This document shows, in pieces, positions 1-42,774 of a stretch of 42,774 nt of DNA. The notes beneath the pieces were generated by a model. It searched no databases. It saw only the letters and a program-made list of their open reading frames with translations, and was not told where the DNA came from. The stretch covers positions 1 to 42,774 of the IMG/VR virus record IMGVR_UViG_3300011116_000716. One strand, written 5' to 3'. The stretch is from a virus. Made by a program: the position numbers and the translations under genes. Position 1 is the first letter of the stretch, and every line of letters starts with the position of its first letter.

Positions 1-127
1 AACTGCATCAAAACAAATAAAGTCTGAGAAGGTTCTGGCACTGGAAGTGGAACAATCGCATCACGGATATTTCCACCAAAAGAGTCGCAAAGCTTCCATT
101 CAGAAGGGCGGAAAGGTTTCATGCCGC
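1..127. repeat. Direct terminal repeat, left copy (circular genome overlap)
   Basis: Bases 1-127 are identical to 42648-42774. The repeat starts and ends inside the portal gene and keeps its reading frame when the ends are merged. An exact overlap of 127 bases matches the largest k-mer used by common short-read assemblers, so it most likely marks a circular assembly and not a biological terminal repeat. The unique circle would be 42,647 bp. Confidence 0.95.
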
Positions 128-1355
128 CAGAAATGTTTAATGCTTTGGAAATGAACCCACCGCCAGTATTTTGCAAAGTTCCCGCATCAGTCAGTTGGTT
201 GATTGAGCTATTGATTGCTGAGTTGATGTTAAACAGTAAGTGACCTAAGCCAACACCATAAAACGAACCATCAGGCGAAGGAATGAAGATGTAGCGCACG
301 AAGAAGTTGATAGCTTCGATGCATTGGATTTGGCCTTTCTTGTTTTTCTTAACGTCTTTTTCTTTAAATCTTTTAACTAACTTAACCAGCTTGTTAGTAG
401 CCTTATGAACAACTGCAATGTAAGGTTCAGCATAGCCATCACCATCTAAGTCAATCCAAGTGTGTTGTTCTAAGAAAGTGACTAAGCCAGCAGAAGCTTC
501 GTCGCCAGTGCTTTTCTCGTCATTCTTATCTAATGCATTGTCAAAAGAAGCTGAGTCTTGAGCGTTTGGATCAAAATCAAAATCAATGTAGTCGCCAGAA
601 CGAATGCAAGAAACGACATCTTGCGGATATTTCTCAATAATATGAGTGACAGGAGCTGTAAAGGAAGGTGCGAAATCGTTAATAATCAGTTTGTCTGGGT
701 AAATCAAATCAGAGCAAAGCTTTTCGCCTTCAGAAGAATAATAATCCTTTTTAAACATCGTTCCTAGCGCGCTTAATGCACCAAACAACGCGTCCATGTC
801 TTCCTCGAAGTTGTCGATCTCTTCGTTTAGTTGGTAGTTAAGAACTGTTGCGACTCTTTGGCCTCTCTTAAGCTTTGCACCTACGTTTTGAATAGCTGGC
901 AAACCTGTTTCATCAAGGACAGCAATTGAGCCATCTTCATTGCGCATCTCATTGCCTTCGATGTCTTTCATCACTTCGCCATCATCATTTCCTATTACTT
1001 TTGCTTTGACAATGTTGCCGTCTTTGAAAATCTCAGGATAACATTTAGCGGAAAACTCAACGCAAGCGGTGGCTATAAGCGGAAAGCTTACGTTAGAAGC
1101 GCCATCGAAAGGAAATGATCTCTTCTCGGATTGAGAAAGAACGTATTTAATGATTTCTTGAAGTTGTTTTTGTTTCTCGGTGCGAGACTGTAGATCGGTT
1201 GTGAATCTAGTGTTGACTTGAGTGGCAACAGACGCGCGCATTTCTTCAGATAAAACCTCGGCAAGGTTGTCTGTGCTTAGAATGGTGCTAAAGTCTAAAT
1301 ATTGTGCAGAGTCTTGAGTAAGCAGCATTATTTGCGCGTTATTTTTCTGATTCAT
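1..1355 (-). CDS. Portal protein, N-terminal part (gene split by the window ends)
   Basis: This is the N-terminal part of the portal ring subunit, through which DNA is packaged and ejected. Translation starts at ATG 1355 (MNQKNNAQIMLL) and runs off position 1. It continues in frame in the fragment at 41822-42774. Joined across the 127-base overlap the protein has 726 residues, close to the 725 residues of P22 gp1. The text DGDGYAEPYIAVVH and the run of lysines around KEKDVKKNKKGQ are typical of the P22-like portal family. It follows terL in the late block with a 54-base gap. A GAG about 7 bases before the ATG is a weak ribosome binding site. Confidence 0.88.
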   Translation of the reverse strand, partial: MNQKNNAQIMLLTQDSAQYLDFSTILSTDNLAEVLSEEMRASVATQVNTRFTTDLQSRTEKQKQLQEIIKYVLSQSEKRSFPFDGASNVSFPLIATACVEFSAKCYPEIFKDGNIVKAKVIGNDDGEVMKDIEGNEMRNEDGSIAVLDETGLPAIQNVGAKLKRGQRVATVLNYQLNEEIDNFEEDMDALFGALSALGTMFKKDYYSSEGEKLCSDLIYPDKLIINDFAPSFTAPVTHIIEKYPQDVVSCIRSGDYIDFDFDPNAQDSASFDNALDKNDEKSTGDEASAGLVTFLEQHTWIDLDGDGYAEPYIAVVHKATNKLVKLVKRFKEKDVKKNKKGQIQCIEAINFFVRYIFIPSPDGSFYGVGLGHLLFNINSAINSSINQLTDAGTLQNTGGGFISKALNISGGMKPFRPSEWKLCDSFGGNIRDAIVPLPVPEPSQTLFVLMQ

Positions 1356-1409
1356 TTACTCAAGGTTGGTTAATTGTTAGATTGCTGTTTTTTAATTGCA
1401 AGGGGTAAA

Positions 1410-2939
1410 TTAATACCCTGTAATTGAATTACGATTGCTCGCATTTAAAAACTCCTCGTAAGCGTACTCATCAACGTAATTGTCTTGGTTCGTTAAGTTA
1501 GTCTCTAGCTTATGAACCGAGGCGGCAAACGTCTGGAAAGCATCAGCTCCGTTTGAGTTAATATCATGCAAAGGCTGGTCAGAGAATGAGCCAAGCTTTT
1601 CATTAAACTTCTTTCTGTATTCTCTCAGTCTTCCAATGCCAATCTCACACTTCTTTTGATCGAACCAACAGCGATTTAGAATTGATCTTGCTTGATTGAT
1701 TGAGTCCATTTTGTTCTGCGCTCTTACAATTCTTTCAAACTTAAAGCCAAAGTTTCTAGCAATCTCTAAGCCATCCTTTCCATCGTAATAACTTCTTTTG
1801 TTGATGTCATGCGGTGCGAAGTGGTAGCCGTAGTTGTAGCCTTTTTCTTTCAGAATCTTGAAATAGTGCGGCAATGGCTCCTCAGACATCTCGTAGTAGT
1901 CAACCAGGGTGAAGTCAAAGCCCTTCTTCTGGTAAAACCAAATGCAAGTGGTGTCGTTTATTCCTAAGTCCCAAGCTGTGTGAATTGGCAAATCAATGTC
2001 TATTCTTACCTTGCCAATCCTTCCGTCATTCTCCGCCGCGATTAATTCCTTTGACCAGTAAGCGCCAACGATAGCTTTTTGGAACGCTTCCTTTGAATTG
2101 CTCGGGAACTCTTGCTTCATTAGATCACCTTGGGTCTCTTCTTTCTTGCAATACCAAGTCTTTTGCTGTCTGGTTAGTTCAATGCCTTCGTTCTTAAGAT
2201 CTAGGAAATAGTCGTTTTGCTTATCGTTGAAAGCATAATCCGCAACCATTTGATATTTCTTGTCTTTCCACCAACCAAAGAAGTGAAACTTCCAATCAAG
2301 AGGTGTTAGCTCTTCTTTCATTCTCTTCTTTCTCTCAGCAACGTCGCATAAGTTGAAGAAGTGACCGCTTGCGCCTTGTGCTGTTGATTCAATAACTATC
2401 TGTTGGCCTTGATGCACTGTGTTAAGTGAACCCGACATAATCTCTTCAGCTTTGTCTGGTGACTTCCTGCAAATCTTGCCGAACTCTGTGATGTGTAATC
2501 TTTGAACTGTGCCAGAACGTGCTGATGTAGTGACAGAATAAGATGAACCATTGCTGAACCGCATGATCTCAGTTGAATCGGTCACAAGCTTTCTGTGTTC
2601 TTTTATCTCGGCAGGCAATCTGTCATAAGCATAACGAACCTTATCTCTAAGTAGCTTCTTTGCGTCTTCTAAGTCATCACCAATTAAAACGGCTGTGATG
2701 TTTGAGTTGAATAGGCAGTCATCTAAGAAGTTAATGCAATAGAATGTTGTGATGCCCATCTGACGAGCTTTTAACACAATGTTAAGAGGGTGTTTTTCTT
2801 CTATTAATTCGCTTTGTGCTTCATTGCAGATAAACTTAAACTCCCTACCGTTCTCATCTTTGCAGTAGTACAAGTTGGACATACGCCAAGTCTTGTTTGC
2901 AAGCAGTTCAGCTAGTTTTTGTTTTTGTTCTGGTTTCAT
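1410..2939 (-). CDS. terL: Terminase large subunit
   Basis: ATP-driven packaging motor with a headful-type nuclease. From the ATG at 2939 it is 509 residues. A Walker A-like loop without the classical GKS/T (KARQMGITT, residues 57-65) is followed by a Walker B region (RLHITEF, 148-153). The C-terminal RNase H-like nuclease shows acidic residues D324 (TAWDLG), D378 (APHDIN) and D466 (NGADAF). A TTG three codons upstream (2948) is an alternative start, but neither start has a clear Shine-Dalgarno sequence. It lies between terS and the portal gene, the usual order. The family call is firm, the exact start is not. Confidence 0.93.
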   Translation of the reverse strand: MKPEQKQKLAELLANKTWRMSNLYYCKDENGREFKFICNEAQSELIEEKHPLNIVLKARQMGITTFYCINFLDDCLFNSNITAVLIGDDLEDAKKLLRDKVRYAYDRLPAEIKEHRKLVTDSTEIMRFSNGSSYSVTTSARSGTVQRLHITEFGKICRKSPDKAEEIMSGSLNTVHQGQQIVIESTAQGASGHFFNLCDVAERKKRMKEELTPLDWKFHFFGWWKDKKYQMVADYAFNDKQNDYFLDLKNEGIELTRQQKTWYCKKEETQGDLMKQEFPSNSKEAFQKAIVGAYWSKELIAAENDGRIGKVRIDIDLPIHTAWDLGINDTTCIWFYQKKGFDFTLVDYYEMSEEPLPHYFKILKEKGYNYGYHFAPHDINKRSYYDGKDGLEIARNFGFKFERIVRAQNKMDSINQARSILNRCWFDQKKCEIGIGRLREYRKKFNEKLGSFSDQPLHDINSNGADAFQTFAASVHKLETNLTNQDNYVDEYAYEEFLNASNRNSITGY

Positions 2940-2975
2940 TAATCGCAAACTTGAATGGAATCTAAGCTAATCATC

Positions 2976-3398
2976 TTATTTGTTGTTGTCGATTTCTTTT
3001 AACACTTCACCAAGCCACGAGGTAGTCGAGCTGGTGTCTTTGATTTCTGCTTGAATCTTGTGCGAATCACTAAACTTGTTTTTGTTCTTAACTGCGGCTT
3101 TTCTTCTGTAGTGATGGGCAAGCTCTCTTTGTCTTGCAACGGCTGCCTGTGTTGCATCGTCTTGAATGTCAAGGATTGCTTCTTCTGCTTTGTCGAATGC
3201 TCTGTCTGCGCTGTTTTGTAGCGCTTCACGTGCGCGTGCGGAATGTTGAGAGTTATTGACGAAATCACTCACCACCGATAAGTCAACACAAAATTCTTTC
3301 GCAATAAATCTATAATTAAAATCATTCTCCAGCATTTCTATCACCTTGTCAGCGTTCTCGGCTAAAATCTCTTTCTGTGTTTTTTTCTTCTCACTCAT
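2976..3398 (-). CDS. terS: Terminase small subunit
   Basis: 140-residue DNA-recognition subunit of the packaging terminase. An N-terminal helix-turn-helix-like segment (about residues 25-50, FNYRFIAKEFCVDLSVVSDF) is followed by a charged helical region with the pattern ARQRELAHHYRRKAAVKNKNKFSD (residues about 87-110). This pattern resembles the oligomerisation and C-terminal segment of many phage small terminases. The gene lies 36 bases before terL. The call rests on position and general pattern, with moderate sequence support. Confidence 0.8.
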   Translation of the reverse strand: MSEKKKTQKEILAENADKVIEMLENDFNYRFIAKEFCVDLSVVSDFVNNSQHSARAREALQNSADRAFDKAEEAILDIQDDATQAAVARQRELAHHYRRKAAVKNKNKFSDSHKIQAEIKDTSSTTSWLGEVLKEIDNNK

Positions 3399-3429
3399 AC
3401 ACTAATTTTTTTCTTTTTTGATTTTACAC

Positions 3430-3448
3430 AAGCAGTGTGCTTTCGCGA
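3430..3448. repeat. Two adjacent short palindromes upstream of terS
   Basis: AAGCA-GTG-TGCTT (3430-3442) is followed directly by the palindrome TCGCGA (3443-3448). They lie in a GC-rich patch within the 78-base gap between the Ref-like gene and terS. This is where a packaging-initiation (pac) site or a regulatory site could sit. No T-run follows, so a terminator is unlikely. The functional reading is inference. Confidence 0.3.
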
Positions 3449-3476
3449 GGCATGTCAAGTGATTTATTTTTTAAAG

Positions 3477-3803
3477 TCAAGCGCTTTCTAGCATTTTATT
3501 AGTTAATTCAATCAGCTCCTCTTGTGTCCAAAACTTCTTTTCCCACTCATGCAAGGGGGTTTCGTGTATTGCCTCCCCTTTTCCTCCTCTTGTGTGATGC
3601 CAGTCGCATAAGGCGCAGGTTTTTAGATCACTTACCTTTAGTCCTAAGCCACCACCAATTGAATGATGAGCGATTGTCTTTGTCTTTTGCTCTATTCCTT
3701 TTGTGAAGCATACTACGCAAGGCAAGTCATGAATCTTTGCCAATCTCTCCTTATCCTTGAATCCATTCCTTAGCTCTTTTGGTGGCTTAAGATAGCTTTT
3801 CAT
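3477..3803 (-). CDS. HNH-type nuclease, Ref/RecA-dependent nuclease-like
   Basis: 108 residues with a zinc-binding HNH arrangement: C29/C32 (PCVVCF), H46/H47 (AHHSIG), a glycine-rich turn with GLGLKVSD, then C63/C66 and H69/H70 (CALCDWHH). The HH-SIGGGLGLK-D-LC-HH pattern matches the C-terminal nuclease of phage P1 Ref and related DUF968-type proteins. Those proteins cut DNA at RecA-paired sites. The start at 3803 lies 17 bases inside the end of the preceding gene, with GAAGAGAG just before the ATG. It is a late-strand gene before terS, so a role linked to DNA processing or packaging is possible but inferred. Confidence 0.7.
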   Translation of the reverse strand: MKSYLKPPKELRNGFKDKERLAKIHDLPCVVCFTKGIEQKTKTIAHHSIGGGLGLKVSDLKTCALCDWHHTRGGKGEAIHETPLHEWEKKFWTQEELIELTNKMLESA

Positions 3804-4170
3804 CTCTCTTCTTCTTTTCTTCTAGCATTTCTTCAGCCATTTGAAAGCAGTAAATAGGTATGTCTTTCCTCATTTTATCTAACTCTACTCTGGAATTTGC
3901 ATGCATACCTTGCAAAACTCTCATCGCACATTCATCTCTAAATTTAATCTCTTTTTCTTTAGTCATTTTCCCTTCTGTTGTTAAATTTTTAGAACATTCA
4001 GTTTCTAAGACTCGAACAAGCTCTTTAGCCCAAAAACATAAATCTTCAATTCTCATCAAATAACTTAGCGTCAAAGAATCTATTTTGTCGCCGAAAGATA
4101 TTTTGTGAACATGATCGGCGTTGCTTACCAATCTTTCCATTGCCTCTTTAATTTCATCGCTAAGTTTCAT
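3787..4170 (-). CDS. Hypothetical protein, 127 residues
   Basis: Not recognised. The product is mostly helical and charged, with a lysine- and glutamate-rich C-terminus (EEMLEEKKKRDEKLS). It has cysteines at scattered positions and no obvious metal site. It overlaps both neighbours (11 bases with the gene before, 17 bases with the Ref-like gene after), so the three first genes of the late block are probably translationally coupled. Confidence 0.65.
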   Translation of the reverse strand: MKLSDEIKEAMERLVSNADHVHKISFGDKIDSLTLSYLMRIEDLCFWAKELVRVLETECSKNLTTEGKMTKEKEIKFRDECAMRVLQGMHANSRVELDKMRKDIPIYCFQMAEEMLEEKKKRDEKLS

Positions 4171-4366
4171 TTTCCCCCTCGTTAAACATTGCCGCCAAAA
4201 ACATTCCCCTAAGCTTATTTATTTCATCGCCCATAAATACATTTCCCACAGGCTCTTTTCCCATCTCTTCTTCATATTCGTAGATCATTTGGTGTTGTTT
4301 GATAGCAAGCCACGTTTCAAAACATTGGTTGGCTAGCTCATCTAAGTCTATGCTTGTTGTTTTCAT
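4160..4366 (-). CDS. Hypothetical protein, 68 residues, first gene of the minus-strand block
   Basis: Start chosen at ATG 4366 because a good ribosome binding site (GAGGGT) lies 4 bases upstream. An in-frame start at 4399 would translate that site as NEGK. The protein (MKTTSIDLDELANQCFETW) is acidic and helical, and its function is unknown. The putative promoter at 4400-4428 would place this gene first on the leftward transcript. Confidence 0.65.
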   Translation of the reverse strand: MKTTSIDLDELANQCFETWLAIKQHQMIYEYEEEMGKEPVGNVFMGDEINKLRGMFLAAMFNEGENET

Positions 4367-4399
4367 TTTACCCTCATTTTTTAAATTACCAACCCCCAC

Positions 4400-4428
4400 A
4401 CAATACCCACAACAATTTTATTCTTCAA
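4400..4428 (-). promoter_or_regulatory. Candidate sigma70-type promoter for the leftward block
   Basis: Read on the minus strand, TTGAAG (4428-4423) and TATTGT (4405-4400) are separated by 17 bases. Each matches the consensus at 4 of 6 positions. The start point would lie about 35 bases before the ATG at 4366. Position and spacing are good and the hexamers only fair. Confidence 0.4.
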
Positions 4429-4625
4429 GCCCTTTCTCTCTAGCCCTCACAAGTATTTACAGCGTATTTACTTTGTACATACAATTTGAGTTATTCAGTA
4501 TTTCTTAACAACTAAAATTACCCCAAATCTTTTTTAATTTATTTTTCCCCTCTCCCATCAAATTATCCTGCAAATCCTTCTGGCTCTAGCTTTCTAATTA
4601 CTTTAAAATTCTTTTAAATAATTGC
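4429..4625. other. Divergent intergenic control region
   Basis: No gene is visible between the leftward promoter candidate and the rightward one. The stretch is very AT-rich and contains one short palindrome (see 4473-4484). It separates the two transcription blocks and is the natural place for operators. Confidence 0.6.
4473..4484. promoter_or_regulatory. Operator-like inverted repeat in the divergent region
   Basis: TTGTA-CA-TACAA is a perfect 5-base inverted repeat with a 2-base centre. It sits between the two divergent promoter candidates. Twelve bases of it (TGTACATACAAT, 4474-4485) recur at 18297-18308 inside a tandem repeat near the ribbon-helix-helix gene. Binding by a phage regulator is inference. 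Confidence 0.4.
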
Positions 4626-4654
4626 TTTACAATTAAAATCATGGCTCATAAGAT
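4626..4654 (+). promoter_or_regulatory. Early rightward promoter candidate
   Basis: TTTACA (4626-4631, 5 of 6 to consensus), a 17-base spacer and TAAGAT (4649-4654, 4 of 6). The start point near 4661 would give a leader of about 40 bases before the first early gene at 4702. It is the best promoter-like signal in the divergent region. Confidence 0.55.
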
Positions 4655-4701
4655 GATGTCACACCAAAAAACAAATCAAACAAATAAATGAGGTTTTAAA
4701 A

Positions 4702-4959
4702 ATGACAAATGCGCTAGTTTCAACTCAAGTGACAAAAGAAGTATTTAAAGACTCTTTATTAGAAAGATTAGAAAAATTCGGTTTAGATAAAATGAAAGAA
4801 GGGGCTGAAAAAAAAGCTTACATTTCAACTTTTGTATTAGCTTATTTTACAGCTACAAAAGACTTCTCAAATCACTCAGTTGATCCTGATGATTTAGATG
4901 GAATTAGAGAAGAAATTACAAAATTGTTTAAATATGATGATTTAGATTACGGAATTTAA
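4702..4959 (+). CDS. Hypothetical early protein, 85 residues
   Basis: First gene of the early block, with ribosome binding site GAGG 8 bases before the ATG. Not recognised. It is mainly helical, with a lysine-rich middle (residues 25-37) and an acidic second half (DPDDLDG, DDLDYG). First early genes of phages often act on the host, but nothing in the sequence shows this. Confidence 0.7.
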   Translation: MTNALVSTQVTKEVFKDSLLERLEKFGLDKMKEGAEKKAYISTFVLAYFTATKDFSNHSVDPDDLDGIREEITKLFKYDDLDYGI

Positions 4960-4988
4960 CAAAATTAATAACAAATGAGGGCAAAAAA

Positions 4989-5225
4989 ATGGAACAATTT
5001 AAAAGCATTACTAAAATGAGCGATGCAGACTTAACATTAGAATTAATCACAATTTCATCTAGTTCGCATGTTTGTGCTTCAGATTGTTTAAAAGAAAAAG
5101 GTTTCACTGAATTTAAGAATGAAGACGGAAACCCACGCTTTGCTAAAAACGGGGAAGTGTTTAAATACAATCACCCGATTTGGGACATTAAAAACAAGAA
5201 AGTTCTTTTGAGAAAAATTAATTAA
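4989..5225 (+). CDS. Hypothetical early protein, 78 residues
   Basis: Preceded by GAGGGC 6 bases before the ATG. The protein begins MEQFKSITKMSDADL and contains two cysteines (residues 29 and 33). Its second half is basic and probably beta-rich (NGEVFKYNHPIWDIKNKKVL). No family recognised. Confidence 0.65.
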   Translation: MEQFKSITKMSDADLTLELITISSSSHVCASDCLKEKGFTEFKNEDGNPRFAKNGEVFKYNHPIWDIKNKKVLLRKIN

Positions 5226-5238
5226 AACGAGGTAAAAA

Positions 5239-5442
5239 ATGAGCGCTAACGTTAAAGGTTTAAAAAATATTTCAAAAAACTCTAAAGAATTTGAGATCAA
5301 ATATCATCACATGATTATTTATGCAGTGTATCACGAAGCGTTAATTGTAATGAGAAGTTTAGAGGAAAAATTGGAAGATGCGTGCAACAGACTAGATGAA
5401 GCTGGCATCTTCCGACAAGATTTAATTAAAGAGGAGAGCTAA
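5239..5442 (+). CDS. Hypothetical early protein, 67 residues
   Basis: Good ribosome binding site (GAGGT) before ATG 5239. The second half is an amphipathic helix (MRSLEEKLEDACNRLDEAG). No family recognised. It ends one base before the start of a small membrane-protein gene whose ribosome binding site lies in the last codons of this gene. Confidence 0.65.
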   Translation: MSANVKGLKNISKNSKEFEIKYHHMIIYAVYHEALIVMRSLEEKLEDACNRLDEAGIFRQDLIKEES

Positions 5443-5443
5443 C

Positions 5444-5602
5444 ATGTCACCAGCCGAAATCTTCGACTTACTAACATCAAACGAAACACCCGACTTTAAA
5501 CTAGCTCTAAAAGCTTTCTTAAGGGTCTGCATTGGTGCAGTGCTTATGATTATTTTCTTTGGGGTTTGTGAGTGGTATGGGCTTAATTATTTAACTTTTT
5601 AA
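5444..5602 (+). CDS. Small single-pass membrane protein, 52 residues
   Basis: Starts at ATG 5444 after GAGGAGAG. It has a soluble N-terminus of about 25 residues and then one hydrophobic segment (RVCIGAVLMIIFFGVCEW, about residues 27-44), followed by a short tail. Function unknown. Its stop is separated by one base from the next start, consistent with coupled expression. Confidence 0.6.
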   Translation: MSPAEIFDLLTSNETPDFKLALKAFLRVCIGAVLMIIFFGVCEWYGLNYLTF

Positions 5603-5603
5603 A

Positions 5604-5807
5604 ATGAAAATCTCGGAAATTTACAACAAAATGATTGCTGAAAACCTCAGCTATTCACAAATAGTGGCTCAACTAGACCCGCCAATCACAATACAAGGCC
5701 TGCGTTATCACGTGGCTAAGTATTGCAAGAAAAACTCACTGCCTTTGCCAGCGGGTAAAAGGGGAAGAAAGGAAGTGGTTAAAAACTTTAAACTAAAGGG
5801 GGAATAA
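5604..5807 (+). CDS. Small helix-turn-helix protein
   Basis: 67 residues. Residues 3-42 fit a helix-turn-helix (SEIYNKMIAENLSYSQIVAQ, then TIQGLRYHVAKYCKK as the recognition helix region). A basic tail (AGKRGRKEVVKNFKLKG) follows. It probably binds DNA or RNA and could be an early regulator, although no family member was identified. Its stop abuts the next start (TAAATG). Confidence 0.6.
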   Translation: MKISEIYNKMIAENLSYSQIVAQLDPPITIQGLRYHVAKYCKKNSLPLPAGKRGRKEVVKNFKLKGE

Positions 5808-6065
5808 ATGAAAAATCCAATCAACATGACGCCGCAGGAATTAATCGAAAACGGTTTTGACGGCCCAAGAGTCCCATGCGTTGAAAAACTTAATGGGGGG
5901 AAAATTATAGGAGCTTCTAAAATTGGAAAACTAAAACCAACTAATGCAATCACAATGAGAGGAAAGCCTGTTTTTTTGACCGAGAAAGGGGAGTTGGTTT
6001 CTTGTGAGACAAAGATGGCTGAAAGAATTGAAGAGCGTTTAAATCAATTAAAAATGGGGGTATAA
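5808..6065 (+). CDS. Hypothetical protein, 85 residues
   Basis: Begins directly after the stop of the HTH gene, with GGGGG as ribosome binding site inside that gene. It is a beta-rich first part with many glycines and a helical C-terminus (MAERIEERLNQLKMG). No family recognised. It overlaps the next start by one base (TAATG). Confidence 0.6.
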   Translation: MKNPINMTPQELIENGFDGPRVPCVEKLNGGKIIGASKIGKLKPTNAITMRGKPVFLTEKGELVSCETKMAERIEERLNQLKMGV

Positions 6066-6640
6066 TGGAAAACGAATTAAGTTTTGAATTAGAAAGAAAA
6101 GAAATATCAGATTTGCAAGCCGATAATAACTATTGCCCGCCTAATTATTTAGGCCAGTTTAGTGGTCATATTCAGCAAAAACTAATTGCGGCAATACCAC
6201 AAGCTTTGACTTATGCTTTGCCTAAATACCGCTCTAAAACTCAACCGTGCAATTGTGTTAAGTGTGGCAAAATCTACGCTTCAGAACAATCAGCCGAGGA
6301 AATGGGTATGTGTTGGTCTTGTCATTTTGACGAATCTCAGCAATGCCTAGAAGACATGGAAAAGTTTGTGCTTGAGATTGGTGAGAAAAAAAACTACTCA
6401 TGCAGAAAGGTTGAAAGCTACATGCCAAACCGTATTGGTGAAGATAAGAAATGGGAAGTGCAGAAATACTTCAAAGAACGTCTTGATGGTCGCATGAAGA
6501 AAAATGAGGTGTACAAAGTAATCAATGATGCGTTTAACCTTGATTTGACACAGAGAGAGGCTCTAGCTTTGCTAGATGTAAATGCTATCAGGGTAGCCGC
6601 GAGAAAAAGAGGTCATTTATTTAATCAAAATGAGGTTTAA
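6065..6640 (+). CDS. Zinc-ribbon protein of unknown function
   Basis: 191 residues with a treble-clef or zinc-ribbon pattern: C64/C67 (CVKCGKIY) and C83/C86 (CWSCHF), plus C62. The C-terminal part is basic and helical (residues 120-185), suited to nucleic acid binding. The ATG overlaps the preceding stop. Possible roles include transcription or replication accessory factor, but no homolog was recognised. Confidence 0.65.
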   Translation: MENELSFELERKEISDLQADNNYCPPNYLGQFSGHIQQKLIAAIPQALTYALPKYRSKTQPCNCVKCGKIYASEQSAEEMGMCWSCHFDESQQCLEDMEKFVLEIGEKKNYSCRKVESYMPNRIGEDKKWEVQKYFKERLDGRMKKNEVYKVINDAFNLDLTQREALALLDVNAIRVAARKRGHLFNQNEV

Positions 6641-6641
6641 A

Positions 6642-6842
6642 ATGAAAAAACTAACGGGTAAAAAATACGAAACAGAAATGCGCCGCCTTCAACATGAAGA
6701 GCAAATCTTATTAGAAGACATCGCAGAGCTAGTAGAAAAAAGAAATAAAATCAGAAGAAAGGGGGTTGCTTTAGTGAAAAAGCCTTTGAAGGTTTTGCAG
6801 GATAAGCTTTTGGCAATTAAACAACAAATGAGAGGTTTATAA
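6642..6842 (+). CDS. Small coiled-coil basic protein, 66 residues
   Basis: Start placed at ATG 6642, with GAGGT 6 bases upstream. An in-frame ATG at 6630 would overlap the preceding gene further and include the ribosome binding site. The product is lysine- and arginine-rich with a heptad-like helix (EEQILLEDIAELVEKRNKI). Function unknown. It overlaps the next gene by one base. Confidence 0.6.
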   Translation: MKKLTGKKYETEMRRLQHEEQILLEDIAELVEKRNKIRRKGVALVKKPLKVLQDKLLAIKQQMRGL

Positions 6843-7030
6843 TGAACGAAAAATTACAAGAAATTTTAGTTGCGATCGCATTAATTGCGGCTCTAGTAGC
6901 TTTTATGGTTTGGAATGTATTAACAGAAATCGAAGAAACAGAGCAAGAACAATTTGGGAAAATTATCGAGTCAACTTGGAATAAAGAATTTGACCAAGAA
7001 AAAGTCTTGACAGCTCCGATTTTTGAATAA
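6842..7030 (+). CDS. Small single-pass membrane protein, 62 residues
   Basis: One hydrophobic helix near the N-terminus (ILVAIALIAALVAFMVW, residues 8-24) followed by an acidic soluble tail rich in Glu/Gln. This resembles a bitopic inner-membrane protein with its C-terminus in the cytoplasm or periplasm. Function unknown. It is the last protein gene before the structured RNA island. Confidence 0.6.
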   Translation: MNEKLQEILVAIALIAALVAFMVWNVLTEIEETEQEQFGKIIESTWNKEFDQEKVLTAPIFE

Positions 7031-7062
7031 ATAAATGGGGTGCGGTTCCTTCATTTCCGCCT

Positions 7063-7118
7063 GCCAGCGCAGACCTCACCTACCTCAAGGCTTTCGGTTC
7101 GAATCCGACTGCGCTGGC
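7063..7118 (+). other. tRNA-like hairpin with T-arm but no D-arm
   Basis: GCCAGCGCA (7063-7071) pairs perfectly with TGCGCTGGC (7110-7118), like an acceptor stem. Just inside the 3' strand sits TCGG-TTCGAAT-CCGA (7094-7108), a textbook T-arm with T-loop. Only 22 bases lie between the 5' strand and the T-arm, no D-arm or clear anticodon arm fits, and no CCA follows. It may be a decayed tRNA or a tRNA-mimicking domain of the surrounding RNA. Confidence 0.5.
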
Positions 7119-7612
7119 TTTCAATTCAACTGGTTAGATTAATTAAGCGGCCTGAATCCTTTAGTTAATCTGACTTGTTGAGCTGAAAAGCTCTAATACA
7201 CTACGTCTTTAGACGGGGCTTGTTCGTGATACAATGGCTGCGATCTTTCGGGGTTGATGGGTGTCGTTGGGCGAAACTCACGCGCTAAATGGTGCACTCG
7301 TTTAGCAAGCTGCAAGCGATGGAAAGTCTGAGGGAGTAATTACCCTCCACGTTCTGGGGCTGCCAAGGTGTGAACTTGGCTAGTGTTTAATTGAAATCAC
7401 TGCGTAGCGGGGGTTTTGAGAATACTCCCAAGCACAGAGGCGGGCTTCATGCTCGGCGTAGTGATGGCTTGGGGGTTGAATAGTGCCTCCAACGAACCCG
7501 AAAGGATCGCACCAGTGGGGGACATTTTTCTCTTGATTCTTAGAAATAGGGGTTGAGAGTGCTGGAAATAAGTAATCGAGTAGGGCTGGATTATTTATTG
7601 TTATTTTCATAT

Positions 7613-7656
7613 GTCGTGGAGTGCCCTACGCTCCGCGACGCCAAACTACAGTAGGG
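7613..7656 (+). promoter_or_regulatory. H-type RNA pseudoknot over the ribosome binding site of the nuclease gene
   Basis: Stem 1 has 9 pairs (GTCGTGGAG 7613-7621 with CTCCGCGAC 7631-7639, one G-U). Its loop CCCTAC (7624-7629) pairs perfectly with GTAGGG (7651-7656). Connectors of 2, 1 and 11 bases have good H-type geometry. GTAGGG contains the only Shine-Dalgarno-like sequence before ATG 7661, so the fold would hide the ribosome binding site. It may be a translational switch or the 3' end of the structured RNA. Confidence 0.6.
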
Positions 7657-7660
7657 AACA

Positions 7661-8209
7661 ATGCAAATCACATTTTCAGAAAGAGAGTTAGAAGACTTTC
7701 TTTGCACAGGTAAAAATTTAGAGAAATATTTAGGACTAAAGTTTATTGCTCGGCAGGTTAATATTGCGCCAGCTGGAATAATTGATACTTTAGCTTACCA
7801 TAAGCAAAGTAAAACATGGGTTATTATTGAATTAAAAAAGGACATAATTGGAGATGCTGCCCTTTTGCAAATCTTATCTTATTTAAATTATTACAAGGCT
7901 ACAAACCCAGAATTTGAATATAAAGATTTTCTGAGAAAGAGAAAATTTTCAGGATTATTAGTGGGCAGCTCTTTAGATCACAATTCTAATTTTATCCGAA
8001 AAATTTTATGCTCCAAACATAGCCTCTCACACAGAGAAGGCGCTATTTGCTACACGCTATTTAGAATAAACTTAGAAACTGGTATTAGCTTTGATTATAT
8101 GTCACCATTTATAGACTCATACACTAGAGAGTTAGATGATATTAGGTGGGAAGGATTACAAGGAAGGTATCTTAAAATAGATAAAAATTTAAAACATTTT
8201 GAATTTTAA
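7661..8209 (+). CDS. PD-(D/E)XK endonuclease, NucS/DUF91-like
   Basis: 182 residues. The nuclease core is seen at residues 40-80: G39-I-I-D42 (metal ligand), E57-L-K59 (WVIIELKK), and Q70 in LLQILSYLNYYK. This order of ID, ExK and QxxxY is shared with the C-terminal domain of NucS and other DUF91 proteins, which cut branched or mismatched DNA. The N-terminal branched-DNA-binding half of NucS is absent. The gene lies directly before the replication genes, so a role in replication, recombination or host DNA degradation is plausible. Translation may be controlled by the pseudoknot at 7613-7656. Confidence 0.72.
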   Translation: MQITFSERELEDFLCTGKNLEKYLGLKFIARQVNIAPAGIIDTLAYHKQSKTWVIIELKKDIIGDAALLQILSYLNYYKATNPEFEYKDFLRKRKFSGLLVGSSLDHNSNFIRKILCSKHSLSHREGAICYTLFRINLETGISFDYMSPFIDSYTRELDDIRWEGLQGRYLKIDKNLKHFEF

Positions 8210-8211
8210 CT

Positions 8212-9132
8212 ATGACAATAGGATTCATAAAACTTCATCGAAAAATAACAGACTGGGAATGGTATTCTGATGTTAATACGTGCCGCCTTTTCCTACATCT
8301 TCTCCTGACCGCTAAATTTAAAGACGAGAAGTGGCGCGGCATAGATATTAAAAGGGGGCAAGTTCTTACTGGTCGCATGAGCCTAGCAAAATCAACGTCT
8401 CTTACAGAGAGCCAGATAAGGACTGCAATTTCTAAACTTAAATCAACCAACGAAATATCTATCAAAATCACCAGCGAGTTCTCTATTATCACGCTTACGA
8501 ACTACGATCTATACCAATCACGCTCAGAAATAAATGACCAGCAAAATGACCAACCCCTTGCCGAGAAAGTATCCAGCCAATCGCCAACTAATGACCAACC
8601 AATCGCCACAGATAAACAAATACAAGAAGAACAAGAATTAAAAAGAATAGAAGAAGAAAAGAAATTATTGATCGAAAATCAATTTAAATCATTTTGGGAA
8701 TCATACAAAGCAATTCACACTGGAAAGGGAGTAAAAAAAGAAGCTAACCAAGCCTTTTTGAAAGCTCTAAAAAAAACCTCTTTTGGTGAGATTGAACAAG
8801 GACTTAAAAACTATATGGCTGAATGTCACTCTAAAAACATTTACACCAAGCAAGTTTCAGTTTGGCTAAACAAAGAATGCTGGAATGGAGATTATTCTAC
8901 CCCTAGTCAAAAGCCCATTATTCCGTCAAATCCTCTAATCGAGAAATTAAACTCTATTGCTGGCAAAGATCTTTTTAAAAAGACCGAAATCTCTTACGAT
9001 CAAATTCTACTTCGTTGCCACAATGTAAAACTATCAAAAGAAGCAAAGCAATTACCAGTTGAGACAAAAGAAAAAATCAAAGAAGAAATGCTAAAAAGCT
9101 TTCCTGACAAAACCTTAACCGTCACCTACTAA
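8212..9132 (+). CDS. Replication initiator / helicase-loader protein (lambda O-like)
   Basis: 306 residues. The N-terminal domain (GFIKLHRKITDWEWYSDVNT to about residue 105) is the winged-helix domain common to phage replication initiators and DnaD-like organisers, with the hallmark GFIKLHRKI-W-W and SLAKSTSLTESQIRTAISKL. A low-complexity Q/E/K-rich linker (about 105-160) follows and overlies the candidate origin. The C-terminal part (residues 155-225, FWESYKAIHTGKGVKKEANQ) is helical and may contact the helicase. The stop overlaps the dnaB start (TAATG), so initiator and helicase are coupled. The family assignment of the N-domain is firm. Confidence 0.82.
   Translation: MTIGFIKLHRKITDWEWYSDVNTCRLFLHLLLTAKFKDEKWRGIDIKRGQVLTGRMSLAKSTSLTESQIRTAISKLKSTNEISIKITSEFSIITLTNYDLYQSRSEINDQQNDQPLAEKVSSQSPTNDQPIATDKQIQEEQELKRIEEEKKLLIENQFKSFWESYKAIHTGKGVKKEANQAFLKALKKTSFGEIEQGLKNYMAECHSKNIYTKQVSVWLNKECWNGDYSTPSQKPIIPSNPLIEKLNSIAGKDLFKKTEISYDQILLRCHNVKLSKEAKQLPVETKEKIKEEMLKSFPDKTLTVTY
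8534..8608 (+). other. Candidate replication origin with iteron-like repeats inside the initiator gene
   Basis: ATGACCA occurs at 8534-8540, 8546-8552 and 8591-8597. The 10-mer ATGACCAACC occurs at 8546 and 8591, and CCAATCGCCA at 8577-8586 and 8599-8608 (22-base period). A strongly AT- and purine-rich tract follows (8609-8700). Iterons plus an AT-rich unwinding region within the linker of the initiator gene is the lambda O arrangement. The origin reading is inference from that layout. Confidence 0.5.
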
Positions 9133-10415
9133 TGCTATTAAACAAATTTACCAATATTGAGTCGGAACAAGCTGTCCTAGGCACTATTTTAATCAACAAT
9201 GCCTACTTAGCCAGAGTTTCTGACTTCCTAGAAGATAAACACTTTTTTGAACCAGCTCACCAAGCAATCTACGCTAGAATTGTCGAAGTCGCTAAAGATT
9301 CTACTGCAAACCAAGTCACCCTAAAGAACTTTTTTGAGGCAAATGAAGCAACTAAAGCAACTGGTGGCGTTCTTTATCTTTCAACACTTTTAGGTGCGTC
9401 TTGTTCAATTATCGACATTCGTGATTATGCTAAACAGATTGTCGAGCTTTGGAAAAAAAGAGAGATAGAGTTTCTCTTGAAAGAATCACTTGAAAATCTT
9501 GCTGAGAAAAAACTTGAACCTCTTATGGCAAAACTCACTAATGAAATTGCGGGGCTTTCAATTGAATCAGAAGTGCGTAAAACGGTCAAACTTGGCGATG
9601 TGGCGAAGAAAGTAAATGAGAATAGGGAAAAGGGCATTAAACCAAAAATAACCCCTTCCTTGCTCAAATCATTCGATGAAAAACTAAATGGCGGGTTCTA
9701 TTCAAAAAGATTGTATGTTTTGGCTGCTGCTGCTGGTTGTGGTAAAACTTCACTTTCGGTGCAACTTCTTCTTACATCAGCTATGCAGGGTAAGAACTGT
9801 TTATTTTTTTCAATGGAGATGGACGAAGAGGAAATTTATTTCAAAGGAATATCCTATCTTGCCTCAGTGCCAGCTTGGAAAATGCAAAGAGGATTGCCTT
9901 TGAATCAAGGAGAAACCGAGGCAAAAATGAGGGCAGACAAACAACTAGATGACTTGCCAATTTTTGTGAATGGTACAGATAAAGCCAGAGTTTCATCACT
10001 CGAAACCTTACTTAAAAGACAAATCAATATGACGCCAGTGGACTTGGTAATTGTGGATTACATTCAGATTATTGACACCGACCAAGACAAAAACATAAAT
10101 CAGGCTGATTTAATTAAAAGAAATACCACTGCCCTTAAGAACATGGCAAAGAAATATGATGTTGCTGTGATTGCTCTTTCTCAGATTAAGAGAAATGACA
10201 ATAAAGAGCCAACCCTTGAAGATCTAAAGGGGTCAGGTGGTATTGGCGAAGATGCTGATATGGTGATGATTTTATACACGCCAGACAAGGATTCTAAGGA
10301 GAAGGTTAGAGATATTAAGATGATGATAAGGAAAAACCGTTGGGGGGCGTTAGGGGAAACTCAAATGTCTTTTGACGGAGAATTTGGGCGATTTATTGAA
10401 AACGATAATTTTTAA
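9132..10415 (+). CDS. dnaB: Replicative DNA helicase, DnaB family
   Basis: 427 residues, with the two DnaB domains in order. The N-terminal helical domain begins SEQAVLGTILIN (residues 11-22). The RecA-like motor has Walker A AAGCGKTS (200-207), the ME motif FFSMEMDEEE (225-234), Walker B DLVIVDYIQII (304-314), the sensor LSQIKR (349-354) and DLKGSGGIGEDADMVMIL (364-381). As a hexamer it unwinds DNA at the phage fork. No phage primase or polymerase was recognised, so the host replisome is probably loaded by the initiator encoded just upstream. Confidence 0.95.
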   Translation: MLLNKFTNIESEQAVLGTILINNAYLARVSDFLEDKHFFEPAHQAIYARIVEVAKDSTANQVTLKNFFEANEATKATGGVLYLSTLLGASCSIIDIRDYAKQIVELWKKREIEFLLKESLENLAEKKLEPLMAKLTNEIAGLSIESEVRKTVKLGDVAKKVNENREKGIKPKITPSLLKSFDEKLNGGFYSKRLYVLAAAAGCGKTSLSVQLLLTSAMQGKNCLFFSMEMDEEEIYFKGISYLASVPAWKMQRGLPLNQGETEAKMRADKQLDDLPIFVNGTDKARVSSLETLLKRQINMTPVDLVIVDYIQIIDTDQDKNINQADLIKRNTTALKNMAKKYDVAVIALSQIKRNDNKEPTLEDLKGSGGIGEDADMVMILYTPDKDSKEKVRDIKMMIRKNRWGALGETQMSFDGEFGRFIENDNF

Positions 10416-10417
10416 CT

Positions 10418-10678
10418 ATGGAACACACAGAAAAATCAAGATTTTTTGAACAAACTTACATCGACTTAGTTGATTGTCATTCTGACATTAAATTCACGAA
10501 TGAACTGACTGGTTTTGAAGAAGATCGAGCAAGCAAGCTTATAAACTTTTGCCGCATAGTTTGCGATGAGTTTAAGGATGATGAAAGATTTTCTGACCTA
10601 TTCTTGCCTCGTGATAAAGGCCCAAGACATATCAGCGAGCTTATGGAAGAATTTTTGGACAAGAAAGGTATAAAATAA
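10418..10678 (+). CDS. Hypothetical acidic protein, 86 residues
   Basis: Follows dnaB by two bases. It is acidic and helical, with several Phe and Asp residues (EFKDDERFSDLFLPRDKG). No family recognised. No clear ribosome binding site is present, so translation may depend on coupling to the helicase gene. Confidence 0.6.
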   Translation: MEHTEKSRFFEQTYIDLVDCHSDIKFTNELTGFEEDRASKLINFCRIVCDEFKDDERFSDLFLPRDKGPRHISELMEEFLDKKGIK

Positions 10679-10723
10679 CAGAGAGTTTGGAAGATTTACT
10701 GAAATTTAATTTTTGAGAGGAAA

Positions 10724-10954
10724 ATGATAATTGGAAATGGAGAGAACCCAACTTTTTTACATATAGAAGTAAAAAATATTGAAGAAAGGCATAAGCAAAC
10801 GAAAGGAGGCGCAAGGATAGATTTAAGGGGAGATTTTTTTGCAGAAACAAGAAAAATAGGAAAAGAATTTGAAAGTAAAGCGACATTTTATCTAACTTCT
10901 AAGCAATGCGGAGAATTAATAAAATTATTAAGAATAGCAAAAAATTACAAATAA
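10724..10954 (+). CDS. Hypothetical protein, 76 residues
   Basis: Ribosome binding site GAGAGG just before ATG 10724. The first part is beta-like (TFLHIEVKNI), the middle is basic and the end is helical (SKQCGELIKLLRIAKNYK). No family recognised. The 45-base gap before it holds nothing notable. Confidence 0.6.
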   Translation: MIIGNGENPTFLHIEVKNIEERHKQTKGGARIDLRGDFFAETRKIGKEFESKATFYLTSKQCGELIKLLRIAKNYK

Positions 10955-10956
10955 TT

Positions 10957-11133
10957 ATGATTCACATTAAAAACATACTAGCAAAAACCGTAGAAAACGC
11001 AAGCAAAGCTAAATTCTACCGCACCAACCGAGACATATTCCTACGCTATTTTGAAAGCCGTGAGCAATATGAGGCTTTGATACTAGCGGGGAATTTTAAG
11101 AAGATGGACGAGATTATTAAGGAGGGGAAATGA
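10957..11133 (+). CDS. Hypothetical basic protein, 58 residues
   Basis: ATG 10957, two bases after the preceding stop, is preferred over an in-frame ATG at 10906 that lies inside the upstream gene. The product is lysine-rich (MIHIKNILAKTVENASKAKF) and ends in DEIIKEGK. That ending is shared with the product of 11742-12002 because the coding sequence contains the conserved junction and ribosome binding site of the next gene. Confidence 0.55.
   Translation: MIHIKNILAKTVENASKAKFYRTNRDIFLRYFESREQYEALILAGNFKKMDEIIKEGK
11116..11133 (+). repeat. Gene-junction repeat, copy 1
   Basis: An 18-base sequence (ATTAAGGAGGGGAAATGA) joins the end of one gene to the start of the next and is identical at 11985-12002. 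A close variant lies at 11728-11745. It supplies the ribosome binding site and start codon, and encodes the C-terminal residues of the preceding protein. Confidence 0.75.
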
Positions 11134-11732
11134 AAGTAATAATAGGTGAACACATCACAACGCCATATAGCGACATTAATGGGAATATGCTTACCATAGA
11201 AGCTGCTAATTATCAGAAGTGTAATTTTGATGTAAGGGCTTTGATGCCTAATATCCAAAGATCAATTTTTGAAGATTGCATTTTTGAGAATATGGAATTT
11301 ACGCAAATTGCGCCAAATACCGTATTTAGAAGATGTATTTTTAAAAAAGTAAGATTCTACGATGATCCTCGCCCACGTTTAGAAGGAGTGATTTTTGATA
11401 AATGTAAATTTATATCATCTAGGGTCTCTTGGAGAATGGAGGACGGAGTTATTGATGCAAAGTTTGATGAGTGTGGTCTGTATGAGTTAAGATTTAATAA
11501 TAGCAGTGTCAAATTAGAATTCGAAAAATACTCGCAAAATCTTTGTTATTTAATTAAGCCACACTCAGCCGCGATTGCCCCATATGAGTCTTTAGCCTTC
11601 TCAAATTGCTCTAAACTTGAATTACTTGGGTTTGTAAAAAATGAAGGGCATGGCATAGTAATTTGCGATGAAAAAGATATTGCAAAAATAGGCATGATTC
11701 TTGGGATCAATAGAGATAGTTCTTATAATTAA
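11130..11732 (+). CDS. Pentapeptide-repeat-like protein
   Basis: 200 residues. From about residue 45 to 125 there is a loose five-residue periodicity with Phe/Leu at the centre and Cys or small residues around it: SIFEDCIFENMEF, TVFRRCIFKKVRF, VIFDKCKFISS, AKFDECGLYELRF. This is the hallmark of the right-handed quadrilateral beta-helix of pentapeptide-repeat proteins. Some members mimic DNA and inhibit gyrase. The C-terminal 50 residues do not continue the repeat. The start overlaps the preceding stop (ATGA) with a strong GGAGGGG site. The fold is probable, the function is not known. Confidence 0.65.
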   Translation: MKVIIGEHITTPYSDINGNMLTIEAANYQKCNFDVRALMPNIQRSIFEDCIFENMEFTQIAPNTVFRRCIFKKVRFYDDPRPRLEGVIFDKCKFISSRVSWRMEDGVIDAKFDECGLYELRFNNSSVKLEFEKYSQNLCYLIKPHSAAIAPYESLAFSNCSKLELLGFVKNEGHGIVICDEKDIAKIGMILGINRDSSYN

Positions 11733-11745
11733 GGAGGGAAAGTGA
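11728..11745 (+). repeat. Gene-junction repeat, variant copy
   Basis: ATTAAGGAGGGAAAGTGA resembles the 18-base junction repeat at 11116 and 11985 but leads into a GTG start. Here the upstream gene stops inside the repeat (TAA at 11730-11732) and does not read through it. Confidence 0.6.
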
Positions 11746-12002
11746 ATTGGAGAACAATTGATACCAGACCAACCGAAGATTGTAAAAGCTTTCTAGTTGC
11801 ACTGCCAAAGAATGACATGGCAGACTATATAATTCTACAAGTATCTAATTTTGAGGGAAATATGTATCCAGACCACTTAAATGGGTTAATTGATTGGAGT
11901 GACCGAGTGCTTACCGCCACCCATTGGTGCAATTTAATAGATGCTCCAAGGGAGCAAGTGACAATCGAAATAAAAGATGAAATAATTAAGGAGGGGAAAT
12001 GA
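11742..12002 (+). CDS. DUF551-like protein
   Basis: 86 residues from a GTG start with strong ribosome binding site AAGGAGGG. The N-terminus NWRTIDTRPTEDCKSFLVAL and the near C-terminal ATHWCNLIDAPRE match the W-x-P and THW-x-P signature of the small phage and prophage family DUF551, whose function is unknown. The C-terminal extension ends DEIIKEGK, encoded by the junction repeat. Confidence 0.7.
   Translation: MNWRTIDTRPTEDCKSFLVALPKNDMADYIILQVSNFEGNMYPDHLNGLIDWSDRVLTATHWCNLIDAPREQVTIEIKDEIIKEGK
11985..12002 (+). repeat. Gene-junction repeat, copy 2
   Basis: Identical over 18 bases to 11116-11133. The similarity extends upstream through the codons for DEIIKEGK, with only synonymous or near-synonymous differences. 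It carries the ribosome binding site and ATGA overlap for the gene at 11999. Confidence 0.75.
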
Positions 12003-12382
12003 ACTTAGAAAAATTAAAACATATTTTAAACTTAGAATCCAGAGAAGAGGTGAAAGAAATGCTCTTCTTGGAACAGCTTTCAAAAGAAGAGGACATTATA
12101 CCGAAAATTCTTCAACTTCTTCAGGCGGAGAGAGTCAGAAATCAAAGCCTCATTTCTGATATGAACTTTGAGCTTTCGCGCACTTTTGCCTACATTGCCG
12201 AAGCAGGATTTGATAAAAAGAAAAAGGGATTTAGTGCGGAGTTTGTTCTCGGAGAAATTAAGGCTTTATATCGCAAATATAAAACAACAATTTCACACAC
12301 ATACAGGAAAAGTGAATGGGCTAAAGAACATTTAGCGGATGTTTATCCTGAAGACGTAAAGAAAAAGAGAGATTCGAAATGA
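11999..12382 (+). CDS. Hypothetical helical protein, 127 residues
   Basis: ATGA overlap with the upstream gene. The protein is almost wholly helical and highly charged, with coiled-coil-like stretches (EEVKEMLFLEQLSKEEDIIP) and a basic C-terminus (DVKKKRDSK). No family recognised. It overlaps the next start by four bases. Confidence 0.6.
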   Translation: MNLEKLKHILNLESREEVKEMLFLEQLSKEEDIIPKILQLLQAERVRNQSLISDMNFELSRTFAYIAEAGFDKKKKGFSAEFVLGEIKALYRKYKTTISHTYRKSEWAKEHLADVYPEDVKKKRDSK

Positions 12383-12555
12383 GCATACAAAGTATACACA
12401 TTGTAAATACACCCATCCTAAAAAAACTAAAGCTAAAACTTTTTGGCAAATTAGTTAAGAAAGAAGTGATGGATTATGGCACTTTTGCAATTGAATTATG
12501 CGACTACACCTACAGGGGCAAGGATTGGTTCTTGATTAGAAAAATAATAAAATAG
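12379..12555 (+). CDS. Hypothetical basic protein, 58 residues
   Basis: Starts with an ATGA overlap at 12379. It has a lysine-rich amphipathic segment (ILKKLKLKLFGKLVKKEV, residues 13-30) followed by an aromatic region (YTYRGKDWFLIRKIIK). The first half could bind membranes or nucleic acid. No family recognised. Confidence 0.5.
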   Translation: MSIQSIHIVNTPILKKLKLKLFGKLVKKEVMDYGTFAIELCDYTYRGKDWFLIRKIIK

Positions 12556-12559
12556 GGGG

Positions 12560-12588
12560 TTGCAATTTAAAATAGTAGTATGTATTTT
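12560..12588 (+). promoter_or_regulatory. Internal early promoter candidate
   Basis: TTGCAA (12560-12565), a 17-base spacer and TATTTT (12583-12588), each 4 of 6 to the sigma70 consensus. It sits in a 64-base gap before the gene at 12620. Its -10 hexamer is covered by the inverted repeat at 12579-12595. Confidence 0.45.
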
Positions 12589-12595
12589 ATACATA
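12579..12595. promoter_or_regulatory. Operator-like inverted repeat over the promoter at 12560
   Basis: TATGTAT-TTT-ATACATA is a perfect 7-base inverted repeat, with half-site centres 10 bases apart. It overlaps the -10 element, so a bound protein would block transcription. The same half-site ATACATA occurs twice in the promoter of the ribbon-helix-helix gene (18648-18665). Confidence 0.5.
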
Positions 12596-12619
12596 TCGAC
12601 AACAATAAACGAGGGGAAA

Positions 12620-12733
12620 ATGATTAAGATTGTTTTATACGTTATTGCTTTCGTCAATCAACCATACATTGCTTTGATTGTATTAATAATAGATATTCTG
12701 ACATCTGCATTTACGATAAATATTTCGGAATAA
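12620..12733 (+). CDS. Tiny hydrophobic membrane protein, 37 residues
   Basis: ATG 12620 follows a strong GAGGGG site. Nearly the whole product is hydrophobic (IVLYVIAFVN and YIALIVLIIDILTSAF), fitting one or two short membrane passes. Function unknown. The clear ribosome binding site and position downstream of a promoter candidate support that it is real. Confidence 0.5.
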   Translation: MIKIVLYVIAFVNQPYIALIVLIIDILTSAFTINISE

Positions 12734-12750
12734 AACTAAATGAGGGAAAA

Positions 12751-12966
12751 ATGAACAACGCAGCACTTACTGACATTAAAAATTTAATCGACCAAGAATT
12801 TGACGATTTGGAGCCAGAGGACTTTTTAGATTTCTTTAATGAGATTAAGGAAGCTGGTCAGAAATTAGCAGACTTAGCGCAGAATAAAATTAACCAAAGA
12901 GTTGAGTATTTAGTTGATAGTTTTGGCGGTGATGATTGCACAATGAGAAGTTTGAAGGGGGAGTGA
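12751..12966 (+). CDS. Hypothetical acidic protein, 71 residues
   Basis: Ribosome binding site GAGGG before ATG 12751. Helical and strongly acidic in the first half (DQEFDDLEPEDFLDFFNEIK). No family recognised. It overlaps the next gene by one base. Confidence 0.6.
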   Translation: MNNAALTDIKNLIDQEFDDLEPEDFLDFFNEIKEAGQKLADLAQNKINQRVEYLVDSFGGDDCTMRSLKGE

Positions 12967-13145
12967 TGCCAAAATATAAAGTAAGAGTCACTAAAACAAC
13001 TGAACACTACGAAGTGATAGAGGTTGATGCAGAAACTGACCTAGAGGCCAGAAGAAATGCAATATTAATTCTGAAGGATGATGATAGCGAGCTTCGGTGG
13101 ATTAGAGATAAGGTTGGGTTTAGAGCGGAGGTAGTTCATGAATAG
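12966..13145 (+). CDS. Hypothetical protein, 59 residues
   Basis: Start placed at ATG 12966 (MPKYKVRVTKTTEHYEVIEV) after AAGGGGGAG. An in-frame ATG at 12936 would lie inside the upstream gene. Strand-strand-helix-strand pattern with ETDLEARRNAILIL as the helix, a layout common in small phage proteins of unknown function. Confidence 0.6.
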   Translation: MPKYKVRVTKTTEHYEVIEVDAETDLEARRNAILILKDDDSELRWIRDKVGFRAEVVHE

Positions 13146-13308
13146 GAATTACCAAGAAGAGCATCTTAAGTTTGTAAAAAAACAAAGAAAATTCTTAGCA
13201 GAAAAGCAAAAGTTTGACGTAGTAATGAAAACTTTTGAATCTGGTATTAAGGCAATAATCTTGGAGCAAGAAAGAATTAATAAACACTTTATTTTGGGTA
13301 AGTTATGA
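13138..13308 (+). CDS. Hypothetical basic helical protein, 56 residues
   Basis: Starts at ATG 13138, overlapping the preceding gene by eight bases, with GGAGG 7 bases upstream. Highly charged helix (EEHLKFVKKQRKFLAEKQKF). No family recognised. Confidence 0.5.
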   Translation: MNRNYQEEHLKFVKKQRKFLAEKQKFDVVMKTFESGIKAIILEQERINKHFILGKL

Positions 13309-13364
13309 ATGAGAGAGATTCACAGGAATATTATTGGTATTACGCAAGTCAAATTAACAAATAG
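13305..13364 (+). CDS. Possible 19-residue micro-ORF
   Basis: ATG 13305 overlaps the preceding stop (ATGA) and reads MNERDSQEYYWYYASQINK before stopping eight bases before bet. The aromatic YYWYY core is unusual. It could be a translational bridge into bet or chance. Confidence 0.25.
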   Translation: MNERDSQEYYWYYASQINK

Positions 13365-13371
13365 GTAAAAC

Positions 13372-14238
13372 ATGACAAAAGAAATAGCGTTAGTAAATTT
13401 TAATCAAGAGCAAATCAAATTAATCAAATCGCAGATTGCGCCAAAAGCCAGCAATGCAGAATTGGAATTGTTTTTGTACCAAGCAAAAAGAACTGGCTTA
13501 GATCCTTTGACCCGCCAGATTTATGCAATTTTTAGAAACGTAAAAGAAAAAGAATACGGAAAAGATGTTTGGAAACAAAAAATGACTATCCAAACCTCAA
13601 TTGACGGTTTTAGAGTTATCGCAGAAAGAAGTGGTGATTACGGCGGACAAGATGAGCCTATTTTTGTAGAGCAGGAAGGTAAACTGATTTCTTGCAAGGT
13701 CGTTGTTTATCGTTTTCGTGGCGATGTTCGTTATCCTGCTGCTGTCGGTGTAGCATATTGGTCAGAATATGCTCAGGTTGATGATAAAAACCAGCCAACA
13801 GGCTTATGGAAAAAAATGCCTCATACTATGCTTGCAAAAGTAGCTGAGGCTTTGGCTTTAAGAAAAGCTTATCCACAAGATTTATCTGGGCTTTACACCT
13901 CGGATGAAATGAATCAAGCTGACGAGGTAAAAGTTGTGGAGCCAGTAATTTTAGAGCAAAAAGAAGCTCCTAGAAATGCCCTTGGTTTTTCTCCCAATGG
14001 AGATTTAGCTAAGGGAGTTGATATGCAAGAAACTCAGATTGCGGAAAACAAAAAGCTTGCAGAGCGATTGATTGCACGAATTAACCAAGTGGGAAGTGCG
14101 GCAGAATTACAAGGTTGGCTAGAGGAAAAAGCTGTTGTTAGCGCTTATGATAAACTTGACAAATATCTACCAGAGACCTTTGCAGAAGTTAAAAGGGCAG
14201 AGCTGGCTATGTTTGAGAAGTTAGATCCGAATGATTAA
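13372..14238 (+). CDS. bet: Single-strand annealing recombinase, Bet/RecT family
   Basis: 288 residues. The first 185 contain the Red-beta signature: ELFLYQAKRTGLDPLTRQIYA (about 28-48), MTIQTSIDGFRVIAERSGDYGGQ (about 68-90), and MPHTMLAKVAEALALRKAYP (about 146-165). The C-terminal 100 residues are variable and end acidic. It anneals complementary single strands during phage recombination and usually works with an exonuclease and SSB. SSB lies at 16679. No lambda Exo or YqaJ homolog was recognised, so the partner nuclease may be one of the other nucleases of this block. Confidence 0.92.
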   Translation: MTKEIALVNFNQEQIKLIKSQIAPKASNAELELFLYQAKRTGLDPLTRQIYAIFRNVKEKEYGKDVWKQKMTIQTSIDGFRVIAERSGDYGGQDEPIFVEQEGKLISCKVVVYRFRGDVRYPAAVGVAYWSEYAQVDDKNQPTGLWKKMPHTMLAKVAEALALRKAYPQDLSGLYTSDEMNQADEVKVVEPVILEQKEAPRNALGFSPNGDLAKGVDMQETQIAENKKLAERLIARINQVGSAAELQGWLEEKAVVSAYDKLDKYLPETFAEVKRAELAMFEKLDPND

Positions 14239-14265
14239 TTTTTTTAACCAAATGGGGTGGGGTAG

Positions 14266-14442
14266 ATGAAAAAGTTTTTAAAAAGAATGTGGCAATGTAA
14301 ATACATGCTATTTGCTTTCGCGATATTCTTACACCAAGACAATGAGATTGACAGAATTATTCCCGCTGTGTTTGTGGCGGCTTTTGGAGTTGACATCGGA
14401 ATGCGGGATTTGTTTGAAAAATACTTTGGAGAACGGAAATGA
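14266..14442 (+). CDS. Small protein with hydrophobic segment, 58 residues
   Basis: ATG 14266 after GGGGTGGGG. N-terminus basic (MKKFLKRMWQCKY) with moderately hydrophobic stretches (MLFAFAIFL and IIPAVFVAAFGVDIGM). It may be membrane-associated. No family recognised. Confidence 0.5.
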   Translation: MKKFLKRMWQCKYMLFAFAIFLHQDNEIDRIIPAVFVAAFGVDIGMRDLFEKYFGERK

Positions 14443-14480
14443 AACTCAAACAACTACTAGAACAAAGGAGGAGTAGATGA
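14439..14480 (+). CDS. 13-residue mini-ORF, truncated copy of a downstream gene start
   Basis: Reads MKLKQLLEQRRSR, starts by ATGA overlap and ends by overlapping the ATG of the HNH gene. Its first 27 bases match the start of the gene at 15046 at 26 of 27 positions. Its last codons are the ribosome binding site (AAGGAGGAG) of the HNH gene. It is probably a leftover of duplication or shuffling that now couples translation. Confidence 0.4.
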   Translation: MKLKQLLEQRRSR

Positions 14481-15043
14481 TATTAAAACCAGAAATATTA
14501 ACACACCCAAACATCCCAAAACCATTACACGGCTTAAATCCGAGAAGTATTATGGGGCAAGAGTGGTGGGACGAGCAAAGACAATTAGCTTATGCAAGAA
14601 ATGATTTCTGTTGTATAGCATGCGGCGTTTCAAAGCATGAAGCCAAGAAACATAAATGGTTAGAAGCCCATGAATTTTACAATATTGATTACAACACTGG
14701 TAGAGTGGAAATACAGTCCATAGAGCCATTATGTCACTACTGCCACAATTTTATTCACTCTGGCAGGATGAAAATGATTGTGGGCAAAGAAAAATCAGAA
14801 GAGGAAGTGATAGAAATTTTAGAGCATGGATTCAAAATTCTATCTGATAATAATTTAAAATGTTTCGAGCCGACATTGGATTTAGCAGAAGAGCTTGGGG
14901 CAGAAACTTTTGAGGTAGAATCCTATGATATTCCAAACGTCAGGATAGAATGGAAAAATTGGAAGCTAATTTTTAATAACCAAGAATTTGTGTCTAAGTT
15001 TGATAGCTTTGAAGATTGGAAAAAATTTTATGCTAGAGGGTAG
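14477..15043 (+). CDS. HNH endonuclease-like protein
   Basis: 188 residues. A zinc-supported HNH core lies at residues 44-96: C46/C49 (CCIACGVSK), H65 in LEAHEFYNIDY, E83, C86/C89 (PLCHYCHNFIHSG) with H90 and H94. The N-terminal part is basic. The C-terminal 90 residues are an acidic extension without a recognised domain. Phage HNH proteins act in packaging, homing or recombination. Its early-block position next to bet speaks for DNA metabolism. Catalysis is inferred from the motif only. Confidence 0.7.
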   Translation: MILKPEILTHPNIPKPLHGLNPRSIMGQEWWDEQRQLAYARNDFCCIACGVSKHEAKKHKWLEAHEFYNIDYNTGRVEIQSIEPLCHYCHNFIHSGRMKMIVGKEKSEEEVIEILEHGFKILSDNNLKCFEPTLDLAEELGAETFEVESYDIPNVRIEWKNWKLIFNNQEFVSKFDSFEDWKKFYARG

Positions 15044-15045
15044 AA

Positions 15046-15219
15046 ATGAAACTTAAACAACTACTAGAACAACTAAACCAATTAGCTAAGGAAAGACCAG
15101 AGGCTTTGGAGTTGGAGGTTTGCACTTCTGATTCTTGGGGATGGAAGAGTGTTGTTTCTATTGGTACCGATAAAGAGTTTTCTACTCAAAGTGAAATTGT
15201 TAAGCTTTACCCACATTAA
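15046..15219 (+). CDS. Hypothetical protein, 57 residues
   Basis: Begins MKLKQLLEQLNQLAKERPEA, with a mini-copy of this start at 14439. The second half is probably beta (LELEVCTSDSWGWKSVVSIG). The pattern of an N-terminal helix (MKVKELI-type) and then a short sheet is common among small phage proteins of unknown function. Two neighbours (15240, 15561) start in a similar way. Confidence 0.55.
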   Translation: MKLKQLLEQLNQLAKERPEALELEVCTSDSWGWKSVVSIGTDKEFSTQSEIVKLYPH

Positions 15220-15239
15220 CCAACAAACAATAATAGATT

Positions 15240-15557
15240 ATGAAAGTAAAGGAATTGTTAAACTTACCAAAAAGAGATTGGGATAAGGAAATAATCTACC
15301 ATTCAATTGCGGTGATTAATACTAAATGCAAACACGATTCTGGTTGGGGGATAATGGCGATAATCGGGTTAGATAAGAATCAAAAACCAATAGAGATAGC
15401 AGCTTATTGCGATGATATTCGTTGGGATTTCAACGGATTATCGTTTAGAAATGATATGTTTTATCCATCAGGAATAATTCATTTTTGGGGCAGAGAAGCT
15501 AAATTTAAGGTTGGAGCTTCTCTATCCTCAACTGACATAACGCTAATTAAAAGATAA
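15240..15557 (+). CDS. Hypothetical protein, 105 residues
   Basis: Begins MKVKELLNLPKRDWDKEIIY and continues with a probably beta-rich, aromatic sequence (DDIRWDFNGLSFRNDMFYPS). Its N-terminus resembles those at 15046 and 15561. No family recognised. No strong ribosome binding site is present. Confidence 0.55.
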   Translation: MKVKELLNLPKRDWDKEIIYHSIAVINTKCKHDSGWGIMAIIGLDKNQKPIEIAAYCDDIRWDFNGLSFRNDMFYPSGIIHFWGREAKFKVGASLSSTDITLIKR

Positions 15558-15560
15558 ATT

Positions 15561-15677
15561 ATGAAAGTAAAAGAACTAATAGCAAAGCTACAAGAGTTTG
15601 ATGGTAGCGCTAGTTTTTGGAAAGGTTTGTTTTTGGGTTATGTTGTGTCGGATGTGATTTTAACGTTTATTTCATGA
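15561..15677 (+). CDS. Tiny membrane-anchored protein, 38 residues
   Basis: MKVKELIAKLQEFDG is the usual start of a longer phage family, but here it runs straight into a hydrophobic segment (FWKGLFLGYVVSDVILTFIS). This looks like a truncated or rearranged family member. It overlaps the next gene by four bases. Confidence 0.4.
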   Translation: MKVKELIAKLQEFDGSASFWKGLFLGYVVSDVILTFIS

Positions 15678-16111
15678 AACTAGACTTCTCCAACAAAACC
15701 AAGCTCCAAAAAAACGCTCTAATAGGTGAGGGATATTTCTACCTACAAGAAGCTGCGGAGCTTGGAAAGAGCTTGGTGATCTCGGAAAAGAAAACGCTCA
15801 AACAACATAGGGGTTATTTCAGGTTAATTGATTTGCTTCTGCCTTATCTTAGTAAAAGTTATGGGGAAATTAACAATAAGGACGATGCTGATGATTTTAT
15901 CAGAATAGAGTCTGGTTATTTCAAGGTCGTGAAGACCAAGAATAAGAAAATCGTCTTACCAAGAAGCATTAAAACTGCTACTAAAGAAGATTTAATGAAA
16001 CTTATAAATAAGGCTTACGAAGCTTGTGAGTTTTATGATATTAAGAACTACGAGCTAACAAGTGCAGAGACGCAGGCGTTGGTGGAATATTTTAACAAAA
16101 AGGAGATTTAG
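15674..16111 (+). CDS. DUF1367/NinB-like phage protein
   Basis: 145 residues from ATG 15674 (ATGA overlap). The region LKQHRGYFRLIDLLLPYL (residues 43-60) and the later SIKTATKEDLMKLINKAYEA (about 101-120) recall the HR-F-L and K-S-I-S-F patterns of small phage recombination-associated proteins (DUF1367, NinB group). The match is partial. It lies near bet and ssb, which fits a recombination role. Confidence 0.45.
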   Translation: MKLDFSNKTKLQKNALIGEGYFYLQEAAELGKSLVISEKKTLKQHRGYFRLIDLLLPYLSKSYGEINNKDDADDFIRIESGYFKVVKTKNKKIVLPRSIKTATKEDLMKLINKAYEACEFYDIKNYELTSAETQALVEYFNKKEI

Positions 16112-16462
16112 ATGGTAGATTGCGTTTATTACGAAGAGCAAAATATAGATAAATCAAAAACGATTGATTTATTAGAAAGTTATTTTGGTAAAAATTTTAA
16201 ATATGATTTTAATGATAGCCAAAGAACTGGTGCAGCTCCTTATTTTCTAGAAGAAAAAGATGTGCTTAACCCAAACAAAGAAACTTACATCGCCCTAAAA
16301 AAAGCGGTCAAGGCTTTAGAATGGACTAGCTACAAACTAAACGGAGCGTTTTTACATTATAACAGCCTTCTTATGATTCTTGCGGCAATAACTGACTGCA
16401 TACCAGTTAGCACAATGGAAGAATGGGAATCTGACCCAAGAATAGCAATTATTAACAACTAA
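16112..16462 (+). CDS. Hypothetical protein, 116 residues
   Basis: Starts directly after the previous stop, with AAAGGAG in the upstream gene end. Mixed helix and sheet with a hydrophobic C-terminal helix (HYNSLLMILAAITDCIPVST). No family recognised. Confidence 0.55.
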   Translation: MVDCVYYEEQNIDKSKTIDLLESYFGKNFKYDFNDSQRTGAAPYFLEEKDVLNPNKETYIALKKAVKALEWTSYKLNGAFLHYNSLLMILAAITDCIPVSTMEEWESDPRIAIINN

Positions 16463-16483
16463 CTAAAAACAAAAAGCAATAAT

Positions 16484-16678
16484 ATGGATTTCTTTCAAGT
16501 TCTGACACTAATTTTTGTCACCCTTAAGCTAACTAACACAATAGACTGGTCTTGGTTCTGGGTATTATCTCCAATGCTACCAATGATTGTAATTTTCGGG
16601 TTATGGTTAGGGGCATTGATCCTTGGCGTATGCTTGGGTGGTAAGGTTAGAATAACTAAAATTAAAAAGGAGAAGTAA
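16484..16678 (+). CDS. Two-helix membrane protein, fragile-X-F type
   Basis: 64 residues with two hydrophobic segments around a WSWFWVLSP turn: FFQVLTLIFVTLKLT and PMLPMIVIFGLWLGALILGV. LTLIFVTLKL-IDWSWFWVLSP is typical of the small transmembrane 'fragile-X-F' proteins found in many phages and prophages, whose role is unknown. The tail is basic (KVRITKIKKEK). The stop abuts the ssb start. Confidence 0.65.
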   Translation: MDFFQVLTLIFVTLKLTNTIDWSWFWVLSPMLPMIVIFGLWLGALILGVCLGGKVRITKIKKEK

Positions 16679-17101
16679 ATGTCAGTAAATAAAGCAATTA
16701 TTCTTGGTTTCGTGGGAAATGAGCCAGAAATCAAACAAACAAAAAATGGTGATAATATTGCCAAGTTCTCAGTAGCAACTTCTGAGAGCTGGAAAGATAA
16801 ATCAACTGGCGAGAAAAAAGAAAAAACTGAATGGCACTCCGTGACTGCCTTTGGTAATCTTGCTAATGTTGTAGCTAACTATGTAAAGAAAGGCAGCAAG
16901 GTCTATGTTGAGGGATCTATCAAAACAGACAAATATACTGACAAAGACGGAATCGAAAAGTATGCGACAAAGATTATCGTACAAGGCTTCAACTCAACTA
17001 TTCAATTGCTTGATAGCAAGAAAGAAGAAGGAATATCGCAACATTCGGTTGACAAGGGTAATGCTTATGTGGCGGACGATTCTACTGAAGAGCCCTTCTA
17101 A
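16679..17101 (+). CDS. ssb: Single-stranded DNA-binding protein
   Basis: 140 residues with the OB-fold signatures of bacterial SSB: N-K-A-I-I-L-G-F-V-G-N-E-P (4-16), FSVATSESWKD (31-41), KTEWHSVTAFG (49-59), and KKGSKVYVEGSIKTDKYTDK (69-88). The C-terminal tail DDSTEEPF resembles the acidic tip of host SSB that recruits repair proteins. It protects single strands in replication and works with Bet in annealing. Confidence 0.95.
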   Translation: MSVNKAIILGFVGNEPEIKQTKNGDNIAKFSVATSESWKDKSTGEKKEKTEWHSVTAFGNLANVVANYVKKGSKVYVEGSIKTDKYTDKDGIEKYATKIIVQGFNSTIQLLDSKKEEGISQHSVDKGNAYVADDSTEEPF

Positions 17102-17107
17102 AAAATA

Positions 17108-17193
17108 GGAAGAGTAGCAAAGTGGACAAATGCAGGGGACTGTAAATCCTCCGTCGTAAGGCTTCGTAGGTTCGAATCCTACCTCTTCCACCA
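17108..17193 (+). tRNA. tRNA-Tyr (anticodon GTA)
   Basis: Acceptor stem GGAAGAG (17108-17114) pairs with CTCTTCC (17183-17189), followed by A and an encoded CCA (17191-17193). Anticodon loop CTGTAAA gives GTA within stem GGGGA/TCCTC. T-arm GTAGG-TTCGAAT-CCTAC. A 14-base variable arm makes it a class II tRNA, as bacterial tRNA-Tyr is. It is the only complete tRNA in the genome and lies between ssb and a small gene. Confidence 0.93.
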
Positions 17194-17204
17194 ATTAAAA
17201 CAAA

Positions 17205-17381
17205 ATGGAAAAAATAGAAAAATATAAAGATAAACTAGGCCGCACAATCACTGTCACCCATGATTCTTACAACGTGAGAATCAAGATTGATGACAAGAAG
17301 GTTGAGGAGATAGTCACTAAAAACACTTTCTACCAGAGAATGGAGAGAGGCAAATGGGAGCCGATGAGTAATGGAAAATAA
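17205..17381 (+). CDS. Hypothetical protein, 58 residues
   Basis: Starts 11 bases after the tRNA. Basic and beta-rich (GRTITVTHDSYNVRIKIDDK). No family recognised. It overlaps the next gene by 11 bases. No clear ribosome binding site is present. Confidence 0.5.
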   Translation: MEKIEKYKDKLGRTITVTHDSYNVRIKIDDKKVEEIVTKNTFYQRMERGKWEPMSNGK

Positions 17382-17679
17382 AAAACTAGCCGCTTGGCAA
17401 AAAGCAACTAACAACCTTGCTCAAGAGTTTTGCAATAAATACTTTGATGGGGCTGAAGATTGGCGTTGGACAGGTGATGATATTGGTGATAATCTTGAGG
17501 TAGGTGATTATTTCTTTGGGTTAAGTAGAATTGTTGAAGCATTAGAAATAAACTCCACCCACAAGCTTCTAATTCAGTTTTACGATTACGAAATGGAGTG
17601 CTACCATGATAAAAGTTTGCCAAGATATAATTTTAAAACTTGGGTAAGGTATTTTGCGGGGTTTAATGGTAAAGAATAA
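17371..17679 (+). CDS. Hypothetical protein, 102 residues
   Basis: Acidic and aromatic-rich (WRWTGDDIGDNLEVGDYFFG). The pattern W-x5-G-D-x-LE-x-GD-Y/F-x4-L/R resembles part of the product of 20447-20818 (NDLEDGDFWAYDLETILEAL), so the two may be distant paralogs. Function unknown. Confidence 0.55.
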   Translation: MENKKLAAWQKATNNLAQEFCNKYFDGAEDWRWTGDDIGDNLEVGDYFFGLSRIVEALEINSTHKLLIQFYDYEMECYHDKSLPRYNFKTWVRYFAGFNGKE

Positions 17680-18244
17680 CGAGCAGAAATTTATTGATTT
17701 AAAAGACTTAGATAAATTAGTGCCGCACTACTGGCGAGACAGAATCAATTTATTGGTCAATAAAGACGTTCCCAAACAACCAAAAACTGCTGACGATTCT
17801 TTAATCACTAAATTTGCGGCATTTAATGAAACTGATATACAGCAGAATTTTTACAAATCATTTAATGCAACAGCTTCGGAGATAAAACTAAAAAGTAAAT
17901 TTAGTGAACTTGAGTTTGTTCAAAATGATAATGGAGACACTGCTGGCGGTAGTCTGACTCAAATCCAGCGGATGGTGCTTTATAAAAGAAAGAAAGCGGA
18001 AGGTTCTCGGAAAGGCTTTCCCGATTGTTCGATGCTATTGTTTAACCAATCTCTCAATTTAAGAGATACCGTATTTTGTGAAGTAAAGAAGATTAGCGCA
18101 CCAAGCTCAATTAATATCAGAGAAGAACAGCTAGAATGGTTCTTAAAATTGAACGGCATGGGTTTTCAATCATACATAACTAACAATCCGATTTTCTTTA
18201 GAGATAAAGTCTTAGGAGAGATCAAAAACTTTTTTAAACAATAA
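17666..18244 (+). CDS. VRR-NUC domain nuclease
   Basis: 192 residues from ATG 17666 (GGGG site 4 bases upstream; a TTG at 17654 would be an alternative). The C-terminal half carries the VRR-NUC pattern: KKAEGSRKGFPDCSMLL (metal-binding D), then VFCEVKKISAPSS (E-x-K) and EEQLEWFLKLNGMGFQSYI (Q and hydrophobic helix). This PD-(D/E)XK subfamily includes Holliday-junction and flap nucleases and is frequent in phage replication modules. The first 100 residues have no recognised domain. Confidence 0.8.
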   Translation: MVKNNEQKFIDLKDLDKLVPHYWRDRINLLVNKDVPKQPKTADDSLITKFAAFNETDIQQNFYKSFNATASEIKLKSKFSELEFVQNDNGDTAGGSLTQIQRMVLYKRKKAEGSRKGFPDCSMLLFNQSLNLRDTVFCEVKKISAPSSINIREEQLEWFLKLNGMGFQSYITNNPIFFRDKVLGEIKNFFKQ

Positions 18245-18245
18245 A

Positions 18246-18623
18246 ATGAAAACGCTTAAATTCATCATCTATTACCTACAAGAACTTGTCATACAATGTA
18301 CATACAATGTAAAGCTTTTAGGTCAGAAAACACGCTATGGATTTAACGAACAAGAAATCTACGGACTCAACAACACCATAGCTGACTTCATTCTACCGAG
18401 ACTAAAAGCCTTTAAAGAAAATGCTTCTGATGGACATTTCGCAACTAAAGAAGGGCAAAGAGAATTAAGGGCAATGATTTGGAGTTTTGAGAATTTTTTG
18501 GAAGTTAGGGCTTTTATGGAAAACGGGGAGTTAAATAAAACAAAATACAATGCTCACCAAAGAAAACTTGCTAAAGGTTTCGCCTTATTTGGCGCACGTT
18601 ATCAGGATTTATTTATTTTTTAA
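18246..18623 (+). CDS. Hypothetical phage protein, 125 residues
   Basis: Basic and helical. GLNNTIADFILPRLKAFKEN (about residues 40-59) is a segment seen in many unrelated phages in small proteins of unknown function. The codons for VIQCTYNVK contain an exact 11-base tandem repeat (18290-18311) that may be a regulatory site. Confidence 0.6.
   Translation: MKTLKFIIYYLQELVIQCTYNVKLLGQKTRYGFNEQEIYGLNNTIADFILPRLKAFKENASDGHFATKEGQRELRAMIWSFENFLEVRAFMENGELNKTKYNAHQRKLAKGFALFGARYQDLFIF
18290..18311. repeat. Tandem 11-base direct repeat CATACAATGTA
   Basis: CATACAATGTA is repeated exactly without a gap at 18290-18300 and 18301-18311, inside a coding sequence. The period is one helical turn. It contains the 12 bases shared with the divergent region (4474-4485). 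It may be a regulator-binding site about 350 bases upstream of the ribbon-helix-helix gene. Confidence 0.45.
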
Positions 18624-18632
18624 TTTAGGGTG

Positions 18633-18660
18633 TTGACAATTAATTTCATACATATTTAAT
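18633..18660 (+). promoter_or_regulatory. Strong promoter of the ribbon-helix-helix gene, leaderless transcript
   Basis: Perfect -35 TTGACA (18633-18638), a 16-base spacer and -10 TTTAAT (18655-18660, 5 of 6). The start point expected about 7 bases downstream coincides with the ATG at 18668. No Shine-Dalgarno sequence precedes that ATG. Confidence 0.7.
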
Positions 18661-18665
18661 ACATA
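18648..18665. promoter_or_regulatory. Two ATACATA half-sites, 11 bases apart, in the regulator promoter
   Basis: ATACATA at 18648-18654 and 18659-18665, in direct orientation with 11-base spacing. They flank the -10 element of the promoter. Arc-type ribbon-helix-helix dimers bind half-sites about one turn apart, so autoregulation is likely. This is inference. Confidence 0.5.
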
Positions 18666-18667
18666 CC

Positions 18668-18823
18668 ATGACAAACAACAAAATTCGCTTAAGCATTATT
18701 ATTGGACAAAATCTAAATAATAAGATTGTTGAGTGTAGAAAAGAACGCGTTTTGAATATTTCCGAAATATGTCGCAAGGCAATTGAGCGGGAGTTAAAAA
18801 AACTTAAAAAGAATACCCCATAG
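18668..18823 (+). CDS. Ribbon-helix-helix transcription regulator (Arc/CopG type)
   Basis: 51 residues. An N-terminal strand with alternating residues (KIRLSIIIG, residues 5-13) would insert into the DNA major groove as a dimer. Helix A (QNLNNKIVECRKERV) and helix B (SEICRKAIERELKKLKK) complete the fold. Length and pattern fit Arc, Mnt and CopG. The ATG lies at the predicted transcription start, so the mRNA is probably leaderless, as is lambda cI from PRM. Likely a repressor of phage promoters bearing ATACATA half-sites and of its own gene. P22 also uses ribbon-helix-helix repressors in its immunity-I region. Confidence 0.75.
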   Translation: MTNNKIRLSIIIGQNLNNKIVECRKERVLNISEICRKAIERELKKLKKNTP

Positions 18824-18866
18824 CTCAATAAAAAACTTCTTAGGAAAAATTTTTAGGGGCGGGTTA

Positions 18867-19095
18867 TGGGGGAAAGCCCCACAAGTTATTTTATCCTTTT
18901 TTTAAGTGATGGAATTTTAGGGCTTGTGGGGTTGATATTTTAGTTGAAGGCATCGAGTCCTTATTAACTTAAGGGAATTTTATTTTACTCGGTGTCTTCT
19001 GCTAAAATATTTTCATGACAGAATAAAGCGTGGGTGTCACATTAATGATGCAGGGGGCATAAGACTGTCCTTAAAGCGAGCTTTGTTCTGTCTTG
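18867..19095 (+). ncRNA. Second candidate structured RNA, three consecutive helices
   Basis: The gene-free gap 18824-19119 folds into long helices. AGCCCCACAAG (18875-18885) pairs with 18923-18933 over 11 bp, and its CCCCA can instead pair with TGGGG at 18867-18871 in a local hairpin. 18935-18943 pairs with 19002-19010 (9 bp), stacked through one wobble and one mismatch on 18946-18958/18987-18999 (13 bp). 19017-19029 pairs with 19080-19092 (13 bp). Small inner hairpins lie at 18959-18974 and 19048-19060. Such long complementarities without coding potential argue for a functional RNA. The strand is assumed from the neighbours. Shared CCCC partners suggest an alternative fold. Confidence 0.6.
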
Positions 19096-19119
19096 TGAGT
19101 ATTTAATAAATGAGGGGAT

Positions 19120-19359
19120 ATGACAGAAAATGAATGTATTGAGCAAATAAGAGATAATGTTAATAAGCATGATCCCTACTCAATGTTTGGCGGCGACATT
19201 AATGGAAATAGAATTATAATTGACGGAGAGGGCGACATTGACAGAGTCAAGAGAATTTTTTGGGATCAAATCATGCGATATTTACCAAATAGTTTTGTGG
19301 CCTCCACGATAGAACCTTTGCATGCGGGTGTAAATTCTGTTTTAATAGCCAAAAAGTAA
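19120..19359 (+). CDS. Hypothetical protein, 79 residues
   Basis: Ribosome binding site GAGGGG before ATG 19120. Acidic N-terminal part (MTENECIEQIRDNVNKHDPY) and a strand-rich core (NRIIIDGEGDIDRVKRIFWD). No family recognised. It lies directly after the structured RNA. Confidence 0.55.
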   Translation: MTENECIEQIRDNVNKHDPYSMFGGDINGNRIIIDGEGDIDRVKRIFWDQIMRYLPNSFVASTIEPLHAGVNSVLIAKK

Positions 19360-19360
19360 A

Positions 19361-19495
19361 ATGAAACACCTACTAATCCTACTACTAACCTCTTCCTGCT
19401 GGGCTTTTACAGGAACTGATGGAGAGGATATTTGTAAATTTACTATGAGTGCTAAGTGTGGGAATTATCGGTTAGTAAAAATTGAGGGTAAATAA
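19361..19495 (+). CDS. Exported micro-protein, 44 residues, possible lipoprotein
   Basis: N-terminal signal-like segment MKHLLILLLTSSCWA. LTSSC is an imperfect lipobox; alternatively a signal peptidase I site follows CWA. About 25-29 residues remain (with C25 and C33, a possible disulfide) and end in EGK, encoded by the ribosome binding site of the next gene. An early phage lipoprotein at the envelope could act in superinfection exclusion. That role is inference. Confidence 0.5.
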   Translation: MKHLLILLLTSSCWAFTGTDGEDICKFTMSAKCGNYRLVKIEGK

Positions 19496-19596
19496 TGTTA
19501 AGATTTTGGTGCTGGCATAAATGGACTATGCCAAACAAAGAAGGAGCTTTGCAAACCTGCATTAAATGCGGGAAGCGGAGAAGGTTCTTTTTATAA
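19495..19596 (+). CDS. Mini zinc-finger protein, 33 residues
   Basis: MLRFWCWHKW at the start and CIKCGKRRRFF at the end give a C6, H8, C22, C25 zinc site and a basic tail. This is the layout of a very small zinc-ribbon protein found in many phages. It starts by TAATG overlap with GAGGGT as ribosome binding site. Function unknown. Confidence 0.5.
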   Translation: MLRFWCWHKWTMPNKEGALQTCIKCGKRRRFFL

Positions 19597-19604
19597 TTAA
19601 AACT

Positions 19605-19622
19605 GAGGGTAAGTAAATGAAA
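19605..19622 (+). repeat. Second type of gene-junction repeat, copy 1
   Basis: GAGGGTAAGTAAATGAAA is identical at 20435-20452. It comprises ribosome binding site, spacer and start codon. Related, less exact versions precede the genes at 19495 and 20261. Confidence 0.6.
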
Positions 19623-20246
19623 GGAAAAATATTTAACGCACAAGAAGTGCAAGCGATACTAAACGGATCAAAAGTGATGTTTAGGGAGGTGATTAAGCCT
19701 TACCCGCATTTAAAAAATGAAGCAATTAGCAGCGTTTGTTTCTTAGAAAAACAAAGCGTTGCAAGGTTTAATTTCTATTCAGAAAAAAGCGAAGAAACTA
19801 TAATTTCTTTTAAATCCCCCTACCAAGTAGGACAAAAGATTTTTTGCAAGGAGAGTTTTTGGCAATTTGGCGGTTATGATGGCGGAAGCGATGGAGATGA
19901 GGCGAGATTCATTGGAAGCAATAAAATCACTTTTTGCCCAGAAGAAGCAGCTAAAACACAAACACTTTGCAAAGCTTGGAAAAGGCGACCAGCCCAACAC
20001 ATGAAGCAAGAACACTCACGCCTATTCCCAAGAATAAAAAGCGTGAAAGTGGAGAGGTTGCAAGATATAAGTGAGGGGGATGCGGTTAAAGAAGGGTTTT
20101 TAAATGATAATTTTGGAGATCGTGCTGAACAACCTCCTTCAATGAAGTTCAGAGATTATTGGAACGCAACCCACAAAAAACCAAAAGAGAAGTTTGAGGC
20201 TAATCCGTGGGTTTGGGTTGTGAATTTTGAGGTTGTTAAAAATTAG
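19617..20246 (+). CDS. ASCH-domain phage protein
   Basis: 209 residues. The family pattern is clear in order: FNAQEVQAILNGSKVMFREVIKP at the N-terminus, PYQVGQKIFCKESFW (about 68-82), WKRRPAQHMKQEHSRLFPRI, VERLQDISEGDAVKEGF, and the end FEANPWVWVVNFEVV. Such ASCH-like proteins are common in phages and are thought to bind RNA or modified nucleosides. A catalytic role in this one is not shown. Here the usual TRR after the N-terminal motif reads MFRE. Confidence 0.78.
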   Translation: MKGKIFNAQEVQAILNGSKVMFREVIKPYPHLKNEAISSVCFLEKQSVARFNFYSEKSEETIISFKSPYQVGQKIFCKESFWQFGGYDGGSDGDEARFIGSNKITFCPEEAAKTQTLCKAWKRRPAQHMKQEHSRLFPRIKSVKVERLQDISEGDAVKEGFLNDNFGDRAEQPPSMKFRDYWNATHKKPKEKFEANPWVWVVNFEVVKN

Positions 20247-20260
20247 ATTGAGGATAAGTA

Positions 20261-20446
20261 ATGAAAAAGGATAGAAGATTAGTGCTATTGGAAGACATCC
20301 CTACGAAAGATCTTGCATCACTAGCAAATAATTGGCTTAACGAAATCGATGTTTTAAAAACTCTTGTTGCGGCCAGCGCTATTAGGTTAGGGAAAAGGCC
20401 GAAGGATGTTTTGGAAAATGGATTTAGATTTGAGGAGGGTAAGTAA
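20261..20446 (+). CDS. Hypothetical protein, 61 residues
   Basis: Preceded by GAGGAT. Helical, with basic segments (AIRLGKRPKDVLENG). It ends FEEGK because the next gene's ribosome binding site is encoded in frame. No family recognised. Confidence 0.55.
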   Translation: MKKDRRLVLLEDIPTKDLASLANNWLNEIDVLKTLVAASAIRLGKRPKDVLENGFRFEEGK

Positions 20447-20452
20447 ATGAAA
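20435..20452 (+). repeat. Second type of gene-junction repeat, copy 2
   Basis: Identical over 18 bases to 19605-19622. Here the upstream gene reads through GAG GGT AAG and stops, so the repeat encodes its last residues and the start of the next gene. Confidence 0.6.
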
Positions 20453-20818
20453 ACTACATCATTCTTAATTTCTAAGAAACTTGCAGAGATTGGATTGCCA
20501 CAAGGACAATTTCTTTGCAATAAGCATGGTAGATGGATTGCTGATTTTGGAAATGATCTAGAAGATGGGGATTTTTGGGCTTATGATTTAGAGACTATTT
20601 TAGAGGCTTTGCCAGAGACAATAGCAAATGCAAAGCTAGATCGCATAGAAGCGTTTGAAATGCGAAAAACTCATCTGTTATACGATTGTTTGCACACTGA
20701 TAAGCCAGATTTCATTTGTTATAAGCAAGAAAATGAATCACTAGCAGACTGCGCCGCAAGACTTTTGATTTTGTTGCATGAAAAAGGTTTAATTAATTTT
20801 GAGGTAGAAAATGAATAA
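20447..20818 (+). CDS. Hypothetical protein, 123 residues
   Basis: Acidic, with the segment GNDLEDGDFWAYDLETILEAL, similar in pattern to the protein at 17371. Several cysteines and a helical C-terminus (LADCAARLLILLHEKGLI). No family recognised. Confidence 0.6.
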   Translation: MKTTSFLISKKLAEIGLPQGQFLCNKHGRWIADFGNDLEDGDFWAYDLETILEALPETIANAKLDRIEAFEMRKTHLLYDCLHTDKPDFICYKQENESLADCAARLLILLHEKGLINFEVENE

Positions 20819-20876
20819 TACGCTAGAAAAAGCATTGGAACAATTTAAAGCAAAATGTTCAGGTTGTGAAAAATGA
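20811..20876 (+). CDS. Micro-ORF, 21 residues
   Basis: ATG 20811 with GAGGT upstream reads MNNTLEKALEQFKAKCSGCEK and overlaps both neighbours (eight and four bases). The CSGC pair could bind metal. A good ribosome binding site and tight overlaps support translation. Confidence 0.4.
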   Translation: MNNTLEKALEQFKAKCSGCEK

Positions 20877-21109
20877 TAATTGATACAAGCTACAAAGACC
20901 AAACAGGAAATATTTGGGTTTGTAAAGCAAGAGGTATGACAGACGCTAAAGAAAGATTTGCAATACTTGTGAATAAGAAAGGCACTGTTTGGTTCACCAC
21001 TGAGCCAGACTGGAAACTATTTAAAACTCTTGTAAAGCCAATAACCAGTAAAGCCAAGGGCAGCAACAACGCCAAATTGAGCAATGATTTCAATTGCGAA
21101 TTGCAGTGA
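20873..21109 (+). CDS. Hypothetical protein, 78 residues, last early gene
   Basis: Starts by ATGA overlap. The first 50 residues look like a small beta-protein (TGNIWVCKARGMTDAKERFA). The C-terminal 30 residues are polar and basic and are encoded in the 93 bases that also encode the end of the opposing late gene. Either the C-terminus is real or natural selection acts on the other strand. Confidence 0.55.
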   Translation: MIIDTSYKDQTGNIWVCKARGMTDAKERFAILVNKKGTVWFTTEPDWKLFKTLVKPITSKAKGSNNAKLSNDFNCELQ

Positions 21110-21346
21110 GCTTTTGAAGAAATAAACCAGAAGCACCACGATTACCAACACGAAATACTGCCAAGTTTTTTCCAGGCCAAGTCTTGCCCATTTTTCAGAT
21201 GCAGGTTTAGCATTAGCTAGGGCTTCTTTCCAAGGCTTTAAGATAAAATCAATTAGGCTTGGTATGCGATATGTGTTTATTACTTTCTTGAATAGCTCTT
21301 TAGCTGTTTCAGTTAAGCGAGTAAAAAGGGCTTTGATGTCTTCCAT
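21017..21346 (-). CDS. Membrane protein, 109 residues, last late gene
   Basis: Amphipathic N-terminal half (IKALFTRLTETAKELFKKVI) and two hydrophobic segments in the second half (YFVLVIVVLLVYFF and FGVVAALGFTGYWLY). It lies in the lysis region and could be a holin or another lysis accessory, but no family was recognised. Its 3' end overlaps the convergent early gene by 93 bases. Confidence 0.6.
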   Translation of the reverse strand: MEDIKALFTRLTETAKELFKKVINTYRIPSLIDFILKPWKEALANAKPASEKWARLGLEKTWQYFVLVIVVLLVYFFKSSLQFAIEIIAQFGVVAALGFTGYWLYKSFK

Positions 21347-21498
21347 TTTGATTCGTATTTAGGTTGAGGGACGTAAGTGATTTTACCTTTGCGGTCTTTC
21401 CTACCAATAGCTTTTGGTTTTTCAGCTATGAAGTATTTTACTACCAGCTTTTTGTCGGTGTGGATAAAGTTGTTATGCAATGACTGTGAATTTTCCAT
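21313..21498 (-). CDS. Hypothetical basic protein, 61 residues
   Basis: Overlaps the endolysin gene (26 bases) and the next membrane-protein gene (34 bases) and fills the gap between them, as expected in this compact block. Lysine-rich (KPKAIGRKDRKGKITYVPQP). No ribosome binding site is obvious and no family was recognised. Confidence 0.45.
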   Translation of the reverse strand: MENSQSLHNNFIHTDKKLVVKYFIAEKPKAIGRKDRKGKITYVPQPKYESKWKTSKPFLLA

Positions 21499-21928
21499 TT
21501 AGTAGTTTTGCAAATTGATTGCGGTTGTCAGTTAATTTGATTGATAGGTGAACCCAAGTGCTTTCTTCAAGGCATTGATCCACGACAACACCAGACTCTT
21601 TTAGTTTAAGGACAATTTTGGCTGGAGTTCCAAAAGCTGGGCAAACGAAGTCGATAGCTTCTCCCTTTTGGTGTTGGCTAGTTGGTTTGCTTCCTACGGC
21701 AAGGTTTAACGATGGGCAGCGGTAAGCAGAATTGATTTTAATTGGGTGACCAAGCAAGTCTCGTATTTCTTGGATTTTATCTGCAACAGCCATTAAGCTG
21801 GTTAAGATGTTGACGTTAGCGGTAGTGTTGTTGATGTTTAGTTTTTTGGCTGTAGGTGAGGCGAAGAAATCTTCTGGTTCGAAGTTCTTTCTCTTAAGGC
21901 ACTCTTTAGTTATTTGGCTTGTCATCAT
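21473..21928 (-). CDS. Endolysin, peptidase M15 (D-Ala-D-Ala carboxypeptidase-like)
   Basis: 151 residues from ATG 21928. Zinc-peptidase signature in order: NSAYRCPSLNLAVGS (66-80), SQHQKGEAIDF (84-94, ligands H86 and D93), and STWVHLSI with H127. This is the Peptidase_M15_3 pattern of phage lysins that cut the peptide stems of the cell wall. No signal peptide is seen, so release depends on a holin. An in-frame TTG at 21967 is a less likely start. Confidence 0.85.
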   Translation of the reverse strand: MMTSQITKECLKRKNFEPEDFFASPTAKKLNINNTTANVNILTSLMAVADKIQEIRDLLGHPIKINSAYRCPSLNLAVGSKPTSQHQKGEAIDFVCPAFGTPAKIVLKLKESGVVVDQCLEESTWVHLSIKLTDNRNQFAKLLNGKFTVIA

Positions 21929-22172
21929 TTTTGCAAGTTGAGTTCCACAAATCGTTATGATTAACAATCTGCTCGATAAATTCTTTTGATACTGTCGATT
22001 GTTTTAATGCTTTTTTATCAGCATCGCTAGCGTTAATTGTAGAGGCCACAATGCAGTAATCATGAATGTAAATAGTCTTGGCTTTACAACTTGTCAATAA
22101 GTGCGTCCCGCTCAAGAGAAGCGTTATTTTTAGCAATAACTTTAGACTTCTTAACCACTTGAATTGTTTCAT
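21906..22172 (-). CDS. Rz1: Outer-membrane spanin subunit (Rz1-like lipoprotein)
   Basis: 88 residues. The basic start and hydrophobic stretch (LKLLLKITLLLSGTHLLTSC) end in a lipobox with Cys 29. The mature part (IYIHDYCIVAST, then SKEFIEQIVNHNDLW, then C) resembles o-spanins such as those with the Q-I-x-H-N-x-x-W motif. The gene starts within the Rz-like gene in another frame, the classical nested spanin arrangement. The pair fuses inner and outer membranes at lysis, which requires a Gram-negative host. Confidence 0.72.
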   Translation of the reverse strand: MKQFKWLRSLKLLLKITLLLSGTHLLTSCKAKTIYIHDYCIVASTINASDADKKALKQSTVSKEFIEQIVNHNDLWNSTCKNDDKPNN

Positions 22173-22299
22173 GTTGAGTTTCGATTATTTCCTCTTGGCG
22201 TTCAATTACCACGTCTTTTGCTTTAATTACCTGCTTGCTTGCGAAAACAGTCGCTAGGGCTGCGATAAGAACTAGGGCGGCAATTATGTAGCGCGTCAT
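22084..22299 (-). CDS. Rz: Inner-membrane spanin subunit (Rz-like)
   Basis: 71 residues. An N-terminal membrane anchor (YIIAALVLIAALATVFAS, residues 4-21) is followed by a coiled-coil periplasmic stalk (VIERQEEIIETQHETIQVVK). It is shorter than lambda Rz but has the same topology. The Rz1-like gene overlaps its 3' end by 89 bases in another frame. Confidence 0.68.
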   Translation of the reverse strand: MTRYIIAALVLIAALATVFASKQVIKAKDVVIERQEEIIETQHETIQVVKKSKVIAKNNASLERDALIDKL

Positions 22300-22527
22300 T
22301 TAAATGAAAGTTAAAAGATATTTTGCCCCTTCTAGGCAATCACTTAAAGTTAAGTGGGCTGATAAAAACATTATGGCGCAGGAAATAGCAAGCACAAAAA
22401 CTGTTGAGTGCAGTTTGGATTTAAAAACCAATTGGATAAATTTCCACCAAAAACCCAGCCATTCGTGAAAGATTTTGTAAGCTATTTCAGCATTGGTTGG
22501 TGGACGATCGCAATGATGCTGGCTCAT
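22300..22527 (-). CDS. Membrane protein of the lysis cassette, 75 residues
   Basis: One strong hydrophobic segment (STVFVLAISCAIMFLSAHL, about 41-59) and an aromatic amphipathic stretch before it (FHEWLGFWWKFIQLVF). Its position directly before the spanins makes it a holin candidate. Stop and start of neighbours abut or overlap. Confidence 0.5.
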   Translation of the reverse strand: MSQHHCDRPPTNAEIAYKIFHEWLGFWWKFIQLVFKSKLHSTVFVLAISCAIMFLSAHLTLSDCLEGAKYLLTFI

Positions 22528-22856
22528 TTTAATTTCTTTTGAATTGATTTCTCTTCAATTAATTTCTTTTCAATTGATTCGAGATGATCGAGAATTGCTA
22601 AAACTGCCGAATTATCATTTTTGCTTTGATGGTTTAAAGCTTCTGTGAATATTGATTTAAAATATGTCCTAGATTCTGGAGAGTAAATAACATTTTTAAC
22701 AATTTCTTTAACAAAATCTCCAGTTTGGATCTTTTCCATTTTTGTTTCAAGCTTCTCAAAATCTTCCTTGTTCTCCTGAACATGCGTGCGGTAAATGTAA
22801 ATGACCAGAATTTGTACTAGCCCTAGAGCGTAAATTGCAATCTCTTTATAATCCAT
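22524..22856 (-). CDS. Membrane-anchored helical protein, 110 residues
   Basis: N-terminal hydrophobic segment (AIYALGLVQILVIYIY, 7-22) and a long, charged, coiled-coil-like remainder. The topology is like haemolysin XhlA or a holin partner. No family is certain. Confidence 0.5.
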   Translation of the reverse strand: MDYKEIAIYALGLVQILVIYIYRTHVQENKEDFEKLETKMEKIQTGDFVKEIVKNVIYSPESRTYFKSIFTEALNHQSKNDNSAVLAILDHLESIEKKLIEEKSIQKKLK

Positions 22857-22857
22857 C

Positions 22858-23508
22858 CTAAACTCCTAAAAAATAAGCCATGCTGCCCCAAATGACAGCC
22901 CCAAAAGCAAGCTCTCCAACTTGCCAGCCATTACCACGGATCATGCCTTTAATTCTTTGGCAGATTTCCATTGATAAAAGATAAACTGAACCCATTGAAA
23001 GGCCAACAAAAGTAATGTAAAATGGCCTTGTTGGCAATTCTACGATAAGCAGATGGATCATAACAAGAGAAGCTGAAATGCACAGCGTCCACATAAATCC
23101 TCTACAAGATAAAGCTGCCCAGCCGCTTAAAACAGGTTCGTCATTGCCTCTAAACCACTTATCAAGCAACAAAACATCATCTCGGTTGTGGTCGATTTTT
23201 CTGTCAATAGCTGAAGTCATGTAGCCTCCCCACCCAAAAGAAGCCCCAGCAATCATGCCTGCATAAAGCAAAATAGCGCAAAGCACGTAGGCTAAAGAAA
23301 ACTCAGAGCAAATTAACGCAGCAAATAGAAGACCAAAAACAACGGCGTGTAGTTGCTTGGTAAAGGGTTTAACGTAAGATTTTGAAAGCCTTAGCGCGTC
23401 AACTGGTTCGTAGCCGTATTTTAGCAAAAGGTTTTCGGCAATATCTGTGAGGGTTCCGCCGCGGATTTTATTTAAGACTGCGCCAAGAAGGCTAATGAAA
23501 ATAAGCAT
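22858..23508 (-). CDS. Multi-pass membrane protein, 216 residues
   Basis: About five hydrophobic segments (for example VVFGLLFAALICSEFSLAYV, CAILLYAGMIAGAS, TLCISASLVMIHLLIV, FYITFVGLSMGSVYLL). Conserved-looking motifs are KIRGGTLTDI near the start and GWGGYMTSAIDR in the middle. Similar proteins occur in phage lysis regions. A holin or envelope-modifying role is possible, not shown. Confidence 0.55.
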   Translation of the reverse strand: MLIFISLLGAVLNKIRGGTLTDIAENLLLKYGYEPVDALRLSKSYVKPFTKQLHAVVFGLLFAALICSEFSLAYVLCAILLYAGMIAGASFGWGGYMTSAIDRKIDHNRDDVLLLDKWFRGNDEPVLSGWAALSCRGFMWTLCISASLVMIHLLIVELPTRPFYITFVGLSMGSVYLLSMEICQRIKGMIRGNGWQVGELAFGAVIWGSMAYFLGV

Positions 23509-23918
23509 TATTCCTCCCAGTCAGTGGCTGGAATATAAACGCCGTCATCGTTTAGTGCTTTCAAAGATTTAATTTTATCTAAATCTAAATCTATTGTTGA
23601 ATAAGTTTTGTCTGAATCTGGGCAAACGATATAGACATAAGCATCGTCGTGTAAATAAGTATTTGCCCAACGATTCGTGCAGTTAAAATAATTGACTAGA
23701 TTATGAATTAAAACTTTTTGTTCATCAGTAAAAGTAATTCCGTGGTCAGCGTAATATTGATGACGTAGCTCTTGGTCTAAATGTAAGCCAAGATCTAAAA
23801 TAATATCTAAATCGATGCCAGTTATTTCAGCAAATTTCTTGGCACAAAGGCGATTAAAGTCATAGGCTTGGGCTGTTTCAGATTCGGAGAATGTGGGAAA
23901 TGTATTATGTAATGTCAT
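23508..23918 (-). CDS. Hypothetical acidic protein, 136 residues
   Basis: Soluble and acidic, with aromatic segments (LHLDQELRHQYYADHGITFT). No family recognised. It lies between the lectin genes and the lysis cassette and overlaps the following start by one base. Confidence 0.6.
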   Translation of the reverse strand: MTLHNTFPTFSESETAQAYDFNRLCAKKFAEITGIDLDIILDLGLHLDQELRHQYYADHGITFTDEQKVLIHNLVNYFNCTNRWANTYLHDDAYVYIVCPDSDKTYSTIDLDLDKIKSLKALNDDGVYIPATDWEE

Positions 23919-23939
23919 ATGTTTTTTATTAATTAAAGT

Positions 23940-24740
23940 TTATAAACTTACTCCAAATCTATTGCTCAAATCACGAGTTATTTCTAATCTTTGTTGAGTG
24001 GAATGGACAGAAGAATAAAGCAATATTTCAAAAATAGTGCCATCAAATTGCCTAGTAGGAAATCCATTTTTTTGCTGACCTATTGCGAATAAAGTAGGTC
24101 CGCTATTTATTGCTGAAATAGTTCCTGCCCCTGGTCCAGTTACAACTGAATTTGAATTAAATTGAGCATAAACGGTTGCTGCACTTTTATCCCACCAAAA
24201 TGATGTTATGAATGGTGTATTTGCTACGGCATTGCCAGCGGTAATAGTTCTTTGTGTTACTGTTGAATCAATAATGCTACAATTTATTGCGCCAGAAGTA
24301 GCTTGAGTGATTTGATACACTTCACTTGTTGATACACTAGACCCCTGCATAAATAGCATACATCCTGATTGTGTAGATGGTGGTGTTAAAGCTACGATTT
24401 TAGCACAAATATAAATGGTAAAGCCTGTTGATCCATTAGCTAGGTTTAATCTAGATAAATACGCAGCAACTGTAGTTTTTAAAGAGTCGCCATTAGCTCC
24501 TCCACCATCTGAATTAAATGTAATACCTGACGCCCCGCCAGAAACATTAGTATTAAATACTGGTTGATTTGCAACAGTAGCTTGTATTGCAGCTACTTGT
24601 CCTCCACTAATATCATTCCAAGTTGAAATATTGCTGCCATTAGCAGGTTGCGTATCGTTCCCGCTAGGATTCTCAGATGTAAACCTTCCTACCAACGCTG
24701 GCATAGTAGAAGGAACTTTTGTTTTTGGAAATGCGCTCAT
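23940..24740 (-). CDS. LamG/concanavalin-like lectin, third tandem copy
   Basis: 266 residues from ATG 24740 (ATGA overlap). Shares with the two preceding genes an opening PALVG, a Q-P motif (ATVANQPVFN), GITFNSDG in place of FNGTS, and a C-terminal FDGTIFEILLYSS with RFGVSL. This is the ConA-like jelly-roll of phage receptor-binding proteins. It is the most diverged of the three. Confidence 0.7.
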   Translation of the reverse strand: MSAFPKTKVPSTMPALVGRFTSENPSGNDTQPANGSNISTWNDISGGQVAAIQATVANQPVFNTNVSGGASGITFNSDGGGANGDSLKTTVAAYLSRLNLANGSTGFTIYICAKIVALTPPSTQSGCMLFMQGSSVSTSEVYQITQATSGAINCSIIDSTVTQRTITAGNAVANTPFITSFWWDKSAATVYAQFNSNSVVTGPGAGTISAINSGPTLFAIGQQKNGFPTRQFDGTIFEILLYSSVHSTQQRLEITRDLSNRFGVSL

Positions 24741-25447
24741 GCTACTGAAATCCCCCAATTATTGCCAAAATATCGCATTAATTGCAATACTTCTGCGTCA
24801 GTTAATGCCCTGTTATAAAATGCTACTGCCCCCATTACTCCATTCCAAAATGATGCGCCTCCATTTGTTGAACCTAGTATCATTGAAGAAGGAACTCCTG
24901 AATTTGTTTGTGAAAATGAAACTGCAGCTTGAGCATTAACTTTTAGTTTTACTGTGTCTGTCGCTCCATCGTTTGTCACGCAAAAAATAAAAGGGTCTGT
25001 TCCTACTGTCACTCCACTATTTTTTACTGCGGAGCTACTAATGGATGATGCTGCATTACCTGCCGCTGTTACTGTTAAATAAGTTCTTGGGGCGTTGGTG
25101 CTTCCGATCAAATATTGTTCGGTTAATGCTAAATCTGATTTTGCTACAACTAACATGGTCAAGCCACCGTTTGTTTGCTCTGGAAATAAATTTGATGGAA
25201 TTACTAAGCGAGAGCTAGTGCCATTGAATAATAACGCATTTTTACCATTTATCGTACGTGCATTAGTTGTTGGCTGGTTGGCTCCAGTTGCTTGAGTAAG
25301 TGTATTAGAGCCGTTTTCATCTCTGACAACACTTACTAGATTTGACGAAGATGTAATGCTGGAAGTGTCGGAAAAATCATAAAATCCAACGCATCCTGAT
25401 ATTGTTCTGGGTGTTAAGCCAATATTTGTAGGAGAGAAGTCTGCCAT
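24737..25447 (-). CDS. LamG/concanavalin-like lectin, second tandem copy
   Basis: 236 residues from ATG 25447, overlapping the preceding stop by one base. Landmarks: ISGCVGFYDFSD, ATGANQPTTN, NALLFNGTSSRL, and FWNGVMGAVAFYNRALTDAE. FNGTS and FYNRALT are typical of LamG-type domains in phage fibres and host-surface binding proteins. Probably a virion component that binds glycans. Confidence 0.75.
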   Translation of the reverse strand: MADFSPTNIGLTPRTISGCVGFYDFSDTSSITSSSNLVSVVRDENGSNTLTQATGANQPTTNARTINGKNALLFNGTSSRLVIPSNLFPEQTNGGLTMLVVAKSDLALTEQYLIGSTNAPRTYLTVTAAGNAASSISSSAVKNSGVTVGTDPFIFCVTNDGATDTVKLKVNAQAAVSFSQTNSGVPSSMILGSTNGGASFWNGVMGAVAFYNRALTDAEVLQLMRYFGNNWGISVA

Positions 25448-26187
25448 TATAGTGCTATCCTCCATTTAGTTGATAAATATTGTTGAATTGATGCAACTTG
25501 GTCATCAGATAAAGCTCTATTGTAAATAAGAATTTCGGCTATATCTCCCGAAAAATAATTACTTATAGATGATGTTGGTCTAATCCCTAATGCAAAAGTA
25601 TTAAGCGTTGTTACTCCAACATTAAAAGATCCATTATAAAAAGATGTGCCATTTTTCCACGCTTTTAATGTCGAACCAGCGTAAGACATAGATGACATTA
25701 CTGGAGTTGAGGCTGCTGCTGTTGTTGTGACCCCTTGAGCTAAAATGGATGCATCATCTCTTTTAAAAATTCTGAATGTATTAGAATTGCCGTTATCATG
25801 ACCAAAAAGAATGGTGGTATTACCTGAATTCGCAGCAAACCATATAGCTGGACTGCCTGTTAATGTCGTTGGATTATAAACAGCAAAAACGCTGATAGGT
25901 GTGTCATTTCCAGTAAAATAAGCAGCCAAAGCGTTACAACTTAAGTAATTAGATGTGCCATTAAAGGTAATAACATTTTTACTAGCCATAGTTGAAACGC
26001 CAGTTTGAGGCTGATTACCTCCTGTCGCTTGCACAAATGGATTTTGTGAATTAGCTTTATTACGAATAACAGAAACGAGACCGCCAGAGGAAGTGATATT
26101 GGTTGTTGCGGTATCTGCGGCATCCATCCAACCTACTAAGCCAGGATAAATACTTCCCAATTTTGTTTGATAAGATCCTATCGCCAT
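25447..26187 (-). CDS. LamG/concanavalin-like lectin, first tandem copy
   Basis: 246 residues. Landmarks: YPGLVGWMDAADTATTN, ATGGNQPQTG, NVITFNGTSNYLS, FSGDIAEILIYNRALSDDQV. Clear paralog of the next gene. Start overlaps the stop of the fibre gene (TAATG). The set of three probably forms the receptor-binding surface together with the fibre encoded upstream. Confidence 0.78.
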   Translation of the reverse strand: MAIGSYQTKLGSIYPGLVGWMDAADTATTNITSSGGLVSVIRNKANSQNPFVQATGGNQPQTGVSTMASKNVITFNGTSNYLSCNALAAYFTGNDTPISVFAVYNPTTLTGSPAIWFAANSGNTTILFGHDNGNSNTFRIFKRDDASILAQGVTTTAAASTPVMSSMSYAGSTLKAWKNGTSFYNGSFNVGVTTLNTFALGIRPTSSISNYFSGDIAEILIYNRALSDDQVASIQQYLSTKWRIAL

Positions 26188-27236
26188 TAGTAAGTTACTG
26201 TAAAGATTGGAGTAATATTTAAATCAGCCACTAAAATCAAAGTACCATCAGCAACAATAGTAATTACATCACCAGTTACTAAATTTATTGCAGTGGTGGC
26301 GTAGGCATATGTGGCTGTTGTGCTGGGAACTAAAGCAGTTAAGCCTGTAATATCAGCGCCATTTAATTGAAGCTTGAAAGTTCCTGCTGTACCAACAGAG
26401 AAAGCTCTAAATCTAATCCCTAAAAGAGTAGCATTTGCTTGCGGACACCATAGGTCTTTAGTATTAGAAGTTGTAACACTTAGGTTAATTGTTGCTAAAC
26501 CAGGCATATTGACAACTGCTGTTCCATAAGAAATTTCCCAAGAGCTTGCAGAAAGAACTTTAAGAGTAGCAACGCCACCAGTGATTAGGGTTGTATTTCC
26601 GATTATTGTGTCGGTAGAGCCAGAGACTTTAGCAAAAGTAGCCGTGCCTACACCAATGTTTCTAACTGTAATTACTGTTCCAATAGGGAAAGTAACAGCA
26701 GTTGGAATTGTGACAGCGATTGCCGAAGCATTAGAAAGAGTAACATCATTTCCAAGATCAGTTAAGGCTAAGGTATAAGTTGTGCCAGTTTGGTTGTTGA
26801 CTGAATTGGCTAAAGACCTTCCGTCAGCAGGATCAAACTGGGTCATGATCCAATTGCCAGAACCAAGAGAAGTCATTGTAAAACAATCATCGGCTTTAGT
26901 TGTGATGTTTTTGCCGTTCTTGGTTATTAAACTTGTGCCGTTGTAAGTGATTAAAAAAGCACCTGTCGCCCTACATCTTCTAGTGGTTCCAGCGTCTGCG
27001 GTTCCAAAGCTTGTAATTGTTGTTGTGCCAGAGATTGCAACATTGTTTGATGCCGCTGCGCCAATATTGCAGGTTGCGGCTGAGGCGACTGTGACGTAGG
27101 CAGCTTCGTTGATAGCTGCTCCGCTCATGACTAGGTTGCCAGTCATTGTGCCGCCAGTAGTTGGCAATGCCCCTATTTCTGTTGCTGTAGGTTCGACGCC
27201 AGATAATCCTTTATATTTGTTTGTAAGTCCACCCAT
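26187..27236 (-). CDS. Tail fibre protein
   Basis: 349 residues from ATG 27236 (a TTG at 27257 is the alternative). N-terminal fibre motif GGTMTGNLVMSGAAINEA (about 28-45) and a beta-rich repeat region (TTTITSFGTADAGTTRRC, then GSGNWIMTQFDPADG) known from many phage fibres. The C-terminal half is low in charge and beta-structured. First gene after the terminator at 27303-27332. Confidence 0.75.
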   Translation of the reverse strand: MGGLTNKYKGLSGVEPTATEIGALPTTGGTMTGNLVMSGAAINEAAYVTVASAATCNIGAAASNNVAISGTTTITSFGTADAGTTRRCRATGAFLITYNGTSLITKNGKNITTKADDCFTMTSLGSGNWIMTQFDPADGRSLANSVNNQTGTTYTLALTDLGNDVTLSNASAIAVTIPTAVTFPIGTVITVRNIGVGTATFAKVSGSTDTIIGNTTLITGGVATLKVLSASSWEISYGTAVVNMPGLATINLSVTTSNTKDLWCPQANATLLGIRFRAFSVGTAGTFKLQLNGADITGLTALVPSTTATYAYATTAINLVTGDVITIVADGTLILVADLNITPIFTVTY

Positions 27237-27302
27237 AGAGTAAATGTTTTGTAGCAATCATCTTTTTACATTTACTCATTTTTTTAAATGTCGCTTTATT
27301 AA
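27237..27302 (-). other. AT-rich gap before the second fibre gene
   Basis: It contains a 6-base inverted repeat ACATTT/AAATGT and short A/T runs. It follows an intrinsic terminator, so a promoter is expected, but no pair of hexamers stands out. Confidence 0.3.
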
Positions 27303-27332
27303 TAAAAAAATCAAGAACTATTTCAATTCTTG
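27303..27332 (-). terminator. Intrinsic terminator on the late strand
   Basis: On the minus strand CAAGAA (27332-27327) pairs with TTCTTG (27317-27312) around a short loop, followed at once by ATTTTTTTATT. The stem overlaps the stop codon of the gene at 27318. It should separate tail-machine from fibre/lectin/lysis transcription, fully or partly. Confidence 0.7.
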
Positions 27333-27623
27333 ATACATGTTTTGGAAAAAATCATTCCAGTTCTTACCTAGTTTTTCTTGAGCTGAAGGAATGCCAAAAG
27401 TTGCCCCAGTTGAAGAATAGCTTTTTTCAAAAAATGAATACCACGTTCTATTGACTTCTCCTTCACTATTTACCAAAGGCTCTTGGTTGCTGGGAACTCC
27501 AATATCAATAGTTAGATCATCTTTAATAGTTGTTTTTATTTGTTGAAAAAAAGTGTTCCATTCAGGTTTAGTTATTCCGTTTTCTTCTACTAAAGGTTGT
27601 TGAATATTTGGTAAATTAATCAT
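27318..27623 (-). CDS. Small virion-associated protein with internal repeats, 101 residues
   Basis: Start at ATG 27623 with GGAG upstream, overlapping the gp10-like gene by eight bases. A motif of the form P-x-L/V-x3-G-x-W-x2-FF recurs: NGITKPEWNTFFQQI, GEVNRTWYSFFEKS, KLGKNWNDFFQNM. Such repeats are found in small phage tail-region proteins of unknown function. Confidence 0.6.
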   Translation of the reverse strand: MINLPNIQQPLVEENGITKPEWNTFFQQIKTTIKDDLTIDIGVPSNQEPLVNSEGEVNRTWYSFFEKSYSSTGATFGIPSAQEKLGKNWNDFFQNMYQELK

Positions 27624-29037
27624 CTTCTGACTCCACATCTACAAATGCCCCTACAACGTGAAATTTAGTTGGCTCGCTGTAGTTAAGTTTGGCAATAAAA
27701 GAACGAGCCTTTCCACCAATTTTATTCCAAAATACTTCCGTTAAGAAAGAGCCTTCTGCTCCGATAGGTTGCCATAATTCGTCAGTGTAAGTTTTTCCGC
27801 CATTGTCAGAAAATCTTCCTACTAACTGAGGGTCGGATCCTTGGCCAGTTGCAATGCCAACTCCAGTGTCCATCATTACTACAAACTTATTTAAAGACAT
27901 TCTGGCGAAATTTTTAAACATCGTAGTGCCGATAATTTCTCTTTTAATTACTGTTTCGTTTTCAGTATAAACATCTGGATCTAATTCATAAATGATTCCT
28001 GTTTGGAAATCTCCAACAAGGTTCTTTCCCGCGAAATAAGCGTGACAGTTAGCTCTCCATCTTCCATCTCTGTTCTGGTTATCAACACTTTCTCTTTCGT
28101 GCCATAATTCAGTTGTGATGTCGTATTCCCAAGTTTTGTTTTCAGTTGGGAAGGTTAGGCAGTATTGTTTGTGTCCGTCTTGAACATAGGTAAAGCCAAT
28201 TGCATCGTTTATAATTGCATATTGCTCAATTTCTTGAGAAATAGGGAAGGTTGAAATTGGTTTTAATTGATAGCCAATAGTTTGATAAACAATTCTGTCG
28301 TTTCCTAAAAAGAAAAATGAGTTGTCTAGTGTCGCAACCGAGTATTTTGAAGCGCAACCTTTTTCAATGTAAACGCCTTCTTTTCTTTGGAATAATGGGC
28401 TTCCTGATCCTGTGTTGTAATAGACCTGAATGATGTCTTCTTTAAAAAACCAAAGCTCTAGGTTATTCTGATAAACTCTAACAATTTTAGAAGAGTTGGC
28501 CTCAACAGTAGCTGCGTTTAGAGCGCTCCAATCTTCCGTTGCATTAACATCTGACCATTGGAACTCATTACTGTCTATCAGCGCTGAGATAGTGAAGCCA
28601 TCTAAAGTGGTAATTGACCCCGAATCATTAAACTCGCCGTCTACAATTTGAGTTAGCGAGTTTGCTGTTGTTGTGCAATAATAAGTGGTCCCATCGGGCA
28701 ACTCGATAGTAACTTGTGTTCCATTATCAGTCATTATTACACGACCAATCTCAGAAGTAATTTCTCCCAAAAGAGTCTGGGTTTTAGTTGAGTCTATTTT
28801 ATAAACTTTATTACCAACTACTACAAATAAGTTTTCGCCCATAACTCTCATGCCATAAACAGGCAAGGAAACTGAGGTGTCTTTCCAAACATTTAATCCA
28901 GCAGTTCCCAATACCATATTTGGAAAAGAGCTAGTCTGAGGGGTAATTTCAGCGTAGCAATTAACTAACCTTTCAGCAGAAATTAAACCGCTTTTAGCTT
29001 TGTATGAATTGACGCCGAAATGAATTTGCTGCAACAT
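27616..29037 (-). CDS. P22 gp10-like packaged-DNA stabilisation / tail hub protein
   Basis: 473 residues, close to the 472 of P22 gp10. N-terminal SAERLVNCYAEITPQ, central beta-propeller-like segments (GNDRIVYQTIGYQLKPIS, KTWEYDITTELWHERES) and the C-terminal RSFIAKLNYSEP match the Phage_stabilise family. In P22 gp10 sits below gp4 and closes the portal channel. Gene order here (gp4-like then gp10-like) agrees. Confidence 0.85.
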   Translation of the reverse strand: MLQQIHFGVNSYKAKSGLISAERLVNCYAEITPQTSSFPNMVLGTAGLNVWKDTSVSLPVYGMRVMGENLFVVVGNKVYKIDSTKTQTLLGEITSEIGRVIMTDNGTQVTIELPDGTTYYCTTTANSLTQIVDGEFNDSGSITTLDGFTISALIDSNEFQWSDVNATEDWSALNAATVEANSSKIVRVYQNNLELWFFKEDIIQVYYNTGSGSPLFQRKEGVYIEKGCASKYSVATLDNSFFFLGNDRIVYQTIGYQLKPISTFPISQEIEQYAIINDAIGFTYVQDGHKQYCLTFPTENKTWEYDITTELWHERESVDNQNRDGRWRANCHAYFAGKNLVGDFQTGIIYELDPDVYTENETVIKREIIGTTMFKNFARMSLNKFVVMMDTGVGIATGQGSDPQLVGRFSDNGGKTYTDELWQPIGAEGSFLTEVFWNKIGGKARSFIAKLNYSEPTKFHVVGAFVDVESEDD

Positions 29038-29975
29038 TATTGATACAAATTATAAGTTGGCACGAAATAAATAGATTCTTCGCGATCATATCCTTTTAGA
29101 TTTCTCAACATTTCATCAGCAGTTCTTTTAATTAACTCCGCTTTTGTTTTATCAATTCCATAATCATAGCAAAGACGAGAAGCTAATCCGAAAGCTAAGG
29201 TTTCTGCCCATTCAATCGGGAAATCAATGCTATCAGTTCCCGAAGAAAAATCAAAAAACATTTTTTGGAATGTAAATTTAATTGTGTTTGTTGCATCATT
29301 GGGAGCTTGGTATAAATACAGCGCTCCGTAAGTTAATTGTTTGTCGTAATAAAATTGAGTAGGTTGCCCAATATTTGTTTTTTGCGCTAAATTAAAATAA
29401 TCACTTCTTGCCATTTCAGTCATTGGCGTGTCGTAATCAGAAGAATCTCTTCTGCGGCATGAGCTTATCGCTTCTGGTCGATTAATTTTAGTTTGATAAA
29501 CATATACAGTTGCTCCGCTAGAAACATCGTCTGTCAAGGCATTGTCTAAATTAATAGTTGTTCCAGCGACATTCGCAACAGTTGTCCAAAAAATATCTCC
29601 ATCATCTTGCATGACACCAACGAAATAATCAGCAGTAAAGCCAGTTGCGCTAGTCACAACAATTGCAGTCGCTCCACTTGCCGCCGCTGCGCTAGTTGTT
29701 GTTTGTGTAAATGATTCGGTGGCATTTGCTGTTGAACCATCCAAAGTGTAGCTTTCTTGCCCGAGGGTTAAAAACAAAGTTCCTTCGGCATATTTCCAAA
29801 GATAAACTCCTTCGCTTTTTAAGCCTTTTACAAATAAGTTTAGAGCGTCAGAAGCCTCATTTACATCTTCGGCGGTTAAAGCTCTTCCACGAGTCTTAAC
29901 GCCAAGAATTGATAAAGCTCTATTGATTATGTCGTTTCTTGTTTGTGAAAATGTGTTAGTTCCTGAAACGGCCAT
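29037..29975 (-). CDS. P22 gp4-like head-completion / tail adaptor protein
   Basis: 312 residues. N-terminal helices (TRNDIINRALSILGVKTRGR, AEDVNEASDALNLFVKGLKS) and the later WKYAEGTLFLTLGQESYTL with RPEAISSCRRRD are typical of the gp4 tail accessory family that docks to the portal. It is longer than P22 gp4 (166), with an inserted Thr/Ala/Val-rich beta region (about 85-160). The insertion may be an added decoration domain. Confidence 0.8.
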   Translation of the reverse strand: MAVSGTNTFSQTRNDIINRALSILGVKTRGRALTAEDVNEASDALNLFVKGLKSEGVYLWKYAEGTLFLTLGQESYTLDGSTANATESFTQTTTSAAAASGATAIVVTSATGFTADYFVGVMQDDGDIFWTTVANVAGTTINLDNALTDDVSSGATVYVYQTKINRPEAISSCRRRDSSDYDTPMTEMARSDYFNLAQKTNIGQPTQFYYDKQLTYGALYLYQAPNDATNTIKFTFQKMFFDFSSGTDSIDFPIEWAETLAFGLASRLCYDYGIDKTKAELIKRTADEMLRNLKGYDREESIYFVPTYNLYQ

Positions 29976-29980
29976 TTTAA

Positions 29981-30379
29981 TTAGAAATTAGTGTTAATGT
30001 TGTTTAGCTCTTCTAAGGTAGTGCAGGATTCAATTTCAACTTGACGGCTTCTTGCTAAGGCTCTGTTCTCAGCTACACCTTCTTTTAATGCCTCGCCAGA
30101 GGTTGGATCAGAAAGGCGGATAACTTGCCAATCGGTGCTTATCAGATAGGCTTGACATTGAGTAATTTTCTCAATCTTAACTTGTTCTAGCAAAACATTA
30201 TCTGGCGTGACATATTCTTGAAAAATGCCATCAATAACACACATTTGTTTTCCTAAAGCCTCCTGATGCTCTTCATCAGAAATTTCGATGTAAGGCTCTG
30301 GAATTGATGTGTAATTAATAGCATCGGGGTAATATCCTTTTACTAAAGTTGTTTCTGTGTCGTAATTTACTTTTATCAT
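29981..30379 (-). CDS. Tail fibre assembly-like protein
   Basis: 132 residues from ATG 30379. The C-terminal segment (ITQCQAYLISTDWQVIRLSD, then NRALARSRQVEIESCTTLEELNNI) has the K-A-x-L-x-x-TDW-x-x-R pattern of fibre-associated chaperone-like proteins. It lies directly after the fibre gene at 30396, supporting the call. Confidence 0.6.
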   Translation of the reverse strand: MIKVNYDTETTLVKGYYPDAINYTSIPEPYIEISDEEHQEALGKQMCVIDGIFQEYVTPDNVLLEQVKIEKITQCQAYLISTDWQVIRLSDPTSGEALKEGVAENRALARSRQVEIESCTTLEELNNINTNF

Positions 30380-30395
30380 AATTTTGATTGTTAAA

Positions 30396-31622
30396 TTAAT
30401 ACCCAACAGCTGTCCAATATAAAGCTGTGGCAGTTGCGCCACTTCCTGCAGAAGAGGTTATACAATAAGGAATAGTTGTAGTTGTTGGTGCGCCAGTTAA
30501 TTGTGCAATTCTAGTTGTGAAAGCTGCTTGAACAGCTATTACTGTAGCGGAAGTGCAAGCCGTTGGGAAGGTAAATGGTAATGTAATATTGCCAGAACTT
30601 GCTGGAGATGACACTGTGCCCCATTGTCTTATTATCCCACTTGGAGAGATTTCATAGCCATTTGCAGCTTTAGAATTAACAAAGTTGCTAAATGATCTTG
30701 AAACAATTATCCAATAACCTACGGTCGAACTGTAGCGCAACATCACAAAATCAGTTGTGACGTCTAAAGTAATATCTCTAGTTGTAGCATTGTTATTTTG
30801 AGGATTCCAAATATTGCCTGTGGCATGTTTTAGCACCACATTCCTAGCATCAGCGGTACTTTTGATAAAAATAATCGTGCCATCCTGTCCGCCATTAATT
30901 GTATCTAAATCATCGGTGGCTGCATTTCCCTCGGTATCAAGTACATAAGAGCTGGAATTATTACTTAAGGTGACAACGCCAGTTGCGATTGTTAAGGCAG
31001 TATCTGATCCAGATAGCATTGGCAGTGAGTTTGGATTTAAACAAACAATATCAACACCGTCATTAATGCAGATATATCTTTGAGTGGCCCTCAAATCCTT
31101 AGCTTTCAATGCAACCTTAGTGCCTTGCTGAGTATATTTTTTCCAGTTTAGGGCAGATAAGCCATCAATTGCTAAAGTTGGACTATCTCCACAATCAACA
31201 TGAACTTGCACAAAAAAAGTCTGGGTGTTATCGTAAGAACTGATTGTTGGGTTTGCAATTAAAGTGTAGGCCGTTGATGTGCCCGCAGTTATGTTCCAAT
31301 AAGAAGTAGGGCGCACGTCAAAATCGTTAAGAGATACAGCAGAAGCGGTTGCGCCAACTGGGTCAACTGTCTCAATAGTATTGTTGGAGGAATCCTTAAC
31401 AACAAGTTTCAGTTGAGATAGGTCAGAATACCAAATCTCAGCAAAGCGGCCGTTAGAATCGGAAACAACTGGGTTAGTATTGGCAACACTTAGTCCGTCG
31501 TCTTGATAAGTTGTGACTGGTGTTGTTGTTCCAGTTGCATAGAAATAATATTTATAACCAACACCAACGGCTCCAGCGTTAGTGAATATTCTTGCAATTG
31601 GTTCAATAAATCTTTGTGCCAT
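30396..31622 (-). CDS. Tail fibre / tailspike with gp53-like C-terminus
   Basis: 408 residues. The N-terminal anchor (GAVGVGYKYYFYATGTTTPV, TYQDDGLSVANTNPVVSDSN, GRFAEIWYSD) is the common particle-binding domain of podovirus fibres. The middle is beta-rich. The end (GYEISPSGIIRQWGTVSSPA, LPFTFPTACTSATVIAVQ, YWTAVGY) matches the gp53-like C-terminal fibre domain. Receptor recognition at the C-terminus is likely. Confidence 0.8.
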   Translation of the reverse strand: MAQRFIEPIARIFTNAGAVGVGYKYYFYATGTTTPVTTYQDDGLSVANTNPVVSDSNGRFAEIWYSDLSQLKLVVKDSSNNTIETVDPVGATASAVSLNDFDVRPTSYWNITAGTSTAYTLIANPTISSYDNTQTFFVQVHVDCGDSPTLAIDGLSALNWKKYTQQGTKVALKAKDLRATQRYICINDGVDIVCLNPNSLPMLSGSDTALTIATGVVTLSNNSSSYVLDTEGNAATDDLDTINGGQDGTIIFIKSTADARNVVLKHATGNIWNPQNNNATTRDITLDVTTDFVMLRYSSTVGYWIIVSRSFSNFVNSKAANGYEISPSGIIRQWGTVSSPASSGNITLPFTFPTACTSATVIAVQAAFTTRIAQLTGAPTTTTIPYCITSSAGSGATATALYWTAVGY

Positions 31623-31624
31623 AG

Positions 31625-33628
31625 TTAGTCTCTGTAAAAGCGTTTTTTAATTTTTTTAGATTCTTTCTCAATATCAATTCCGTCCATTAGAAGCGGCTCT
31701 TGTTCGCGCTGATCCTTAAGTTGTGAGCGGATTTCTTCTTCACTCATAGTTGGCTCAGAAGCTTCAGAATCATTAATTCCAAAACCAGATAAATATTCTA
31801 AAACATCCTCTCTAATTTCAGGATTTGCAGCAGTGATTGCAGAAAGTCTATTTAAATGCTTCGGAAGTTCTTTTGGAGTAGATTGAGAGGTGATTGCTAA
31901 CCAATTGATAAATTTAGGATTAGCCATTAATCTTGCAGAAATATTAGCACCAATCATGGTTGGGATCAATCCCGCAACACCAGTAGTACTTCCAATAGTT
32001 CCAAGACCTATTGCTTGCATTAATTGTTTTTGCTGTCCTGCCTGTTCGGTGTTTTTGGTTAACTCAACAGCTTTGTTTAAGCGATTAAAAGCAGTAGTTT
32101 GCTCAGGCGTGAATATGTGTTTTTCTACACCATTCTTTTTAAGAACAGAGTATTCGGCCATAAACTTTTGAGGGCTAAATACATCTGCCTCAGCTCCTTG
32201 CAAGGTCTTCTGAGCTAATCCTAGATCTCTAACGAATGTAGCGCGTAAGAAATCTTTTTGTGGTTCTCTTAAAGATTTCATTATTTCTGAAATTCTAGTA
32301 CCACCCATTTTAGCTCCACGGGTAGCTAATGAATAAACTTGCTCAGGTAATTTTGCATCAATTAATGGCTGAAGAGTATCATTAATAAATGTTTTTTGTT
32401 TAGCATAAACTCTATTAGCTGCATCAAATAATTTAAGAGCAGTTTCGCCGCCATTAATTCTAATAGATTCCTTCATGTCTTTGGTCATGTTGTCGTAGAG
32501 AGTTTCCATTTCGGCCCTCTCATCACCAATCATTGTTGCTTTTTCCCTACGAATTTTACTGCGTAGTTTGCGGATACGCTCATAATTAGGAATTTGATCT
32601 TGGCTAAGTTCTTTAACTGTTCTAATTGTGTTCTCAAGAGTCCCCCCCCTTTTAATAGACATTGTATCTAATAATCCGACATCTTCATTTATGTATTTCA
32701 GTGTGGAGTTAAGTGGAGTTGGCGCTCTATCGCCAATTTTTCTTCCCAACTCTCCATACAGTCCTTCCATAGCGTGCTCTGTCTTTTCTACATAATTCTC
32801 CGCACCTTTCTTGATAATAGCTCCAGCTTGCTCGTATGTTCCTCCGTTAAACTTGATGACATTTTGAATCTGACCAGAAATATCATTAACTTGTTTTTGT
32901 AGAGCCTCAGTAATAGGCTTGCCAGCTAGAGGAACGTCTTTGATAAAGTTTTGTAAGCCAGCAGAGTTTGAAACATCAGCAAGGGTTGGTTCGATTCCTA
33001 ACTCTTGGAATGTTTTTACTGCCTCGGGTTTTACGCCAAAGGCTTTCTGTAAGCCTTTTTTAGCCATGCCAGACATTGCAGGAATTGCTTTTTGAGCAGC
33101 GGGAATAGCTTGTTGTACTGCTCCACCTAATACGCCACCAGCAACCGTACCAGTTGCAACATCTTTTAGGGTTTGTGGAATATTTGTTAAATCTTCAGTT
33201 TCACCTAATGCACTTGCACCACCTAAAGCAGCGCCACCTTTAACAGCGGATCCAAATCCTTGTTCTGCTAATCCAGCCGCACCTAATGCTTTGCCAGCAA
33301 CACCAACGTCAGAAAACACTTGTCCAGCAAAAGAAGTTAGAGGGCGGTCTTGTCTTGCTTTTTCTAACTTAGCCCTTTCGGTAGTTCTTGCTTCTCTGTA
33401 AAGGTCACCAATGTCTATGTTTTGAGTAGCTGCACCACCGAATAGTTTTGCAACACCAGCGGCAATACCAGCTTTGATTTCATCACCAAAGCCTAGTGGA
33501 TTGGTTGCAGTTGTGAAAGCAGCTTCGCCCATTGACATTTTAGGTTGTTCGTCTGCGCCAAATCTTTCCCAAGGTTTGCCTTGTGCTGGAGCTTGTTCTT
33601 GTGTTTGGAATTTTTCCCAAGGCTTCAT
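31625..33628 (-). CDS. Internal virion / DNA ejection protein, 667 residues
   Basis: Start at ATG 33628 (MKPWEKFQTQEQ, TAATG overlap). A repeated PWE-(K/R)F motif lies at the N-terminus. An Ala/Gly-rich hydrophobic region (about 100-185) and then helical coiled segments follow. A second hydrophobic stretch is GLGTIGSTTGVAGLIPTMIG. This architecture is like P22 gp16/gp20, which leave the virion first and form a conduit through the envelope. Size and neighbours fit. Confidence 0.65.
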   Translation of the reverse strand: MKPWEKFQTQEQAPAQGKPWERFGADEQPKMSMGEAAFTTATNPLGFGDEIKAGIAAGVAKLFGGAATQNIDIGDLYREARTTERAKLEKARQDRPLTSFAGQVFSDVGVAGKALGAAGLAEQGFGSAVKGGAALGGASALGETEDLTNIPQTLKDVATGTVAGGVLGGAVQQAIPAAQKAIPAMSGMAKKGLQKAFGVKPEAVKTFQELGIEPTLADVSNSAGLQNFIKDVPLAGKPITEALQKQVNDISGQIQNVIKFNGGTYEQAGAIIKKGAENYVEKTEHAMEGLYGELGRKIGDRAPTPLNSTLKYINEDVGLLDTMSIKRGGTLENTIRTVKELSQDQIPNYERIRKLRSKIRREKATMIGDERAEMETLYDNMTKDMKESIRINGGETALKLFDAANRVYAKQKTFINDTLQPLIDAKLPEQVYSLATRGAKMGGTRISEIMKSLREPQKDFLRATFVRDLGLAQKTLQGAEADVFSPQKFMAEYSVLKKNGVEKHIFTPEQTTAFNRLNKAVELTKNTEQAGQQKQLMQAIGLGTIGSTTGVAGLIPTMIGANISARLMANPKFINWLAITSQSTPKELPKHLNRLSAITAANPEIREDVLEYLSGFGINDSEASEPTMSEEEIRSQLKDQREQEPLLMDGIDIEKESKKIKKRFYRD

Positions 33629-34833
33629 TATTGCTGCCTCCAATTTTGTTGCGAGGCTGGATTGCCGCCTAAAAATGTAAATCCATCAACTACATCACCA
33701 ATTCTTGGCATTTGTGATATACTTTGAGACTGTGATGGCTGATTAACTGTTATTCCTCGTCTTTGGTTTTCTAAACCAGTTCTAATAACATCTTTGAGAT
33801 CTTTCGCTGCTTGGTCGAATTCCTCTTCGCTAGTTGCGACATCCATTGCAGAAATAGCATCTGTTGCTTTTTTACCCTCAACTTCCGAAATTGCACCACC
33901 ACCTTTAAGAGTTTCAAAGGCTTCAAGGAATTGCTTACCTTTCAATTGATTGTATTTAGCCATAAATCCAGCAGCAGGAGTGCCAGCCACAGTAACTTCT
34001 TTAGTAAATGGCACTGATCCCATAAATGGATTTTTCACACCTACCATAGCAGATTTTCCTTTATGGCTAATTACATCATCAATTAATTTAAGGGCCTGTT
34101 CAGCTTGTGCTTCAACTTTAGGAAGATTAACGATTCTTTCTCCTCTTGATTCTGCTATTTTCTCTTGTTGTTTTTTAAATGCTCCAAGAGTTAAGCCTTG
34201 TTCTCTTGCCGCAGCCCTTTCCTCTTCAGCAGACAGCAACTCGCCTCTTGATTTCATAATATCTAAAGCACCTTTTTGCATATCTTGCTTAGTCTTCTGA
34301 ATACCCACGCTATAGTTAGCTTGTTGTAAGCCTTCGGTTTTGATTTTTGATGCTTCTAAATTTTCTTTTAGTTCTTGTTCTCTACCTTTCAGGCGAGAGG
34401 TAAGACGCTTAAATTCCAAAATACCCTCTTCGGATTTTTCACTAGGCAAAGGTAATTCTTTGCCAGTGGCTTCTTTGTATTCGTTGTGAAGCTGTTCCCA
34501 TTTTGCTTGGGTAAAGGCGTATTTAGGAAGTGAAGCGTATGAGTCTAAAACTTTTGCACCTTGAACGTCAGTATAATCTTGTTGTTTTCTTATTCCTTCG
34601 GCACGGACTGGATTGTAAGCCGCTAGTCTTCTTAATGCATCTTGGTCGCCCATTGAAGCCGTGCGAGTCAAAACATTCTCAGCTTCAGCTTGAACAAGTT
34701 TTTGTTCGTTAATATCCATTTCTTGTTGAGCAGCAAGCAAGGCTAATTGATTAGCTTTTGCCTGTTGGGCAAATTGATAGCCTTTGAGAACGCTACCTAC
34801 ATAATCTGGGACTTGTTGTTGGATTAATTCCAT
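33628..34833 (-). CDS. Internal virion / DNA ejection protein, 401 residues
   Basis: Gln/Ala-rich helical N-terminus (GYQFAQQAKANQLALLAAQQ), long coiled-coil middle, and a C-terminal block with FMAKYNQLKGKQFLEAFETL and GGGAISEVEGKKATDAIS, which recurs in ejection proteins of P22-like phages (gp20-type). Lies between gp7-like and the 667-residue ejection protein, the P22 order 7-20-16. Confidence 0.68.
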   Translation of the reverse strand: MELIQQQVPDYVGSVLKGYQFAQQAKANQLALLAAQQEMDINEQKLVQAEAENVLTRTASMGDQDALRRLAAYNPVRAEGIRKQQDYTDVQGAKVLDSYASLPKYAFTQAKWEQLHNEYKEATGKELPLPSEKSEEGILEFKRLTSRLKGREQELKENLEASKIKTEGLQQANYSVGIQKTKQDMQKGALDIMKSRGELLSAEEERAAAREQGLTLGAFKKQQEKIAESRGERIVNLPKVEAQAEQALKLIDDVISHKGKSAMVGVKNPFMGSVPFTKEVTVAGTPAAGFMAKYNQLKGKQFLEAFETLKGGGAISEVEGKKATDAISAMDVATSEEEFDQAAKDLKDVIRTGLENQRRGITVNQPSQSQSISQMPRIGDVVDGFTFLGGNPASQQNWRQQ

Positions 34834-34835
34834 TT

Positions 34836-35582
34836 TTATTGCAAATTAGTATTCATTGTTTCCATGCCAGCATTACCAAATGCTCTGCTATTGTATTGAC
34901 CGCCGCCAGTTGACGTAAAACCAGAAGGTGATTTTGGAGCAGAACCCATGCCGCCTAATCCAGCGCCAAGCAGAGTTCCACCAATTTGGCTAAAGCCGCC
35001 ACCAATAATATTTCCCATTTGTGCATCACGATTAGCCATTGCCATGCCTTGGCCTAGGATACCTTGCTGAGAAGCATTAGCAATATTCGAGCCAGCCATC
35101 ATTTCGTAATTACTCATTGAAGTAGCTGCGTTTTGTCCTATTCCTGCTAACCCTTGAGCATAACCAACTTGGTTGCCAAATTCTTGTGAGGCTGTGCCTT
35201 GGGCATAATCAGTTAAAGCTTTCATTGCAGCGCCAGATTTTAGTCCACCTTTAGATGCTAGAAGGTTTTGAATAGAATTTTGCCCTTGAGACATACGGAA
35301 TTGATAGCCTGGAGTCGCTTCTAAGCGCGACATAACATCTTGAGGATTGCCAGTAATTAATTGTTGAAGTAAATTTAAGCCACCTCTACCAGCCTCTTCA
35401 TATGGCTTTTGGTATCCAATAGCCGATTTAGTTCTTTTACGCATTTCTCTGAGGTAAGCATCCATTGCGTCTCTTTGCGCCCTTCGAGCTTTGCCAGCTG
35501 ATTTGTTGCCAAAATATCCTTGGGTGGCCATTCCACCACCAATTAATGCCGCCCCGCCTATTGCTACTGCTGCGTAAGTCAT
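34836..35582 (-). CDS. P22 gp7-like DNA ejection protein
   Basis: 248 residues. Gly/Ala-rich hydrophobic start (AVAIGGAALIGGGMATQGYF), then YQKPYEEAGRGGLNLLQQL, and the family hallmark PGYQFRMSQGQNSIQNLLAS followed by GGLKSGAAMKAL. The C-terminus is glycine-rich. These proteins are ejected with DNA into the periplasm. Stop and start overlap with the upstream gene (TAATG). Confidence 0.75.
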   Translation of the reverse strand: MTYAAVAIGGAALIGGGMATQGYFGNKSAGKARRAQRDAMDAYLREMRKRTKSAIGYQKPYEEAGRGGLNLLQQLITGNPQDVMSRLEATPGYQFRMSQGQNSIQNLLASKGGLKSGAAMKALTDYAQGTASQEFGNQVGYAQGLAGIGQNAATSMSNYEMMAGSNIANASQQGILGQGMAMANRDAQMGNIIGGGFSQIGGTLLGAGLGGMGSAPKSPSGFTSTGGGQYNSRAFGNAGMETMNTNLQ

Positions 35583-36112
35583 TATTTATCTCCTAATAAA
35601 TTTTCTTTATTAATCCAAGACAAATCGCTTTCATGCACTAGCTCTTTTTCTAGATCTTCAACAAGGGTGTGTTCGCTTTGATGAACAGTAGCCCAGATTG
35701 TGTCTTCATGAACATAAATTAAGCGTTTTGTGCCTGCTTTTGAAATCCATGTTGCAGGGGCTTTTATGCGAGTGACTCCTTCTTCGGTCATAATTGTCAC
35801 ATCACCTTTAGACAAGATGCTAGTGTGGTCGAAATTATGAACTTTGCCAGTAAGGATTAAGTCTTTGGGTAGGGTTATCTGTCTAACGTAGGTTTTGTTG
35901 CAGATAAAATGTTCTAGGGGGAGTTCTTTTGCTGCTTGCTCGGTGCCGTCAAAATAGTTTTTAAGATAATATTCGGTTAGCTCTATCTTTTCCATATTGG
36001 ATAGAGTGGCGAGGTCTTTATTGTATTTTTCTGCTACGGCTGGTAGGTTAAAGCAATCCATCTTCTTTTGAGAGTTTAATTTTTCTATCTCAGCTTTACT
36101 ACATTTACTCAA
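35582..36112 (-). CDS. Cupin-like virion-region protein, 176 residues
   Basis: A helical N-terminus is followed by a double-psi/cupin-like beta-barrel segment (TYVRQITLPKDLILTGKVHN, HTSILSKGDVTIMTEEGVTR, LIYVHEDTIWATVHQSE). Similar proteins sit between head and ejection genes in many phages, where their function is unknown. A histidine-rich face (KVHNFDH, VHEDT, VHQSEH) may bind metal. Confidence 0.6.
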   Translation of the reverse strand: MSKCSKAEIEKLNSQKKMDCFNLPAVAEKYNKDLATLSNMEKIELTEYYLKNYFDGTEQAAKELPLEHFICNKTYVRQITLPKDLILTGKVHNFDHTSILSKGDVTIMTEEGVTRIKAPATWISKAGTKRLIYVHEDTIWATVHQSEHTLVEDLEKELVHESDLSWINKENLLGDK

Positions 36113-36158
36113 AAGAAGCTGCGTTATTTTTAGATCTTCGTTTTTATTTTTGCAAGCG

Positions 36159-36200
36159 TTATTTCTTTTTTCCGCCTTTTTTAGTTCCGCATTTTTTCAT
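36159..36200 (-). CDS. Lysine-rich 13-residue micro-ORF
   Basis: ATG 36200 reads MKKCGTKKGGKKK, with GGTAAG 4 bases upstream as a possible ribosome binding site. Seven of 13 residues are lysine. It lies in the only sizeable gap (113 bases) of this part of the late block, next to another Lys/Arg-rich protein. A DNA-binding or packaged peptide is conceivable. Confidence 0.4.
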   Translation of the reverse strand: MKKCGTKKGGKKK

Positions 36201-36225
36201 ATACTTACCAATTTTTTAATTAAAA

Positions 36226-36492
36226 TTAACAGTCCCATTTTTTCAGTGCCAAACCTTTTCTGGTTGGTTTGCCATCTTTGCTAGTCGGTCCTTTAACGCC
36301 CGACATTCTAGCGCAGAAGGATTTTCTTCTAGCGGCAGCCTTAGGACTTTTCTCAGCGCGCTCTTTACTAACAGGAGCTTTTAAATTACTTCCTGTCTCT
36401 CTATTGTATTTAGCTCTTCCTTTAGCTGTTAAGCCGCCGCTCTTAGATTTCTCGCCACGACCAACACTAAGGCTAACTGATTTCTTTTTCAT
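36226..36492 (-). CDS. Basic DUF6321-like protein, 88 residues
   Basis: Very rich in Lys, Arg, Ser and Ala. The segments GLTAKGRAKYNRETGSNLKA, SPKAAARRKSFCARMSGVKG and PTRKGLALKKWDC match a small conserved family found next to phage head genes. Function unknown. Its charge suggests contact with packaged DNA. Confidence 0.75.
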   Translation of the reverse strand: MKKKSVSLSVGRGEKSKSGGLTAKGRAKYNRETGSNLKAPVSKERAEKSPKAAARRKSFCARMSGVKGPTSKDGKPTRKGLALKKWDC

Positions 36493-36494
36493 AT

Positions 36495-36710
36495 TTAATT
36501 GTAATCAGGTACTGGCACGTTAATAAAAGTATCTGTTGTTTCAGGTCTTGCGTCTGGTATTGGTTGGGCTGGAGGATAGACAATCGGCGTGTCCTGCGGT
36601 TGTCTTCTCCTCCAGACCTTATTCCAAACTAATTTGCCATTCCATTCATAGCGACATTCTGAGCGCCATTTCTTGAAGCCTGTCCTGTCGCATATTACTC
36701 GGTAGTCCAT
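36495..36710 (-). CDS. Small head-region protein, 71 residues
   Basis: N-terminal MDYRVICDRTGFKKWRSECR-YEWNG-VWRRRQPQDT is a conserved phage segment, where two cysteines may bind zinc. A proline-rich tail follows (YPPAQPIPDARPE). Found beside head genes of many phages with unknown role. Confidence 0.65.
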   Translation of the reverse strand: MDYRVICDRTGFKKWRSECRYEWNGKLVWNKVWRRRQPQDTPIVYPPAQPIPDARPETTDTFINVPVPDYN

Positions 36711-36711
36711 A

Positions 36712-37359
36712 TTAGTTGACTTGAATTAATAAAGCAGCACCTGAAGAGTAAGAGTTGATTTTAACTCTCATCGCTTCTGGAATTGCAATGTAATTGCTGT
36801 TTTTTGAAGCAGTTGCTCCAACCACAGCAGAATCATCACTATCTAACCAATTAAAGGTTCTGTTGGTCAAACTTTGAACATTGTCATTAGTTTGTTGAAC
36901 AGTGTAATTGATAGTTCCAGTCACAATAAAAGTCAAGCCAACTTGTCGCTCATTTCTGTCTGAATTAGTCCTAGCAATAGGAATAATTGGAGAAACAGCT
37001 TCGTCAACTGGGCCAGCTTTAGTGTTGGTTCCAACAGCTCCACTAGCAGCGATACTCTGAATTGAATAAAAATAATTCGTTGTCTCTACTGTGTTGTTGT
37101 TAGGGCCAGCAATTCCTTCACTAATCAAGATGGTTTTGTTTTTGTCTAAATAACCAGAAACGACAAAAGTCACTCCTGAAATATTACCAGTTGAAGTGAA
37201 GCCAATTTGTTTAGCGAATAGATCTGGCGTCACCCATTCACCGTTAGTTACTCCAGCTCCGTTAAGAGTGAAGTAGCCAGAGCCGCCTAGTGTCTGATTC
37301 TGGAAAACTCCATCATCATCAACATCAGCCAAATCCATGTTTATTTCTATTCTACGCAT
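36712..37359 (-). CDS. Virion structural protein, 215 residues (putative)
   Basis: Start at ATG 37359 (MRRIEINMDLADVDDDGVFQ) because AGGAG precedes it by 6 bases. An upstream in-frame start would overlap the previous gene. Beta-rich and Thr/Gly/Asn-rich throughout with few charged residues, as in capsid decoration or fibre-like proteins. No family certain. Confidence 0.6.
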   Translation of the reverse strand: MRRIEINMDLADVDDDGVFQNQTLGGSGYFTLNGAGVTNGEWVTPDLFAKQIGFTSTGNISGVTFVVSGYLDKNKTILISEGIAGPNNNTVETTNYFYSIQSIAASGAVGTNTKAGPVDEAVSPIIPIARTNSDRNERQVGLTFIVTGTINYTVQQTNDNVQSLTNRTFNWLDSDDSAVVGATASKNSNYIAIPEAMRVKINSYSSGAALLIQVN

Positions 37360-37372
37360 GATTGCTCCTGAT

Positions 37373-38071
37373 TTATCTTTCTTTAGCTGCGAAAACGTAA
37401 TCAACAGACAAAGTTTTAGCTACAGCTTCGCCGTTTTGAATACCAAAAGAGATAGTCAATTCTTCGTCATCGGGAAGATTTGTAGTTGCCAATTTACCTA
37501 AAACAGTTGGATTCAAGCTATTAGTTGAAGCGGCATAAACCATTTCATCAACGCCGTTGTAGTAGAAGCCAACAGTAATATAAGTGGCATCAGCAACCGT
37601 AGCAATTGCGGTCGCAGTTGATGCAGTTGAATTTTTTACAACAACGAAATCTAAGTTAGTGTCTCCGTCATGTTTTCTGAAATAAACGCCATCAGTCACA
37701 GCTAATGGAGTTGTATCAGTGATTTGAAGACCAATAACGAAATCAGACTGAGTTGCATCAGAAACAGCAAGTCTTGCTTTGAAAAACAATCTCTTGCCAG
37801 CTTGAAACTTAAATGATTCACCAACTTTTTGCAAAGCGTTTAAATCATCATCTGCCGCTGAGTTAGTAAGCAAAAGAACGCCGCCATCAACGTTAGTTAG
37901 CGCTTGAGTAGCACCAGCTTGAGTTTCAGTCACTGTCCAATCTGCCGCAGCGTAAGCGTCAAAATCGTTAAAGTAAGTGTGAAGTTGAGTAGGATCTAGT
38001 TCTTTTAATTCACCTAGAATGTTTTGCTTGGTAATGTTAGTAACGCCATAGGTAAAATTAGTAGATGTCAT
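37373..38071 (-). CDS. Virion structural protein, 232 residues, next to the capsid gene
   Basis: HTYFNDFDAYAAADWTVTET and FQAGKRLFFKARLAVSDATQSDFVIG resemble a phage protein family found just after the major capsid gene, with a jelly-roll-like pattern. Probably a capsid-associated or decoration protein. Preceded by a strong G6/C6 hairpin (38093-38111). Confidence 0.62.
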   Translation of the reverse strand: MTSTNFTYGVTNITKQNILGELKELDPTQLHTYFNDFDAYAAADWTVTETQAGATQALTNVDGGVLLLTNSAADDDLNALQKVGESFKFQAGKRLFFKARLAVSDATQSDFVIGLQITDTTPLAVTDGVYFRKHDGDTNLDFVVVKNSTASTATAIATVADATYITVGFYYNGVDEMVYAASTNSLNPTVLGKLATTNLPDDEELTISFGIQNGEAVAKTLSVDYVFAAKER

Positions 38072-38092
38072 AATATTTTAAAATTTAGTTGT

Positions 38093-38111
38093 GGGGGGAA
38101 TTTCACCCCCC
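38093..38111 (-). terminator. G6/C6 hairpin after the major capsid gene
   Basis: Six G (38093-38098), seven loop bases and six C (38106-38111) form a perfect stem in the 67-base gap after the capsid gene. On the minus strand the stem is not followed by a strong T-run, so it is more likely a partial terminator or an RNA-stabilising 3' stem for capsid mRNA. Confidence 0.45.
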
Positions 38112-38138
38112 TTTACCCATTAGGACAACAGTTGATAA

Positions 38139-39044
38139 CTAAACTCCTTCAGAAGCGAAGTAGCCGCGTGGATCAGTGACGCCAATTGCGTAAGAAGTCA
38201 TAATTTTGTATTTATGATCTCCAGACTCAAAAGCACCATCGTTGCTAAATTCACCTTGTACAGCGGTGATCATTTTAGCACCTTCTGGAGCGTCAGTTTT
38301 GATGAAATAAGCATCATTTGACTCAAGGTGTGGATTAACCACGATTCCTTGTGCAAATAGACCCATATTTTTCAAAGCGTTAATGTCGTTATTAGCGGTA
38401 TTAACACGAAGTTGAGACTCAAGAATACGAGTAGCTTCAAACATCAAAGCAGAAGGAACTTGAAGAAGAACTGGTTTAATTCTAGCTTTAATTCCTCTGT
38501 CGTTGTTAGTTTCTTTGATTTGAACGCACAATTCTTCCAAAGCTTCTTCACAAAGATCTTGCGGAGTTGCAAGAGTGTTTGAGAAGTTGCCAGCGCGAGA
38601 AGGGTGGTCAGTTGCAAAGAACTTTTTGCCATCGCCGAAAGTGTAGTTAGAATTAAAACCGTTGTTGAAAAGGTCAGCAACATCCACTTCTTTAGTCTCA
38701 CGAAGAGAAGAAGAAAGGAATTCGTTTCCTTTAGATACAACGTTAAGATACTTACCGAATTTACGAGCTTCCCAAGAAACTTGATAACCCAAAGCACGAG
38801 TTCTTTGTTGGTATCTAGTCACGTAGCCTTGAGTCATTGAATCATAATCAACGCCCGCGCCTTCGTTTTTAGCGGTTAGTAAGCCAAATGGGCTAACCAA
38901 CACATCTTCGTCGAACTGCTCGTCAGTAGTTTCCATTTTAACGAGTTTAGCCGCAAGAAGATCATCTTCGGTATAAGAACCCCAGAATGTTTTTACTCCT
39001 GGTTTTAGTGCTTTAGGGATAGTACCTGTTACAATTACAGACAT
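38139..39044 (-). CDS. Major capsid protein
   Basis: 301 residues. ADLFNNGFNSNYTFGDGKKF-FATDHPSRAGNFSN (about 122-157) is the hallmark of HK97-fold major head proteins of the Mu gpT-like type, followed by PVLLQVPSALMFEATRILES and DPRGYFASEG at the end. Position after scaffold and two head genes and before small virion genes is normal. Probably the most abundant product of the late block. Confidence 0.82.
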   Translation of the reverse strand: MSVIVTGTIPKALKPGVKTFWGSYTEDDLLAAKLVKMETTDEQFDEDVLVSPFGLLTAKNEGAGVDYDSMTQGYVTRYQQRTRALGYQVSWEARKFGKYLNVVSKGNEFLSSSLRETKEVDVADLFNNGFNSNYTFGDGKKFFATDHPSRAGNFSNTLATPQDLCEEALEELCVQIKETNNDRGIKARIKPVLLQVPSALMFEATRILESQLRVNTANNDINALKNMGLFAQGIVVNPHLESNDAYFIKTDAPEGAKMITAVQGEFSNDGAFESGDHKYKIMTSYAIGVTDPRGYFASEGV

Positions 39045-39069
39045 AATAAAATAGTTTTAAGTTAATAAG

Positions 39070-39681
39070 TTAGATTCCAGCAACGATGTTTGCTTCTGTG
39101 TGGTTATTGATTTTAACGCGCCATTTAGCGTGTTGACCAATAGCATTTTCAGGAGCATCAACCAATCTTAAAATTTTAAGTTGGAAAGTTGCATCAGTAG
39201 CAGGGGTAGTTGTGTCTAATTCAACACCAGACAAGCCAGTTGCAGTTGAGCCAGACTCAGCAAATACTAGGTTAGCGTTCAAGCCAACAGAAGTAGCAGC
39301 CAAAGGAGAGCCAGCAGATTCTTCTTGAATTTCAAATTCTTGAAGTGGGCTGTCAGCAACAATAGCAACTCTTTCGGTAGAAGCTGGGTTGTAAGCTACA
39401 TTCAAATTGCTTGGGTTAGCCAAGAAACCAATAATAACGCCAGTGATTTTATTGCCATCACCAGCAGTTGCTTTATTGATTTCTGGTAAAGAACCAGCAG
39501 CAAAAGGTCTGCCATCGCCTAAAACAGCGGCAGTGTTAGAGGTTCCAGTTTTGATTACAGGATCGCCAATAAACAATGCAGTTGCATAGCTTGAAGGGAT
39601 GTAGTAATAGTTTTTAGGAATCTCGTTAAACGGAGCATTCTTAATTGGTCTAAGACCAGAAGGGATATTAGCGTTTGCCAT
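39070..39681 (-). CDS. Capsid-associated / decoration-like protein, 203 residues
   Basis: Begins MANANIPSGLRPIKNAPFNE. FIGDPVIKTGTSN, KITGVIIGFLANPSN, ERVAIVADSPLQEFEIQEES and the end NNHTEANIVAGI follow the pattern of a conserved phage head protein located before the capsid gene. The role is inferred from position. Confidence 0.65.
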   Translation of the reverse strand: MANANIPSGLRPIKNAPFNEIPKNYYYIPSSYATALFIGDPVIKTGTSNTAAVLGDGRPFAAGSLPEINKATAGDGNKITGVIIGFLANPSNLNVAYNPASTERVAIVADSPLQEFEIQEESAGSPLAATSVGLNANLVFAESGSTATGLSGVELDTTTPATDATFQLKILRLVDAPENAIGQHAKWRVKINNHTEANIVAGI

Positions 39682-39686
39682 ATTTT

Positions 39687-40202
39687 TTAATTTTGTTTAG
39701 TTATAAATTTTGTTGTATCTTGCCCAATGTAGGTCGAAGAACTATAACCCAAGCTTGCGCCTTGCATCTTATTTAGATTTTCTTGGCGGTTTGCTTCAGA
39801 TTTAATTTTTTTATCTCTCTCAATTTTAGCGTTCATTTCCTCAGAAATTTCCATGGCGTACCTCATGAAAGTCTCGCCTTGTTTATTCGTGCCGCCGCGT
39901 ATTGGAGCAATTTCAATGCCGTTTTCATCGGTAGCTGGTCGGTAGCCAAGATCGATCAAATCTTGGATTCTGCCGGGTATATTAGAAGAAACCCATCTGC
40001 GTAAGAAACCTGCCTTTTTAGGCAAGTCAGATAACGCTCCGGCTCTTTTTAGGGAGGTGCGGGGGCTGCTAATAAATTCTCTTCCATCAGGCATTTTGAC
40101 AACCTCATGGTCTCTAGTAGTTGGTCTTGATTCTCTTGAATCTTGTACTTCCAATCTTTCTTGAGAGTGTGATTTTTGTATTCTAGCTGATTCTTTAGTC
40201 AT
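39687..40202 (-). CDS. Conserved phage head-region protein, 171 residues
   Basis: Charged N-terminus, then LRRWVSSNIPGRIQDLIDLGYRPATDENG and a helical C-terminal part (FMRYAMEISEEMNAKIERDK). The GY-P-x-D-E-NG-x-I and YAMEI motifs recur in a protein between scaffold and capsid genes of many phages. Function unknown, perhaps assembly. Confidence 0.6.
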   Translation of the reverse strand: MTKESARIQKSHSQERLEVQDSRESRPTTRDHEVVKMPDGREFISSPRTSLKRAGALSDLPKKAGFLRRWVSSNIPGRIQDLIDLGYRPATDENGIEIAPIRGGTNKQGETFMRYAMEISEEMNAKIERDKKIKSEANRQENLNKMQGASLGYSSSTYIGQDTTKFITKQN

Positions 40203-40216
40203 ATGATTGCCTCAGT

Positions 40217-41182
40217 TTAATTAAAATATTCTTTGATTGCCTCTTGTTGCATTCTAGCAACTTGTTCTTTCGAGAAGTTATGTCTTTTAGCCATAAAATC
40301 ACAATTCTTACGAACATCGGCAGGAAGGTCGTTATAAGAGTGCTGTTTTTTTCCAGTCTGGATTCCTCTTTGACCAGATTCGACTCTAGGAGCTTTTGAG
40401 ATTCCTAGTTTATCGCCAAAACGCTTCTCTACTTCTTCAGTGACCATTTCTAGCCTTTCTTGAAGAGGTATTCTTTCAGATAGCTCACCAAAATAGGTGG
40501 CTGCTACTGCTTGCAATACTTTGTCTTGATGAAACCAAGTGTTATCGGCAGTCCAGTTATCAAAAAGCACTTTATCCTCGCGACTAACTTGAGTCTTTGG
40601 TTGCTCAACTTCAGGTTCATCGAAAACAACTTTTGATTTTTCCAAATCAGCACGTTGTTGACGAATAGCCCTAACCTTGGCAACGTCACCTTCAAGAATA
40701 GCGTTTTCTTCCGCCTCGTCCAAAGAAGAGTAAGATTTTGTGAATTCTCTTTCTTGAGCAATCTTTTGAACATTTAACATAACCTGCATCTGCTTACGCA
40801 TTTCGGCTACTTCGTTCTCAAGAGCTGACTTTTCTTTCGCTAGTTTTCTATTTCTCTCATTTAAGATTGGAGTTTCCTTTTCCTGCATAGCCAAAAAATC
40901 TTCGGCTGATTTATGCGGTTTAGGAGTCCCATCTTTGTATTTTCCTTTGAAGAATTTGCCAGTTCTCCAGCCTCTGTCCCAAGCTTCTTTTTCAGTTTCA
41001 GAAAGAGACTGATAAAAAGCTCTTTCTTCAGCTTTCGGGTCGAATCTTGGGGCTTCCTCAGTTTCCTCCTCTTCCATCTCTTCAAAGATTGGATTAGGAG
41101 CGATTTCTTTCTCAGGAGACTCTTCTTCGATTTGAACACCAATATCCAAATCAATTTCTTCAGAACGGTCGATTACTGGCAT
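40217..41182 (-). CDS. Scaffolding protein (putative)
   Basis: 321 residues, very acidic N-terminus (EEMEEEETEEAP), conserved AWDRGWRTGKFFKGKYKD and PHKSAEDFL, a long coiled coil (about 105-185, RNRKLAKEKSALENEVAEMR), and a basic helical C-terminus that could bind capsid protein. Composition and position upstream of the capsid gene are those of podovirus scaffolds. It overlaps the GroES-like gene by 10 bases. Confidence 0.72.
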   Translation of the reverse strand: MPVIDRSEEIDLDIGVQIEEESPEKEIAPNPIFEEMEEEETEEAPRFDPKAEERAFYQSLSETEKEAWDRGWRTGKFFKGKYKDGTPKPHKSAEDFLAMQEKETPILNERNRKLAKEKSALENEVAEMRKQMQVMLNVQKIAQEREFTKSYSSLDEAEENAILEGDVAKVRAIRQQRADLEKSKVVFDEPEVEQPKTQVSREDKVLFDNWTADNTWFHQDKVLQAVAATYFGELSERIPLQERLEMVTEEVEKRFGDKLGISKAPRVESGQRGIQTGKKQHSYNDLPADVRKNCDFMAKRHNFSKEQVARMQQEAIKEYFN

Positions 41183-41517
41183 ATTTCCTCACGTTTAATT
41201 ACTAGAATATCTCTGTCTAAAATGATGCGGTATTCTTTGCCGTCATCAGTCTGTTCTTTGTTCAATACATAGCCGCAGTAAGAAGGGATAATAATTTTAT
41301 CACCAACCATCGGCTTATCTTTCCAAGTGCCTTCGTCAAAAGCTTTTGCGCCATAGGCAACAATTGTTGCAATGGTTTTAGCTTGTTGAAATTCTTCTCT
41401 TGCTTTATCGGGAATGATAATTCCGCCTTTTGTTGTTTCTTCTACAACTTCAGGTAAAACTAAAATTCTGTATTCTAAAGAGTCCCAACCAGAAGTGTTT
41501 AAATTAGTCTTACCCAT
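41173..41517 (-). CDS. groES: GroES-like co-chaperonin
   Basis: 114 residues with the GroES fold landmarks in order: YRILVLPEVVEETTKGGIII (first strand and mobile loop with hydrophobic GGIII that binds GroEL), PDKAREEFQQAKTIATIVAYG, PMVGDKIIIPSYCGYVL, and the last strand IILDRDILVIK. No GroEL is present, so it must work with host GroEL, as T4 gp31 does for capsid folding. Placed between portal and scaffold, it is expressed with the capsid genes. Confidence 0.85.
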   Translation of the reverse strand: MGKTNLNTSGWDSLEYRILVLPEVVEETTKGGIIIPDKAREEFQQAKTIATIVAYGAKAFDEGTWKDKPMVGDKIIIPSYCGYVLNKEQTDDGKEYRIILDRDILVIKREEICQ

Positions 41518-41791
41518 TCACACCTCCGAAAAATAACTTTAGTAAGTTCTCTAGGTCTTCGTCTTTTCTGGCATCAAGGTAATTAGAAACTTGTTCTAAT
41601 GCCTCGCAGCCTCCGAGACTACTTAAAACGATGTCTCTATTAAATTGGTGGTCTCTACCAATGTAATTGTGTGACACGTCATTTAGCAATTTAAGTCGAG
41701 AATTTGCTAAAATTGTCTTAAACTTCAAAGCAGTTGGATTGCTCAACCACTCTTTTAACTCTTGTACTTCTAATTTACTCATTTGGTTCAC
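41510..41791 (-). CDS. Hypothetical protein, 93 residues
   Basis: Starts with GTG at 41791 or ATG at 41782 (MSKLEVQELKEWLSNP). Helical, with SRLKLLNDVSHNYIGRDHQF in the middle. Similar small proteins follow portal genes in other phages, without known function. It overlaps the GroES-like gene by eight bases. Confidence 0.6.
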   Translation of the reverse strand: MNQMSKLEVQELKEWLSNPTALKFKTILANSRLKLLNDVSHNYIGRDHQFNRDIVLSSLGGCEALEQVSNYLDARKDEDLENLLKLFFGGVNG

Positions 41792-41821
41792 TCAGTTGTT
41801 AATAAAAGTATCAGCAGCGGT

Positions 41822-42774
41822 CTATTCCTCCTGTTTGCTTTCAGTTGTAGGGATCGTGACTTGCTGATTCTCTAGCTTTGCTAGTTCTACTGCCGCTCTA
41901 AATCTTCTTTCTTCTTTGCGGTCTTGCATTTCGTTTTGTCTTGATTCTGCATCAATCATATTGTCCAAAACGTCTAATTTCTCTTTGCTTTCGGCCATCT
42001 CGGTATCTTTCACCAACTTACCAGCTTGGGCATAATTAACTAAAACTTTTGAATCCAATTCGGCGGATTGTTTCTGTAGTTTGATTTGTTCTAGTTCTAA
42101 TTTAGCAGCCTCAAGTTGGGCTTTAGATTGAATGTCTAAGCGTCTGGTTTCTTCTTGAAGTGTTGCAATTTGAACGGCAGGATCTGGTTGAGGTTGTGGC
42201 TGAATGATGAACTTGTCGAAGTTTTCAATGCCAGCAGTTTCAAACACTGTTCTGTGTAGTAAGTTCTGCTCAACGTAAGGTGAGTTGATAAAGCCCATTA
42301 AGAATTGAGCCTTGGCAAACTTCTGCATCGAAACAACATTCTCAGGGTTCGCAACTGGCACGATGTCATAACCTTTCATGCTGAAGTCTTCTTTAACATT
42401 CGGCACTTCGTTTAGCTTCATGTCTAAAATTTCAGCGTATTTTCTCTGGCTTAGATATTCAGAATCCAATTCGTAGAAAATATTGATCTCTTTTCTAAGT
42501 GAGTTGTAAATACGCATGAACACAGCTTTAAACTGCTTCTGTCCTTGTTCAGCCATTCCCATGTAGGTAGTGGCTGCAATATTTCCTGCGTTCTCACCAG
42601 TCAAAACATCTCTTAAGCTTCCCAACTCTTTACCAGCATTAACCAAGAACTGCATCAAAACAAATAAAGTCTGAGAAGGTTCTGGCACTGGAAGTGGAAC
42701 AATCGCATCACGGATATTTCCACCAAAAGAGTCGCAAAGCTTCCATTCAGAAGGGCGGAAAGGTTTCATGCCGC
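41822..42774 (-). CDS. Portal protein, C-terminal part
   Basis: Continuation of the gene at 1-1355 across the circle junction (bases 42648-42774 repeat 1-127). Visible are IVPLPVPEPSQTLFVLMQFL and LTGENAGNIAATTYMGMAEQ, the latter a conserved portal core helix region, and EQGQKQFKAVFMRIYNSLRK. The C-terminal 110 residues are a Gln/Glu/Lys-rich coiled coil (LDIQSKAQLEAAKLELEQIK), comparable to the barrel helix of the P22 portal. Confidence 0.88.
   Translation of the reverse strand, partial: GMKPFRPSEWKLCDSFGGNIRDAIVPLPVPEPSQTLFVLMQFLVNAGKELGSLRDVLTGENAGNIAATTYMGMAEQGQKQFKAVFMRIYNSLRKEINIFYELDSEYLSQRKYAEILDMKLNEVPNVKEDFSMKGYDIVPVANPENVVSMQKFAKAQFLMGFINSPYVEQNLLHRTVFETAGIENFDKFIIQPQPQPDPAVQIATLQEETRRLDIQSKAQLEAAKLELEQIKLQKQSAELDSKVLVNYAQAGKLVKDTEMAESKEKLDVLDNMIDAESRQNEMQDRKEERRFRAAVELAKLENQQVTIPTTESKQEE
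42648..42774. repeat. Direct terminal repeat, right copy
   Basis: Identical to 1-127. See the left copy. Removing one copy restores a continuous portal reading frame. Confidence 0.95.

What the first reader, a model, noticed from the sequence alone, without database searches (positions are those of the whole stretch)
7031..7660. Large ornate structured RNA island in the early block
A 630-base stretch between two ordinary early genes lacks plausible genes, has a base composition unlike its surroundings and contains about ten helices of 4-10 bp, a GAAA tetraloop hairpin (7180-7193), a T-loop and two apparent pseudoknots. One pseudoknot is 7396-7404/7457-7465 with 7424-7433/7467-7476, where the 3' strands are only one base apart and could stack. 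Known large phage RNAs (GOLLD, ROOL) share this style, but I cannot assign it. It could be an undescribed RNA class.
Basis: partly seen in the sequence, partly recalled or inferred. Interest (0 to 1): 0.78.

Follow-up and report, generated by a model that had tools for sequence, protein, structure and literature searches.

The report
Phage array of toxin-linked RNA hairpins
A 630-base non-coding stretch in a phage genome is a patchwork of swappable RNA hairpins, and one of them is the same small RNA that bacteria keep next to a predicted nuclease gene, which suggests that the phage carries it to switch that bacterial defence off.

Summary
Window 7031-7660 is a gene-free, GC-rich, strongly folding stretch, and at least 14 related phages carry an RNA island at the same place. 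It is not one giant RNA of the GOLLD/ROOL kind. It is a mosaic of RNA modules of roughly 30-120 nt that recur between phages in a conserved order with different fillers. None matches Rfam.

Module E (7389-7421) is a covarying stem around an invariant 16-mer, CACUGCGUAGCGGGGG. The same hairpin occurs in 61 non-coding bacterial loci as a tiny sRNA gene: consensus promoter, about 35-nt hairpin, U-run. In 45 of the 61 it lies tail-to-tail with one subfamily of DUF3800 protein (predicted RNase-H-like fold), often inside type I restriction operons. No phage record tested encodes DUF3800. Module A (7479-7525) recurs in an unrelated phage's tRNA array with a compensating stem. The 3' module (7580-7656) is a three-strand switch over the next gene's ribosome-binding site.

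Best reading: a phage-borne RNA array in which E, at least, mimics or titrates the RNA partner of a DUF3800 defence nuclease, like pseudo-ToxI or abiF RNA. The DUF3800 link is shown. Neutralisation is inferred. The partners of the other modules are unknown.

The parts
7063..7118 (+). Module W: stem 7063-7072/7109-7118 enclosing a T-loop hairpin (7094-7108), tRNA acceptor/T-arm-like
   Evidence: Relative G013 (L029) 76% identical over 99 nt with compensatory C-G to U-A in the stem; ARAGORN and Rfam do not call a tRNA
7127..7193 (+). Module U: long hairpin 7127-7142/7164-7180 plus GAAA-tetraloop hairpin 7180-7193
   Evidence: 79% identical in G006 (L002/L030) over 73 nt; helix kept by changes on both sides (CAAC/GUUG to CAAU/AUUG, AUUAA/UUAAU to AUUUU/AAAAU)
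7195..7388 (+). Module V: central structured segment with no relative found
   Evidence: Part of the strong fold; no BLAST match in other islands
7389..7421 (+). Module E: hairpin TTGAAA-T-CACTGCGTAGCGGGGG-TTTTGA, same motif as the sRNA next to DUF3800 genes in bacteria
   Evidence: Covariance model match 39.7 bits, E 9e-9, the window being one of the 49 sequences the model was built from; stem covariation 0/500 shuffles; bacterial loci
7424..7476 (+). Module Y: hairpin CUCCCAAGC...GCUUGGGGG with conserved ACAGAG and UGAUGG in the loop
   Evidence: Conserved in G013 (L029) with U-G to C-G change
7479..7525 (+). Module A: stem CCUCCA/UGGGGG (7486-7491/7516-7521) around conserved 24-mer ACGAACCCGAAAGGATCGCACCAG
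   Evidence: Found in 11 of the 15 compared island phages plus L075; stem covaries CCCCCG/CGGGGG, CCUCCA/UGGGGG, CCUCCG/CGGAGG and, in phage Astolliot, CCAUC/GAUGG
7530..7559 (+). Module D: G.U-rich hairpin CUCUUGAUUCU-UAGAAAU-AGGGGUUGAGAG
   Evidence: In 14 of the 15 compared islands; second version CUUGAUUC/GAAUUAAG replaces G.U by A-U pairs
7580..7656 (+). Module X: three-strand switch, seg1 GTAGGGC 7580-7586; hairpin 7613-7621/7631-7639 with loop seg2 GCCCTAC 7623-7629; seg3 GTAGGG 7651-7656, 4 nt before the ATG at 7661
   Evidence: Sequence variants in other phages keep seg1, seg2 and seg3 complementary; in G009 seg1 is only partly so
7661..8209 (+). Gene under the X switch: PD-(D/E)XK nuclease-like protein (YhcG/NucS-type)
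   Evidence: Pfam YhcG_C 7e-6 and NucS_C 7e-5, both below the curated cut-offs; PADLOC PDC-S18 5e-10

Best explanation
The island is a string of short structured RNA modules, transcribed with the early genes and shuffled between related phages by recombination. Module E is the same RNA as a tiny bacterial sRNA that sits tail-to-tail with a DUF3800 gene, whose protein is predicted to have an RNase-H-like fold. That bacterial pair most likely works as a toxin or defence nuclease held in check by, or loaded with, its sRNA. The phage carries the RNA without the protein, so the simplest mechanism is mimicry: E made early in infection binds the host DUF3800 protein and keeps it inactive when phage takeover stops host sRNA synthesis. 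Shown: modular mosaic, E hairpin covariation, E sRNA gene anatomy, DUF3800 adjacency, absence of DUF3800 from the phages. Inferred: direct E-DUF3800 binding, neutralisation, toxicity of DUF3800, similar anti-defence roles for other modules. The 3' module X separately works as a 1:2 / 2:3 RNA switch over the start of the next gene (pairing shown by covariation, regulation inferred).
For: Mosaic of shared modules in 15 phage islands with conserved order. E stem: 49 distinct sequences, 92% of stem cells paired, 100 double-change cells against 24 in shuffles, 0/500. Bacterial E: 61 non-coding loci, 45 with a DUF3800 homologue within 1.5 kb, nearly all with the gene's end 2-30 nt away on the opposite strand, while only 37 of 150 genomes have any DUF3800 at all. 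Promoter score >=8/12 in 52/60 loci against 17.8 (max 28) in shuffles, and T-rich 3' ends. Protein is Pfam DUF3800; model pLDDT 94 with RNase HII as best PDB match, prob 0.97, although E 0.047 is weak. 0 of 29 virus records carry DUF3800. abiF-motif RNA neutralises the AbiF toxin by direct binding, in cis and in trans (PMC12373285), and a phage escaped ToxIN by RNA mimicry (PMC3475682). DUF3800 has an RNase H fold and is linked to ncRNAs (PMC10910872).
Against: No experiment shows that DUF3800 is toxic or binds E. E is a single hairpin (3 tandem copies only in L121), unlike the repeats of classical type III antitoxins. Bacterial partners were found only for E: A had no match with up to 3 mismatches in 399 Pseudomonadota genomes, and modules A, B, C, D, G and I had none in E. 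coli genomes. A sister DUF3800 sRNA motif was not found in viruses (strict pattern). E could be an activator or guide rather than an inhibitor. Several virus records are fragments.
Confidence: 0.6

Rival explanations
1. Cis-regulatory leader: the whole island is a 5' untranslated region whose hairpins control transcription (antitermination), stability or translation of the downstream replication genes.
For: Always placed in the early block before replication genes; X pairs with the region just before the start codon in several variants; E and D hairpins are partly terminator-like.
Against: Module content differs greatly between phages with similar downstream genes; E and A occur alone in unrelated contexts, E with its own promoter in bacteria. 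X alone explains the cis part.
Confidence: 0.2
2. A single large scaffold RNA of the GOLLD/ROOL type with optional peripheral domains.
For: Size, strong fold, conserved order of modules.
Against: No Rfam GOLLD/ROOL score; islands range from 270 to 2300 nt with protein genes inserted in some (G009, G001, G008, G012); two modules occur alone elsewhere.
Confidence: 0.06
3. E in phages is a cofactor or guide that recruits the host DUF3800 nuclease against the host or rival phages, rather than an inhibitor.
For: DUF3800 linked to ncRNAs and to Cas12a2 loci (PMC10910872); the E loop is constant, with no variable guide.
Against: A constant loop without a spacer-like segment does not look like a guide; promoter plus hairpin plus terminator resembles an antitoxin sRNA more.
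Confidence: 0.12

Closest known systems
Phage pseudo-ToxI (PhiTE escape from ToxIN, type III toxin-antitoxin; PMC3475682)
   Same: Phage carries an RNA that copies a bacterial RNA partner of a nuclease toxin but not the toxin
   Different: Pseudo-ToxI arose in escape mutants as copies of one antitoxin; here a standing mosaic of many different modules, and the protein is a DUF3800 protein, not ToxN
abiF RNA / RCd22-AbiF (PMC12373285, Rfam RF03085)
   Same: Small hairpin RNA linked to one protein family; shown there to neutralise the toxin in trans
   Different: Different protein family and different RNA; E does not match RF03085
DUF3800-associated RNA motifs in Rfam (for example DUF3800-VIII, RF03075)
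   Same: Structured RNA linked to DUF3800 genes; E and DUF3800-VIII lie 40 nt apart in a Limnoglobus prophage region
   Different: E is not matched by any Rfam model and belongs to one particular DUF3800 subfamily
GOLLD and ROOL RNAs
   Same: Large non-coding phage RNA regions
   Different: No model match; modular arrangement

Membership tests
Type III-like RNA antitoxin (ToxI, abiF) | RNA gene next to its protein partner gene | tested here: met
   For bacterial E copies: 45/61 loci with DUF3800
Type III-like RNA antitoxin (ToxI, abiF) | Tandem repeats of the RNA unit | tested here: not met
   Single copy in all but L121 (3 copies)
Type III-like RNA antitoxin (ToxI, abiF) | Partner is a nuclease toxin | tested here: inconclusive
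   RNase-H-like fold predicted, invariant D7, E8, D63, E129, E147, D154, D200; toxicity untested
Type III-like RNA antitoxin (ToxI, abiF) | RNA binds and neutralises the protein | not testable with these tools
   Needs experiment
Phage RNA antitoxin mimic (pseudo-ToxI) | Phage RNA matches the host RNA partner | tested here: met
   Identical 16-nt loop and covarying stem
Phage RNA antitoxin mimic (pseudo-ToxI) | Phage lacks the toxin gene | tested here: met
   0 of 29 virus records with DUF3800; some records are fragments
Phage RNA antitoxin mimic (pseudo-ToxI) | Protects the phage from the defence | not testable with these tools
   Needs plaque assay
Rfam DUF3800 RNA families | Covariance model score above gathering | tested here: not met
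   No hit for E in 18 genome loci, nor at E<=10 in L112
GOLLD / ROOL | Covariance model score | tested here: not met

The most novel reading that the evidence does not exclude
The island is a multi-cassette RNA counter-defence array: each module copies the RNA partner of a different RNA-controlled bacterial nuclease, and recombination between phages swaps modules to match the defences of their hosts.
Probability: 0.35. Interest if true: 0.92.

Novelty: new variant of a known kind. Interest (0 to 1): 0.78.

Why it matters
It gives a new small RNA family with a clear protein partner (a DUF3800 subfamily) inside bacterial defence loci, and phages that carry the RNA alone. That makes the function of DUF3800 and of its associated RNAs directly testable. 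It also points to a class of phage counter-defence made of RNA rather than protein, which gene-based surveys cannot see. The other modules then become leads to further unknown RNA-controlled defence proteins.

Tried and rejected
Rfam at gathering and at E<=10 on the window and relatives: no relevant family. tmRNA or tRNA: ARAGORN finds none in the island. Known phages and plasmids by BLAST: only phage Astolliot for module A. Group I intron idea (HNH gene in the G008 island): no Rfam intron hit. My own first idea of a GUGC/GCAC pseudoknot in A: dropped, since phage Astolliot keeps the hairpin without it. Module A in 399 Pseudomonadota genomes: none. D hairpin in all genome contigs: none. Island modules next to 30 other DUF3800 genes: only the E copy that seeded the search. 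Sister DUF3800 sRNA motif in viruses: none with a strict 21-mer. A script of mine timed out and was rerun in parts.

Full report
WHAT IS THERE. The window is a 42.8-kb IMG/VR virus record with terminase, portal and DnaB helicase genes. Between the small ORF 6842-7030 and the ORF 7661-8209 lie 630 bases without a plausible gene, GC 0.43-0.52 against 0.30-0.41 around, folding at -238 kcal/mol, z -4.3. The plus strand folds better than the minus strand, as expected if G-U pairs of a plus-strand RNA are used. Rfam finds nothing, at gathering or at E<=10.

RELATIVES SHOW A MOSAIC. A phage with a 71% identical helicase (L002) has a 930-base island in the same place. The conserved 3' hairpin D brought in eight further phages and the A core more. 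All-against-all comparison of 15 islands (270-2330 nt) shows no end-to-end similarity but many shared blocks of roughly 30-120 nt with E-values down to 1e-26, separated by unrelated sequence. When present the blocks keep an order (E, G, I, A, B, H, D), with F and C more variable. L088 is 99% identical to G013 for 247 nt and then lacks the next 450 nt. Small protein genes, including an HNH gene in G008, sit between blocks in some islands. The window encodes a RecT recombinase, so homologous shuffling is plausible (inference).

MODULE E. The 16-mer CACTGCGTAGCGGGGG (7398-7413) was found in 63 viral stretches. About 23 are coding coincidences; most of the rest are non-coding, with flanking sequence that differs but is complementary. 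In bacterial genomes the 17-mer gave 66 loci; 61 are non-coding. In 49 distinct sequences the outer 7-bp stem is 92% paired with many both-side changes (100 cells against 24 in shuffles, 0/500), and sliding the strands destroys it. The inner CUGC/GCGG and the rest of the loop never vary, although the exact search pattern forces this. Common U-G and G-U pairs in the stem fix the functional strand as the E strand.

In bacteria E is a complete tiny sRNA gene. In 52 of 60 loci a sigma-70-like promoter (TTGACA, 16-18 nt, TATAAT) ends just before the hairpin, against 17.8 in shuffles (max 28), and the hairpin is followed by a T-rich run. L121 has three tandem copies 35-36 nt apart. In 45 of 61 loci a protein of one family lies tail-to-tail with E, its stop usually 2-30 nt away. 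It is Pfam DUF3800 (E 1.6e-16). Only a quarter of Pseudomonadota genomes have any DUF3800, so the adjacency is not chance. In 22 loci the next gene belongs to a family that reads as HsdR-like, with HsdS-like genes nearby (my reading of the sequences, not a Pfam test); in others the DUF3800-E pair stands alone. The protein keeps invariant acidic residues; its model (pLDDT 94.4) has RNase HII as best PDB match (prob 0.97, TM 0.46-0.50, but E 0.047), in line with the RNase H fold reported for DUF3800 (PMC10910872). Relatives of this subfamily lack E but some carry a different hairpin RNA at the same tail-to-tail place. E is thus subfamily-specific.

None of 29 virus records with an island or E encodes DUF3800. 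Two more cases point the same way. A Limnoglobus prophage region has E and the Rfam DUF3800-VIII RNA 40 nt apart. Phage L041 carries E and an abiF RNA but no Abi_2 gene.

OTHER MODULES. A is a stem around a constant 24-mer; the stem covaries among islands, and in Pseudomonas phage Astolliot the exact 24-mer sits in a tRNA array with a different stem CCAUC/GAUGG. The BLAST E-value of that match alone is weak (0.05-0.1); the stem change is what convinces. D is a G.U-rich hairpin whose second version swaps G.U for A-U pairs. W, U and Y have one relative each with compensatory or wobble changes. V has none. X has three segments, 1, 2 (hairpin loop) and 3, which stay mutually complementary while their sequence changes between phages (window, G002 group, G006, G007, and L005/G003; in G009 segment 1 pairs only partly), and segment 3 lies directly before the start codon. 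Pairings 1:2 and 2:3 exclude each other, the anatomy of a translational switch (mechanism inferred).

HOW IT MOST LIKELY WORKS. abiF-motif RNA is shown to neutralise AbiF by direct binding, in cis and in trans (PMC12373285), and a phage escaped ToxIN by carrying a copy of the RNA antitoxin (PMC3475682). By analogy bacterial E is the RNA partner of a DUF3800 nuclease, and the phage's E, made early, substitutes for or titrates it. Steps shown: same RNA, same strand as the early genes, linked protein family, protein absent in phages. Steps inferred: binding, inhibition, toxicity, benefit to phage. That the remaining modules do the same for other proteins is a hypothesis: no bacterial partner was found for them with the scans left.

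An undescribed RNA region: yes. A single ornate RNA: no. The specific two-helix pseudoknot: one helix is a conserved hairpin (Y), the other uses the E loop and is not conserved.

Noticed in passing
L187, L190, L192, L195, after the DUF3800 stop codon: A sister DUF3800 subfamily has its own convergent hairpin RNA (GGACTGG...CCGGTCGGC(A/G)AAGGGTCTCGG...GGGGCCCTTTTG), in L190 with a promoter-like upstream sequence; not found in viruses with a strict pattern.
   Followed up: partly
L099 2333-2453 (minus strand); L053 65-184: Limnoglobus roseus prophage region with E and the Rfam DUF3800-VIII RNA 40 nt apart in a longer non-coding stretch.
   Followed up: partly
L041 1294-1329 and 13212-13227: A phage carrying both an abiF RNA and an E hairpin, without Abi_2 or DUF3800 genes.
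   Followed up: partly
L025 2954-3031; L017 (minus strand, upstream of E); L030 around 2015-2055: tRNA-like elements (acceptor stem plus T-arm, some ending in ACCA) in several islands that ARAGORN does not call as tRNAs; possibly processing signals or tRNA mimics.
   Followed up: no
L027 and L028 (phages G004, G007): Here the D hairpin (with the X switch in L028) follows an HsdS-like restriction specificity gene instead of an RNA island.
   Followed up: no
L032 2824-3264: HNH endonuclease-like gene inside the island of phage G008, which could drive movement of the island.
   Followed up: no
window 7661-8209: Gene behind the X switch is a PD-(D/E)XK nuclease-like protein with weak similarity to candidate defence families PDC-S18 and PDC-S02.
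   Followed up: partly
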